Shown here piece by piece: positions 1-53,683 of a stretch of 53,683 nucleotides of DNA. The notes beneath the pieces were generated by a model. It had not been told where the DNA came from. It searched no databases and saw only the letters and a program-made list of their open reading frames with translations. Position 1 is the stretch's first letter, and every line of letters begins with the position of its first letter. This stretch comes from an uncultured Pelagibacteraceae bacterium (GTDB lineage Bacteria; Pseudomonadota; Alphaproteobacteria; Pelagibacterales; Pelagibacteraceae): positions 1 through 53,683 of the forward strand of contig CABZRN010000006.1 in NCBI GenBank assembly GCA_902528175.1, read 5' to 3'. The translations under genes were made by a program, and so were the position numbers.

Positions 1-1610
1 ATTTAGATAAAAATAATGCAAATTATGTCCCATTAACTCCACTAAGTTTTCTAGAGAGAGCAAAAGATATTTATCCAGACTACGAAGCCTTAATTTACGA
101 AGACAGATCTTATACATGGGACCAAATTTATAAAAGGTGTATTAAATTTGCGAGCGCATTAGAGAAAATCGGTATTAAAGAAGGAGACACTGTTTCAGTG
201 ATGGCTTTTAATACGCCTGAGATTTTTGAAACTCACTATTCTGTGCCTATGGCTGGTGCAGTTTTAAACACTATAAATACAAGATTAGATGCAAAAACTG
301 TTGCCTATATTATTGATCATAGTGAAGCGAAAGTATTAATAGTTGATAGACAACTTCATTCAGTTTTAATTAAAGCTTTAGAGCTGTCAAAAAATAAACC
401 TTTGATAATTGATATTCATGATAAGTTCGCTAATCAATCGTTGCTAAAAAAAATTGGTGAAAAAGAGTATGAGGATTTTTTAAGCACTGGTGATGAAAAC
501 TATGTTTGGAAGAAACCAAAAGATGAGTGGCAAGCAATATCACTTAGTTATACATCAGGAACAACTGGTAATCCTAAAGGTGTTGTCTATCATCATAGAG
601 GTTCCTACTTAATGTCTACGGGAAGTGCTATTGCATGGAACATGCCTAATAGATTAAATTTTCTGACAGTTGTTCCAATGTTTCATTGTAATGGATGGGG
701 ATACCCATGGACAATTCCAATGTTAAACGGCAGGACAATTTGTTTAAGAGCAATTGATATTAAAAAAATATTTGAATTAATTGACAAATTTAAGATAACG
801 CATTTTGGTGGCGCACCGATTGTTTTAAATATGATTACAGGTGCCTCTGAAAGTGAGCGTAAAAAGCTAAATCATAAAGTTTACGTTTTGACAGCAGGAG
901 CGCCGCCTCCAAGTATAATATTTAAAAAAATGGAAGCTTTGGGGTTTGAGGTAATGCATGTATATGGTCTTACCGAAACTTATGGACACATACTTCAGTG
1001 CGCATGGAATGAAAATTGGAATTCTTTTGATGAAGATAAGAAAAATGAAATTAAAGCTAGGCAAGGTGTGAGGTATCCAAATACCGAGGATGTTATGGTA
1101 ATGAACCCTGAGAGTATGAAGCCAGTACCAAAAGATGCAAAAACTATTGGAGAGATTATGATTAAAGGCAATATTGTTATGAAAGGTTATTTTAGAGACA
1201 AAGATGCGACTGATAAGGCAATGTCCCATGGATGGTTTCATTCTGGGGACTTAGCTGTCGTAAATCCTGATGGATATATAAAAATAAAAGACAGATCTAA
1301 AGATATAATTATTTCGGGGGGAGAAAATATTTCCTCAATAGAAATTGAAAATACTTTATCCAAACACCCATCTGTTTCAATTGCAGCTGTTGTGGCTAAA
1401 CCCGATGAAAAATGGGGAGAAGTTCCATGCGCTTTTATCGAAAAAGTTAAAGATAAAGACGTAAGTGAAAAAGAATTGATAGATTTTTGTAGAGAAACCT
1501 TAGCAGGCTTTAAAATACCAAAAAAAGTTGAATTTTGTGAGCTTCCAAAAACCTCAACTGGTAAAATTCAAAAATTTGAGCTTAGGAAAAAGGCCAAGGA
1601 AGTCAATTGA
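1..1610 (+). CDS. AMP-forming acyl-CoA synthetase, 5'-truncated (DmdB candidate)
   Basis: Activates a carboxylic acid to its CoA thioester through an acyl-adenylate. The frame is open from base 3 (LDKNNANYVPLTPLSF...), so the gene starts outside the window and the ATG at 198 is internal. Visible ANL-superfamily motifs are the P-loop TSGTTGNPKG, VYGLTETYG, HSGDLAV, KDIIISGGENISS and the C-terminal catalytic-lysine motif KTSTGKIQK. It overlaps the next gene by 4 bases and lies two genes before dmdA on the same strand, so 3-methylmercaptopropionate is a likely substrate (DmdB role). That assignment rests on context: the sequence alone shows only a medium-chain or aryl acyl-CoA ligase family member. 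Confidence 0.9.
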   Translation, partial: LDKNNANYVPLTPLSFLERAKDIYPDYEALIYEDRSYTWDQIYKRCIKFASALEKIGIKEGDTVSVMAFNTPEIFETHYSVPMAGAVLNTINTRLDAKTVAYIIDHSEAKVLIVDRQLHSVLIKALELSKNKPLIIDIHDKFANQSLLKKIGEKEYEDFLSTGDENYVWKKPKDEWQAISLSYTSGTTGNPKGVVYHHRGSYLMSTGSAIAWNMPNRLNFLTVVPMFHCNGWGYPWTIPMLNGRTICLRAIDIKKIFELIDKFKITHFGGAPIVLNMITGASESERKKLNHKVYVLTAGAPPPSIIFKKMEALGFEVMHVYGLTETYGHILQCAWNENWNSFDEDKKNEIKARQGVRYPNTEDVMVMNPESMKPVPKDAKTIGEIMIKGNIVMKGYFRDKDATDKAMSHGWFHSGDLAVVNPDGYIKIKDRSKDIIISGGENISSIEIENTLSKHPSVSIAAVVAKPDEKWGEVPCAFIEKVKDKDVSEKELIDFCRETLAGFKIPKKVEFCELPKTSTGKIQKFELRKKAKEVN

Positions 1611-2383
1611 TTTTAGAAATTGACAATAAGCAAGTCTTTGCTTCTAACGCTGGCAAAGACTTAGACAAGAATAAAGAAACTGTCTTTTTATTGCATGGCA
1701 GCGGGCTAACGCATATTGTTTGGTCTCTAACAGAGCAGTATTTATCAAATAAGAATTACAATATATTGTCTATTGATTTGCCAGGGCATGGAAATTCTGA
1801 TGGGCCTTGTTTAAGAACAATAGAACAAATTTCAGATTGGCTAGACTTAGTTCGGGATAATATAAATGTAGATAAAATATCAATCATAGGTCATTCTCAA
1901 GGGTGTTTAGAAGCAATAGAATACGGATCAAAATATAAGGACCGAGTGTCAAAACTAGTTCTTCTTGCTGGCTCTTATAAAATGCCGGTAAATCAAGACC
2001 TTATAGACTTAGCAGACTCAGGCGACAAAAAAGCTGTGCACTTGATGATGAAATGGGGATACGAAGGATCAAAAAAATTTATTGGTGGAAACCCTGTTGA
2101 AAAAATTATCAATTCGTCAAGAGAAGTTAAGGATATACTAGCTGTAGATCTTAAAGCTTGTAACGACTATCTAAATGGTAAGGAGGCTTCGAGTAAAATA
2201 GAGTGTCCAACATTTCTAATATTTGGTTCTCTTGATAAAATGGTCCCAGCCGAAAATGGAAAAAAATTTGCTAATTTAATAAAAAACTCAAAAATTGAGA
2301 TTTTAAATGAATGTGGACACATGATTATGTTTGAAAAAGCTTTTGAAATGAGAGAAAAGGTGTTTGAATTTTTGAAAAAATGA
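1607..2383 (+). CDS. alpha/beta-fold hydrolase between the ligase and dmdA
   Basis: A 258-residue alpha/beta hydrolase of unknown substrate. The oxyanion HG is at residues 30-31, the nucleophile elbow is GHSQG with Ser97, and Asp210 (GSLD) and His238 (CGH) complete the triad. There is no signal peptide, so it is probably cytoplasmic. The start is TTG at 1607, overlapping the ligase stop; AAGGAAG a few bases upstream supports it. The gene also overlaps dmdA by 4 bases, so the three are translationally coupled. By position it could be a thioesterase or esterase of DMSP-derived acyl-CoA metabolism, but nothing in the sequence fixes this. Confidence 0.88.
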
Positions 2384-3489
2384 AAAACTTTCCAATTGTA
2401 AAATCAAGAAGATTAAGAAGCACACCTTATACTGACAGAGTAGAAGCTCAAGGTGTAACTGGTTATACAGTCTACAACCATATGTTACTTCCAGTTTCAT
2501 TTAAATCAATTGAGTCGGACTACGAACATCTAAAAAAATTTGTGCAAGTTTGGGATGTTGCAGCAGAAAGACAAGTACAAATCTCCGGCAAAGACTCAGC
2601 AAAATTAGTTCAATTAATGACATGTAGAGATTTATCAAAATCACAAGTAGGAAAATGTTATTATGCACCTTTAATTGATGACCAAGCAAATTTAGTAAAT
2701 GACCCAATAATAAATAAACTTGCAGATGATAAATGGTGGCTTTCTATAGCTGACTCAGATGTGATATTTTTTGCAAAAGGTTTAGCTGCTGGTAATAAGT
2801 TCGACGTAGAGATAACAGAACCAAACGTAAATATTTTAGCTGTTCAAGGACCTTTGTCTGATAACCTTATGGCAAAAATATTTGGTGAAGAAATAAGACA
2901 ATTAAAATTTTTTAATTTTAAATATTATGAATTTAAAGGAAACAAATATTTTATTGCTAGATCTGGATGGTCCAAACAAAGTGGTTTTGAAATATATGTT
3001 GAAGAAAATAAAGCTGGTCAAGATTTATTTGATTATTTATTTGAATACGGAAAAGAATTTAATGTTAAAGCAGGATGTCCAAATTTAATAGAAAGAATAG
3101 AGTCAGCTTTATTATCTTATGGAAATGATTTTGATAACAGAGATAATCCTTTTGAAGCAAATTTTGATAAATTTGTGAATTTAGACTCAGATGTAAATTT
3201 TTTAGGTAAAGAAAAACTAAAGAAAATTAGGCAAAACGGTATTAAAAGAAAATTAATGGGTGTTAAGATTGATCATAACAAAATTGATATGTATTGTGAA
3301 AAGATATTATATGACGATGATAATAATGTAGTTGGTCAAGTCAGATCTGCAGCATATTCCCCTACATTTAAAAAAGTGATTGGAATTGCAATGATCAATA
3401 AACCTTATTGGGATGCAAAACATCAATTTAAAATTGATATTAATGAAAAAATATTTTTAGGAACAGTTTGCGATTTACCTTTCATTTAG
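2380..3489 (+). CDS. dmdA: dimethylsulfoniopropionate demethylase DmdA
   Basis: Transfers a methyl group from DMSP to tetrahydrofolate, giving 3-methylmercaptopropionate and 5-methyl-THF, the first step of DMSP demethylation. The 369 residues match the GcvT-fold DmdA of SAR11 as I recall it in length and along the chain: N-terminal [62 protein letters not shown] and the C-terminal end CDLPFI. These set it apart from ordinary glycine-cleavage T protein. The ATG overlaps the hydrolase stop (ATGA). The product supplies reduced sulfur and one-carbon units. Confidence 0.95.
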
Positions 3490-3495
3490 TATAAC
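3468..3495 (+). promoter_or_regulatory. possible asd promoter with almost no leader
   Basis: TTGCGA at 3468-3473, a 16-base spacer and TATAAC at 3490-3495. The -10 ends 9 bases before the asd ATG, so a transcript would have about 2-3 leader bases, and no Shine-Dalgarno sequence is seen. The -35 lies inside dmdA. In DNA this AT-rich such matches arise easily. Confidence 0.35.
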
Positions 3496-3504
3496 TTAAT
3501 CAAC

Positions 3505-4497
3505 ATGAATATAGCAATTGTAGGAGCAACAGGAAATGTTGGAAGAAAAATAATAGAAATTTTGGAAAGAAAAAACTTTTCAGTAACTAATCTATACCTT
3601 CTTGCATCTTCTAAAAGTTCAGGGTCAAAAATTGTATTTAAGGACAAGGAAATTGAAGTAAGAAACCTTGAGAACTTTGATTTTTCAAAAGCTGACATCA
3701 CATTTTTTTCTGCAGGAGGAAAAATTTCAGAAAAATATGTTCCTATGGCTGCAAAACATACAGTTGTTATAGATAATTCAAGCTATTTTAGAATGGACCC
3801 GGATGTTCCTTTAATTGTTCCCCAAGTCAATTCTAGAGAAATAATCAATATGAAAAAAAATATTATAGCTAATCCCAATTGTTCAACCGCACAACTAGTA
3901 ATAGTTTTAAAAAATTTGAATGATACTTTTAAAATTAAAAGATTGGTAATATCAACTTATCAGTCTACATCAGGTGCTGGAAAAAGGCCTATGGATGAAC
4001 TTCTCGATCAAACAAAAAAAATTCTTGAAAATAAAGAAATTAAAAGTGAGAATTTTACTAAACAAATAGCATTTAATGCAATACCACACATAGATAAATT
4101 TAGCACGGACGGATATACGAAAGAGGAAATTAAAATGGTACAGGAGTCTAATAAAATTTTAGGATCAAATATAGATATTACAGCAACGTGTGTAAGAATT
4201 CCTGTTTTAATATCACATGCAGAATCTGTTAATATTGAGTTTGAGAATGAGGCTTCAATTGATAAAGTTAGAGAAATTTTAGTTCAATCACCTGGGTGTA
4301 AAGTGATTGATGATAGGAATGATGGAGGATATATTACTCCAGTAGAAGCTGAAGGAAAAAACGAGACCTTTATTTCGAGAATTAGAAAAGATAATAGTAA
4401 AAGAAATGCTATTAATATGTGGATAGTTTCAGACAACTTGTTAAGAGGGGCGGCTTTAAATGCAGTGGAAATTGCAGAGGCATACGTTAAGAGATAA
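3505..4497 (+). CDS. asd: aspartate-semialdehyde dehydrogenase
   Basis: Reduces aspartyl phosphate to aspartate semialdehyde with NADPH, the branch point to lysine/diaminopimelate, threonine and methionine. The 330-residue protein begins with the Rossmann motif GATGNVGRKI. The catalytic cysteine is in NPNCSTAQ, and STYQSTSGAGKRPMDEL follows. Length is normal. It starts 15 bases after dmdA and ends just before sdhC. It makes the homoserine precursor on which MetX, encoded later in this window, acts. Confidence 0.95.
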   Translation: MNIAIVGATGNVGRKIIEILERKNFSVTNLYLLASSKSSGSKIVFKDKEIEVRNLENFDFSKADITFFSAGGKISEKYVPMAAKHTVVIDNSSYFRMDPDVPLIVPQVNSREIINMKKNIIANPNCSTAQLVIVLKNLNDTFKIKRLVISTYQSTSGAGKRPMDELLDQTKKILENKEIKSENFTKQIAFNAIPHIDKFSTDGYTKEEIKMVQESNKILGSNIDITATCVRIPVLISHAESVNIEFENEASIDKVREILVQSPGCKVIDDRNDGGYITPVEAEGKNETFISRIRKDNSKRNAINMWIVSDNLLRGAALNAVEIAEAYVKR

Positions 4498-4500
4498 GTT

Positions 4501-4884
4501 ATGAAAAATGACAATCCTATATCGCCACACATACAAGTTTATAATTGGCATATTTCATCACTTGTATCAATTTCTCATAGAATTACAGGAGTAATAAATT
4601 ACTTATTATTAATATTTACTTGTTTTTGGGTGATTAGTTTAACATTTGGTTCAGAGAGTTATCAGTACTTTAAGATATTTTCAGAGTCAATTGTAGGCAA
4701 GTTTTTTGTCATTGGATTTATCTGGTCTTATATATTTCAGATTTTAAGTGAAATCAGACATTGGTTTTGGGACATGGGTTATGGTTTTGAGTTGAGAACT
4801 ACAAAAATAACAGGTGTCGTGGTAATTTTAGGCTCTTTTATATTAACAATAGTTTTATATCTTTTTAGTGGAGTTGTGATTTAA
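4501..4884 (+). CDS. sdhC: succinate dehydrogenase cytochrome b556 subunit
   Basis: Membrane anchor of complex II; with SdhD it forms the ubiquinone site. The 127 residues hold three transmembrane segments after an N-terminus typical of the family (SPHIQVYNW, then SISHRITG; His26 and Arg27 match E. coli His30 and Arg31). The IRHW..DMGYGFEL signature is present at 85-97. The residue aligning with the heme b axial ligand (E. coli His84, seven before the conserved RH) is Gln80. It overlaps sdhD by one base. Confidence 0.93.
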   Translation: MKNDNPISPHIQVYNWHISSLVSISHRITGVINYLLLIFTCFWVISLTFGSESYQYFKIFSESIVGKFFVIGFIWSYIFQILSEIRHWFWDMGYGFELRTTKITGVVVILGSFILTIVLYLFSGVVI

Positions 4885-5207
4885 TGCTTCAGGCCACAAA
4901 AAAATGGTTATTCCAAAAAATTAGTTCTGTAATAATGGTTCCTTTTATGATTTGGTTCCTCCTAAACATTGTAGAAATTTTTAATGCAGAATATAATGAA
5001 GTTGTTATTTTTTTTACATCCCAGCCATCTAAAATATTATTTTCAATATTCATTGTGAGCACATTTTTCTACTCTGCTTTAAGCATTAGTGAGATATTTG
5101 AGGATTATATAAGTCAAGAAAACGTTAAAAAATACTCAAATTTAGGTGTTTTTTTGTCATCTTTAATTATTCCGTTAATTACCATAATTAGTATTATATA
5201 TTTATAA
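4884..5207 (+). CDS. sdhD: succinate dehydrogenase hydrophobic anchor subunit
   Basis: Second membrane anchor of complex II, 107 residues with three hydrophobic segments. The EDY motif at 73-75 matches the conserved DY (E. coli Tyr83, quinone site). Twelve residues earlier, where the heme-ligand histidine (E. coli His71) should be, is Tyr63, and the whole protein contains no histidine. Identity rests on the position between sdhC and sdhA, the size, the topology and the EDY motif. It is followed three bases later by sdhA. Confidence 0.9.
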   Translation: MLQATKKWLFQKISSVIMVPFMIWFLLNIVEIFNAEYNEVVIFFTSQPSKILFSIFIVSTFFYSALSISEIFEDYISQENVKKYSNLGVFLSSLIIPLITIISIIYL

Positions 5208-5210
5208 ATT

Positions 5211-6986
5211 ATGAAATATTACAAAATTATTGATCATGAATATGATGTAGTCGTTTTGGGTGCTGGAGGCTCAGGTTTAAGAGCTGCAGTAGGTCTAAGT
5301 GAGGCTGGATTAAAAACAGCTTGCATATCTAAAGTATTTCCAACAAGAAGCCATACATCTGCAGCTCAAGGAGGAATTTCTGCAGCTCTTGGAAACATGG
5401 GCGAGGATGATTGGCGTTGGCATATGTATGACACAGTTAAAGGAGCGGATTGGTTAGGTGATCAAGACTGCATTGAATATTTATGTAAAGAAGCTCCTCG
5501 AGCGGTCTTAGAATTGGAGAAATATGGAGTTCCATTTAGTAGAACTGATGATGGTAAGATTTATCAGAGACCCTTTGGAGGAATGACAAAAAATTATGGA
5601 AATGAACCTGTTCAAAGAACATGTGCTGCCGCAGATAGAACTGGCCATGCTATATTGCATACATTATACGGTCAGGCAGTTAAACATAATACAGAATTTT
5701 TTATAGAATATTTTGCTTTAGACCTTTTAATGAAAGATGGCGAATGTAAGGGATTAATAGCTTGGAATTTAAATGATGGAACAATTCATAGGTTTAGATC
5801 TCACATAACTATAATCGCAACAGGTGGTTATGGAAAAATATATTATTCAGCAACATCTGCGCATACTTGTACTGGTGATGGAAATGCAATGGTTTTACGC
5901 GCAGGCTTGCCTTTGCAAGATATGGAATTTGTGCAATTTCACCCAACAGGAATTTATGGTCACGGAACTTTAATATCAGAAGGTGTTAGAGGTGAGGGTG
6001 GTTACTTAGTAAATTCTAAAGGAGAAAGATTTATGGAAAGATATGCTCCAAAGGCGAAGGACTTGGCATCTAGAGATGTTGTGAGTAGATCTATTGCTGT
6101 TGAGATTAATGAAGGTCGTGGTGTAGGTAAAGATAAAGATCATGTACACTTACATTTAGATCATTTAGATAAAAACGTAATAGAAGAGAGACTCCCAGGA
6201 ATATCAGAATCATCAAAACTATTTGCTAATGTTGATGTAACTAAGGAACCTATACCGGTTGTTCCAACTGTTCACTACAATATGGGCGGTATTCCAACAA
6301 ATTATAAAGCGGAAGTTTTAACTTTAAATGGATCTGAAAAAACAGTTCCTGGTCTTATGGCAATTGGTGAGGCAGCATGTGTATCAGTTCATGGAGCAAA
6401 CAGATTAGGTTCTAACTCTCTTATTGATTTAGTGGTGTTTGGAAGAGCAGCAGCAAAAAGAGCATCTGAATTAGTTAAACCAGGGCAACCTCACGAGGAG
6501 ATCTCGCAGTCAGAAACAGACAAATGTTTAGAAAGATTTGATAGACTTAGAAACTCAAGCGGTTCTAACAGCACCGCTGATTTGAGGTTATCAATGCAAA
6601 AAACAATGCAATCAAAGTGCGCAGTATTTAGAACTGAGAAAACCTTAAAAGAAGGTGTTAATGAAATAAGAAAGCCTTTTGAAGGAATGGAGAATTTATC
6701 GGTTAAAGATAAATCTTTAATTTTCAATACAGACTTGGTTGAAACTTTAGAATTTGACAATTTAATAAGACAAGCAATAACGACAATGGACTCTGCATAT
6801 TATAGAAAAGAGAGCAGAGGAGCCCATGCTAGAGAAGATTATCCAAAAAGAAATGATGAAAAGTATATGCAGCACACACTATCGTGGTGTGAAGGAAAAA
6901 AGACTAAAATTGATTATAGGCCAGTCCATAGATCAACCTTAACTAATGATGTTCAATATTTTCCCCCACAGGAAAGAGTATATTAA
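5211..6986 (+). CDS. sdhA: succinate dehydrogenase flavoprotein subunit
   Basis: Oxidises succinate to fumarate on covalently bound FAD at the inner face of the cytoplasmic membrane. The 591 residues begin with the dinucleotide fold [10 protein letters not shown]. The flavin-linking histidine is His48 in [10 protein letters not shown], and the active-site region HPTGIYGHG and the SNSLIDL segment are intact. Length is normal. It overlaps sdhB by one base and is the third gene of sdhCDAB. Confidence 0.97.
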
Positions 6987-7759
6987 TGGTTCAAATAAGT
7001 TTGCCTAAAAACTCTAAAATTCAAAAAGGCAAATATTTTAAAGATAAAACTGGTTCAAAAAACATAAGAAAAGTTAACATTTACAGATGGGATCCGTCTA
7101 CAAGTGAAAATCCGAGAATTGACACTTACGAAGTGGACATGGATAATTGCCCATCTAAAGTTTTAGATATTTTAAACAAAATTAAAAATGAAATTGACCC
7201 AACAATTGCTTATAGACGATCATGTGCTCATGGAGTTTGTGGATCATGTGCGATGAACATGGATGGTAAAAATGGTTTAGCATGCACCAAATCTCATGCA
7301 GAAATTAAAGGGGAAATTAATATTTATCCTTTACCTCATTTAAAAGTGTTAAAAGATTTAATTGGTGATTTAAGTACTTTATATAAACAGTACGATTCAA
7401 TAAAACCTTGGTTAAAAAATTCAAAAAATTTAGGTGATGCTGAAAATCTGCAATCGAAAGAGGATAGAGCTAAATTAGATGGTCTCTATGAGTGTATAAT
7501 GTGTGCTTGTTGCTCAACTTCATGTCCAAGCTATTGGTGGAACGGCGATAAGTATCTTGGACCAGCTGTTTTACTTCAAGCTTATAGATGGATAATTGAC
7601 TCTAGAGATGAAGATAGAAAAGAAAGATTAAAGAAAGTAGCCGATGAACTAAAATTATACAGGTGCCATACAATCATGAACTGTACAAATGCTTGTCCAA
7701 AAGGTCTTAATCCTGCAAAAGCTATAGCATCTATAAAGAAAATGCTTGCAACAAGCTAA
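6986..7759 (+). CDS. sdhB: succinate dehydrogenase iron-sulfur subunit
   Basis: Passes electrons from the SdhA flavin to ubiquinone through three clusters. All ligands are visible: CAHGVCGSC plus a later Cys for [2Fe-2S], [12 protein letters not shown] for [4Fe-4S], and [14 protein letters not shown] for [3Fe-4S]. The protein has 257 residues, the usual length. The intact clusters show the complex is meant to work despite the altered heme pocket in the anchors. Confidence 0.97.
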
Positions 7760-7783
7760 TTAGTTAATTAAATATTTTTCCCA

Positions 7784-9277
7784 ATGAATTTAATACAACA
7801 TTTCGTAAATGGTGAAGTTTTTTCAGGTTCATCTACAAGAAGCGGAAAAGTTTTTAATCCTGCAACAGGATTGCAAGAAAGCGAAGTCTCACTTGGAACA
7901 AAAAATGATCTAGACCAAGCTGTTGATATAGCGTCAAAAGCTTTTGAAACATGGTCTCTAAAACCACCAATACAAAGAGCAAGAGTCATGTTTAAATTTA
8001 AAGAATTGATAGAAAAAAATTCAGATGAGCTAACAAAATTAATTGTTTCTGAACACGGTAAGGTCTATGAGGATGCGAAAGGTTCACTGACAAGAGGTTT
8101 AGAGATAGTTGAGTTTGCCTGTGGTATACCTCAAATGTTAAAAGGGGAATTTACAGAAAATGTTGGCACTGAAATTGACAGTTGGTCAATTAGACAGCCA
8201 CTTGGTGTTTGCTCAGGTATAACCCCATTTAATTTTCCAGCTATGGTGCCAATGTGGATGTTCCCAATGGCCATCGCATGTGGAAATACATTTATTTTAA
8301 AGCCATCAGAGAAAGATCCTTCATGTTCAATAAAGTTAGCAGAGCTATTTTCAGAAGCTGGTTTACCTGATGGAGTTCTTAATGTTGTCAATGGAGATAA
8401 AGAGGTAGTTGATGCAATTTTAACAAACAAAAAAATTCAAGCAGTAAGTTTTGTTGGATCGACCCCAATAGCAAAATATATTTACGAAAATGCTGCAAAA
8501 AATGAAAAAAGAGTACAAGCTTTAGGAGGTGCAAAAAATCATTGCGTTGTTATGCCTGACTGTGATTTAGATCAAGCTGTTAATGGATTAATGGGAGCAG
8601 CATATGGTTCTGCTGGAGAAAGATGCATGGCCCAATCAGTAGCTGTAGCTGTTGGAAAAATTGGTGATGAATTAGTTGGAAAACTTTCAAAAAAAGTCGA
8701 GGCTCTAAAAGTTGGTCCTGGGTTGGATAAAAGTTCAGAAATGGGCCCTTTAGTTACAAAAGAACATTTTGAAAAAGTGAAAGGATATGTAGATTTAGGT
8801 GTTAAAGAAGGTGCCAAGTTGGTTGTAGATGGCAGAAATATAAAGTTACAAGGTTATGAAAAAGGATTTTTTATTGGCGGATGTTTATTTGACCATGTTA
8901 GTAAAGACATGAGAATTTACAATGAAGAGATCTTCGGTCCAGTTTTATCAGTTGTAAGAGCTAAAGATTTTAACGAGGCAATTAATTTAATTAACGAACA
9001 TGAATTTGGTAATGGAACAAGTATTTACACACGTGATGGTGATGTTGGAAGAACTTTTGCAAGCAAAATTAAAGTTGGCATGGTTGGTATAAATATACCT
9101 ATACCTGTGCCAGTTGCATTCCATAGTTTTGGTGGATGGAAAAGATCACTTTTTGGAGATCAACACATGCATGGACCTGAGGGCGTAAGATTTTATACGA
9201 AATTAAAAACAATTACATCCAGGTGGCCTTCAGGTGTTAGGTCAAACCCAGAGTTTATAATGCCAACAATGAAATAG
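7784..9277 (+). CDS. mmsA: CoA-acylating methylmalonate-semialdehyde dehydrogenase
   Basis: Oxidises (methyl)malonate semialdehyde to propionyl-CoA or acetyl-CoA with NAD and CoA, releasing CO2. The 497-residue aldehyde dehydrogenase fold carries the MMSDH features GITPFNFPAMVPMWMFPMA, GGAKNHCVVMPD and the catalytic cysteine in AGERCMAQ. A 24-base gap follows sdhB. It could serve valine or inositol breakdown, or malonate semialdehyde from 3-hydroxypropionate or acrylate formed by DMSP cleavage; the DMSP gene a few kilobases upstream makes that worth considering. Confidence 0.93.
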   Translation: MNLIQHFVNGEVFSGSSTRSGKVFNPATGLQESEVSLGTKNDLDQAVDIASKAFETWSLKPPIQRARVMFKFKELIEKNSDELTKLIVSEHGKVYEDAKGSLTRGLEIVEFACGIPQMLKGEFTENVGTEIDSWSIRQPLGVCSGITPFNFPAMVPMWMFPMAIACGNTFILKPSEKDPSCSIKLAELFSEAGLPDGVLNVVNGDKEVVDAILTNKKIQAVSFVGSTPIAKYIYENAAKNEKRVQALGGAKNHCVVMPDCDLDQAVNGLMGAAYGSAGERCMAQSVAVAVGKIGDELVGKLSKKVEALKVGPGLDKSSEMGPLVTKEHFEKVKGYVDLGVKEGAKLVVDGRNIKLQGYEKGFFIGGCLFDHVSKDMRIYNEEIFGPVLSVVRAKDFNEAINLINEHEFGNGTSIYTRDGDVGRTFASKIKVGMVGINIPIPVPVAFHSFGGWKRSLFGDQHMHGPEGVRFYTKLKTITSRWPSGVRSNPEFIMPTMK

Positions 9278-10245
<968 letters not shown>

Positions 10246-10246
<1 letters not shown>

Positions 10247-11406
10247 TGAATATTCACGAACATCAAGCAAAACAAATCTTAAAAAAATATGGTGCGAGTG
10301 TTCCAAAAGGTGATTTTGCCTTCACAGTAAAAGAGTTAATTGAAAAAGCAAAAAAAATTAAAACTGAAAAATATGTTTTAAAAGCACAGATACACGCTGG
10401 AGGTAGAGGTAAAGCTGGAGGGGTCAAAATACTCAATAATATTGAAGAATTAATTGATGCTGCAAAAGAGATGTTGGGAAAAACTCTTATTACCCACCAG
10501 ACTGGCCCTGATGGTAAAGAAGTAAAAAGACTTTATATTGAAGAGTCATCGAAAATTAAGAAAGAATTTTATTTGTCTTGTCTTATTGATAGAGCAAGTT
10601 CAAAAATTGCATTTATTTCTAGTGACCAAGGAGGAATGGACATTGAAGAAGTAGCCAATAAGAATCCTGAAAAAATGATTACAACTAAAGTTGATTATCT
10701 AGAGGATATTGATGAAGAGAGCTGTAAAAAGATTATCAAAATTTTTAATCTAAAAGACAATACAGAAATACAAGGCATAAATTTAATTAAATCAATTTAC
10801 AAAATGTTTATATCTACGGATGCTAACTTAGTTGAAGTTAATCCATTAATATTGACCGAGGAAGATAATCTAATCTGTTTAGATGCCAAGATGAATTTTG
10901 ATGATAACTCAATTTTTAGGCAACCAGAAATTCAAAGTTTAAGAGATTTAAATGAAGAAGATCCATCAGAAATTGAAGCAAGCAAACATGATTTAGCTTA
11001 TATAAAGTTAGATGGATCGATTGGTTGCATGGTAAATGGAGCAGGATTAGCAATGGCAACTATGGATATAATAAAATTATTTGGACAAGAACCAGCAAAC
11101 TTCCTAGACGTTGGTGGAGGAGCTTCAAAAGAAAAAGTTTCTGCAGCCTTTAAAATTATACTTTCAGACCCAAATGTTAAAGGAATATTGATCAATATTT
11201 TTGGAGGAATTATGAGGTGTGATATTCTTGCTCAGGGAGTTGTTGAGGCTGCAAAAGAAATTAATATTAATGTGCCACTTGTAGTTAGGTTAGCTGGAAC
11301 AAATTATAAAGAAGGTAAATTAATTTTAGATAACTCTGGTTTAAAAATAATTTCAGCATCAAATTTGTCAGACGCTGCTAGCAAAATTGTAAAAGCAATA
11401 AAATAA
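10246..11406 (+). CDS. sucC: succinyl-CoA synthetase, beta subunit
   Basis: ATP-grasp subunit of succinyl-CoA synthetase, which makes ATP or GTP from succinyl-CoA. I place the start at the ATG at 10246 ([12 protein letters not shown]), the conserved N-terminus, giving 386 residues, close to the E. coli length; an in-frame start at 10207 would add a non-family extension inside mdh. Motifs include [14 protein letters not shown] near the start, EVNPLI, and [11 protein letters not shown] near the end. Overlaps sucD by one base. Confidence 0.97.
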
Positions 11407-12281
11407 TGTCAATTTTAGTCAATAAAGAAACCAAAGTAATTTGCCAAGGATTTACAGGATCACATGGCACATTTCATTCTGAGCAAGCTATAAATTATGG
11501 AACTAATCTTGTTGGTGGCGTAACTCCTAAAAAAGGGGGCCAAGAACATTTAGGAAGACCGGTCTTTAATACTGTTAAAGAAGCCAAGGATAAAACTGGC
11601 GCAAATGCTTCAATGATTTATGTTCCAGCAAAATTTGCTGCCGCCGCAATAGTTGAAGCGTTAGATGCATGCATAGAATTGATTGTTTGTATCACAGAGG
11701 GGATACCAATATTAGACATGTTAAAAGTTAAACAAAAATTATCAAAATCTAAATCAAGATTAATAGGTCCTAACTGCCCAGGTATAATCACACCTGATGA
11801 ATGTAAAATTGGAATAATGCCAGGAAATATTCATAAAAAAGGAACAGTTGGAATAGTCTCTAGATCAGGCACATTAACTTATGAAGCAGTTGCTCAAACC
11901 ACAGAAAATGGACTTGGTCAATCGACTTGTATAGGTATTGGAGGCGACCCAATTAATGGAACAAATTTTATTGATTGTCTCGATCTTTTTTTAAAAGACG
12001 ATAATACAAAGTCTATACTAATGATTGGAGAAATCGGTGGTACTGCAGAGGAAGAAGCTGCCGAGTTTATAAAAAGTAATAATGTCAAAAAGCCTATGGT
12101 TGGATTTATTGCAGGAGTTACAGCACCACCTGGTAGAAGAATGGGGCACGCTGGAGCAATAATTTCTGGAGGTAAAGGTAGTGCGAAAGACAAAATAAAA
12201 ACTATGGAAAAAGCTGGTATTACTATAGCTAATTCTCCTGCTGAGTTAGGTAAAACACTCATAGATAAATTGTCTCTTTAA
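11406..12281 (+). CDS. sucD: succinyl-CoA synthetase, alpha subunit
   Basis: Carries the phosphohistidine and the CoA-binding domain of succinyl-CoA synthetase. The 291 residues show the N-terminal [15 protein letters not shown] CoA-binding fold, [10 protein letters not shown], and the phosphorylated histidine in [13 protein letters not shown]. Length is normal. It follows sucC directly, and 35 bases separate it from sucA. Confidence 0.97.
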
Positions 12282-12316
12282 ATAAAGGAACTTTGTATTA
12301 TAAATAATAAATATAA

Positions 12317-15184
12317 ATGAGTTCCTCAAATAACTTAGAAAACAAAAATGCAACTTTTTTAAACAAATCCAACAGTGGATTTATTGAGGAAATGTATGTA
12401 AAATTTATAGAGGGAGATCCAAATTTACCTGAAAGTTGGAGAAGTTATTTTGAGAGTCTAAATGAAGATCTAGAAGTCATTTCCAAAGAAATTCAAGGGC
12501 CAAATTGGAGTCCTAAAAAAATAAAAATTAATAGAAATAATTTAAACTATAAAAATAACATTCCTTCAGAAAATATTAATGCAGATAAAAAAGTTTCAGA
12601 CTCTATAAGAGCTATAACACTAATAAGAGCTTACAGAACAAGAGGCCATTTGATTGCAAATTTAGACCCTTTGGGTTTAATGAAAAGAGAGTATTTACAT
12701 GACTTACATCCAAAAGACCATGGCTTTACTTCAGATGATCTTAATAGGAAAATTTTTTTAGACAACTATATGGATATAGGACATGCAACAATTAAAGAGA
12801 TAACAAATAATTTAAAAAAAATCTACTGCTCAACAATTGGCGCAGAATTTATGCATATTACAGATCCAATTGAAAAAGTCTGGTTTAGAGAAAGGATGGA
12901 AAAAAAAGAAAATCAATTGAATTTTACTAAAAATGGAAAAATAGCGATTATGAATAAAATAATCCAAGCAGAAGGATTTGAAAAATTCTTAGCAAAAAAA
13001 TATGTTGGAACAAAAAGATTCGGTCTAGATGGTGGTGAGTCTTTGATACCTTCTTTAGAACAAATAATTAAACGAGGAGGTCAATTAGGCGCAAAAGAAA
13101 TTAAAATTGGAATGCCTCATAGAGGAAGATTAAATGTCTTAGCAAATGTTTTACAAAAGTCATATAAAAGAATTTTTAATGAATTTGCAGGCGAATTTTC
13201 GTCTACACATGACGACTCCACAGGTGATGTGAAATACCATCTTGGAGCATCTTCAGATAGAGAATTTGATGGTAATTCTGTTCATGTGAGTTTGACAGAT
13301 AACCCATCGCATTTAGAAGCAGTCAATCCTATAGTTCTTGGTCAAACTAGAGCAAAACAATTTTTTCATAAAGACGAAGAAAGAAAAAAAGTAATACCTG
13401 TTTTAATTCATGGAGATGCTGCGTTTGCCGGTCAAGGCGTGGTAGCAGAATGTTTTGCTATGTCCGGTCTTAAGGGACATAATACTGGAGGGACTATTCA
13501 CATAATTGTAAACAACCAAATTGGATTCACAACTAGCCCAAGGTTTGCAAGATCAAGTCCATATCCTTCAGATTTAGGAAAAGTTGTGGAGTCACCAATT
13601 TTACATTGCAATGGAGACGATCCAGAGTCTGTTGTTCATTGCGCAAAAATCGCAATAGAATTTAGGCAAAAATTTAATAAAGATGTTGTCATAGATATGA
13701 TTTGTTATAGACGGTTTGGTCATAATGAAGGGGACGAACCTTCATTCACTCAGCCATTAATGTACAAAAAAATTAGGGCTCACCCAACTACACTAAATAT
13801 TTATGGTAAAAAACTAGTTCAGGAAGGAACTTTATCTGAAAGTGAGTTTAATAAAATGAACACAGATTTTAAACAACTTTTGGAGAATCAGTTTAAAACT
13901 GCAAAAGATTATAAACCAAAATTAAATTGGTTCGAAGGAACATGGTCAAGATATCAGCCGACCAAAGGTAAAGATAAAAAAGGAGTAACGGGAGTAAACA
14001 ATGACAAAATTAAAAAGATATCAGAAAAAATAAACTCAATACCTTCAAAAATAATTGCTCATAAAACAATCGAAAGAGTTTTTTCCCAAAGAGCAAAAAC
14101 AGTAGCAGAAGGAAAAAATATTGATTGGTCAACAGCAGAAAGCCTTGCTTTTGGTACTTTGTTAGAGGAAGGTTTTCCAGTCAGGTTAGTTGGACAAGAC
14201 TCAGGTAGAGGTACATTTAGTCAAAGACATTCAGTGATTAGGAACCAAAATGATAATTCAAGATATATTCCATTAAATAACATTTCAAATAAACAAAAAA
14301 AATATGAAATAGTCGACAGTCTTTTGTCTGAATTGGCAGTTCTAGGTTTTGAGTATGGTTATAGTTTAGTTGAACCAGAAACACTGACTATATGGGAAGC
14401 ACAATTTGGAGACTTTGCAAATGGAGCACAAGTAGTTATAGATCAATTTATAGCATCAGGAGAGAGAAAGTGGTCAAGGGCTTCAGGTCTTGTAATGCTT
14501 TTACCCCATGGATATGAGGGACAAGGACCAGAACATTCATCTGCAAGATTAGAGCGTTTTTTACAATTATGTGCCCAAGAAAATATTCAGGTTATAAATT
14601 GTACAACACCCGCTAACTATTTTCACGCTTTAAGAAGACAAATTCATAGAGAATTTAGAAAACCATTGATAATAATGACACCCAAGTCTTTGCTAAGACA
14701 CAAATATTGTGTGTCAAATTTAGATGATTTTAATAAACTTAATTCTTTTCATAGAGTATTAGAAGACCATGCTTTAATCAAAAATTCTAAATTTATAAAA
14801 ATTAAAAAAGCTAAAAAAGTCAGAAATGTTATCATTTGTTCAGGTAAAATTTATTTTGATCTACTCGAAGCAAGAGAAAAAAATAAGGTTGACGATGTAA
14901 TTTTTGTTAGAATTGAAGAATTATATCCATTCCCAGTTAAATCTTTAACTAAAGCTATTAAACCATATGTCTCAAATTCTCATTTTTTTTGGTGCCAGGA
15001 GGAGCCTAAAAATATGGGCGCATGGTCATCTGTAAGAGATTATATTCAATGGACTTTAGATAATTTAGGAGTTAAAAAGAAATTAGATTATATTGGTAGA
15101 AAAGCTGCGGCATCGCCTGCAACTGGATATGCCAATAGACATGCTAAACAACAAAAAGAAATTTTAGATAAAGTATTTAAATAG
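12317..15184 (+). CDS. sucA: 2-oxoglutarate dehydrogenase E1 component
   Basis: Thiamine-diphosphate-dependent decarboxylase of the 2-oxoglutarate dehydrogenase complex, 955 residues. It has the SucA N-terminal E2-binding segment (FIEEMYVKFI...WRSYFE), the KRFGLDGGESLIP region, GMPHRGRLNVLAN, the ThDP/Mg site GDAAFAGQGVV...NNQIGFTT and the C-terminal transketolase domain (EAQFGDFANGAQ, PHGYEGQGPEHSSAR). Length fits the family. The stop touches the sucB start. Confidence 0.97.
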   Translation: MSSSNNLENKNATFLNKSNSGFIEEMYVKFIEGDPNLPESWRSYFESLNEDLEVISKEIQGPNWSPKKIKINRNNLNYKNNIPSENINADKKVSDSIRAITLIRAYRTRGHLIANLDPLGLMKREYLHDLHPKDHGFTSDDLNRKIFLDNYMDIGHATIKEITNNLKKIYCSTIGAEFMHITDPIEKVWFRERMEKKENQLNFTKNGKIAIMNKIIQAEGFEKFLAKKYVGTKRFGLDGGESLIPSLEQIIKRGGQLGAKEIKIGMPHRGRLNVLANVLQKSYKRIFNEFAGEFSSTHDDSTGDVKYHLGASSDREFDGNSVHVSLTDNPSHLEAVNPIVLGQTRAKQFFHKDEERKKVIPVLIHGDAAFAGQGVVAECFAMSGLKGHNTGGTIHIIVNNQIGFTTSPRFARSSPYPSDLGKVVESPILHCNGDDPESVVHCAKIAIEFRQKFNKDVVIDMICYRRFGHNEGDEPSFTQPLMYKKIRAHPTTLNIYGKKLVQEGTLSESEFNKMNTDFKQLLENQFKTAKDYKPKLNWFEGTWSRYQPTKGKDKKGVTGVNNDKIKKISEKINSIPSKIIAHKTIERVFSQRAKTVAEGKNIDWSTAESLAFGTLLEEGFPVRLVGQDSGRGTFSQRHSVIRNQNDNSRYIPLNNISNKQKKYEIVDSLLSELAVLGFEYGYSLVEPETLTIWEAQFGDFANGAQVVIDQFIASGERKWSRASGLVMLLPHGYEGQGPEHSSARLERFLQLCAQENIQVINCTTPANYFHALRRQIHREFRKPLIIMTPKSLLRHKYCVSNLDDFNKLNSFHRVLEDHALIKNSKFIKIKKAKKVRNVIICSGKIYFDLLEAREKNKVDDVIFVRIEELYPFPVKSLTKAIKPYVSNSHFFWCQEEPKNMGAWSSVRDYIQWTLDNLGVKKKLDYIGRKAAASPATGYANRHAKQQKEILDKVFK

Positions 15185-16519
15185 ATGTCAGAAAAAATAG
15201 TTGTTCCTGTCCTTGGAGAGAGCATAAACGAAGCTACAGTTGCAAAATGGCTTAAAAGTAAAGGTGATAGCGTTGAAGCAGATGAACCTATTGTTGAGCT
15301 AGAAACTGATAAAGTAAATTTAGAAGTGCCCTCACCAACTGGAGGGATTTTAGGAGAAATAAATTTCGAAGCAGGATCTACAGTTGAAGTTGGAGCAACA
15401 TTAGGGTCTATTATGGGAGGTCAATCAGCTTCTACAAACGATAAAATTGAAAAAATAAAAGCTACGGCTAAAACATCAGAAAATATTAATGACAACATAA
15501 TTAAATTGGATGAAGAAAGAGATACCAAACTTTTTGATAATAATATTGGAGAAGAAAATTTAAAAAAACAAACTGATCAAGTGATAAATGTGGAACCTGA
15601 GGAAGAGGCACTCGTTTTAACTGAAGAGATAATAAGTGATGAAAAAGTTAAATCAGGGAAAGAAAAAATTATGTCACCTGCTGTTAGAAAAATAGTAAAT
15701 GAAAATAATTTAAATATAGAAGATATTAAGGGATCAGGCAAAGATGGGATGATTCTTAAAGGGGACTTACTAAGTTTAATGGACGTTAAACCTGCTCCAT
15801 CAGAAAGAAAATTAAAATTTGGTGAAGAAGAAAAGATTAAAATGTCTAGGTTAAGAATGACAATCGCAAAAAGATTAAAACAAGCCCAAGAAAATTCAGC
15901 GATGCTTACTACTTTTAATGAAGTAGATATGACGAATATCATGAATATGAGAAAAGAAAATCAGGAGGATTTTCAGCAAAAATTCAAAATTAAACTGGGC
16001 ATAATGTCATTTTTTGTTAAAGCTTGCGTAGTTGGTCTTAAGTTATATCCAGCAATTAATGCAGAAGTAGAAGGCGAGAACATAATTTACAAGAATTATT
16101 ACAATATCAGCTTTGCGGTTGGAACAGAGAAAGGATTGGTGGTGCCAGTTCTAAAGAATGCAGATGAAATGTCATTTGCAGACATAGAGATGAATATAAA
16201 AACCCTATCTGATAAGGCTAGAGATGGAAAAATTACAATTGAAGACCTACAAGGTGGAACATTCACAATTAGTAATGGAGGCGTTTATGGATCTATGTTA
16301 TCTACTCCAATTTTAAATTTACCACAATCTGGTGTTTTGGGGATGCATAATATAATTAGTAGACCATATGTGATTAATAATGAAATTAAAATTAGGCCAA
16401 TAATGTATTTAGCATTATCTTATGATCATCGTATAATTGATGGAAAAGAAGCAGTCTCATTTTTAAAAACTGTTAAAGAAAATTTGGAGGAACCAAGAAG
16501 ATTATTTTTAAATTTATAA
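15185..16519 (+). CDS. sucB: 2-oxoglutarate dehydrogenase E2 (dihydrolipoyl succinyltransferase)
   Basis: Transfers the succinyl group from lipoyl-lysine to CoA. The domain order is clear: an N-terminal lipoyl domain with the modified lysine in [14 protein letters not shown], a low-complexity charged linker (about 85-155), a peripheral subunit-binding domain ([12 protein letters not shown]) and the catalytic domain ending in [13 protein letters not shown] with the active-site His and Asp. The 444 residues imply a single lipoyl domain. It lies directly after sucA and 4 bases before lpd. Confidence 0.96.
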
Positions 16520-16523
16520 AGCT

Positions 16524-17924
16524 ATGTCTGAAAAATTTGATGCAATTGTTATAGGAGGTGGCCCTGGTGGATATGTTTGTGCAATAAGGCTTGCTCAACT
16601 AGGAAAAAAAACTGCATGTGTAGAATATAGAGGTACACTAGGTGGAACATGTTTAAATATTGGATGCATTCCTTCAAAAAATTTATTGAACCTCTCTGAA
16701 AATTTTCAAAAAGCAAAAAACTTTTCAAAAGTAGGTATTGAGATAAGTGATATTAAATTAAATCTTGATAAAATGATGAAAAATAAAGATAAAGCAGTAA
16801 CTGTATTGACTAAAGGAGTAGAATTTTTATTTAAAAAAAATAAAGTTTCTTATTTAAAGGGTTTCGGAAGCTTTGTTTCAGATAAAAAAATAAAGATCAA
16901 AGGTTCTGACGGCAAAGAGACTGAAATAGAAGGGGAAAATATAATTATAGCTACAGGCTCAGAGGCCTCTCAAATGCCAAATATTAAGTTTGATGAGAAA
17001 AGAATTGTATCTTCAACAGGAGCTCTTTCTTTAAAAAAAGTTCCTAAAAAAATGATTGTAATCGGTGGCGGATATATTGGGCTAGAAATGGGTTCTGTTT
17101 GGTCAAGATTAGGCTCTGATGTTCACGTGATTGAATTTTTAGATCACATTACACCTGGAATGGATAAAGAAATTTCAAATGAATTTATGAAAATTTTAAA
17201 AAAACAAAACATAAAATTTCATATGAGTACAAAAGTAGAGAAAATTATAAAAAAAGGAGAAAATTTAGAAATAGAGACTTCTAATATTAAAGGAGAAAAA
17301 AGCTCTCACGATTGTGATGTTGCTCTAATTTCAATAGGTAGAAAGGCATTTACTGATAACCTAAATTTAGAAAAAATAAACTTAAAAACTGACAAAAAAG
17401 GTAGAGTTAAAGTAGACAAAAATTTTAAGACAGATAAAAAAAATATTTTTGCTATAGGAGATGTAATCCAAGGTCCGATGTTAGCGCATAAGGCTGAAGA
17501 AGAAGGTATTGCAGTGGCAGAAATTATTGCAGGCCAATCTGGACATGTAAATTATGATTTAATTCCTGGAGTTATTTACACTTCTCCAGAGGTAGCAACT
17601 ATCGGAAAAACAGAGGAACAATTAATAAAACAAAATATAAGTTATAAAATAGGAAAGTTTCCATTCATGGCAAACTCTAGAGCTAAGGCAATAGATGAGC
17701 CTGAAGGCTTTGTAAAAATTTTAGCTGATAATTCGACTGACAAAGTGTTAGGGGTTCATATTATAGGTCCCCATGCTGGCGAAATGATTGCTGAAATGGC
17801 AGTTGCAATGGAATTTGGCGCAAGTTCTGAGGATATAGCAAGGACTTGTCATGCACATCCTACGTTTTCTGAAGCAATCAAAGAAGCTGCATTATCAGTA
17901 GATAAAAGACAAATTCATTCGTAA
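16524..17924 (+). CDS. lpd: dihydrolipoyl dehydrogenase (E3)
   Basis: Reoxidises dihydrolipoamide with NAD. The 466 residues show the FAD motif GGGPGGYVCA, the redox disulfide GGTCLNIGCIPSK, the NAD-binding GGGYIGLEMGS, the AIGDV motif and the C-terminal His-Glu pair in HAHPTFSEA. Its place after sucAB marks it as the E3 of the 2-oxoglutarate complex, although it may be shared with pyruvate dehydrogenase and glycine cleavage. Confidence 0.97.
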   Translation: MSEKFDAIVIGGGPGGYVCAIRLAQLGKKTACVEYRGTLGGTCLNIGCIPSKNLLNLSENFQKAKNFSKVGIEISDIKLNLDKMMKNKDKAVTVLTKGVEFLFKKNKVSYLKGFGSFVSDKKIKIKGSDGKETEIEGENIIIATGSEASQMPNIKFDEKRIVSSTGALSLKKVPKKMIVIGGGYIGLEMGSVWSRLGSDVHVIEFLDHITPGMDKEISNEFMKILKKQNIKFHMSTKVEKIIKKGENLEIETSNIKGEKSSHDCDVALISIGRKAFTDNLNLEKINLKTDKKGRVKVDKNFKTDKKNIFAIGDVIQGPMLAHKAEEEGIAVAEIIAGQSGHVNYDLIPGVIYTSPEVATIGKTEEQLIKQNISYKIGKFPFMANSRAKAIDEPEGFVKILADNSTDKVLGVHIIGPHAGEMIAEMAVAMEFGASSEDIARTCHAHPTFSEAIKEAALSVDKRQIHS

Positions 17925-17940
17925 AATCATATATAATCAT

Positions 17941-17967
17941 ATGTCAAAACGCGCTCTTTTTTATAAT
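17941..17967 (+). promoter_or_regulatory. candidate promoter before the ATP synthase block
   Basis: In the 68-base gap after lpd there is an exact TATAAT at 17962-17967, with ATGTCA (four of six matches to TTGACA) at 17941-17946 and a 15-base spacer. It would drive the chimeric gene at 17993 and the atp genes behind it. The short spacer and the AT-rich background limit confidence. Confidence 0.4.
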
Positions 17968-17992
17968 AAATAAAACTATATCAACATTCATA

Positions 17993-18985
17993 ATGACAAA
18001 TTCTAATAAAAAATTAAAATATAAAACATCTGATAATGTCGATATTAGCAAACCATGGGATAAAGATAATCAAGCGTGGTGGGACTGGTATGTTAGTCTT
18101 GCAGATAATGATGGTAAACAAAGTGAAATAATTAATGCAGATCCATTACCAAATATTGTAATACCCAGTAATGATGAAGTTGTCTCAGAATTAGCTGAAC
18201 CTTACTATTTAACTAATTATCAAATTGATTTTTTTAAAAAAAATGGCTTCATAAAACTTAAAAGAGTTTTCTCACCTGGAGCTGTGTTAAAGCTTAGAGC
18301 TGAATTAATAAATTTATTAAAAGAAGAATTTAAGGTTGATCCAGATAAAGGAGCACAAGACCGTTTCCTAAGTCTTGAAGTAATTTGGCCTGATAACGCA
18401 CTTCTTCGTGCTTACGTATTATCACCGCGATTAGGTCAAATTTCAGCAGATCTTCTTACAGTACCAGCTGTTAGACTTTACCATGATAATGTGCTAGCAA
18501 AACAAACTGGTTGTGGTCGTACACCATGGCACTTTGATGATCACCACTTTCCGCTTGATACTAATGATGTAGTTACTGCCTGGATTCCTGCACAACCAAT
18601 CCCTCTTGAAATGGGACCACTCTCTTTTGCCTACCCACTAGATGTCCATAAATTAGTTAATGCTGTTACGTTTGAAAAGACTGGCACTGGATATGACCGT
18701 AAGGTTTCAGAGGTTTTTTTGAAAAATAATGTAAGTGTTAATGAAACTCCATTTGAATTAGGTGAAGTGAATGCAAAATTAATATCTGCTAAAGAACTTA
18801 AAGAAGATGAGGTAGAAAAAATCAAAAAAGAGCTTTTTTCTAAGTTTGGATCAAAAATTAATTTAGACTATAAAGTAGATAAAGATCTTATTTCAGGATT
18901 AATAATTCAAGTTGAAAGTATTATGATTGATAATTCTATGAAAAATAAACTTAAACAAATTAAATCACAGATGATCGAGGTATAA
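17993..18985 (+). CDS. chimera: PhyH-family dioxygenase fragment fused to AtpH C-terminal domain
   Basis: One uninterrupted 330-codon frame in the atpH position, directly before atpA. Residues 1 to about 259 look like a PhyH/phytanoyl-CoA dioxygenase-type Fe(II)/2-oxoglutarate enzyme: RLYHDNVLAKQ, then the metal motif His180-Phe-Asp182, WIPAQPIPLEMGPLSFA, and PFELGEV. The following PhyH segment (FHxGWTxHRA...R), with the distal iron histidine and 2-oxoglutarate arginine, is missing. Residues 257-330 are the C-terminal domain of F1 delta: GEVNAKLISAKELKEDE, VDKDLISGLI, MIDNSMKNKL. The delta N-terminal domain of about 105 residues, which binds alpha, is absent. GC falls from 42% (18361-18660, hand count) to about 24% (18781-18980). 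The frame is clear; function of the product is doubtful. A natural deletion fusion and an assembly or amplification chimera are both possible. Confidence 0.85.
   Translation: MTNSNKKLKYKTSDNVDISKPWDKDNQAWWDWYVSLADNDGKQSEIINADPLPNIVIPSNDEVVSELAEPYYLTNYQIDFFKKNGFIKLKRVFSPGAVLKLRAELINLLKEEFKVDPDKGAQDRFLSLEVIWPDNALLRAYVLSPRLGQISADLLTVPAVRLYHDNVLAKQTGCGRTPWHFDDHHFPLDTNDVVTAWIPAQPIPLEMGPLSFAYPLDVHKLVNAVTFEKTGTGYDRKVSEVFLKNNVSVNETPFELGEVNAKLISAKELKEDEVEKIKKELFSKFGSKINLDYKVDKDLISGLIIQVESIMIDNSMKNKLKQIKSQMIEV
18761..18769 (+). other. fusion point (GGTGAAGTG microhomology) between phyH and atpH parts
   Basis: These nine bases encode GEV. In PhyH proteins a PFxLGE/DV stretch precedes the FHxGWT segment, and in delta subunits a (R)GEV stretch starts the C-terminal domain, so GEV fits both parents. 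A deletion between two copies of this short direct repeat, one in an upstream phyH and one in atpH, would give exactly this in-frame product. This is inference: the parental sequences are not in the window. Confidence 0.5.
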
Positions 18986-20516
18986 ATGGATATAAATCCT
19001 TCAGAAGTAACAAAAATATTAAAAGAACAAATTAAAAAATTTGGAGACAAGTCTGAGGTTAGTGAAATTGGACAAGTTTTATCTGTTGGTGACGGTATAG
19101 CCAGAATATATGGTCTTGATAATGTTCAAGCTGGAGAGATGGTTGAATTCTCTGATGGATCAAAGGGAATGGCGTTAAACCTTGAAAGTGATAATGTTGG
19201 CGTAGTTATTTTTGGTGATGACAGAGCTATCAAAGAAGGAGACACAGTAAAAAGAACTGGATCAATTGTTGATGTTCCAGTCGGTAAACAATTATTAGGA
19301 AGAGTGGTTGATGGGTTAGGAAACCCGATAGATGGTAAAGCTAATCTTGAAAAAAATCTAGAAAGAAGAAGAGTGGAAGTAAAAGCACCAGGTATAATAC
19401 CGAGACAATCGGTAGGTGAACCAATGCAAACTGGTTTAAAATCGATAGATAGTTTAATTCCAATTGGTAGAGGCCAAAGAGAATTAATCATAGGAGATAG
19501 ACAAACTGGAAAAACTGCAGTCGCAATCGACACAATTATTAATCAAAAAAAAATTAATGAATCAGATGATGAAAGCAAAAAACTTTATTGTATTTATGTT
19601 GCTATAGGCCAAAAAAGATCTACAGTTGCGCAAATTGTAAAGACATTAGAGGATGCAGGTGCTATGGATTATACGACTATAGTTTCCGCAACAGCTTCAG
19701 ATTCTGCTCCATTACAATTCTTAGCTCCTTACACTGGTTGTGCTATGGGAGAATATTTTAGAGATAATGGAATGCATGCACTCATTATTTACGATGACTT
19801 ATCAAAACAAGCAGTAGCGTACCGTCAGATGTCTCTATTACTTAGAAGACCTCCAGGTAGAGAAGCTTATCCTGGTGATGTCTTTTATTTACACAGCAGA
19901 CTTCTAGAGAGAGCTGCTAAATTAAGCGATGCAAACGGTGGAGGTTCATTAACAGCATTACCTGTTATAGAGACACAAGCGGGAGATGTTTCTGCATATA
20001 TTCCAACTAATGTAATTTCTATTACAGATGGGCAAATTTTTTTAGAAACAGAATTGTTTAATCAAGGTATTAGACCAGCGGTTAATGTTGGGCTGTCAGT
20101 TTCGCGAGTTGGATCAGCCGCTCAAACTAAAGCGATGAAAAAAGTTGCAGGTTCAATTAAATTAGAATTGGCTCAATATAGAGAAATGGCAGCATTTGCT
20201 CAATTTGGTTCTGATTTAGATGCCTCAACTCAAAAATTGTTAAATAGAGGATCAAAATTAACAGAATTATTAAAGCAAAAACAATATTCACCAATGACTG
20301 TTGCAGAGCAAGTTTTAACTATATTTGCAGGTGTTAGAGGATACCTTGATGATATAGACTTAAAAAATATCGAAGATTTCGAAAAACAACTTTTGGAAAA
20401 ATGCAAATCTGAAAAACCTGATATTATTGACAGTATTTCTAGCTCTGGAAAGCTTGATGAAGATATAGAAAAAATATTAGTTTCTCTAATAAATAATTTA
20501 AAAGAAAAGTTTAAAA

Positions 20517-20524
<8 letters not shown>
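18986..20524 (+). CDS. atpA: F1 ATP synthase subunit alpha
   Basis: Non-catalytic nucleotide-binding subunit of F1, 512 residues, the usual length. It has the N-terminal [18 protein letters not shown], the Walker A GDRQTGKT at 170-177, the IYDDLSKQA Walker B region, [17 protein letters not shown] and the [10 protein letters not shown] signature. It begins directly after the chimeric gene's stop and overlaps atpG by 8 bases. Its N-terminal helix normally contacts the N-terminal domain of delta, which is not encoded upstream here. Confidence 0.97.
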
Positions 20525-22818
<2,294 letters not shown>

Positions 22819-23214
22819 ATGGACCAATTTAATTTGGAAATCATAAGTCCAGAAAAATCTTTTTTAACAAAAAGTGATACTGAGGAAGTAATTATCCCGG
22901 CTATTGAAGGATATATGGGTATACTAAAAGATCATATTCCTCTTATTTCTTTCTTAAAACCTGGAATTATTGACGTAAAGTCAAAAAATGAAACCTTAAA
23001 TTTTTATGTAGACGATGGCATTGTCGAATTTAAAGATAATACATTATCGATACTCACAAGTAATATTTTTGATTTAAAAGAAATAGATATAAATATAATT
23101 AATAAAATTGTAAAAGATGCTGAAGAAGTGTTAAAAAAAGAAAATATTAAAGATCAAGATAGATATATATTGGATCAAAAAATCGAGGTTTTAAATTCTA
23201 TAAGGTCTAATTAA
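22819..23214 (+). CDS. atpC: F1 ATP synthase subunit epsilon
   Basis: Rotor subunit at the foot of gamma. The 131-residue protein has the N-terminal beta sandwich (FNLEIISPEKSF, IPAIEGYMGILKDHIPLIS, LKPGII) and a C-terminal helical tail. It is the last gene of the + strand run; its stop overlaps the stop of rppH on the other strand by 8 bases, leaving no room for a separate terminator. Confidence 0.93.
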   Translation: MDQFNLEIISPEKSFLTKSDTEEVIIPAIEGYMGILKDHIPLISFLKPGIIDVKSKNETLNFYVDDGIVEFKDNTLSILTSNIFDLKEIDINIINKIVKDAEEVLKKENIKDQDRYILDQKIEVLNSIRSN

Positions 23215-23686
23215 AAATAATTTTTTTAACTTCAGTTTTTAAGTTTTTGTAAACATCAGTTTTAAAGTCCACAACCCAGTTGGTTATCTCATCCAAGTCA
23301 ATCCATCTCCACTCTGAAAACTCAGGTTTTTTTGTTTTAATATTGATCTCTGTATCGTCACCTTTAAATCTCATACAAAACCATTTTTGTTTTTGTCCTT
23401 TGTATTTACCTCTCCAAATTATTCCAAGAAGATTTTCAGGTAAAAAATATGTTTGATAGCCTTCAATCTCTTTTATTAAATCTACATTTTTCACACCTGT
23501 CTCTTCCTCAAGTTCTCTTAGTGCTGCATCTAAAAATTTTTCATTTCCATCTACACCACCCTGAGGCATTTGCCAATAATTGCGAGGGTTATCTAATCTT
23601 TTAGCTACAAAAACTTTATTATCTTTGTTTAAAAGAATAATACCTACACCTATTCTCAAAGGTAGATTTTTAAACTTTTCCTGCAT
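23207..23686 (-). CDS. rppH: RNA pyrophosphohydrolase (Nudix)
   Basis: Removes pyrophosphate from the 5' triphosphate of mRNA, which triggers decay. The full Nudix box is present, from GGVDGNEKF through RELEEETGV. The N-terminus LPLRIGVGIILLN and the WQMPQGGVD context fit RppH rather than other Nudix enzymes. I chose the ATG at 23686 (159 residues, just after the ctpA stop) over an upstream in-frame TTG at 23716 that would lie inside ctpA and extend the protein beyond the family N-terminus. Confidence 0.88.
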   Translation of the reverse strand: MQEKFKNLPLRIGVGIILLNKDNKVFVAKRLDNPRNYWQMPQGGVDGNEKFLDAALRELEEETGVKNVDLIKEIEGYQTYFLPENLLGIIWRGKYKGQKQKWFCMRFKGDDTEINIKTKKPEFSEWRWIDLDEITNWVVDFKTDVYKNLKTEVKKIIFN

Positions 23687-23690
23687 AAAA

Positions 23691-24827
23691 TTATCCAGTG
23701 AATAATTTTCTAGCAAATTTAAGTTGATTATCGTTTTCAGAAAGAATTCTAAAATCGTCAGATTCTTCTTCTACAGTTATATCCGGTGCTACACCAACTT
23801 CTGAAATTGATTTACCTGATGGTAAATAATATTTTGAAATAGTTAATCTAATCGCCCCTCGATTTTTTAAAGGTATAATTGACTGCACCGACCCTTTTCC
23901 ATAACTTTTCTCACCAACTAATACTGCTCGTTTGTGATCTTTTAAAGCTCCTGCAACTATCTCAGATGCTGAAGCTGAACCCTTATTAATTAAAACTATA
24001 AGAGCTTTACCATTAATAATATCACCATCTCTTGCAAACCATTTTTGATTTTCATTTTTTTTTCTTCCTTTGGTTGATACTATTTCCCCATCGTCTAAAA
24101 AAAAGTCAGATATCTTAATTGCTTGTCCTAGTAACCCACCTGGATTATTTCTCAAATCTAAAATATAGCCCTCTATCTTTTTATTTTTTTTAAATTCTTT
24201 AATCTTTTTTTTAATTTGATCGTCACTGTTTTCATTAAATGATGTGAGACGGATGTACCCAATTTTTCCATCAAGCAACTCGGATTTAACAGATGCTACC
24301 TGAATAATCTCTCTAGTTATATTAAATATTAATGATTTTCTTAAACCGATTCTTCTTACAGTAATTTCTAAAGTTGATCCGACAGGACCTCTCATTAATT
24401 CGACTGCTTCATTTAACGTTTTTCCCTGAACTTGTGTATCATTTATTTTGACAATGTAGTCCCCAGCTTTAACACCTTCTCTTTCAGCAGGTGAATTATC
24501 AAGAGGTGATATAACTTTAACAACACCTGCTTCCATACCAACTTCTATACCTAAACCCCCAAACTCACCTCTAGTTTCTGTTTGCATTTCCTCCAAATTT
24601 TTTGGAGACATATATGATGAATACGGATCTAATGACTGCAATACGCCGTTAATTGCTGCATCCATTGTGTCTGATTGATCTACTTCCTCTACGTATTCCT
24701 TATTTATTTTGTCTAAAACTTCTCCAAAAAGATCTATTTTGTCATAAACCGTTTCTTCTTGAGCACTAACTTTTCCAAAACATAAAATAAAAAAAATAAT
24801 AAGAGCAAATATTCTTTTATTTTTCAT
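23691..24827 (-). CDS. ctpA: carboxy-terminal processing protease (S41)
   Basis: Periplasmic serine protease that trims C-termini of exported proteins. A signal peptide covers about residues 1-22 (hydrophobic IFALIIFFILCF, cut near VSA-QEE). A PDZ domain lies at about 85-160 (GLGIEVG, GVKAGDYIVKIND). The protease domain has Ser286 in GSASASEI and Lys311 in SYGKGSVQ, spaced as in the family. The ATG at 24827 overlaps the rsfS stop (TGATG); a TTG one codon upstream is less likely. Confidence 0.94.
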   Translation of the reverse strand: MKNKRIFALIIFFILCFGKVSAQEETVYDKIDLFGEVLDKINKEYVEEVDQSDTMDAAINGVLQSLDPYSSYMSPKNLEEMQTETRGEFGGLGIEVGMEAGVVKVISPLDNSPAEREGVKAGDYIVKINDTQVQGKTLNEAVELMRGPVGSTLEITVRRIGLRKSLIFNITREIIQVASVKSELLDGKIGYIRLTSFNENSDDQIKKKIKEFKKNKKIEGYILDLRNNPGGLLGQAIKISDFFLDDGEIVSTKGRKKNENQKWFARDGDIINGKALIVLINKGSASASEIVAGALKDHKRAVLVGEKSYGKGSVQSIIPLKNRGAIRLTISKYYLPSGKSISEVGVAPDITVEEESDDFRILSENDNQLKFARKLFTG

Positions 24828-25177
24828 CAAACAATTACTCTTTCTTTAGGAATTAATTCAGACCATATTTTCTCAAGCTCATAAAATTTTCTTTTTTCAG
24901 GGTTAAAAATGTGAACAATGATGTCGATACCATCAACAAGTTTCCACTCTGTGCTGTCTCTTCCCTCAATTTTACATTGACTAAATCCATTTTCCTTAAA
25001 TTTATCTAATACCTGTTCTGATAATGACTGGATATGTCTTGAAGAGGTTCCACTAGCTATGATCATATGATCCGCAATTGAAGACTTATCTTTTAAGTCT
25101 ATTGAAACTATGTCCAGTGCCTTATTATTATCTAATGTTTCAATTATCAATTTTTTTAGATTGGTTTTTTTGACCAT
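24827..25177 (-). CDS. rsfS: ribosome silencing factor RsfS
   Basis: Iojap-family protein that binds L14 on the 50S subunit and blocks subunit joining when nutrients are short. The 116 residues show the family pattern: KALDIVSIDLKDKSSIADHMIIASGTS, the EGRDSTEWKLVDGIDIIVHIF block and the FYELEKIW tail. It sits between nadD and ctpA, a frequent alphaproteobacterial order. Confidence 0.94.
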   Translation of the reverse strand: MVKKTNLKKLIIETLDNNKALDIVSIDLKDKSSIADHMIIASGTSSRHIQSLSEQVLDKFKENGFSQCKIEGRDSTEWKLVDGIDIIVHIFNPEKRKFYELEKIWSELIPKERVIV

Positions 25178-25192
25178 TAATTATTAATCATA

Positions 25193-25729
25193 TCAAAAAT
25201 TTCTCATTTTAGAAGATGAAATGTTAACTTTTTTAAATTCAACATATATCAGACCTTTACTATTAATTGACTTATATGCGATGGATTTTTTAGCCTTTGC
25301 CTTAAAACCATTTCTATCAAAAACTAAGATTTTGCAAATTTTTGGTATTTTTTTCCAATTGTCCCATTTGTGAAAATTTAATAAATTATCGGCACCTAAT
25401 AAAAAATATATCTCTTTTTTTTTACTTTTATTTTTAAAATACTTTATTAAATTAAATGTCTTATTTGAATTAATTTTTTTTTCAAAAAAAACAACTTTAA
25501 TATATTTTTGTTTGTTTGTTAAACTTTTTGATAGTTCTATTCTTTTGTTTAAATCAAAATAAGTTTTTTTTTTAAATGGATTTTTTTTTGTTATCGCCCA
25601 AATTATCTTTTTTAAATCAAACTTTTTTTTTGCTATTTGAGAAATTTTCAAATGCCCTTTGTGAGGCGGGTCGAATGTACCACCGAGTATACCTATTTTA
25701 TCTATAAGTCTATTTTCTGATTTGGCCAT
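25193..25729 (-). CDS. nadD: nicotinate-nucleotide adenylyltransferase
   Basis: Forms deamido-NAD from nicotinate mononucleotide and ATP. The nucleotidyltransferase motif GGTFDPPHKGHL lies near residue 15; LLGADNLLNFHKWDNWKKI and the late ISSSKMR segment (usually ISST.IR) follow. At 178 residues it is slightly short because the chain ends right after that motif. The ATG lies 20 bases inside the end of proA. Confidence 0.92.
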   Translation of the reverse strand: MAKSENRLIDKIGILGGTFDPPHKGHLKISQIAKKKFDLKKIIWAITKKNPFKKKTYFDLNKRIELSKSLTNKQKYIKVVFFEKKINSNKTFNLIKYFKNKSKKKEIYFLLGADNLLNFHKWDNWKKIPKICKILVFDRNGFKAKAKKSIAYKSINSKGLIYVEFKKVNISSSKMRNF

Positions 25730-26960
25730 TCCCAGCTACATGGTATTTAAATGATACTAATTGATTTAGCCCCACGGGACCTCTTGGTGGTAACTTGTTA
25801 GTAGATATTCCAACTTCTCCACCAAAGCCTAGTTCTCCACCGTCAGCAAATTGAGTTGATGTATTATGCATAACTATAGAACTCTTTATATTTCTTACAA
25901 AATAATTAGCATTTGCAGGGTTATTTGTAATTATAGAGTCAGTATGCATGGTACCAAATTTATTTATGTGTTGAATTGCTTCATCAACATTTTTAACAAT
26001 TTTAACAGAGATTTTTGAATCAAGATACTCTTTACTCCAGTCTTTACTAGTTGCTTTTTTAAGTTTGCCGCTAAAAATTTTTCTGACTTTGTTATCTGCG
26101 TATATTAAACAATTTTTTTCTTTTAATTCGTTAAGTATCAAATTAATTTTTTTTTTAGGACAATCTTTATGAATTAATAAAGTTTCAGTAGCTCCACATA
26201 TGCTAACATTTCTCATTTTGGCATTTAAAACAACATTCCTTGCCATTTTTGCATTTACTTTTTTATCGATAAATATGTGACAAATACCTTCTAAGTGACC
26301 TATTACTGGAACATTACACAATTTTTTTACCATCTTAACAAGGTTTTTACCTCCTCTTGGTATCATAACATCAATATAATTTCTCATATCTTTTAGAAGG
26401 GACTTAACAACTTTTCTATCTTTTCTCTCAATAAATTGAACATAATTCATATTCACTTTGTTAGCCTTAAGAGACTCTCTAAATAGTTTGACAAATATTT
26501 TATTAGTAAAAAAAGCTTCCGACCCACCCTTGAGGATCACTGAATTACCTGATTTAAAACAAAGACAAGAGAGATCTGCAGTTACATTAGGCCTACTCTC
26601 ATAAATCACACCAATGACACCTATTGGTATAGATATTTTTTTAATTTTTAAACCGTTTGGTCTTTGCCATTTATCTAAGATAACCCCAATCGGGTCCTTT
26701 AATTTAGTTATTTCAATTATTGTTTTAATTATCGAACTAAGCTTTAATTTATCTAACTCGAGTCTTGCAACCAAATTTTTATCGATATTTTTTATTTTAG
26801 CATACTTTATATCTTTTTTGTTCTGTATTAGTATTTTATTTAAATTTTTCTGTATTAAATAACTAAATTTCAATAAAACATTATTTTTTGTATTTGTATC
26901 CACTTTTTCTAAACTTGCTTTATAAGAATTTTGACCTAATTTTTGTAAATATTTTTTCAT
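25710..26960 (-). CDS. proA: gamma-glutamyl phosphate reductase
   Basis: Second step of proline synthesis: reduces glutamyl-5-phosphate to glutamate semialdehyde with NADPH. The 416 residues show the ProA signatures PIGVIGVIYESRPNVTADLSCLC, MIPRGGKNLV, the catalytic-cysteine region NVSICGATETLL and the C-terminal LGFGGEVGISTNKLPPRGP. It follows proB by one base on the same transcript. Confidence 0.96.
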   Translation of the reverse strand: MKKYLQKLGQNSYKASLEKVDTNTKNNVLLKFSYLIQKNLNKILIQNKKDIKYAKIKNIDKNLVARLELDKLKLSSIIKTIIEITKLKDPIGVILDKWQRPNGLKIKKISIPIGVIGVIYESRPNVTADLSCLCFKSGNSVILKGGSEAFFTNKIFVKLFRESLKANKVNMNYVQFIERKDRKVVKSLLKDMRNYIDVMIPRGGKNLVKMVKKLCNVPVIGHLEGICHIFIDKKVNAKMARNVVLNAKMRNVSICGATETLLIHKDCPKKKINLILNELKEKNCLIYADNKVRKIFSGKLKKATSKDWSKEYLDSKISVKIVKNVDEAIQHINKFGTMHTDSIITNNPANANYFVRNIKSSIVMHNTSTQFADGGELGFGGEVGISTNKLPPRGPVGLNQLVSFKYHVAGNGQIRK

Positions 26961-26961
26961 T

Positions 26962-28068
26962 CTAGATTTCTACCATATCATCTTTGTGAACGACTTCAGT
27001 TTTTGTTTTGTAACCTATTAATTCCTCAATTTTATTTGACTGATGGCCCTTTATTTTATTAATTTCCTCAGATGAAAATGAACTCAGACCTATTGCTAGT
27101 TGTTCATTATTTTTATTAATTATTTTTATTTGATCACCTTTTTTGAATGAACCCTCAACACTTTTTACTCCTGCAGCCAGTAAACTCTTGCCTTTACGTA
27201 ATGCATTTTCAGCACCCTCATCAATTTTTAAATATCCTTTTGCTTGTAAAGTGCTGGCAATCCATTTTTTTCTAGCATCTAACTTAGAAATTTCAGGAAT
27301 AAACCAAGTACATATTTTTTTATCTAAAATATTACTCAAAGGTCTTTCTTTTAATCCATTTGCTATTGCCATTTTACATCCTGAGAGCGCACATATTTTA
27401 GCTGCATCAATTTTTGTTCTCATACCACCTGATCCATACTCGCTAGTTTTCCCAGAAGCCAATTTAATTATATTTTGGTCTATTCTTTCAATCTTATTTA
27501 TCAATTTAGCATCTTTATGAATTTTTGGATTTTTTGTATAAAGTCCATCCACATCTGACAACAACACAAGACAATCAGCATCAGAAATTTGCGCAACTCT
27601 TGAGGCCAGTCTATCATTATCTCCATATTTAATTTCAGAAGTTGCAATAGTATCATTTTCATTAACTATCGGTATAAAATTAAGATTAAATAAATTTTCA
27701 ATTGTCCTTTTAGCATTTATAGCTCTCCTTCTTATTTCAGTATCCTCTAGTGTAAGTAATATCTGAGAAATATTAATTTTTTGAATTGCAAAAACTCCCT
27801 TAAATAAATTCATTAACTCAATTTGTCCTACAGATGCTACAGCTTGACTTTGATCTATTTTGAGTTTTTTCTTTGTTATATTTAATTTCTTACAACCAAG
27901 AGCAATTGCACCTGAACTTACTACAATAATATTCTTATTTTTTTTTCTTAAATCTTTAATATCTTTTGCAAACTCCACTAACCATTTTTTTCTTATAATT
28001 TTTTTGTCATTAATAATTAATGATGAACCTATTTTAACAACAATTTTTTTTGAGTTTTCAAGATACAT
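26962..28068 (-). CDS. proB: glutamate 5-kinase
   Basis: First, normally proline-inhibited, step of proline synthesis. The 368 residues comprise an amino-acid-kinase domain (VVKIGSSLI, VSSGAIALG, the VNENDT segment, YGSGGMRTKIDAA) and a C-terminal PUA domain (about 280-365, beginning DEGAENALRKGKSLLAAG). Length is the full two-domain size. It overlaps the end of obgE by 11 bases, so translation may be coupled. Confidence 0.96.
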   Translation of the reverse strand: MYLENSKKIVVKIGSSLIINDKKIIRKKWLVEFAKDIKDLRKKNKNIIVVSSGAIALGCKKLNITKKKLKIDQSQAVASVGQIELMNLFKGVFAIQKINISQILLTLEDTEIRRRAINAKRTIENLFNLNFIPIVNENDTIATSEIKYGDNDRLASRVAQISDADCLVLLSDVDGLYTKNPKIHKDAKLINKIERIDQNIIKLASGKTSEYGSGGMRTKIDAAKICALSGCKMAIANGLKERPLSNILDKKICTWFIPEISKLDARKKWIASTLQAKGYLKIDEGAENALRKGKSLLAAGVKSVEGSFKKGDQIKIINKNNEQLAIGLSSFSSEEINKIKGHQSNKIEELIGYKTKTEVVHKDDMVEI

Positions 28069-29041
28069 TATTCAACAACTTTATTTTTAATTTAGAAATT
28101 AATTTTTTATCCAGTGTAGATAGTTCAATAATCTTTTTTCTCAATTTTTCCTCAAATTTTCTTTTTTTAATCTTAAAATTTTCTCTCGATAAAAGGTCAA
28201 CTTTATTTAATACTATAATCTCTCTTTTTTTTAACAATTGCTTATTATATTCACCCAATTCTTTTCTAATTTGCTTATAGGAATTGATTAAATCTTCCTC
28301 AGAAACATCAATTAAGTGTAATATTGTTTTACATCTTTCCACATGTTTTAAAAACTTTATACCTAAACCGACGCCAGTGTGCGCTCCTTCGATTAATCCT
28401 GGTATATCCGCTAATGTAATCTCTTTATTATCATACATAGCAACGCCTAGATTAGGATTTATAGTTGTAAACTTATAATTAGCAATTTTGGGATTTGCAG
28501 ATGTTATTGAAGCAAGTAAACTTGATTTACCTGCATTAGGTAAACCTATTATTCCAATATCAGCAATCGTTTTAAGTTGTAACCAAATCCAAAATTCTTC
28601 ACCTTTTGTACCTTTTGTAAATTTTCTCGGAGCTCTATTTGTAGATGACTTAAATCTGGTATTTCCAAAACCACCTCGACCTCCTACAGCAACAGTAAAC
28701 TCATCTTTTTCTTTTTTGAAATCAAAAATTAAAGTTTTGTTATCTTCTTCAAAAATTTGAGTCCCTATTGGAACAGATAAGAATAAATCTTTTCCACCTC
28801 TCCCTGTTTGATTTTTTCCTTTACCATCATCACCCCTTTTGGCTTTGAAATGTTGTTGATATCTATAATCGATTAAAGTATTTAAATTTCTCTCTGATTT
28901 TAATATCACAGAGCCGCCCTTACCCCCGTCACCTCCATCTGGACCTCCAAACTCAATAAATTTTTCACGTCTAAAACTTGGCGATCCTGAGCCACCGTTA
29001 CCAGCTTTAACAAATATCTTTACTTGATCTAGGAATTTCAT
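28058..29041 (-). CDS. obgE: GTPase ObgE/CgtA
   Basis: Essential GTPase of 50S assembly. The N-terminal glycine-rich Obg fold (about 1-158; AGNGGSGSPSFRREKF, GGDGGKGGSV) is followed by the G domain with GLPNAGKSS (G1), ADIPGLIEGAH (G3) and LNKVDLL (G4). At 327 residues it lacks the optional C-terminal extension. The usual order rplU-rpmA-obgE is kept here. Confidence 0.96.
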   Translation of the reverse strand: MKFLDQVKIFVKAGNGGSGSPSFRREKFIEFGGPDGGDGGKGGSVILKSERNLNTLIDYRYQQHFKAKRGDDGKGKNQTGRGGKDLFLSVPIGTQIFEEDNKTLIFDFKKEKDEFTVAVGGRGGFGNTRFKSSTNRAPRKFTKGTKGEEFWIWLQLKTIADIGIIGLPNAGKSSLLASITSANPKIANYKFTTINPNLGVAMYDNKEITLADIPGLIEGAHTGVGLGIKFLKHVERCKTILHLIDVSEEDLINSYKQIRKELGEYNKQLLKKREIIVLNKVDLLSRENFKIKKRKFEEKLRKKIIELSTLDKKLISKLKIKLLNNVS

Positions 29042-29070
29042 AATACAACTTTTGTTTATGTCTTATGAAT

Positions 29071-29325
29071 TTAATTGGGTTTTACTGAAACGTAAGTTCT
29101 ATCTGACTTACTTTTTTTAAAAACAACCTTACCCTTAACAACCGAGAAAATAGAGTGATCTTTGCCCATGCCAACGTTTTGGCCTGGAAAAATTTTAGTT
29201 CCTCTTTGCCTAACTATTATATTGCCAGGTACAACGAATTGACCACCGTATTTTTTTACGCCTAATCTTCTACCAGCACTATCTCTTCCGTTCCGAGAGG
29301 ATCCACCTGCTTTTTTTGTTGCCAT
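29071..29325 (-). CDS. rpmA: 50S ribosomal protein L27
   Basis: Ribosomal protein near the peptidyl transferase centre, 84 residues. The N-terminus [20 protein letters not shown] and the [19 protein letters not shown] segment are diagnostic. There is no N-terminal extension needing cleavage. It is 30 bases downstream of rplU and is read from the rplU promoter. Confidence 0.97.
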
Positions 29326-29355
29326 AATTTATCTTTATAATTTATTTTACTTATC

Positions 29356-29745
29356 TTATTTAATTTCAGCCTTTTTTTCTTTTTTTACTTTACTAATTTT
29401 TTCAGCCTCAGACAATACTTTACCATCTTTTGACATTATCTTATTGACTCTAATTAATGAATATTGCTGTCTGTGACCATTTTTTCTTCTAGAATTTTTT
29501 CTTCGTCTTTTTTTAAATATTAGAACTGTCCTATTTTTAGAATTTTTTAAAAATTCGGCCTCTACTTTCGCACCTTGAACAGTAGGTAAACCCACCTCAA
29601 CATTTTTATCATCCCCGTAGGCAAGTATTTCTTTAAATTCAATTATAGAATTTGGTTTTTGATCTCCGAATTTTTCTATTTTAATTATTTCTCCAGCTTT
29701 AACTTTATATTGTTTTCCACCAGTTTGTATTATCGCAAAAGACAT
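29356..29745 (-). CDS. rplU: 50S ribosomal protein L21
   Basis: Binds 23S rRNA. The 129 residues start with SFAIIQTGGKQYKVKAGE; GAKVEAEFLKN, the basic KKRRRKNSRRKNGHRQ stretch and a short charged Lys/Glu-rich C-terminal tail follow. The start is backed by AAGGAA upstream and by a good promoter. First gene of the rplU-rpmA-obgE group. Confidence 0.96.
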   Translation of the reverse strand: MSFAIIQTGGKQYKVKAGEIIKIEKFGDQKPNSIIEFKEILAYGDDKNVEVGLPTVQGAKVEAEFLKNSKNRTVLIFKKRRRKNSRRKNGHRQQYSLIRVNKIMSKDGKVLSEAEKISKVKKEKKAEIK

Positions 29746-29769
29746 GTTTTTTCCTTAAAAATTAAATGC

Positions 29770-29797
29770 AATATATAATTAGCTTTTCTATAGTCAA
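29770..29797 (-). promoter_or_regulatory. rplU promoter
   Basis: On the minus strand, TTGACT (29797-29792), a 16-base spacer and TATATT (29775-29770), each one mismatch from consensus. The predicted start lies about 18 bases before the rplU ATG, leaving room for the AAGGAA ribosome binding site. One of the best promoter matches in the window. Confidence 0.6.
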
Positions 29798-29807
29798 GAT
29801 TAATAAG

Positions 29808-30524
29808 CTAAAAATTATCCTTTAAATCTCTGAGTTTTGAGAAGGCTTCAATATTTTCTGCCTTTAAAAATATGTTGCATTCTAGTTCTTCTTTTAAAAT
29901 AGATGGAATTGTTGGAATCCCTGCCTTTAAATTTTTATTAATTAAGTCTATTTTTTTTTTAAGATTTTTATTATCTGGATCATGCTCAATACAGAATTTT
30001 GAATTGCTTAACGTATATTCATGCCCACAATATATTAAAGTTTCTTTATCAAAAGTTTTAATCAATGATAATGATCTGAACATATCTTCATATGTTCCTT
30101 CAAATAACCTTCCACAGCTTAATGAAAATAAAGTATCTCCTGTAAATAATATTTTGTCATTGAAAAAATGATAGCAAATATGACCTGAGGTGTGACCTGG
30201 AGTATGATAAGTTTTAAATTGAAAATCATCTTCTTTAAATATCTCCTCATTTTTGAGACAAATATCTATGCCTGGTATTCTTTTTTTATCATCTATAAAA
30301 CCAATTATTTTACACCTGTACTTTTCTTTTAATGTTAAATTTCCGTCTATATGATCAAAGTGATGGTGTGTGTTTAAGATATATTTTAATTTTAGATTTA
30401 ATTTTTCTAATGATTTAATAAGTGGACCAGATTCGCTTGGGTCTATAACTAGTGCCTCATTATTATTATGCACTATGTATGAAAAATTATCTTTTAAACA
30501 CTTTACAATTTCAACTTTTATCAT
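29808..30524 (-). CDS. gloB: hydroxyacylglutathione hydrolase (glyoxalase II)
   Basis: Hydrolyses S-lactoylglutathione, finishing methylglyoxal detoxification. The metallo-beta-lactamase fold shows the double-metal motif THHHFDHIDG, then the HTPGHTSGH motif, FTGDTLFSLSCGRLFEG and the C-terminal YCGHEYTLSN. The 238 residues fit the family. It overlaps metW by 4 bases and is last in metX-metW-gloB. Confidence 0.92.
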   Translation of the reverse strand: MIKVEIVKCLKDNFSYIVHNNNEALVIDPSESGPLIKSLEKLNLKLKYILNTHHHFDHIDGNLTLKEKYRCKIIGFIDDKKRIPGIDICLKNEEIFKEDDFQFKTYHTPGHTSGHICYHFFNDKILFTGDTLFSLSCGRLFEGTYEDMFRSLSLIKTFDKETLIYCGHEYTLSNSKFCIEHDPDNKNLKKKIDLINKNLKAGIPTIPSILKEELECNIFLKAENIEAFSKLRDLKDNF

Positions 30525-31117
30525 TTTTCTATTAAAAAAATACCCAGTTCTGAAGTTAAATTTTTTAAATTTAAATTTAGCTTGTTAATCGAAGATACTT
30601 TATTATTTGTAAGAGCTAAAGATTTAAATAAATTTATTTTTCTATTGTTACAAAAGTTTACGAAGTCCTTAATTGAACACATGTGGAGATTAGGTGTATT
30701 ATACCACTCATTTGGTAACGTTTTTGTAACAGGCATTGTACCTTTAAATAACAAATTAAATCTCACTTTCCAAAAACCAAAGTTTGGTATTGTTACAATT
30801 GATGTCTTTCCTATTCTTAATAAATCACTTATTACTTTTTCGGGATTTAAAAAAGCTTGCAAGGTTTGGCTTAAAATAACGTAATCAAAACTATTACTAG
30901 GAAATTGTTGTAAATCCATCTCAGCATTACCTTCAATTACGGTAAGCCCCTTTCGAATACATTTTTGAACATTATCTTTAGATATTTCTAGGCCTCTAAT
31001 TTTTTTAGATATATTTTCATAAATAAATTTCATCAATTCGCCATCACCACAACCTATATCTAAAATTGATTTGTTCTTTTGGATAGAGTTAGCAATAATT
31101 TTAAATTCTTCTTTCAT
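30521..31117 (-). CDS. metW: methionine biosynthesis protein MetW
   Basis: SAM-methyltransferase-like partner of MetX, found beside it in many Proteobacteria. The 198 residues carry motif I ILDIGCGDGELM, an acidic EISKDN loop, VIEGNAEMDL and the SFDYVILSQTLQ segment. The start lies 2 bases after the metX stop. Its precise biochemical role is uncertain; family evidence links it to homoserine O-acyltransferase activity. Confidence 0.92.
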   Translation of the reverse strand: MKEEFKIIANSIQKNKSILDIGCGDGELMKFIYENISKKIRGLEISKDNVQKCIRKGLTVIEGNAEMDLQQFPSNSFDYVILSQTLQAFLNPEKVISDLLRIGKTSIVTIPNFGFWKVRFNLLFKGTMPVTKTLPNEWYNTPNLHMCSIKDFVNFCNNRKINLFKSLALTNNKVSSINKLNLNLKNLTSELGIFLIEK

Positions 31118-31119
31118 AA

Positions 31120-32235
31120 TTATTTTTTATATGAGTTATCAACAAAATTTTTTAAGGAATTTAAAAAATCAGGAACATCTAATAAAAAAGAGTCATGACC
31201 CTTATCAGATTTTACCTCTAAAAATCCTACATCTGCATTTATCGCATTTAACGCAATTACTATTTCTCTATTTTCAGCTGTTGGATACAACCAATCAGAG
31301 GTAAATGAAATTATAAAAAATTTGGTTTTTGTATTTTTAAATACTTCTGAAAGGTCACCTTTAGAATTTTTGCTAAGATCAAAATAATCCATGGCTCTTG
31401 TAATATAAAGATAGCTATTTGCATCGAATCGATCAACAAATATTGATCCCTGATATCTAAGATAACTCTCAATTTGAAAATCTGCATCAAAACCAAATTT
31501 AATATTGTCACGCTCTTGAAGCTTTCTACCAAATTTTTCCTGAAGACCTTTTTTTGATAAATATGTTATGTGGGCTGCCATTCTTGCAACAGACAATCCC
31601 TTATCAGGAGATTTATTTTCTAACTCGTAATTACCATTTTTCCAGTTTTCATCTGCCATTATTGCTTGCCTTCCCAACTCATTAAAAGCTATATTTTGAG
31701 CTGAGTGACTAGCAGAGCATGCTATAGGAACAGCTATTTTTGACTTATCAGGGTAGTTAGCAATGAATTGTAAAACTTGCATTCCACCCATAGATCCTCC
31801 AGTGACACAAAATAATTTATCTATATTAAAATGATCAAGTAAATTAAATTGTGCATTAACCATGTCGTTTATTGTTATAACTGGAAAATTAATACCAATT
31901 TTTTTTCCACTTTTTTTATCAATGGAGCTAGGACCATATGACCCCATACAACCACCAATAACATTTGCACATATTACAAAATATTTATTTGTATCAAGTG
32001 CTTTATTTGGACCAATCACATATGACCACCAACCATCTTTGTTAGTTACTGGATTTTTACCTGACGCAAATTGGTCTCCAGTAAGTGCGTGAAACACCAT
32101 TATAGCATTATCTTTATCCTGATTGAGTTTTCCATAAGTTTCGTAAGCAAGAGGATAATCTGTAATAGTAACCCCGCAATCTAATTTTAGTGGTTTTTTA
32201 ACAATTATTTTTTTTATTTCGTCAAATCCGTTCAT
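31120..32235 (-). CDS. metX: homoserine O-acetyltransferase
   Basis: Acylates homoserine for direct sulfhydrylation to homocysteine. The alpha/beta-hydrolase-type protein of 371 residues has the nucleophile in VTGGSMGGMQ, the family motif HALTGDQFASG, GPNKALDTNKYF, and the late Asp (FTSDWLYP) and His (KGHDSFLLD). Acetyl or succinyl specificity cannot be told from sequence alone. A SAM-II riboswitch and a promoter lie in its leader. Confidence 0.94.
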   Translation of the reverse strand: MNGFDEIKKIIVKKPLKLDCGVTITDYPLAYETYGKLNQDKDNAIMVFHALTGDQFASGKNPVTNKDGWWSYVIGPNKALDTNKYFVICANVIGGCMGSYGPSSIDKKSGKKIGINFPVITINDMVNAQFNLLDHFNIDKLFCVTGGSMGGMQVLQFIANYPDKSKIAVPIACSASHSAQNIAFNELGRQAIMADENWKNGNYELENKSPDKGLSVARMAAHITYLSKKGLQEKFGRKLQERDNIKFGFDADFQIESYLRYQGSIFVDRFDANSYLYITRAMDYFDLSKNSKGDLSEVFKNTKTKFFIISFTSDWLYPTAENREIVIALNAINADVGFLEVKSDKGHDSFLLDVPDFLNSLKNFVDNSYKK

Positions 32236-32261
32236 AATATCTGATTTGAATTGTGAGGAAA

Positions 32262-32316
32262 AAAACTTATTTAGCGGTTTTTTTAAAGCGCTCGCAATTC
32301 AGTTAAATCAGCGCAA
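32262..32316 (-). ncRNA. SAM-II riboswitch in the metX leader
   Basis: Read on the minus strand, the leader has GCGC (32314-32311) followed by TGATTTAAC, an ATTGCGA stretch, the pairing GCGC (32291-32288), a short A-rich linker and GCTAAATAAG ending near 32266. This is the compact SAM-II (SAM-alpha) pseudoknot pattern: P1 from the two GCGC blocks, and the conserved TGATTTAA loop meeting GCTAAA. It nearly matches the marine metX SAM-II aptamer as I recall it. About 27 bases separate it from the ATG, so SAM binding probably hides the ribosome binding region. Confidence 0.9.
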
Positions 32317-32322
32317 AGATCT

Positions 32323-32349
32323 TCTATAGTAAGTTATCAATTATGTCAA
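32323..32349 (-). promoter_or_regulatory. metX promoter
   Basis: On the minus strand, an exact TTGACA (32349-32344), a 15-base spacer and TATAGA (32328-32323). Transcription would start near 32316, immediately before the riboswitch P1, so the aptamer would form the very 5' end of the mRNA. The remaining sequence of this 175-base gap towards hisC is AT-rich with only a weak TATATA before hisC. Confidence 0.55.
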
Positions 32350-32410
32350 TTACAACTGATCGTTGTTTAATTTTATTTCAATTATTTTATTATTATTTAT
32401 ATATATCATT

Positions 32411-33484
32411 ATGCAAAAAGTAATTTTTAGGAAAATCGGAGTAAAAAGTTATAAACCTGGCAGGTCAGTGCTTTTAAACAAAAAAAAAGTAATTAAATTA
32501 TCAGCAAATGAATCCGCATTAGGTTTCTCACCAAGAGTAAAAAAAAAATTATCAAAAATTACTTTGTTATCTAAGTATCCTGACTCAAAGTCTAAAAGTT
32601 TACGTAAGGAAATTTCAAAGAAATTTAGATGCAATTTCGACAAGATAATTTGTGGCTCAGGTTCAGATGAAATAATTCAAATGATTTGTCAATTATTTTT
32701 GACAAAATCAGATGAAGTAATTGTGCCAAAATATAGTTTTTTAATGTATAGAATTTATTCAGGAATAATAGGGGCTAAAGTTGTATATGCTAATGAAGAA
32801 AATTTTAAAGTATCTGTAGAAAATATATTAAAAAAAGTAACTCGAAAAACTAAAATTGTTTTTTTAGCAAATCCTAATAATCCAACAGCGACTTATTTGT
32901 CTGCATTAGAATTAAAATATTTAAGGAAAAGACTGAGGTCAAATATTCTATTAGTAGTTGATGACGCTTACGAAGAATATATGTTAAATAAAGACTATAA
33001 GTCTGGACTAAACTTATTTAAAAACAAAAATAATGTTTTTATTTTAAGGACCTTTTCTAAAATTTATGGATTAGCCTCTCTAAGAGTTGGATGGGGGTAT
33101 GGTTCGAAAGAAATAGTAAAAGCGTTGATGAACATTAAACCACCATTTAATATTACAAAAATAGGAGAGTTATCGGCTATAGAGTCACTTAAAGATAAAA
33201 TATTTATATCAAAATCAATTAAACACAATAAAAAATGGGCGGAAAAACTTAAACGTAATTTAGAAAAAAATAATATAAATACAAATAAAGTATCTGCGAA
33301 CTTTTTGTTGTTAAATTTTGATAAGTGTAAAATTTCAGCTCAAAAATTCAAAAAAAAACTTGAAGAAAAAGGTATTATTGTTAGAAGCCTTGAAGTATAC
33401 GGCATGAATAATAAATTAAGATTAACAATAGGAAATTCCAAAGAAAATAATTATTTTCTAAAAACACTAAAATCAATATTCTAA
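32411..33484 (+). CDS. hisC: histidinol-phosphate / aromatic aminotransferase
   Basis: PLP aminotransferase of fold type I (HisC family). The family N-terminus appears at the ATG at 32411 (357 residues, KPGRS, KLSANESALG); an in-frame ATG at 32363 would add 16 very hydrophobic residues read from the leader and is rejected. Motifs are CGSGSDEII, NPNNPTATY, DDAYEEYM and the PLP lysine in RTFSKIYGLASLRVGWG. Next to tyrA it may act on histidinol phosphate and on prephenate or aromatic keto acids. Confidence 0.92.
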   Translation: MQKVIFRKIGVKSYKPGRSVLLNKKKVIKLSANESALGFSPRVKKKLSKITLLSKYPDSKSKSLRKEISKKFRCNFDKIICGSGSDEIIQMICQLFLTKSDEVIVPKYSFLMYRIYSGIIGAKVVYANEENFKVSVENILKKVTRKTKIVFLANPNNPTATYLSALELKYLRKRLRSNILLVVDDAYEEYMLNKDYKSGLNLFKNKNNVFILRTFSKIYGLASLRVGWGYGSKEIVKALMNIKPPFNITKIGELSAIESLKDKIFISKSIKHNKKWAEKLKRNLEKNNINTNKVSANFLLLNFDKCKISAQKFKKKLEEKGIIVRSLEVYGMNNKLRLTIGNSKENNYFLKTLKSIF

Positions 33485-33485
33485 A

Positions 33486-34391
33486 ATGTTTAGCAATATA
33501 TTAATTATTGGTTGTGGTCTGATAGGTTCGTCTATCTTAAGAGGTTCATTAAGCAAAAAAATTTCAAAAAATATTTATATATTTGAAAAATCAAAAAAAA
33601 ATATCTCCTTGATAAAAAAAATTGATAAGAAAATTAAATTTCTTAATAAAATAGATCACAAGGTTTCAAATATGGACTTGATTGTGCTCTCTACACATAT
33701 GAGTCAATATGATAATTTGATTATAAAGCTGCTAAGACACATTTCGTCAAAAAATTTAATAACCGATACAGGTTCAACCAAGCGTAATGTTGAAAATTTA
33801 ATTAATAAAAACAAGAAGTTAAAAAAAATATTTATTCCAAGCCATCCAATTGCCGGGTCTGAAGTAAGTGGACCAGAGTTTGGTGATAAAAATTTATTTA
33901 AAGACAAGTGGTGTATAATTTTAAAGGGTAACGATAAACCTAAAAAAAATCTAAAAAAAATAGAAAAATTTTGGAAGAAACTTGGATCAAAAATAATATT
34001 TATGAATTCTATTGATCATGACAAAATTTTTTCGATAACTAGTCATTTACCACATTTAATTGCATACAATCTTGTTAAAACCGCTATTGATTTTCAGAAG
34101 AAAAATAAAAAAAGCATTATAAAATATAGCGCAGGGGGTCTAAGAGATTTTTCAAGAACAGCAGCATCTAATGAAATAATGTGGCGTGATATTTTCTTTG
34201 AAAACAAAGATAATATTATCGATTCAATCAATATCTTTATAAGAAATTTAAAAAATTTTAAAAAACTTGTTAAGAATCAAAATAATACAAGTGTTTTAAA
34301 GATATTGAAGAATTCAAAAAAAGTTCGGAGACAAATAATAAATTTAAAACAAGATGTATCAAAACCTAATTTTGGTAGAGATTTATTTTAA
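33486..34391 (+). CDS. tyrA: prephenate/arogenate dehydrogenase
   Basis: Oxidative decarboxylation in tyrosine synthesis. The 301 residues show the dinucleotide motif IIGCGLIGSSILRG, DTGSTKRNV, the substrate-binding IPSHPIAGSEVSGPE and ITSHLPHLIAYNL, and SAGGLRDFSRTAAS. It starts one base after the hisC stop. Its stop codon overlaps that of the convergent sulfotransferase gene. Confidence 0.94.
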   Translation: MFSNILIIGCGLIGSSILRGSLSKKISKNIYIFEKSKKNISLIKKIDKKIKFLNKIDHKVSNMDLIVLSTHMSQYDNLIIKLLRHISSKNLITDTGSTKRNVENLINKNKKLKKIFIPSHPIAGSEVSGPEFGDKNLFKDKWCIILKGNDKPKKNLKKIEKFWKKLGSKIIFMNSIDHDKIFSITSHLPHLIAYNLVKTAIDFQKKNKKSIIKYSAGGLRDFSRTAASNEIMWRDIFFENKDNIIDSINIFIRNLKNFKKLVKNQNNTSVLKILKNSKKVRRQIINLKQDVSKPNFGRDLF

Positions 34392-35902
34392 CTCAAATCT
34401 TTTAGCCCAGCTAAATAACTTTCGTACCCGTTATATGATTTAAGCGATGTGTTATATATTGGTTTTCTTGCTTGATTAAAGCTGATTGTTTTTATCACCC
34501 TCTTATTTTTGTGGTGTTGCAAACAGTTGTCATCCCAGTCTAAAGAACAAAATTTTAATAATTTTTTAACTTCATCTTGGGTATGTTTAATCAAATTTTC
34601 GTATTTTAGATCATATATATCATTTGGAAAGAGATTCTTCCAAAATAACATCAAATCTTGATAATATTTATAATAATTAGACAAATCGCTTAAGTCATTT
34701 CCAAAGCTTATTTTTGTAGGAAAATAATTTTTATAAATCGACCAACAGTTATCTATGGGATTCCTATTAATATTAATAAATTTTGAATTTGGTAAGAACT
34801 TTAAGATAAATCCTATATAAAAAAAATTTAATGGCGCTTTATCTGTGAAAAATTTTTCAGAGTTATCAATATTAGATATATAGTCTAAGTAATCATCCCT
34901 ACAATTTAACAAATCCTTTTCAATTAAATTTTCATTAGATTTAAAATAGTCATTATAAATTTTTTGTATATAGGGTAACTCACCACCACCAACTACGTTT
35001 TTATGAGATGATAAAATTTGTTCGGTTAAAGATGTTCCTGATCTTGGCATACCAATTATAAAGATAAATTTTCTAGTATTAATCTTTAATTTTGTATTAT
35101 TTAAAGATTTAAACTTAATTTTAATTAAGTTAAATCTTTTTTTATCCTGGTCAAAATTATAATTGCTAATTTTTTTTGATAAGTCATTTGCTTTTTTGTA
35201 ATTTTTAAAAGCTTTTGAATATTTATTTTGGTCATCATATGCTTTTCCTAGAGCAAAATGTAGATGTAGTAATGAATTTACGTTAAGCTCCATGTTTGAT
35301 AACTTTTCCCTTAAGCTAAAAAAATGTTTATGTTGAGAATTGTACTTTTCTATTTGAGAAATCATTCTATCTGCTTCTGTAAAATTAGGCTGAAGATCTA
35401 ACATCTTTAAATATATTTTTTTAGATTTTTCAAAGTTACCTAAACTATTGTGAATACCTGCTAAATTGTACATTATCGCAAGTTCTTCAGGTTTAATTAA
35501 TAAGATCTTTTCATAAATAGAAATTGCTTCTTCATTTTTATCCAAATTTTTTTTTAAATTTGCTAAATTATTTAACAAACTCAAATTATCAGCATTAATT
35601 TTAAGACCTTTTTTGTAACAGTCCTCAGCTTTTTTGTATTGATAAATATTTGAATAAAACATCCCTAAATTATTTAAAAAATCAACATTATTTGGACTGT
35701 TTTTTAAAGCTAATTCCATCACATTTATAGCTTTTGTGACATCATTTTTACTATTATACGAGAGACATAATAGATTATAAAAAACATCAACTTTATTTTT
35801 TTTTAGAATTAGATTGCATTCCTTTATAACTTCATCATATTTTTTCTCTAAAAATCTTTTTTTTAACTCCTCAAATTTATTTTTTAAATCTTGGACGTTC
35901 AT
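34388..35902 (-). CDS. TPR-repeat sulfotransferase
   Basis: A two-part, 504-residue protein. Residues about 1-250 are TPR-like helical repeats (for example NVDFLNNLGMFYSNIYQYKK, NLSLLNNLANLKKNLDKNE). Residues about 278-500 form a PAPS-dependent sulfotransferase domain with the 5'-phosphosulfate loop GMPRSGTSLTEQILSSH (PRSGT at 286-290) and the later INRNPIDNCWSIYKNYF 3'-phosphate region. There is no signal peptide. The acceptor is unknown. It directly follows the NlpC/P60 gene on the same strand. Confidence 0.88.
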   Translation of the reverse strand: MNVQDLKNKFEELKKRFLEKKYDEVIKECNLILKKNKVDVFYNLLCLSYNSKNDVTKAINVMELALKNSPNNVDFLNNLGMFYSNIYQYKKAEDCYKKGLKINADNLSLLNNLANLKKNLDKNEEAISIYEKILLIKPEELAIMYNLAGIHNSLGNFEKSKKIYLKMLDLQPNFTEADRMISQIEKYNSQHKHFFSLREKLSNMELNVNSLLHLHFALGKAYDDQNKYSKAFKNYKKANDLSKKISNYNFDQDKKRFNLIKIKFKSLNNTKLKINTRKFIFIIGMPRSGTSLTEQILSSHKNVVGGGELPYIQKIYNDYFKSNENLIEKDLLNCRDDYLDYISNIDNSEKFFTDKAPLNFFYIGFILKFLPNSKFININRNPIDNCWSIYKNYFPTKISFGNDLSDLSNYYKYYQDLMLFWKNLFPNDIYDLKYENLIKHTQDEVKKLLKFCSLDWDDNCLQHHKNKRVIKTISFNQARKPIYNTSLKSYNGYESYLAGLKDLS

Positions 35903-36616
35903 TTATCTAATTCCAATCACTTTTAGTTTAGCTGTTTTTTTTATTAGTTTTATTGTTTTTTTTACATTCATGAAAAGAACTTTTTTTTTTGGTCCATAAG
36001 CATGTATTAATAGAGTCTTTGATAGACAAACCGCAACATGACCATTCCAAAATATAATAGCATTCTTCTTAATATTGTTTGGTTTTTTAAAATGTTTTAT
36101 TTGATCTTTTGTGTCCCTAGGACAGTATTGGTTATTAAATTTAAAAAAAATTTGCACTAATGCCGAACAATCGATTCCTTTAAAAGTTTTGCCACCCCAT
36201 TTATAAGGAATATCTTTAAAAATTATAATATTTTTGAAAGTCTGGTTCTTGTAACTTACTGGTACTACGTCTTTTTTTTTTATCCAATAATTTTCAAATT
36301 TATAAAATTCTTTTTTTTTTTCTGTTACTGAAATTAATGAACAAAATGGTAGTTTAGTGCTTAGTATATATTTATTTTTTGGTTTTGAATATATTCTTGC
36401 AAATAAAGATGAAATTTTATGTGTAATCTTAATATCTTTTATAAATTTTCTTCTTTTTATAAAACCTGTATACTTGTCATAAGAGGTCTTAATTTTTAAC
36501 CAATTTTTTTTTTTATTTAATATTTGGAACCTTTCACCATATATCAACTGTGAGGATAATTTTGATTTCAAAGATTCTTTTTCATAAATATTTACTATTG
36601 GATAGTTGTTTATCAT
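35903..36616 (-). CDS. NlpC/P60 peptidoglycan endopeptidase with SH3 domains
   Basis: Cysteine peptidase that probably cuts D-Glu-diaminopimelate bonds in muropeptides. Residues about 1-120 look like two bacterial SH3 modules (GERFQILNKKKNWLKIKT; WIKKKDVVPV). The catalytic domain has Cys150 in GIDCSALVQIFF, His193 in NGHVAVCL and His205 in LIHAYG, plus the usual YKWGG. No signal peptide is seen, so a cytoplasmic recycling role fits, as does its 4-base overlap with the AmpG-like permease. Confidence 0.88.
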   Translation of the reverse strand: MINNYPIVNIYEKESLKSKLSSQLIYGERFQILNKKKNWLKIKTSYDKYTGFIKRRKFIKDIKITHKISSLFARIYSKPKNKYILSTKLPFCSLISVTEKKKEFYKFENYWIKKKDVVPVSYKNQTFKNIIIFKDIPYKWGGKTFKGIDCSALVQIFFKFNNQYCPRDTKDQIKHFKKPNNIKKNAIIFWNGHVAVCLSKTLLIHAYGPKKKVLFMNVKKTIKLIKKTAKLKVIGIR

Positions 36617-38076
36617 TTAGTTGGTGCTACTTTTGAAATATATACTATTAAAAACAAAACCGGTATTCCTATTAAAGCGGTAGTTATAAAATAGGTTTGG
36701 TAACCCATTACATCTACCCAAGCTCCAGAATAACCTGCTATAAGTTTAGGTAAAAATAACATTATCGAACTGAAAAGAGCATATTGAGTAGCTGTAAATC
36801 TTATAGATGTTAATCCAGACAAGTATATTACAAATGCTGCTCCAGCAAATCCGCTAGAAATATTATCAGCTGTAATTACAGATATTAAGTATTTAATATT
36901 AACTTCTGTAGTTGCCAACCAAGCAAAAAGTAAATTGCTTAATGACGCAATAAGTGCACCAATAAATAAAGTGATCATAGTTCCAAATTTCATAGCAAAA
37001 TATCCTCCAAACAATCCCCCAACAATCGTGGCAAAAACTCCAAAAAATTTAGAATATGTTGCAATTTCACCTATGCTATAACCCTTTTCTAGATAAAAAA
37101 TATTTGCCATTACCCCCATGACAACATCTGCCATTCTATAAATTGATATTAAAAGTAAAATAAGTATAGCAAGCCCCCCATACCTATCGATAAAGTTTTT
37201 AATTGGATTGAAATAACTCTCTTTAATTATTGAGCTATCTTGAAATTTCAATTTAACTAGCAAAAAAATATAAAAACCACTACATAAAAAACAGATAATC
37301 AACTTTAATATTGTAAAGAAAAAACTTAATAAATTTTTGTCTGAAAAAGGATTAATTATATTTGAATAAATAAATATGAAAATTACAACTGAAATTAATA
37401 TATTTACAAAAAACTTAAAGTGCGAATTTGTTCGATTTGAAAATATCCTTCTATGCTTCGGTTCACGGGATATGAGATTTGCAATGATACCTATCAACAT
37501 TAATGATGACATAGTTAGATATACTTTTTTCCAAACAATATGATCATAAATATCTGCCCCCCATAATGAAGCTAACCATAAACTACCAGCTCCACCAACT
37601 AGCATACCAATTCTGTAACCAGCTATATATGTTGACGATAGCGATCCTTGTAAATTTTGTTCAACAGACTCAATTCTGTAAGCATCAATTATTATATCTT
37701 GGGTTGCACTAAAAAAGGCAACAAGGGTAATACACACAGCTGTAATGTAAATATTATTTTGAGGATCATTTATTGATGTGAGAATTAATGCAAAAATTAT
37801 TAATAATTGCGTCAAGAGCAGCCAGCTTCTCCTATGTCCCATACCAGAAAAAAAAGGAATACTAACTTTGTCTACTAAAGGGGACCATAAAAATTTAAAA
37901 GCATATGCAAACCCAGCCCAACTAAAAAGAGTGACAGTGCTTCTCTCAATACCAGCTTTAATTAACCATACTGATAAAGTAGAAAAAACTAAAAGTATTG
38001 GTAGCCCCGATGAAAACCCAAGCATAATCATTTTTAATGGTTTCTCAGTAAAGAAAAATAAAAAGTTTCTATTCAA
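36613..38076 (-). CDS. ampG: AmpG-like muropeptide permease (MFS)
   Basis: Inner-membrane major-facilitator transporter of 487 residues with about 12-14 hydrophobic segments. The AmpG family is suggested by MLGFSSGLPILLVFSTLSVWL near the start, GHRRSWLLLTQ and FFSATQDIIIDAYRIE. Those transporters import anhydro-muropeptides for recycling. The overlapping NlpC/P60 gene supports this. The substrate is inferred from the family. Confidence 0.82.
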   Translation of the reverse strand: MNRNFLFFFTEKPLKMIMLGFSSGLPILLVFSTLSVWLIKAGIERSTVTLFSWAGFAYAFKFLWSPLVDKVSIPFFSGMGHRRSWLLLTQLLIIFALILTSINDPQNNIYITAVCITLVAFFSATQDIIIDAYRIESVEQNLQGSLSSTYIAGYRIGMLVGGAGSLWLASLWGADIYDHIVWKKVYLTMSSLMLIGIIANLISREPKHRRIFSNRTNSHFKFFVNILISVVIFIFIYSNIINPFSDKNLLSFFFTILKLIICFLCSGFYIFLLVKLKFQDSSIIKESYFNPIKNFIDRYGGLAILILLLISIYRMADVVMGVMANIFYLEKGYSIGEIATYSKFFGVFATIVGGLFGGYFAMKFGTMITLFIGALIASLSNLLFAWLATTEVNIKYLISVITADNISSGFAGAAFVIYLSGLTSIRFTATQYALFSSIMLFLPKLIAGYSGAWVDVMGYQTYFITTALIGIPVLFLIVYISKVAPTK

Positions 38077-39522
38077 TTATTTTCTCCAAAAAGATGGTAA
38101 AAAAATTATTAGGATTGCAAAAATTTCCAGTCTTCCTAAAATCATTCCTACTGATAGCAACCACTTAGATTGATCAGGAAGTCCAGAATAATTACTATTT
38201 GGTCCTATTTCACCCCCCAAGCCAGGCCCAACATTAGATAAAGAAGATGCCGCACCTGAAATTGAAGTTATAAAGTCTAAGCCAGTTAAGGTAAGCATTG
38301 AAGCTAATACAAAAAATATCAAAATATAAAGATATATAAAAGATATTATCGATGCTATCAGCTTATCTTCAACTTTACTATTATTGTATTTCAAATTTAT
38401 TATAGCTCTTGGATAGATAATTTTAATTAGTTGATTTCTAATAAAGTAATACAAAATGTGTACTCTAAAAATTTTTATTCCACATGTGGTTGATCCAGCG
38501 CAACCTCCAATAAACATAAGTATTAAGAAAAAAATTAATGGAAAATTTCCCCATTGATCAAACTCTTTAGTTACATATCCTGTACCTGTTAAAATTGAAA
38601 CTACATTAAAAATTACTGATCTTAGCTGTATTTCAAATATACTCTTGTTAACAATAATAAGATAAATAAATAATACTAATATTGATATTAGAGTTAATTT
38701 AAAAAATAGTTTGACTTGTTCATCCTTAAAGATAATTTTTTTATCATCAGAAATAAATTTTATATATAATATAAAAGGAACACTACCTAACAAAATAAAT
38801 ATAATTGAAACAGTCTCAATGTAAGCATTATTAAAGTATCCTATAGACTGATCATAATTTGAAAAACCACCAGTTGCTATCGTTGTCATAGAATGTGTCA
38901 AACTATCGAAAGCACTCATTCCGAAAATTTTATAAAATAATGCACACAAAAAAGTTAAAGTTATATATACAGTAATCAGTCTTTTAGAAATTTCTTTAGA
39001 TTTTGGTAAAATCTTTTCAGAGGTATCATAAGCAGACACTTTTAATAATTGCATTCCACCAATATTCATAATTGGCATAAGTGTAATAGCCATCAAAATT
39101 ATACCAATTCCTCCAAGCCATTGAAGCATTGACCTCCACATAAGTATACCTTTTGGTGAACTTTCTATATTGTCTAAAATTGTTGCTCCTGTAGTTGTAA
39201 TGCCTGACATGCTTTCAAAAAAAGAGTCTGTAATTGATAAATTTAATCCAGAGAAAAAAAATGGCAAGGATCCAAATGTTGCAATGCTCAACCATGATAA
39301 AGCTGTTAATATAAAGGCCTGTTGTGTATTTATTAATTTTAAATGATCAATGTTAGAAAGAAAAAACAATATACCGAAAGTAATTGTTATAATTCCTGAG
39401 GTAATAAAAGTATAGTCAAATTCGTTATAAATTAATTGGAACAACACCGGAACCATCATGGCCACTCCTAAAATAATTAATAAAATCCCTAATGTAAAAA
39501 ATACTGTTTTATAATTGGTCAT
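38077..39522 (-). CDS. trkH: TrkH-family potassium uptake protein
   Basis: Membrane subunit of a Trk/Ktr potassium system, 481 residues. The four pore-loop repeats are visible around SMSGITTTGATIL, TIATGGFSN, VSILTGTGYVT and AASSLSNVGPGLGG, with their conserved glycines; LQWLGGIGIIL also fits TrkH. The regulatory partner TrkA is not in this window. It is divergent from lysK across 85 bases that contain a minus-strand TATAAT (39566-39561). Confidence 0.92.
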   Translation of the reverse strand: MTNYKTVFFTLGILLIILGVAMMVPVLFQLIYNEFDYTFITSGIITITFGILFFLSNIDHLKLINTQQAFILTALSWLSIATFGSLPFFFSGLNLSITDSFFESMSGITTTGATILDNIESSPKGILMWRSMLQWLGGIGIILMAITLMPIMNIGGMQLLKVSAYDTSEKILPKSKEISKRLITVYITLTFLCALFYKIFGMSAFDSLTHSMTTIATGGFSNYDQSIGYFNNAYIETVSIIFILLGSVPFILYIKFISDDKKIIFKDEQVKLFFKLTLISILVLFIYLIIVNKSIFEIQLRSVIFNVVSILTGTGYVTKEFDQWGNFPLIFFLILMFIGGCAGSTTCGIKIFRVHILYYFIRNQLIKIIYPRAIINLKYNNSKVEDKLIASIISFIYLYILIFFVLASMLTLTGLDFITSISGAASSLSNVGPGLGGEIGPNSNYSGLPDQSKWLLSVGMILGRLEIFAILIIFLPSFWRK

Positions 39523-39607
39523 TTTTAACGAACATTATTTTATGGAAAATAAATTTCAACATTATATGAATAAAATATGTTCTTAAATTACAAGATATTT
39601 TAAATTG

Positions 39608-41176
39608 ATGATAAATATTAAAAAAGAAGATATAGAAAAGTCGAACTCATGGCCGTTTGTTGAGGCAAAAAAGATTATTAAAGAAAGGAAAAAATACATA
39701 GATAAAAAAGGAAAAATTATACTACAGACTGGATATGGTCCTTCAGGATTACCTCATATTGGAACATTTGGAGAGGTTGCAAGAACAAGCATGATAGTTA
39801 ATGCCTTAAATTACATATCAGATTTACCAAAAGAAATTATTACATTTTCGGATGATTTAGACGGTTTGAGAAAAGTGCCAGATAACGTTCCAAACAAAGA
39901 TATACTCAAAAAAAATTTGCATAAGCCTCTTACAGATATTCCTGACCCGTTTGGAAAATTTAAAAGTTTCGGTGAACATAATAATGAAATGCTAAAAAAA
40001 TTTTTAGATGAATTCAACTTTAAATATAAATTTATGAGTTCAACAGCTTTATATAAATCTGGATTTTTTAATACTACATTAAAAAAAATATTAGATAATT
40101 ACGAAGAGATAATGAACATAATTATTCCTACCTTGGGCAAAGAAAGACAAAAAACATATTCACCATTTCTTCCTTTATGCAAAGAAACAGGTCGAGTTTT
40201 AGAAATACCGATTATCGAAATAAATAAAAAAAATTCATCTTTAATTTTTGATAATAATGGAAAAAAATTGGAGTCAAGTATTTTGGATGGCAATTGCAAA
40301 CTTCAATGGAAAGTAGATTGGGCTATGAGATGGTATACTCTTGATATTGATTTTGAGATGTATGGAAAAGACTTAATTGAGAGTGCAATTCTATCTACTA
40401 AAATAATTAAACTCTTAGGAAAAAATAATCCTTCAGGTTTTGCTTATGAACTATTTCTTGATGATCAAGGTGAAAAAATTTCAAAGTCAAAAGGAAACGG
40501 CGTGACTATTGAGGAGTGGCTTAATTATGCCTCACCAGAAAGTTTGTCCTTGTTTATGTATAAGAATCCAAAAAGGGCAAAAAAGTTATATAAAGAAATT
40601 GTGCCAAAGGCAGTAGATGAGTATTTAGATTTGATCGAAATAAGTAAGAGACAGGATGCACGAGAGTTGTTGCTCAATCCTTTATGGCATGTTCATAACG
40701 GCAAAATACCCTATGAGGATAGCATCATGAGTTTTTCCATGCTTTTAAATTTAGTTGAGACTAGCAATGCTACGTCTAAAGAAATGCTTTGGAAATTTGT
40801 AAAAAATTATAAAAAAGATATTACTAAAGATAACTTTCCTATATTTAATAATCTAATAAAATATTCAATCAAATACTTTAACGATGTAGTTAAACAAAAT
40901 AAAAAATATAAAAAACCAAATATTACAGAAAAAAAAGCTTTGTTAGATTTAATTTCAAACTTAGAAAAATGTTCTGATAATATGAAACCTGAGGATTTAC
41001 AAACAGAAATTTACACAGTAGGAAAAAATAATGGTTATAAGGAAAACCTTAGAGAATGGTTTAAATTAATTTACGAGGTAGTCTTCGGAGTAGAAAACGG
41101 TCCTAGGCTAGGATTTTTCATAAGTTTTTTTGGAAGAAAGGAAATGATTTCACTTATCAAAGAGAAAATAAATTAA
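39608..41176 (+). CDS. lysK: lysyl-tRNA synthetase, class I
   Basis: Charges tRNA-Lys with the class I (Rossmann) type of enzyme instead of the more common class II LysS. From the ATG at 39608 it has 522 residues; a TTG one codon before is less likely. The signatures are GPSGLPHIGTFGEVAR (HIGH motif at 50-53) and KISKSKGNG (KMSKS motif at 290-294). The C-terminal helical domain is present. Class I LysRS is known in archaea and several Alphaproteobacteria. Its stop overlaps the pyrD start by one base. Confidence 0.95.
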   Translation: MINIKKEDIEKSNSWPFVEAKKIIKERKKYIDKKGKIILQTGYGPSGLPHIGTFGEVARTSMIVNALNYISDLPKEIITFSDDLDGLRKVPDNVPNKDILKKNLHKPLTDIPDPFGKFKSFGEHNNEMLKKFLDEFNFKYKFMSSTALYKSGFFNTTLKKILDNYEEIMNIIIPTLGKERQKTYSPFLPLCKETGRVLEIPIIEINKKNSSLIFDNNGKKLESSILDGNCKLQWKVDWAMRWYTLDIDFEMYGKDLIESAILSTKIIKLLGKNNPSGFAYELFLDDQGEKISKSKGNGVTIEEWLNYASPESLSLFMYKNPKRAKKLYKEIVPKAVDEYLDLIEISKRQDARELLLNPLWHVHNGKIPYEDSIMSFSMLLNLVETSNATSKEMLWKFVKNYKKDITKDNFPIFNNLIKYSIKYFNDVVKQNKKYKKPNITEKKALLDLISNLEKCSDNMKPEDLQTEIYTVGKNNGYKENLREWFKLIYEVVFGVENGPRLGFFISFFGRKEMISLIKEKIN

Positions 41177-42213
41177 TGTTTGATAAAATTAGACCATTGA
41201 TATTTAAATTAGATCCTGAATTGGCACACACATTAGCTATTAAGGCTCTTAAAACAAATTTGTTTTTAAAACAAAAAATTTCAGAAGATTCTTATCTAAA
41301 ATCTGAATTGTTTGGAAGAGAGATAGATAATCCAATCGGGGTTGCTGCTGGTTTTGACAAAGATGCTGAGGTTTATAACCCATTATTTAACCTAGGTTTT
41401 GGTTTTGTTGAGGTGGGAACAGTCACACCTTTAAAACAATATGGAAACAAAAAACCAAGAGTTTTTAGGTTAGAGAACGATAAAGCTTTAATAAATCGTC
41501 TTGGTTTTAATAACTCTGGCAGCGATGTTGTAATTGATAGAATAAAAAAAAATAAACCGATTGGTATACTTGGTGTAAACATAGGGCCAAATTGGGATAG
41601 CAAAGATAGAGTAGGAGACTACCTAATTGGATTTAATAAATTTTATAATTTAGCAGATTATATAACAATTAATATTTCATCACCTAATACGGAAAACTTA
41701 AGAGATTTTCACAATTTAGAAGAATTAGGAAATTTATTAGATAAAATTTTTGCTGAAAAAAAAAAATTAAATAGCGACATTCCGATTGCTTTAAAGGTTT
41801 CACCAGATATTGATAATGTCATTGTTAAAGATATATCTAAAATATTGATACAATATAAAGTCAATGCGTTAATTGTTTCAAATACTACCGATCAAAATAG
41901 AGATAATCTGAAAGACCATCAAAAATTCCAGAAAGGTGGTTTATCGGGTAAACCTTTAAACGATATATCAAATAAATTAATAAATAATTTTTTTAAAAAT
42001 CTAAATGGACAAACAAAAATAATTGGTGTGGGAGGTGTGGACTCTGGAGAAACAGCATACAAAAAATTTTTGAGTGGCGCTAATTTTGTTCAACTTTATA
42101 CAGGCATGGTTTTTAGAGGACCAAAAATTGCAATAAAAATTAATGAAGAACTTAAAACAATATTAAAGGAAAAAAAAATAAAAAATTACTCCGATATTAT
42201 TGGTAAATTATAA
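41176..42213 (+). CDS. pyrD: dihydroorotate dehydrogenase (quinone), class 2
   Basis: Oxidises dihydroorotate to orotate with membrane quinone. The 345 residues match class 2: an N-terminal helical membrane-contact segment (about 1-40, including DPELAHTLAIKAL), IGVAAGFDKDAEVYN, FGFVEVGTVTP, the catalytic serine in ISSPNTENLRDF, and the FMN site GVGGVDSGETAYKK. It starts on the last base of lysK. Confidence 0.96.
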   Translation: MFDKIRPLIFKLDPELAHTLAIKALKTNLFLKQKISEDSYLKSELFGREIDNPIGVAAGFDKDAEVYNPLFNLGFGFVEVGTVTPLKQYGNKKPRVFRLENDKALINRLGFNNSGSDVVIDRIKKNKPIGILGVNIGPNWDSKDRVGDYLIGFNKFYNLADYITINISSPNTENLRDFHNLEELGNLLDKIFAEKKKLNSDIPIALKVSPDIDNVIVKDISKILIQYKVNALIVSNTTDQNRDNLKDHQKFQKGGLSGKPLNDISNKLINNFFKNLNGQTKIIGVGGVDSGETAYKKFLSGANFVQLYTGMVFRGPKIAIKINEELKTILKEKKIKNYSDIIGKL

Positions 42214-42215
42214 AC

Positions 42216-42244
42216 TTGACTGATACATAATGTACATTTATACA
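42216..42244 (+). promoter_or_regulatory. rpmB promoter predicting a leaderless mRNA
   Basis: TTGACT (42216-42221), a 17-base spacer and TATACA (42239-42244). The -10 ends only 8 bases before the rpmB ATG, so transcription should begin one or two bases from the start codon, or at it. No ribosome binding sequence could fit in the message. The whole 39-base gap after pyrD is used by this promoter. Confidence 0.5.
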
Positions 42245-42252
42245 CTCTCCTC

Positions 42253-42534
42253 ATGCCAAAAAAGTGCGAATTAACTGGAAAAAGACCTTTGAAAGGCCAC
42301 AAGGTTAGTCACGCGAATAATAAAGTTAAAAGAAGATTTTTACCAAGTGTAAAAAAAGTCAGTTTTAAAAGTGAATTACTAAATAAAAAACTAAAGATAA
42401 CCGTCTCTAACGCAGCAATGAGATCTATAGATAAAAAAGGCAGCTTCGATCAATTTATGAAAACTGTGAAATCAAAAAATTTATCTATAAGATTAAAAAA
42501 AATTAAAAAAAGCATAATCCAAAAATCATCATAA
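42253..42534 (+). CDS. rpmB: 50S ribosomal protein L28
   Basis: Ribosomal protein of 93 residues. The N-terminal CELTGKRPLKGHKVSHANNKVKRRF pattern is diagnostic, here with one cysteine only, so it is the zinc-free form. A lysine-rich C-terminus follows (KKIKKSI). It overlaps the next gene by one base. Confidence 0.96.
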   Translation: MPKKCELTGKRPLKGHKVSHANNKVKRRFLPSVKKVSFKSELLNKKLKITVSNAAMRSIDKKGSFDQFMKTVKSKNLSIRLKKIKKSIIQKSS

Positions 42535-43082
42535 TGAATAAGTTGTTCTTAACCTTATCCTTTTTAATGGGGTTAGTTGTTCTAGTTTCAAACTTTCTAG
42601 TCCAGTTTCCTGTCAAATATTATGGATTGGAAAATATTTTAACCTACGGAGCTTTTAGTTACCCAATAGCTTTTTTAATTACTGATTTAGCCAATAGGTC
42701 TTTTGGTAAAATAATAGCTAGAAAGATTGTTTATGTTGGGTTTACAATTGGTGTATTATTTACACTTATATTTTCTACAAATTTCTCAGACCTAATTTCA
42801 ATTAGAATAGCAATTGGGTCTGGGACAGCATTCATATTAGCCCAATTGTTAGATGTTCAAGTTTTTGATAAACTAAGGAGAAAAACATGGTTTGTTGCTC
42901 CTTTATTTTCATCACTAATAGGTTCAACTGTTGATACATTTTTATTTTTTTTTATTTCATTTTATGGAACTGGACTACCTTGGATAACATTATCTCTTGG
43001 TGACTTAGGTGTAAAAATATTTATAGCTTTAATTATGTTAATACCTTTCCGTTTACTATTGAGAACTTTGAAACCTATTTAA
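42534..43082 (+). CDS. YhhQ/VUT-family transporter (probable queuosine precursor uptake)
   Basis: Integral membrane protein of 182 residues with about six hydrophobic segments. The family signatures are FPITDLA-like FLITDLANRSFGKIIARK and the LAQLLDVQVFDKLRR block. In E. coli, YhhQ takes up the queuosine precursors preQ0 and preQ1. The substrate is inferred from the family. Its stop abuts the stop of the convergent aguA gene with no space between. Confidence 0.85.
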   Translation: MNKLFLTLSFLMGLVVLVSNFLVQFPVKYYGLENILTYGAFSYPIAFLITDLANRSFGKIIARKIVYVGFTIGVLFTLIFSTNFSDLISIRIAIGSGTAFILAQLLDVQVFDKLRRKTWFVAPLFSSLIGSTVDTFLFFFISFYGTGLPWITLSLGDLGVKIFIALIMLIPFRLLLRTLKPI

Positions 43083-44153
43083 TTAAATATCTGGCTCTTG
43101 TTGCGTCATACAATGTACTGCACCAAAACCCCAGATTAATTTACTGCAATCAATCGTAATAATTTTTCTATTATTAAAAAATCTTTTGAAAATTTTAAAA
43201 ACTTTAATATCTTTTTTATCATTATATATTGGAAGGAGTATTACCTTATTTCCAATAAAGAAGTTTAGATAAGTTGCTGGAACTTTTACTTTGTTAATAT
43301 ATTTAGGTTTTGGCATTGGAATTTTTATTATTTTAAATTTTTCTCCATTTATATCTCTTGCCTTTTTTAAAATTTTTAGATTTTCATTTAATATTTTATA
43401 ATTTCTTTCTTTTTTGTTTGTCTCGAAACAAGCCATTATTGTGTTTTTTGTAACAAATCTAGATATATCATCAATATGGCCGTGAGTATCATCACCTTTA
43501 ATACCCCTATTAAGCCATATAAAGTTTTTAATTCCAAGATATTTTCCTAAAAATAATTGATAATCTTTTTTTTTTAAGCCCGGATTTCTCTCCTGTTTTT
43601 TACTTAACAGACATTCTTTAGTTAATAAAACTGAACCTCTTCCATTTACATCAAATGCTCCACCCTCCAGAACAGGGTAATATTTTTTTTTATTATAAAT
43701 TATATATGGATTTACTTTTTTTACCCTAGTCATTTCACATATTTTAGAGGGAATTTTGTTATCCTTTTTAAAATTTCGATATTTCGACCACCCATTAAAC
43801 TCAAAGTTAAGAATTATTTTTTTACCGGTAATTTGATTTTTTACATAAATTGGACCAGAATCTCTAATCCATATTCTATCTGTATCAATTTTATAAAATT
43901 TAACATTAGGTTTTTTAAATCCTCTTAATTTTAATAGTTTTGTAATTTCATTTTTTTTTTCATTTTTTTGAATTATTAAGTTTACTTTTTGTGAAATTGA
44001 TAATTTAGAGATTATATTTGCAATAGTTCCAGGAATACTATTGAAATATCCTGGCCAATCTTTTTTATTATGTGGCCAAACAATCCATACTGATTTTTGT
44101 TTTTCAAATTCACCAGGCATTATAAAGCTACAAGTTTTTATAGCTTTAATCAT
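43083..44153 (-). CDS. aguA: agmatine deiminase
   Basis: Converts agmatine to N-carbamoylputrescine and ammonia. The 356 residues belong to the PAD_porph/AguA family: MPGEFEKQKSVWIVWPHN, DRIWIRDSGPIYV, LEGGAFDVNGRGSVLLT, GDDTHGHIDDISRF and the catalytic cysteine Cys348 in FGAVHCMTQQEP. The start overlaps the aguB stop by 8 bases; a start at the in-frame ATG 11 codons later is also possible. Last gene of the polyamine operon. Confidence 0.92.
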   Translation of the reverse strand: MIKAIKTCSFIMPGEFEKQKSVWIVWPHNKKDWPGYFNSIPGTIANIISKLSISQKVNLIIQKNEKKNEITKLLKLRGFKKPNVKFYKIDTDRIWIRDSGPIYVKNQITGKKIILNFEFNGWSKYRNFKKDNKIPSKICEMTRVKKVNPYIIYNKKKYYPVLEGGAFDVNGRGSVLLTKECLLSKKQERNPGLKKKDYQLFLGKYLGIKNFIWLNRGIKGDDTHGHIDDISRFVTKNTIMACFETNKKERNYKILNENLKILKKARDINGEKFKIIKIPMPKPKYINKVKVPATYLNFFIGNKVILLPIYNDKKDIKVFKIFKRFFNNRKIITIDCSKLIWGFGAVHCMTQQEPDI

Positions 44154-45027
44154 CTTTAGGATTTTTTAATATACTTTTATATGCATCAATTCTTCTATCT
44201 CTCAAAAAAGGCCAATGTTGTCTGGTACTTTCAATTTTCCTTAAATCAATTTCCGTAATGAGAACACCATCTTTTTTATTTCCCAATTTACCAATAATTT
44301 TACCACTTGGATCCGAAACAAATGAGTTTCCCCAAAAATCGATTTTGGTCTTACCGTTTCTTTCAATCCCAACTCTGTTTATTGCTGCAACATACACTCC
44401 ATTTGCAATAGCATGTGATCGTTGGATGGTTATCCACGAATCTAATTGTTTTTTTCCAAATTCCTTCTTTTCTTTGGGGTGCCATCCTATTGCAGTAGGA
44501 TAAAAAATAATATCTGCACCTTTTAAGGCTGTTATTCTTGCTGCTTCAGGAAACCATTGGTCCCAACAAATAAGAGATCCAATATTGCAATACTTGGTTC
44601 TAGTACTTTTAAAACCAAGATCGCCAGGCGTAAAATAAAATTTTTCGTAATATCCTGGGTCATCGGGAATATGCATTTTTCTATATTTATTAATTATCTT
44701 CCCTTTTTCATTAATTATGAGAATTGTATTATGGTACATTCCAGAAATTTTTTTTTCAAATAAAGATAAAATTAAAACAACAGAAAATTCTTTTGCAGTT
44801 TTACAAAAAATATCAGTTGTTTTATTTGGAATTTTCTCGGCTAATTTAAAGTTTGAATGTTTTTCAGTTTGACAAAAATATTTAGACAAAAATAATTCAG
44901 GAACACATATAATTTTAGCCCCTTTATTTGATGCAACTTTAATTTTTGAAATAGCATTTTTTAAGTTTAATTCTATATCTTTTGAAATTTTTAATTGAAT
45001 TAAACCAATCTTGGTTTTTTTTGTCAT
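44146..45027 (-). CDS. aguB: N-carbamoylputrescine amidohydrolase
   Basis: Nitrilase-superfamily enzyme that hydrolyses N-carbamoylputrescine to putrescine, CO2 and ammonia. The Glu-Lys-Cys triad is Glu44 (CVPELF), Lys117 (KYRKMHIPDD) and Cys154 (LICWDQWFPE). I start it at the ATG at 45027 (293 residues, MTKKTKIGLIQLK), 4 bases after the preceding gene. A longer frame up to 45096 would run into that gene and lacks family similarity. Pairing with aguA fixes the likely substrate. Confidence 0.92.
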   Translation of the reverse strand: MTKKTKIGLIQLKISKDIELNLKNAISKIKVASNKGAKIICVPELFLSKYFCQTEKHSNFKLAEKIPNKTTDIFCKTAKEFSVVLILSLFEKKISGMYHNTILIINEKGKIINKYRKMHIPDDPGYYEKFYFTPGDLGFKSTRTKYCNIGSLICWDQWFPEAARITALKGADIIFYPTAIGWHPKEKKEFGKKQLDSWITIQRSHAIANGVYVAAINRVGIERNGKTKIDFWGNSFVSDPSGKIIGKLGNKKDGVLITEIDLRKIESTRQHWPFLRDRRIDAYKSILKNPKDD

Positions 45028-45031
45028 ATTG

Positions 45032-46066
45032 TCAAAATAATTTGGAAAAGTTTTTTCTTTTCCTTTTTTTCCATTCACCCCTATGGTAAGCATCACTCAC
45101 TATAAGAGGTAATACACTTGTAGCCTCAGCAAAAACCATTTGCTCTTTAGAAGTATCAACTTTACCCCAGGAGCTTGCCTCTTTTAAAGTGGAACTGCTA
45201 CAAGCTCCATCTCTAGAATCAGCTACAGTTACTTGAATTGCATATTTATGCATGTCTACATCTTTACCCAACAGTTCAGCACAAATTACTGTATCTTGAA
45301 TAAAATTTTTTGGTACACCTCCACCAATCATAAATAAGCCCGATCCTTCTGACCTTATCTTTATCTCAGTTAATTCTCTAAATTCTCTTATTGAATCGAT
45401 AGTCATATGTTTTTTAGGATTTTTTTCTTGATGCATTACTAACCCAAACCCGGCACTTGAGTCTGTGAATGCAGGACAAAATATGGGTACGTGGCAGTCA
45501 TATGACATTTCAATTAAAGAACCTTTTTTCTTTGCATTTTTTTTTAAATATTTGCCAAGTTCATAGATAAATTCTCTTGATGTGTAGGATCGTGGTTCAA
45601 GAGAGTCAGCAATTTCTCCAATGACTTTATCACAATGTTGAAGTTCCTCTTCGTCTATATAAGTGTCATATATCCTATCAATATAATTTTTCCTTAATTT
45701 AGAGTCATCTTGAAATTGAGAGCCTTGATAATGATTAAAACCCAAAGCTTCAAAGAAATCCATATCAATAATTGATGCTCCAGTTGCGACTATTGCATCA
45801 ACCATATTGTATTTAACCAAATCTCTATAAATATGCATACATCCAGCTGCAGATGTTGATCCCGCTAATGTTAAAAAAATAGTGCAATCTTTTTCACTTA
45901 GCATTTCATTATAGATTTTTGCAGCATTAGCTGTCTCTCGAGATACAAAAGACATTTTTTCCATTGAAGAAATTATAGGTCTTGCATCAAACTTCGTTAT
46001 GTCAATATGTTCAACCGGTTTATTTAGAAAATCTTTTTTACTATTATGACCTAGTGTTTTTTTCAC
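45032..46066 (-). CDS. deoxyhypusine synthase-like protein
   Basis: A 344-residue member of the deoxyhypusine synthase family, NAD-dependent enzymes that transfer aminobutyl groups. It shows LTLAGSTSAAGCMHIY, VATGASIIDMDF, HYQGSQFQDDSKLR, FCPAFTDSSAGFG and the catalytic lysine Lys302 in SSWGKVD, aligned with human Lys329 (SWGKI). Bacteria lack eIF5A, so it should act on a free amine, for example making homospermidine from putrescine; the product is not certain. It sits between the decarboxylase and aguB. Confidence 0.88.
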   Translation of the reverse strand: MKKTLGHNSKKDFLNKPVEHIDITKFDARPIISSMEKMSFVSRETANAAKIYNEMLSEKDCTIFLTLAGSTSAAGCMHIYRDLVKYNMVDAIVATGASIIDMDFFEALGFNHYQGSQFQDDSKLRKNYIDRIYDTYIDEEELQHCDKVIGEIADSLEPRSYTSREFIYELGKYLKKNAKKKGSLIEMSYDCHVPIFCPAFTDSSAGFGLVMHQEKNPKKHMTIDSIREFRELTEIKIRSEGSGLFMIGGGVPKNFIQDTVICAELLGKDVDMHKYAIQVTVADSRDGACSSSTLKEASSWGKVDTSKEQMVFAEATSVLPLIVSDAYHRGEWKKRKRKNFSKLF

Positions 46067-46072
46067 AGGATT

Positions 46073-47251
46073 TTAAGCAACCAAATAACTTTTGCTTTTA
46101 TCTTTATCATACATAGTCATTACAGGCTCATCCTCAACTTCAAAAATTTTATCAGAATAAAAACCATTAAACTGTGTTCTAAATGTAAGACCATAAGCAC
46201 CAAGTTGTCCCAGTTCTATGTAATCATTTTCCTTTATATTATTCGGAAGTATAAAAGGACCTTTCATATAATCCATGCTATCACACGTTGGACCATAAAA
46301 ATCAAATGCTGTCATTTTTTTTGATATCATTCTACCGTTTGTAATAAGCCTTGATGGATAAACTATATTTGGAACACCTCCATCAAATAAAGTTCCATAA
46401 GTACCATCATTGATATATAACTTTTGTTTTTTTCTTAAATTTATTCTCACAATTGTTGAACCCGACTCTGCTACTAGTGCTCTACCAGGCTCGCATATAA
46501 TTTCTGGCAATTTATCTATTTTAAGAATATTCAATGATTTTTTTATTTCCTCAAAGTAGCTATTTAAAGATTGGGGTATTAAGTCGGGATAAATAGTTGG
46601 AAACCCTCCACCTATATTTATTACTTTTGGTATAATTTTTGTTTTCTTAATTAAATTTCCAATTTCTGTTATTCCTTTTGTATAGGAAATTGGGTGCATA
46701 CATTGAGAACCAACATGAAAGCTTAAACCTAATTTTTTTGTATATTGGTTGGTAAGTCTAATAAGGCCCGGAGCCTCATTATTATTAGCACCAAATTTTT
46801 TTGACAAATCAATTTCTGCATGCTCATTTGAAACTGCAATTCTTACATATAATTCTAAATCGTTTGCGCGATTAGTAGTTTCAAGAATTTTTATTAATTC
46901 ATCCTTAGTATCCAGCGAAAATGCTTTAACCCCAAATTTGAAATATGCATCTCTTATATCTTCTCTACTTTTTACAGTATGCATATATGAGCAATTTAAA
47001 GAATTATCTATTTTTTTTATATCTTGAATTTCCTTGATAGATGCTACATCAAAGTTTTTTATACCACTTTCAATTAACGTTTTTACAACTTCTTTGTTAG
47101 GATTAGTCTTAACTGCATACAAAATTTTACCTGGGAAATTTTCGATAAAGTATTTTGAAGCTTTTTTTATTGACCTCTTTCTGATGCAGTACACTGGATC
47201 AGATGGTTTTAACTCAGTTATTAGTTCATAAACCGATTTAAATTTTTTCAT
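46073..47251 (-). CDS. ornithine decarboxylase-type PLP decarboxylase (alanine-racemase fold)
   Basis: Decarboxylates ornithine, or a related basic amino acid, to the diamine. The 392 residues are of fold type III: PLP lysine Lys48 in YAVKTNPN, the HVGSQC segment, the phosphate loop NIGGGFP, ICEPGRALVAESG and the active-site cysteine Cys323 in GPTCDSMDYM. The start is supported by AAGGAG upstream. First gene of the polyamine operon. Ornithine is most likely; lysine or arginine cannot be excluded by eye. Confidence 0.88.
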   Translation of the reverse strand: MKKFKSVYELITELKPSDPVYCIRKRSIKKASKYFIENFPGKILYAVKTNPNKEVVKTLIESGIKNFDVASIKEIQDIKKIDNSLNCSYMHTVKSREDIRDAYFKFGVKAFSLDTKDELIKILETTNRANDLELYVRIAVSNEHAEIDLSKKFGANNNEAPGLIRLTNQYTKKLGLSFHVGSQCMHPISYTKGITEIGNLIKKTKIIPKVINIGGGFPTIYPDLIPQSLNSYFEEIKKSLNILKIDKLPEIICEPGRALVAESGSTIVRINLRKKQKLYINDGTYGTLFDGGVPNIVYPSRLITNGRMISKKMTAFDFYGPTCDSMDYMKGPFILPNNIKENDYIELGQLGAYGLTFRTQFNGFYSDKIFEVEDEPVMTMYDKDKSKSYLVA

Positions 47252-47277
47252 TTTTAGCTCCTTAAAAAAAATTTAAC

Positions 47278-47304
47278 AAAAAAAAACTGCATAACATATA
47301 TGCA
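47278..47304 (-). terminator. hairpin plus U-tract in the leader of the polyamine operon
   Basis: On the minus strand TGCATA and TATGCA (47304-47288) form a six-pair stem with a five-base loop, followed after two bases by nine T (47286-47278). It lies about 27 bases before the ornithine decarboxylase ATG, between any promoter and the ribosome binding site. The stem is weak (mostly A-T), so it may be an attenuator-like element or chance. The rest of this 168-base gap holds the regA promoter. Confidence 0.3.
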
Positions 47305-47382
47305 ATTTTCGTGAATAGTTTTTTACTTATATAGTGAGCTCTGTAAAGAAAATTATGAGGTTTTTTTGGTTTTTTTAGACTA

Positions 47383-47412
47383 TTGAAATTTTAGGATTTA
47401 TGACCATATAAT
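47383..47412 (+). promoter_or_regulatory. regA promoter predicting a leaderless mRNA
   Basis: TTGAAA (47383-47388), an 18-base spacer and an exact TATAAT (47407-47412). The -10 ends 7 bases before the ATG at 47420, so the message should start at or next to the initiation codon, and there is no ribosome binding sequence upstream. Confidence 0.5.
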
Positions 47413-47419
47413 ATCAATT

Positions 47420-47980
47420 ATGGAGACAGATAAGCTTAAAAACATAAACGAATTTGAGGACAAATCTCTTCTAATTGTAGACGACGATAATCCCTTTAGA
47501 GAAAGGCTTGCAAGAGCTATGGAAAAGAAAGGCTTTAAGGTTTCACAAGCTGAAGGTGTAAAAAAAGGTCTAGATGCAGTAAAAAATAGTAAGCCAGCTT
47601 TTGCTGTGGTAGACTTAAGGCTGGGTGATGGTAACGGTCTTGAGGTTGTAAAAGAAATACAAAATTCAAATTCAAACAGCAGAGTAGTAATGTTAACTGG
47701 GTACGGAAATATTCCTACAGCTGTTGCAGCAATAAAACAAGGTGCAATTGATTATTTGGCAAAACCAGCAGATGCAGATGATGTTGAAAAGGCACTTTTA
47801 GCTAATCCAAATAAAAAAGCAGAGCCACCTGAAAATCCAATGTCAGCAGATCGAGTAAAATGGGAACATATTCACAGAGTATTTGAACTTTGCAATAGAA
47901 ATGTTTCTGAGACAGCTAGAAGATTAAAGATGCATCGAAGGACACTTCAAAGAATTTTATCAAAAAGATCACCTAGATAG
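47420..47980 (+). CDS. regA: RegA/ActR-type response regulator
   Basis: DNA-binding regulator of the RegB/RegA redox two-component system. The 186 residues include a receiver domain (acidic DDD at about 21-23, phosphorylated Asp65 in VVDLRLGDG, MLTGYGNIPTAV, Lys in AKPAD), a proline-containing linker (PENPMSADRVKWEH) and a C-terminal Fis-type helix-turn-helix (NVSETARRLKMHRRTLQRIL). The sensor RegB is not in the window. Its end overlaps the end of bioY by 8 bases. Confidence 0.94.
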   Translation: METDKLKNINEFEDKSLLIVDDDNPFRERLARAMEKKGFKVSQAEGVKKGLDAVKNSKPAFAVVDLRLGDGNGLEVVKEIQNSNSNSRVVMLTGYGNIPTAVAAIKQGAIDYLAKPADADDVEKALLANPNKKAEPPENPMSADRVKWEHIHRVFELCNRNVSETARRLKMHRRTLQRILSKRSPR

Positions 47981-48524
47981 ATTTTCTAAACTTTACAAGT
48001 TTCGAGGCAAGAAAAGTTAAAATCAAAATTTTGAATAGTTCTGCTAATAGAAAAGGCTTTGCGCCAAGATCAAAAATAGGTTTATCCCACCCAATTAGAC
48101 TTCCTAACCATATTAATCCCAAAATATAAATAGTAGAAACTGATATAAGAATTTTAAAAAAATTTTGTATTATATTTTTTCCAAAGTTAAAATAACCTGT
48201 CAAAAAAACTGCACTCAAAAATCCAATTAAGTAGCCCATAGTTGGTCCAGTAAAGTAAACTAAACCAACTCCTTTTTCTGGAGAATTAGAGAAAACTGGC
48301 AATCCTAAAATTCCTTCAAGTAAATAGACGGTTATTATTGATAAACCAATTTTATATCCCAATGCTATACCTAAAAATAAAACTACGAATGTTTGCATTG
48401 TCATTGGTACTGGATAAAAAGGAATTTTTATTTTTGCTGAAATTGTTAAAATTAAACTTCCCAAGATTATTATAAAAAAATTTTTTAAAATTTTTTGATT
48501 TTGATTTGACTGAATTCTGTCCAT
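47973..48524 (-). CDS. bioY: biotin transporter BioY
   Basis: Substrate-binding membrane (S) component of the biotin ECF transporter, 183 residues with about six hydrophobic segments. The family motifs IPFYPVPMTMQTFVVLFLG, LLEGILGLPVFS and GPTMGYLIGFL are clear. No BioM or BioN gene is adjacent; the ABC ATPase next door is of another family. BioY alone can import biotin in some bacteria. Confidence 0.93.
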   Translation of the reverse strand: MDRIQSNQNQKILKNFFIIILGSLILTISAKIKIPFYPVPMTMQTFVVLFLGIALGYKIGLSIITVYLLEGILGLPVFSNSPEKGVGLVYFTGPTMGYLIGFLSAVFLTGYFNFGKNIIQNFFKILISVSTIYILGLIWLGSLIGWDKPIFDLGAKPFLLAELFKILILTFLASKLVKFRKSI

Positions 48525-48556
48525 AAGCTTATTATATATTTTTGTTAAAGATTTAT

Positions 48557-49474
48557 CTAGTTTTTTATCAATTTTATAAATACATCCTCAAGGTCTGGAT
48601 CCCTTGATTGTACGTCAAAAATATCAATTTTTTGGCTTTTGATAACATAGATTATATCTTGTATATTGATAATATTTTTTTCGTAAGAAACGATTAGCTC
48701 TTTTTCGTTATTCTTCATTATTCTTAAATTTTTTTTTAAGTTATCAATTAATTCTACTTTTTTATTTACAGAGAATTTTACTATTTTTGTTTGTATTTTA
48801 TTTAACATATTTTCAGTAGTTTCTAATGCAATCAAATTTCCATTATTGATTATACCAATACGGTCACACATTTCCTCTGCCTCAGATAAATAATGAGTAG
48901 TTAGTATAATCGTTACACCTATATCTCTTAATGATTTTACATTATCTAATAACTTCTTTCGTAACTCTACATCAACTCCAGCAGTAGGTTCATCTAAAAT
49001 TACAATTGGCGGTTTATGCACTAATGCTTTTGCAATTAAAAGTCTCCTCTGCATACCACCTGATAAATTTCGAGTGTAGCTATTGGCTTTTTCATCAAGA
49101 GAGACTAGATCTAATATGGTATTTGTAATTCTATCCTTTTTTTTTACACCATAAAGACCAGCTTGAAATTCTAATAATTTTCTTGGTGTAAAAAAAGGAT
49201 CGACATTTATCTCTTGTGGAACTATACCTAGTGAGGCTCTAACTTGTCTAGGGTTTTTGTCCATATTAAATCCCCAAACAATTACGTCTCCAGAAGTTTT
49301 AGTAGTTAGTCCTGCTAGGATATTTATAAAAGTACTTTTTCCCGCACCATTTGGACCCAATAAGCCAAAAATTTCTCCTTCTTTCACCTCTAAGTTTAAA
49401 TTTTTAAGAGCATAAATTTTTTTGTTATAGGTTTTGTTTAAATTTTTAACAGAAAGTACAATTTTGTTATTCAT
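48557..49474 (-). CDS. ABC-2-type transporter ATP-binding protein
   Basis: Cytoplasmic ATPase of an ABC exporter, 305 residues. It has Walker A GPNGAGKST, the signature LSGGMQRR, Walker B VILDEPTAGVD and the H-loop TTHYLSEAEEM, plus a roughly 80-residue C-terminal extension like that of the drug/antibiotic (DrrA, CcmA-like) group. No permease gene lies beside it in the window, so its partner must be elsewhere. It is 32 bases upstream of bioY but is not an ECF ATPase. Confidence 0.88.
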   Translation of the reverse strand: MNNKIVLSVKNLNKTYNKKIYALKNLNLEVKEGEIFGLLGPNGAGKSTFINILAGLTTKTSGDVIVWGFNMDKNPRQVRASLGIVPQEINVDPFFTPRKLLEFQAGLYGVKKKDRITNTILDLVSLDEKANSYTRNLSGGMQRRLLIAKALVHKPPIVILDEPTAGVDVELRKKLLDNVKSLRDIGVTIILTTHYLSEAEEMCDRIGIINNGNLIALETTENMLNKIQTKIVKFSVNKKVELIDNLKKNLRIMKNNEKELIVSYEKNIINIQDIIYVIKSQKIDIFDVQSRDPDLEDVFIKLIKN

Positions 49475-49524
49475 TTAGATTTATAGACTTATAACATTAA
49501 GATAAATTAAAATAAAATTTAATA

Positions 49525-52299
49525 ATGAGCAAAGTATCCAAAAAAGAAAATTACTATTTAATCGATGGATCTGGATATATCTTCAGAGCTTACTATGCAT
49601 TACCACCTTTATCTAGAAAATCCGATGGGCTACCAACTGGTGCTGTAGTCGGATTTTGCAACATGTTATTCAAACTACTAGAAGATGCAAAATCTTCTGA
49701 TAATAAATCTAAACCCACTCATTTCGCTGTCATATTTGATTCTGCTAGAAAAAATTTTAGAAATGAGATCTATTCTGAATATAAAGCAAATAGGTCAGAT
49801 GCACCTGATGATTTAATTCCACAATTTGAATATATTAGAAAATCTGTAGAAGCTTTTAATTTACCATCTATAGAACTCATTAATTATGAAGCAGATGACT
49901 TAATAGCAACTTACAGTGAACAAATAATAAATAAAGGGGGTGATGTTACAATTGTATCCTCTGATAAAGATTTGATGCAGCTGTATAAAAAAAATATACG
50001 AATTTACGACCCAATGAAAAATAAGTTCATTAATGAAGAAGATATTAAAAAAAAATTTGGCGTTAAAGCAGAGAAAGTAATAGATGTTCAATCTTTAGCA
50101 GGAGATAGCAGTGATAATATTCCAGGTGTGCCTGGTATAGGAATTAAAACTGCAGCAGAATTAATAAACGAGTACGGTACTTTAGAAAATCTTTTATCAA
50201 ATTCAAAAAATATCAAACAAAATAAAAGAAGAGAGACACTTGTCGAAAATAAACAAAAAGCAATAATTAGTAAAAAGCTAGTTACCTTAAAAAAAAACGC
50301 ACCGGTCAAAGTCCCATACAGCGATTTTATTCTAAAACAGATTGATAAAAAAAAATTATATAATTTTTTAAGGAATATGGAATTTAATAGATTATTAAGT
50401 TCAGTAATATCAACTTATGGAGAAGTTGATTTTGAAGACAACAGGAAAGCATTTTCCCAAGACAAATTAGAAAGTAAAATTAACAAAAAAAAATATGTAT
50501 TAATAAAAAATGAAAATGAATTCAGTAAATTAATATCTAAAATTAAAGAGGAAAGTGAAATATCAATTGATACCGAGACAAGCTCTCTTGACCCACACCA
50601 AGCTGAACTTATTGGAATATCCATTTCACCGAAAATTGGTGAAGCTTATTACATTCCTTTAAATCATAAAAATTTCAAGAATTTAAATGAAAAAATTGTA
50701 TTAAAAAAATTGAAGAATCTTTTAGAGGATAAAAGTATTAAAAAGATTGGTCAAAACATTAAATTTGATTATATTATGCTTTATCGTAGAGGTATTGATT
50801 TAGAACCATTAGAAGACACAATGTTAATGTCTTATGTGTTAGATGCTGGAAAAAATAGACACAATATGGATACTTTGTCAGAAATTCATTTAGGTCACAA
50901 AACAATCTCATATAAAGATCTTGTAGGAAGTGGAAAAAAACAAATAAGTTTTAATGAAGTTGAAGTTGAAGCTGCAAAGGACTACGCGGCTGAAGACGCA
51001 GATATTACTTTCAGGCTTTACAAAAAATTTTTAATTAATCTAAAAAATGAAAAATTAATGAATATCTACGAGACTTTTGAAAAACCATTAATTAAAATTT
51101 TAGCTCATATGGAAATGAATGGAATTAAACTTGACAAAAAATTTTTAAATAAATTGTCGGAAAATTTTCAAAAAAAAATCTCTGATTTAGAAAAAAAAAT
51201 TTTTAAAATATCAAAAAAAGAATTTAAAATTGGATCAACCAAGCAACTTGGAGAAGTATTATATAATGATCTTAAAATATCTGCTTTAAAAAAAACAAAA
51301 AAAGGTAGTTTTGCTACTGGCGCTAGTGTATTAGAGGATCTCGCTTACAAAGGCCACGAATTACCACAACTTGTTTTAGAGTGGAGACAACTAACAAAAT
51401 TAAAAAATACTTACTCTGATTCTTTACCAGAATTTTTAAATCCTAGCACAGGTAGAGTGCATACTAGCTTTCTATTAGCTGCTACAACAACAGGTAGATT
51501 AGCATCGAGTGATCCTAATTTGCAAAATATTCCAATTAAATCTAATGATGGAAAGGAAATTAGAAAAGCATTTATTTCAGATAAAGAATGCAACTTATTA
51601 TCTGCAGATTATAATCAAATCGAGATGAGAATATTAGCTGATCTTGCAGATGTTAAAGAGCTTAAAAAAGCTTTTAACAATAAAGAGGATATACATTCAT
51701 TGACAGCAAGCGAGGTTTTTAATGTAAAAATAAAAGATGTTACATCTGAATTGAGGCGTAAAGCAAAAGCAATTAATTTCGGAATAATTTATGGTATTTC
51801 CCAGTATGGTCTTGCAAAACAAATTTCAGTGACAACTGGTGAAGCAGATCAATTTCTTAAATCTTATTTTAAAAAATTCCCCGAGATCAAAGATTATATG
51901 TCAACCACAATAAACTTTTGTAGAAAAAGTGGATATGTTAATAATATTTTTGGAAGAAGAACACATATAACAGGAATTAATGATAAAAATTTTAATATCA
52001 GAAATTTTCAGGAAAGAGCAGCTATAAATGCACCAATTCAAGGATCAGCATCTGAGCTAATGAGAATGGCAATGATTAATATTTTTGAAAAAATAAAAAC
52101 AAAAAAAATAAAAGATTGCAAGCTACTTTTACAAATTCATGATGAGTTAATTTTTGAGGTTAATAAAAATAATATAGAAAATATAAAAAAATTAGTAGAA
52201 GCTGGTATGAAAAGTGTTCAGAAAAGTGATTTGCATTCATTTTCAATTCCAATACTTGTAGATGTGAATTTTGGTGAAAATTGGGGCTTGTTACAATAA
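49525..52299 (+). CDS. polA: DNA polymerase I
   Basis: Replication and repair polymerase, 924 residues, all three domains present. The 5' nuclease is at about 1-290 (YEADDLIATY, DNIPGVPGIGIKTA). The 3'-5' proofreading domain keeps its metal ligands (Asp349 and Glu351 in SIDTETSSL; GQNIKFDYIML; YAAEDADITF). The polymerase has motif A LLSADYNQIEMRILA, motif B RRKAKAINFGIIYG and motif C LQIHDELIFEV. Proofreading should therefore be active, unlike in some bacterial PolA proteins. Confidence 0.97.
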   Translation: MSKVSKKENYYLIDGSGYIFRAYYALPPLSRKSDGLPTGAVVGFCNMLFKLLEDAKSSDNKSKPTHFAVIFDSARKNFRNEIYSEYKANRSDAPDDLIPQFEYIRKSVEAFNLPSIELINYEADDLIATYSEQIINKGGDVTIVSSDKDLMQLYKKNIRIYDPMKNKFINEEDIKKKFGVKAEKVIDVQSLAGDSSDNIPGVPGIGIKTAAELINEYGTLENLLSNSKNIKQNKRRETLVENKQKAIISKKLVTLKKNAPVKVPYSDFILKQIDKKKLYNFLRNMEFNRLLSSVISTYGEVDFEDNRKAFSQDKLESKINKKKYVLIKNENEFSKLISKIKEESEISIDTETSSLDPHQAELIGISISPKIGEAYYIPLNHKNFKNLNEKIVLKKLKNLLEDKSIKKIGQNIKFDYIMLYRRGIDLEPLEDTMLMSYVLDAGKNRHNMDTLSEIHLGHKTISYKDLVGSGKKQISFNEVEVEAAKDYAAEDADITFRLYKKFLINLKNEKLMNIYETFEKPLIKILAHMEMNGIKLDKKFLNKLSENFQKKISDLEKKIFKISKKEFKIGSTKQLGEVLYNDLKISALKKTKKGSFATGASVLEDLAYKGHELPQLVLEWRQLTKLKNTYSDSLPEFLNPSTGRVHTSFLLAATTTGRLASSDPNLQNIPIKSNDGKEIRKAFISDKECNLLSADYNQIEMRILADLADVKELKKAFNNKEDIHSLTASEVFNVKIKDVTSELRRKAKAINFGIIYGISQYGLAKQISVTTGEADQFLKSYFKKFPEIKDYMSTTINFCRKSGYVNNIFGRRTHITGINDKNFNIRNFQERAAINAPIQGSASELMRMAMINIFEKIKTKKIKDCKLLLQIHDELIFEVNKNNIENIKKLVEAGMKSVQKSDLHSFSIPILVDVNFGENWGLLQ

Positions 52300-52347
52300 G
52301 ATAAGCTATTGCCCAAATTATAACAATTTAGTATTTTTAGTTATTGC

Positions 52348-53046
52348 ATGACTCAAACAATTGCATTAGTAGATGATGATAGAAACATTCTAACAAGCAT
52401 TAGCATAGCTTTAGAAAAAGAGGGATTTAAAGTTCAGACATACTTGGATGGTGAAAGCGCACTTATTGGTTTATCTAGAACTCCACCAGATCTAGCTATA
52501 ATAGATATTAAAATGCCAAAAATGGATGGAGAGGAATTACTTAAAAAATTAAGAAAAAAAACCTCACTCCCAGTTATTTTTTTAACCTCCAAAGATGAAG
52601 AAGTAGATGAGTTATTAGGATTAAAACTTGGTGCAGATGACTTCGTAAAAAAATCTGGAGGATTTTCAATAAAAGTTTTAATAGAAAGAATTCGTGTTCA
52701 GTTAAGAAAAAAGAATGTAAATATTGAAGACATAAAAAATATTATTAATCATGGAAAACTTAAACTTGACCCATCTCAATTGGAATGTGAATGGGACGGT
52801 AAACAACTCCCAGATAAACTAACGACTACTGAATTTTTAATTGTTCAAGAGCTAGCAAAAAGGCCAGGAATAATAAAAGAAAGAGCACAATTAATGGATA
52901 TTGCTTATAGGGAGGACACAGACATAGAGGACAGAACAATTGATAGCCATGTAAAAAGAATTAGGAAAAAATTTAAAAAGGTCGATGAAAATTTTTCAGC
53001 AATAGAAACGAGATATGGCAGTGGTTACAGGTGGAATGTCAGTTAA
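52348..53046 (+). CDS. ChvI-like OmpR-family response regulator
   Basis: DNA-binding response regulator of 232 residues. The receiver domain opens with [20 protein letters not shown], with the phospho-acceptor Asp in [15 protein letters not shown] and [26 protein letters not shown], a sequence typical of the ChvI group. The switch lysine is kept (VKK) but the proline that usually follows is replaced by SGG. A winged-helix domain follows ([34 protein letters not shown]). It overlaps the kinase gene by one base. Confidence 0.9.
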
Positions 53047-53683
53047 TGTTTTCTTCTATAATTAAAAACTTATCAATTTTAAAAAAATTCTTATTTATTA
53101 ATCTTATCATTTTTTTGTTGATAGGTTCACTAACAATAATTTATTTAAACTATGTTCAACCAAATTTAATTAAAAAAAAAACCTCAATACACATCCAAAT
53201 ATTAAATAATACTGTACAAAACTTAAATAGACTAAATGTTCAATTTAATAAAGAGGATATTAAAAACTTTTTGTTTTCTAAAAGATTCCTGTTTCAGAGT
53301 GTTGATAGAGTAGTATTTTTAGATGAAAATTACGACATAATTGCGGATACTAACACTCTAGATTTAGACCCAAGGTCATTTAGTCAAAGAATTGATATTG
53401 TTGAATTTGATATCCCCGCAAATAATAATGAAAAAGTTACACAAGAAGATAAAGTAAATAAAAAAAAAGAAACAGAGCTAAAAGAAAAAATATCAAATTA
53501 TGCCTCATCAGCTAATTTTGGCAAACCCTTTACTTTTACAACTGAAAGTTATCAGCAATTCAAATTATCTACAGTAAAAAACTTAATTATAAATGATACA
53601 CCATCCGGTTATTTATTGATTTCAGAAAGTGCAAATGAAATCAAAAGCGCAATTAATGAGAGAAAAACTTTTGTAATACGTAC
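53046..53683 (+). CDS. sensor histidine kinase, N-terminal part (truncated by window end)
   Basis: Open frame from the ATG at 53046 (overlapping the regulator's TAA) to the end of the window, 212 codons with no stop. Residues about 13-35 are a transmembrane helix (FLFINLIIFLLIGSLTIIY); a predicted periplasmic region follows, with a charged Lys/Glu-rich stretch at about 135-160. The kinase core lies beyond the window, so the call rests on the overlap with a ChvI-like regulator and the topology, which suit a ChvG-type sensor. Confidence 0.7.
   Translation, partial: MFSSIIKNLSILKKFLFINLIIFLLIGSLTIIYLNYVQPNLIKKKTSIHIQILNNTVQNLNRLNVQFNKEDIKNFLFSKRFLFQSVDRVVFLDENYDIIADTNTLDLDPRSFSQRIDIVEFDIPANNNEKVTQEDKVNKKKETELKEKISNYASSANFGKPFTFTTESYQQFKLSTVKNLIINDTPSGYLLISESANEIKSAINERKTFVIR

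Follow-up and report, generated by a model that had tools for sequence, protein, structure and literature searches.

An open reading frame (ORF) at positions 17993–18985 (+) of the window, by which we mean the whole 53,683 nt stretch of SAR11 DNA analysed here, joins part of a phyH gene to part of the gene for the ATP synthase delta subunit, atpH. The join is a deletion-type junction in which phyH codon 259 has been placed onto the 3′ half of atpH, with approximately 4.5 kb missing, and is not a real feature. The ORF is most probably a microhomology chimera derived from single-cell amplification of the multiple displacement (MDA) type, not an evolved gene.

Composition of the ORF

The frame is open for 330 codons (330 aa, no internal stops) and is made up of PhyH residues 1–259 followed by 71 residues of delta. 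The stop codon ends at 18985 and atpA starts at 18986, placing the delta part where delta is usually found, just before atpA. The phyH part (17993–18769, +) lacks the last approximately 72 codons of the gene found in relatives, including those for His 268 and Arg 279, and the atpH part (18761–18985, +; 74 codons and the stop, including a GEV shared with the phyH part) encodes only the C-terminal region of delta. At the join lies an 11 nt word, AGGTGAAGTGA (18760–18770, +). Both neighbours are intact ORFs, with lpd (dihydrolipoamide dehydrogenase; 16524–17924, +; 97 % identical to lpd of relative L041) on the left and atpA (18986–20524, +; 98 % identical to atpA of relative L042) on the right.

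Pfam matches were obtained for PhyH (40.4 bits, residues 81–212) and for OSCP/delta (64.6 bits, residues 257–327) and, because both exceed the Pfam curated cut-offs, the two domains are more than chance resemblances. The PhyH match covers profile positions 1–145 of 213 and is not full length, and that to OSCP/delta covers positions 101–172 of 172, so that the C-terminal region of delta is present and positions 1–100, corresponding to the N-terminal, alpha-binding domain, are unmatched. The same profiles are matched at positions 1–212 by PhyH and 4–172 by delta of L042. Hence, the PhyH partner and the delta partner are both incomplete. The initial annotation had described one intact frame joining approximately 259 PhyH residues, with a His180-x-Asp182 iron motif, to the C-terminal part of delta, and this description stands, the HxD motif being HFD at residues 180–182. 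Its count of 74 delta residues holds if the shared GEV is included, but only 71 residues follow residue 259.

The ORF includes no His and no Arg past residue 259 and is, thus, without the distal His and the 2-oxoglutarate-binding Arg of PhyH enzymes, as had been claimed. Five residues (H262, H263, H268, R277 and R279) are invariant in all 18 aligned relatives and all lie past the join in the window; we take H268 and R279 to be the catalytic pair from the His-to-Arg spacing of 11 in PHYH and EctD. The HxD and FHT-x9-R motifs were both found in 79 of the 80 phyH loci examined, the exception, L089, having FHSAP instead, with undetermined bases nearby.

The locus in related genomes

The sample of phyH loci consisted of 80 kept from 158 found, and it overlaps with the set of 398 genomes of the genus used below, many of which are also among the 201 genomes used there. 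In 18 of the 80, lpd precedes phyH, and all 16 of these that reach atpH share the order lpd-phyH-methyltransferase-egtD-priA-atpH-atpA (L042, L043, L070 and L080 among them); in the remaining two, L041 and L067, the contig ends within egtD and priA. The atpH match of L069 ends at 161 of 176, in an ORF that is open to the end. Complete phyH and atpH genes, which the initial annotation had named as a finding in relatives that would point to an artefact, are present at 16 of 16 loci. The ancestral order that it proposed, lpd-phyH-atpH, is right as to the flanking genes but not as to direct adjacency, as the methyltransferase, egtD and priA genes intervene in relatives. In genomes G035 and G032, phyH and atpH are likewise separate, approximately 4.7 kb apart.

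The other 62 loci showed no lpd next to phyH; in 19 of them, egtB is just upstream. Genome G069 (atpA 98 % and atpD 99.6 % identical to those of the window) has the order lpd-priA-atpH-atpA without the phyH-methyltransferase-egtD cassette. The cassette thus varies between lineages, and priA and a full atpH are present in G069 too.

The place of the phyH-SAM methyltransferase-egtD cassette (L042, 746–3581; L036, 6869–11036) varies among SAR11 relatives, being after lpd in 18/80 loci and just after egtB in 19/80, and some loci have no egtD match beside phyH. The cassette PhyH gave a match to methylphosphonate hydroxylase far below the cut-off (17.1 bits against 500). PhyH and methyltransferase genes were also found near each other in L112, L115 and L117–L120, where identity to the PhyH part of the window is 61–76 %; the titles of these records name Marivita, Burkholderiales, Thioalkalivibrio, Rhodobacteraceae and Rhodosalinus. 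Within the collection of papers searched, none combined SAR11 with ergothioneine and egtD.

A direct repeat at the join and the missing stretch

The nearest complete relative, L042 (AG-343-E19), takes in the locus from a point inside lpd as far as atpA. Exact copies of AGGTGAAGTGA are present in the phyH and atpH genes of L042, 4513 bp apart in direct orientation, and this is the longest and the only word of at least 11 nt that the two genes have in common. The shorter repeat GGTGAAGTG, which the initial annotation placed at the join, is real and forms part of a longer common word in L042. The window matches L042 phyH up to AGGTGAAGTGA and L042 atpH beyond it, and the switch is exactly there; when each side is aligned on its own, the alignments abut or overlap at 18750–18773. 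The neighbouring genes are 93–98 % identical between the window and L041 and L042. Both sides of the join align with one close relative, L042 (94 and 96 %), so no foreign sequence has been joined. Three whole genes (methyltransferase, egtD and priA) are missing from the window relative to L042, as are the end of phyH, which encodes the distal His and Arg, and the half of atpH encoding the N-terminal part of delta. The relatives thus bear out in detail the proposal that loss of the DNA between two short repeats in direct orientation left both partners incomplete.

When the missing stretch of L042 was searched for in the assembly that includes the window (62 % complete, 28 contigs, approximately 38 % of the genome absent), only 85 bases, from the atpH side of the join, were recovered. 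As controls, the same query was found in full in the genome of L042 itself (G399) and in G252, and in part in G069, which has no cassette, and G400, where a contig ends. The PriA protein was also not found in the 62 % complete assembly, the DNA query being the one controlled in these four genomes. The idea of a second atpH elsewhere found no backing, as the only OSCP match in the same 62 % complete assembly is that of the window.

These findings could also reflect a true and recent deletion in the sorted cell, with slippage or end joining between the 11 nt words removing approximately 4.5 kb, though we consider this unlikely. A direct repeat suits slippage in vivo too and the junction fits equally, and a true deletion explains why no other part of the assembly contains the missing stretch. 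Assemblers use k-mers longer than 11 nt and would not be expected to make a join on so short a word, and the joined molecule therefore probably existed. However, the deletion costs PriA and a complete delta, and the loss of PriA together with half of delta is one that a cell living by respiration could scarcely afford, which disfavours this explanation. The cell would have to be a loss-of-function mutant, doomed or rare, that was caught before dying out, a scenario to which we attach the same small likelihood. Such a deletion was seen in none of the 398 other genomes of the genus and none of the 80 loci searched, and single-cell genomes are reported to contain assembly errors commonly (PMC1855051, PMC6122165, PMC11247762).

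Elsewhere in the 53.7 kb window, every part has a collinear match in one or more of four relatives; near 43075–45032, G069 has approximately 0.9 kb where the window has 2.0 kb, and G399 runs through. No inverted repeats of at least 40 nt were found in the window, and two further 20 kb stretches of the same assembly (L129 and L130), compared with four distinct genomes, revealed no break of the kind seen at the join. The assembly is without approximately 1.1 kb near position 16867 of L130 (extra in G400) and approximately 1.4 kb near position 14200 of L129 (extra in G399); because at least one other relative runs through both places without them, we take these to be insertions in G400 and G399. 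One segment of L129 (9876–11650, contig C1) has no match at E≤1e-30 in the four distinct relatives, the exception being approximately 20 bases in G399 at the right-hand edge; in G069 and G400 the sequence on either side is collinear, and the segment looks like an ordinary local replacement.

Conservation and constraint

Neither side of the join departs from normal substitution, and there is no visible trace of ageing at the join itself. Residues 1–260 share 97 % amino acid identity with PhyH of both L041 and L042, and dN/dS for the phyH part is 0.13 against L042 and 0.07 against L041 (L041 against L042, 0.11). For the atpH part it is 0.15 against L042 and 0.25 against G069 (L042 against G069, 0.54), these values being rough because the part is short (74 codons, with five differences to L042). 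The flanking genes gave 0.05 for atpA and 0.09 and 0.05 for lpd. A decayed pseudogene was rejected on the basis of the normal dN/dS values. Structure prediction was not used, as the control, an intact relative, failed (mean pLDDT 32.6; fusion 51.3).

The open frame and the normal constraint on both sides are what a functional, maintained fusion would predict, with PhyH serving as a domain newly added at the N-terminus of a variant stator subunit and with priA, and any full-length delta, lying in the approximately 38 % of the genome that is outside the assembly. Against this, both partners are without their defining residues or domains, and there was no match across the join (E≤1e-25) in the other 398 genomes of the genus, phyH being matched in 25 of them. 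The same join is also missing from all 80 phyH loci, including two with a PhyH part that is 97 % identical, so that the proposed search for other proteins with this join found none in either set. Among the matches listed for 201 genomes of the genus, that of the window included, those outside the genome of the window stop at residue 260 or else start at residue 240 or beyond it. Within the collection of papers searched, none dealt with a fusion protein of the ATP synthase delta subunit and phytanoyl-CoA dioxygenase. We regard a functional fusion as highly improbable, and it is just as hard to credit that, in a variant F1Fo stator, the binding of alpha has passed from the missing N-terminal domain of delta to the PhyH fragment. 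Any protein made would presumably be inert as an oxygenase, because the distal His and the 2-oxoglutarate Arg are lost, and as delta, because the alpha-binding domain is lost. If the ORF did nonetheless come from a variant that is real and viable, the requirement of the stator for an N-terminal domain in delta would be called into question.

Origin of the join

The genome that includes the window appears to be a single amplified genome (SAG), judging from its completeness of 62 %, its 28 contigs and its nearest named relatives, which are AG- isolates. Were it instead assembled from a metagenome, an amplification chimera would be less likely and the join might be a misassembly of metagenomic reads. 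Both sides of the join, however, match L042, and an 11 nt overlap is too short for the usual assembler k-mers; a misassembly of this sort has very little probability.

The organism very probably carries lpd-phyH-methyltransferase-egtD-priA-atpH-atpA, an order that is seen in relatives and that we extend to this cell. During phi29 multiple displacement amplification from one cell, a displaced 3′ end in one copy of AGGTGAAGTGA would have re-primed on the other, approximately 4.5 kb away in direct orientation. The joined molecule would have been amplified and, if the intact stretch was poorly covered, the assembler would have followed the joined molecule. That the frame remained open is luck, since both copies of AGGTGAAGTGA are read in the same frame, as seen in L042. 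Of the three options initially offered, we prefer the artefact; its main, though distinctly weaker, rival is a true deletion in the cell, and a new use of the fusion lacks support.

A single-cell workflow used for marine SAGs gave a mean of 1.5 misassemblies per 100 kb with three benchmark cultures (PMC6122165), a figure repeated for GORG-Tropics (PMC11247762). At this rate approximately 0.8 misassemblies are expected in 53.7 kb, of which the direct short-range kind would be only a small part. Some points count against a chimera. Direct joins over <10 kb are rare, making up 11 of 475 MDA chimeras in the counts reported (PMC1855051), and in the comparison reported for SAGs, misassemblies tended to be fewest in P. 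marinus, an organism with a small genome (PMC5519541). The intact 4.5 kb is absent even as a separate contig, as a true deletion also predicts, and the absence of long inverted repeats from the window and of a like break from L129 and L130 weighs in the same direction.

Caution is needed with draft genomes, in which a deletion at a microhomology can produce an uninterrupted frame resembling a domain fusion, and in which priA and half of atpH can then appear to have been lost.

Comparison with known systems

A natural fusion of subunit B and delta occurs in mycobacteria, and it keeps the delta N-terminal domain. As in the window ORF, the delta C-terminal region ends a larger protein, but the delta N-terminal domain is lost in the window ORF, unlike in the natural fusion. 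The corresponding family model (NCBIfam NF009961) matched the window ORF with 20.5 bits, far below the cut-off of 328, and only over profile positions 373–442 of 445.

Compared with the SAR11 lpd-to-atpA locus, the same genes flank the join, and the window is without the 4513 bp that separate phyH codon 259 from the second half of atpH in L042.

A further likeness is to the direct-orientation MDA chimeras described by Lasken and Stockwell (2007; PMC1855051). Though those were counted in single reads and the join in the window is in an assembled contig, the chimeras described there connect segments of the same genome in the same orientation, <10 kb apart, and the connection falls within a short repeat that is exact. 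At 90.9 % of such MDA junctions the ends were complementary over 2 to 21 bases. The join in the window is alike, connecting nearby segments in the same orientation, 4513 bp apart in L042, within 11 nt of microhomology.
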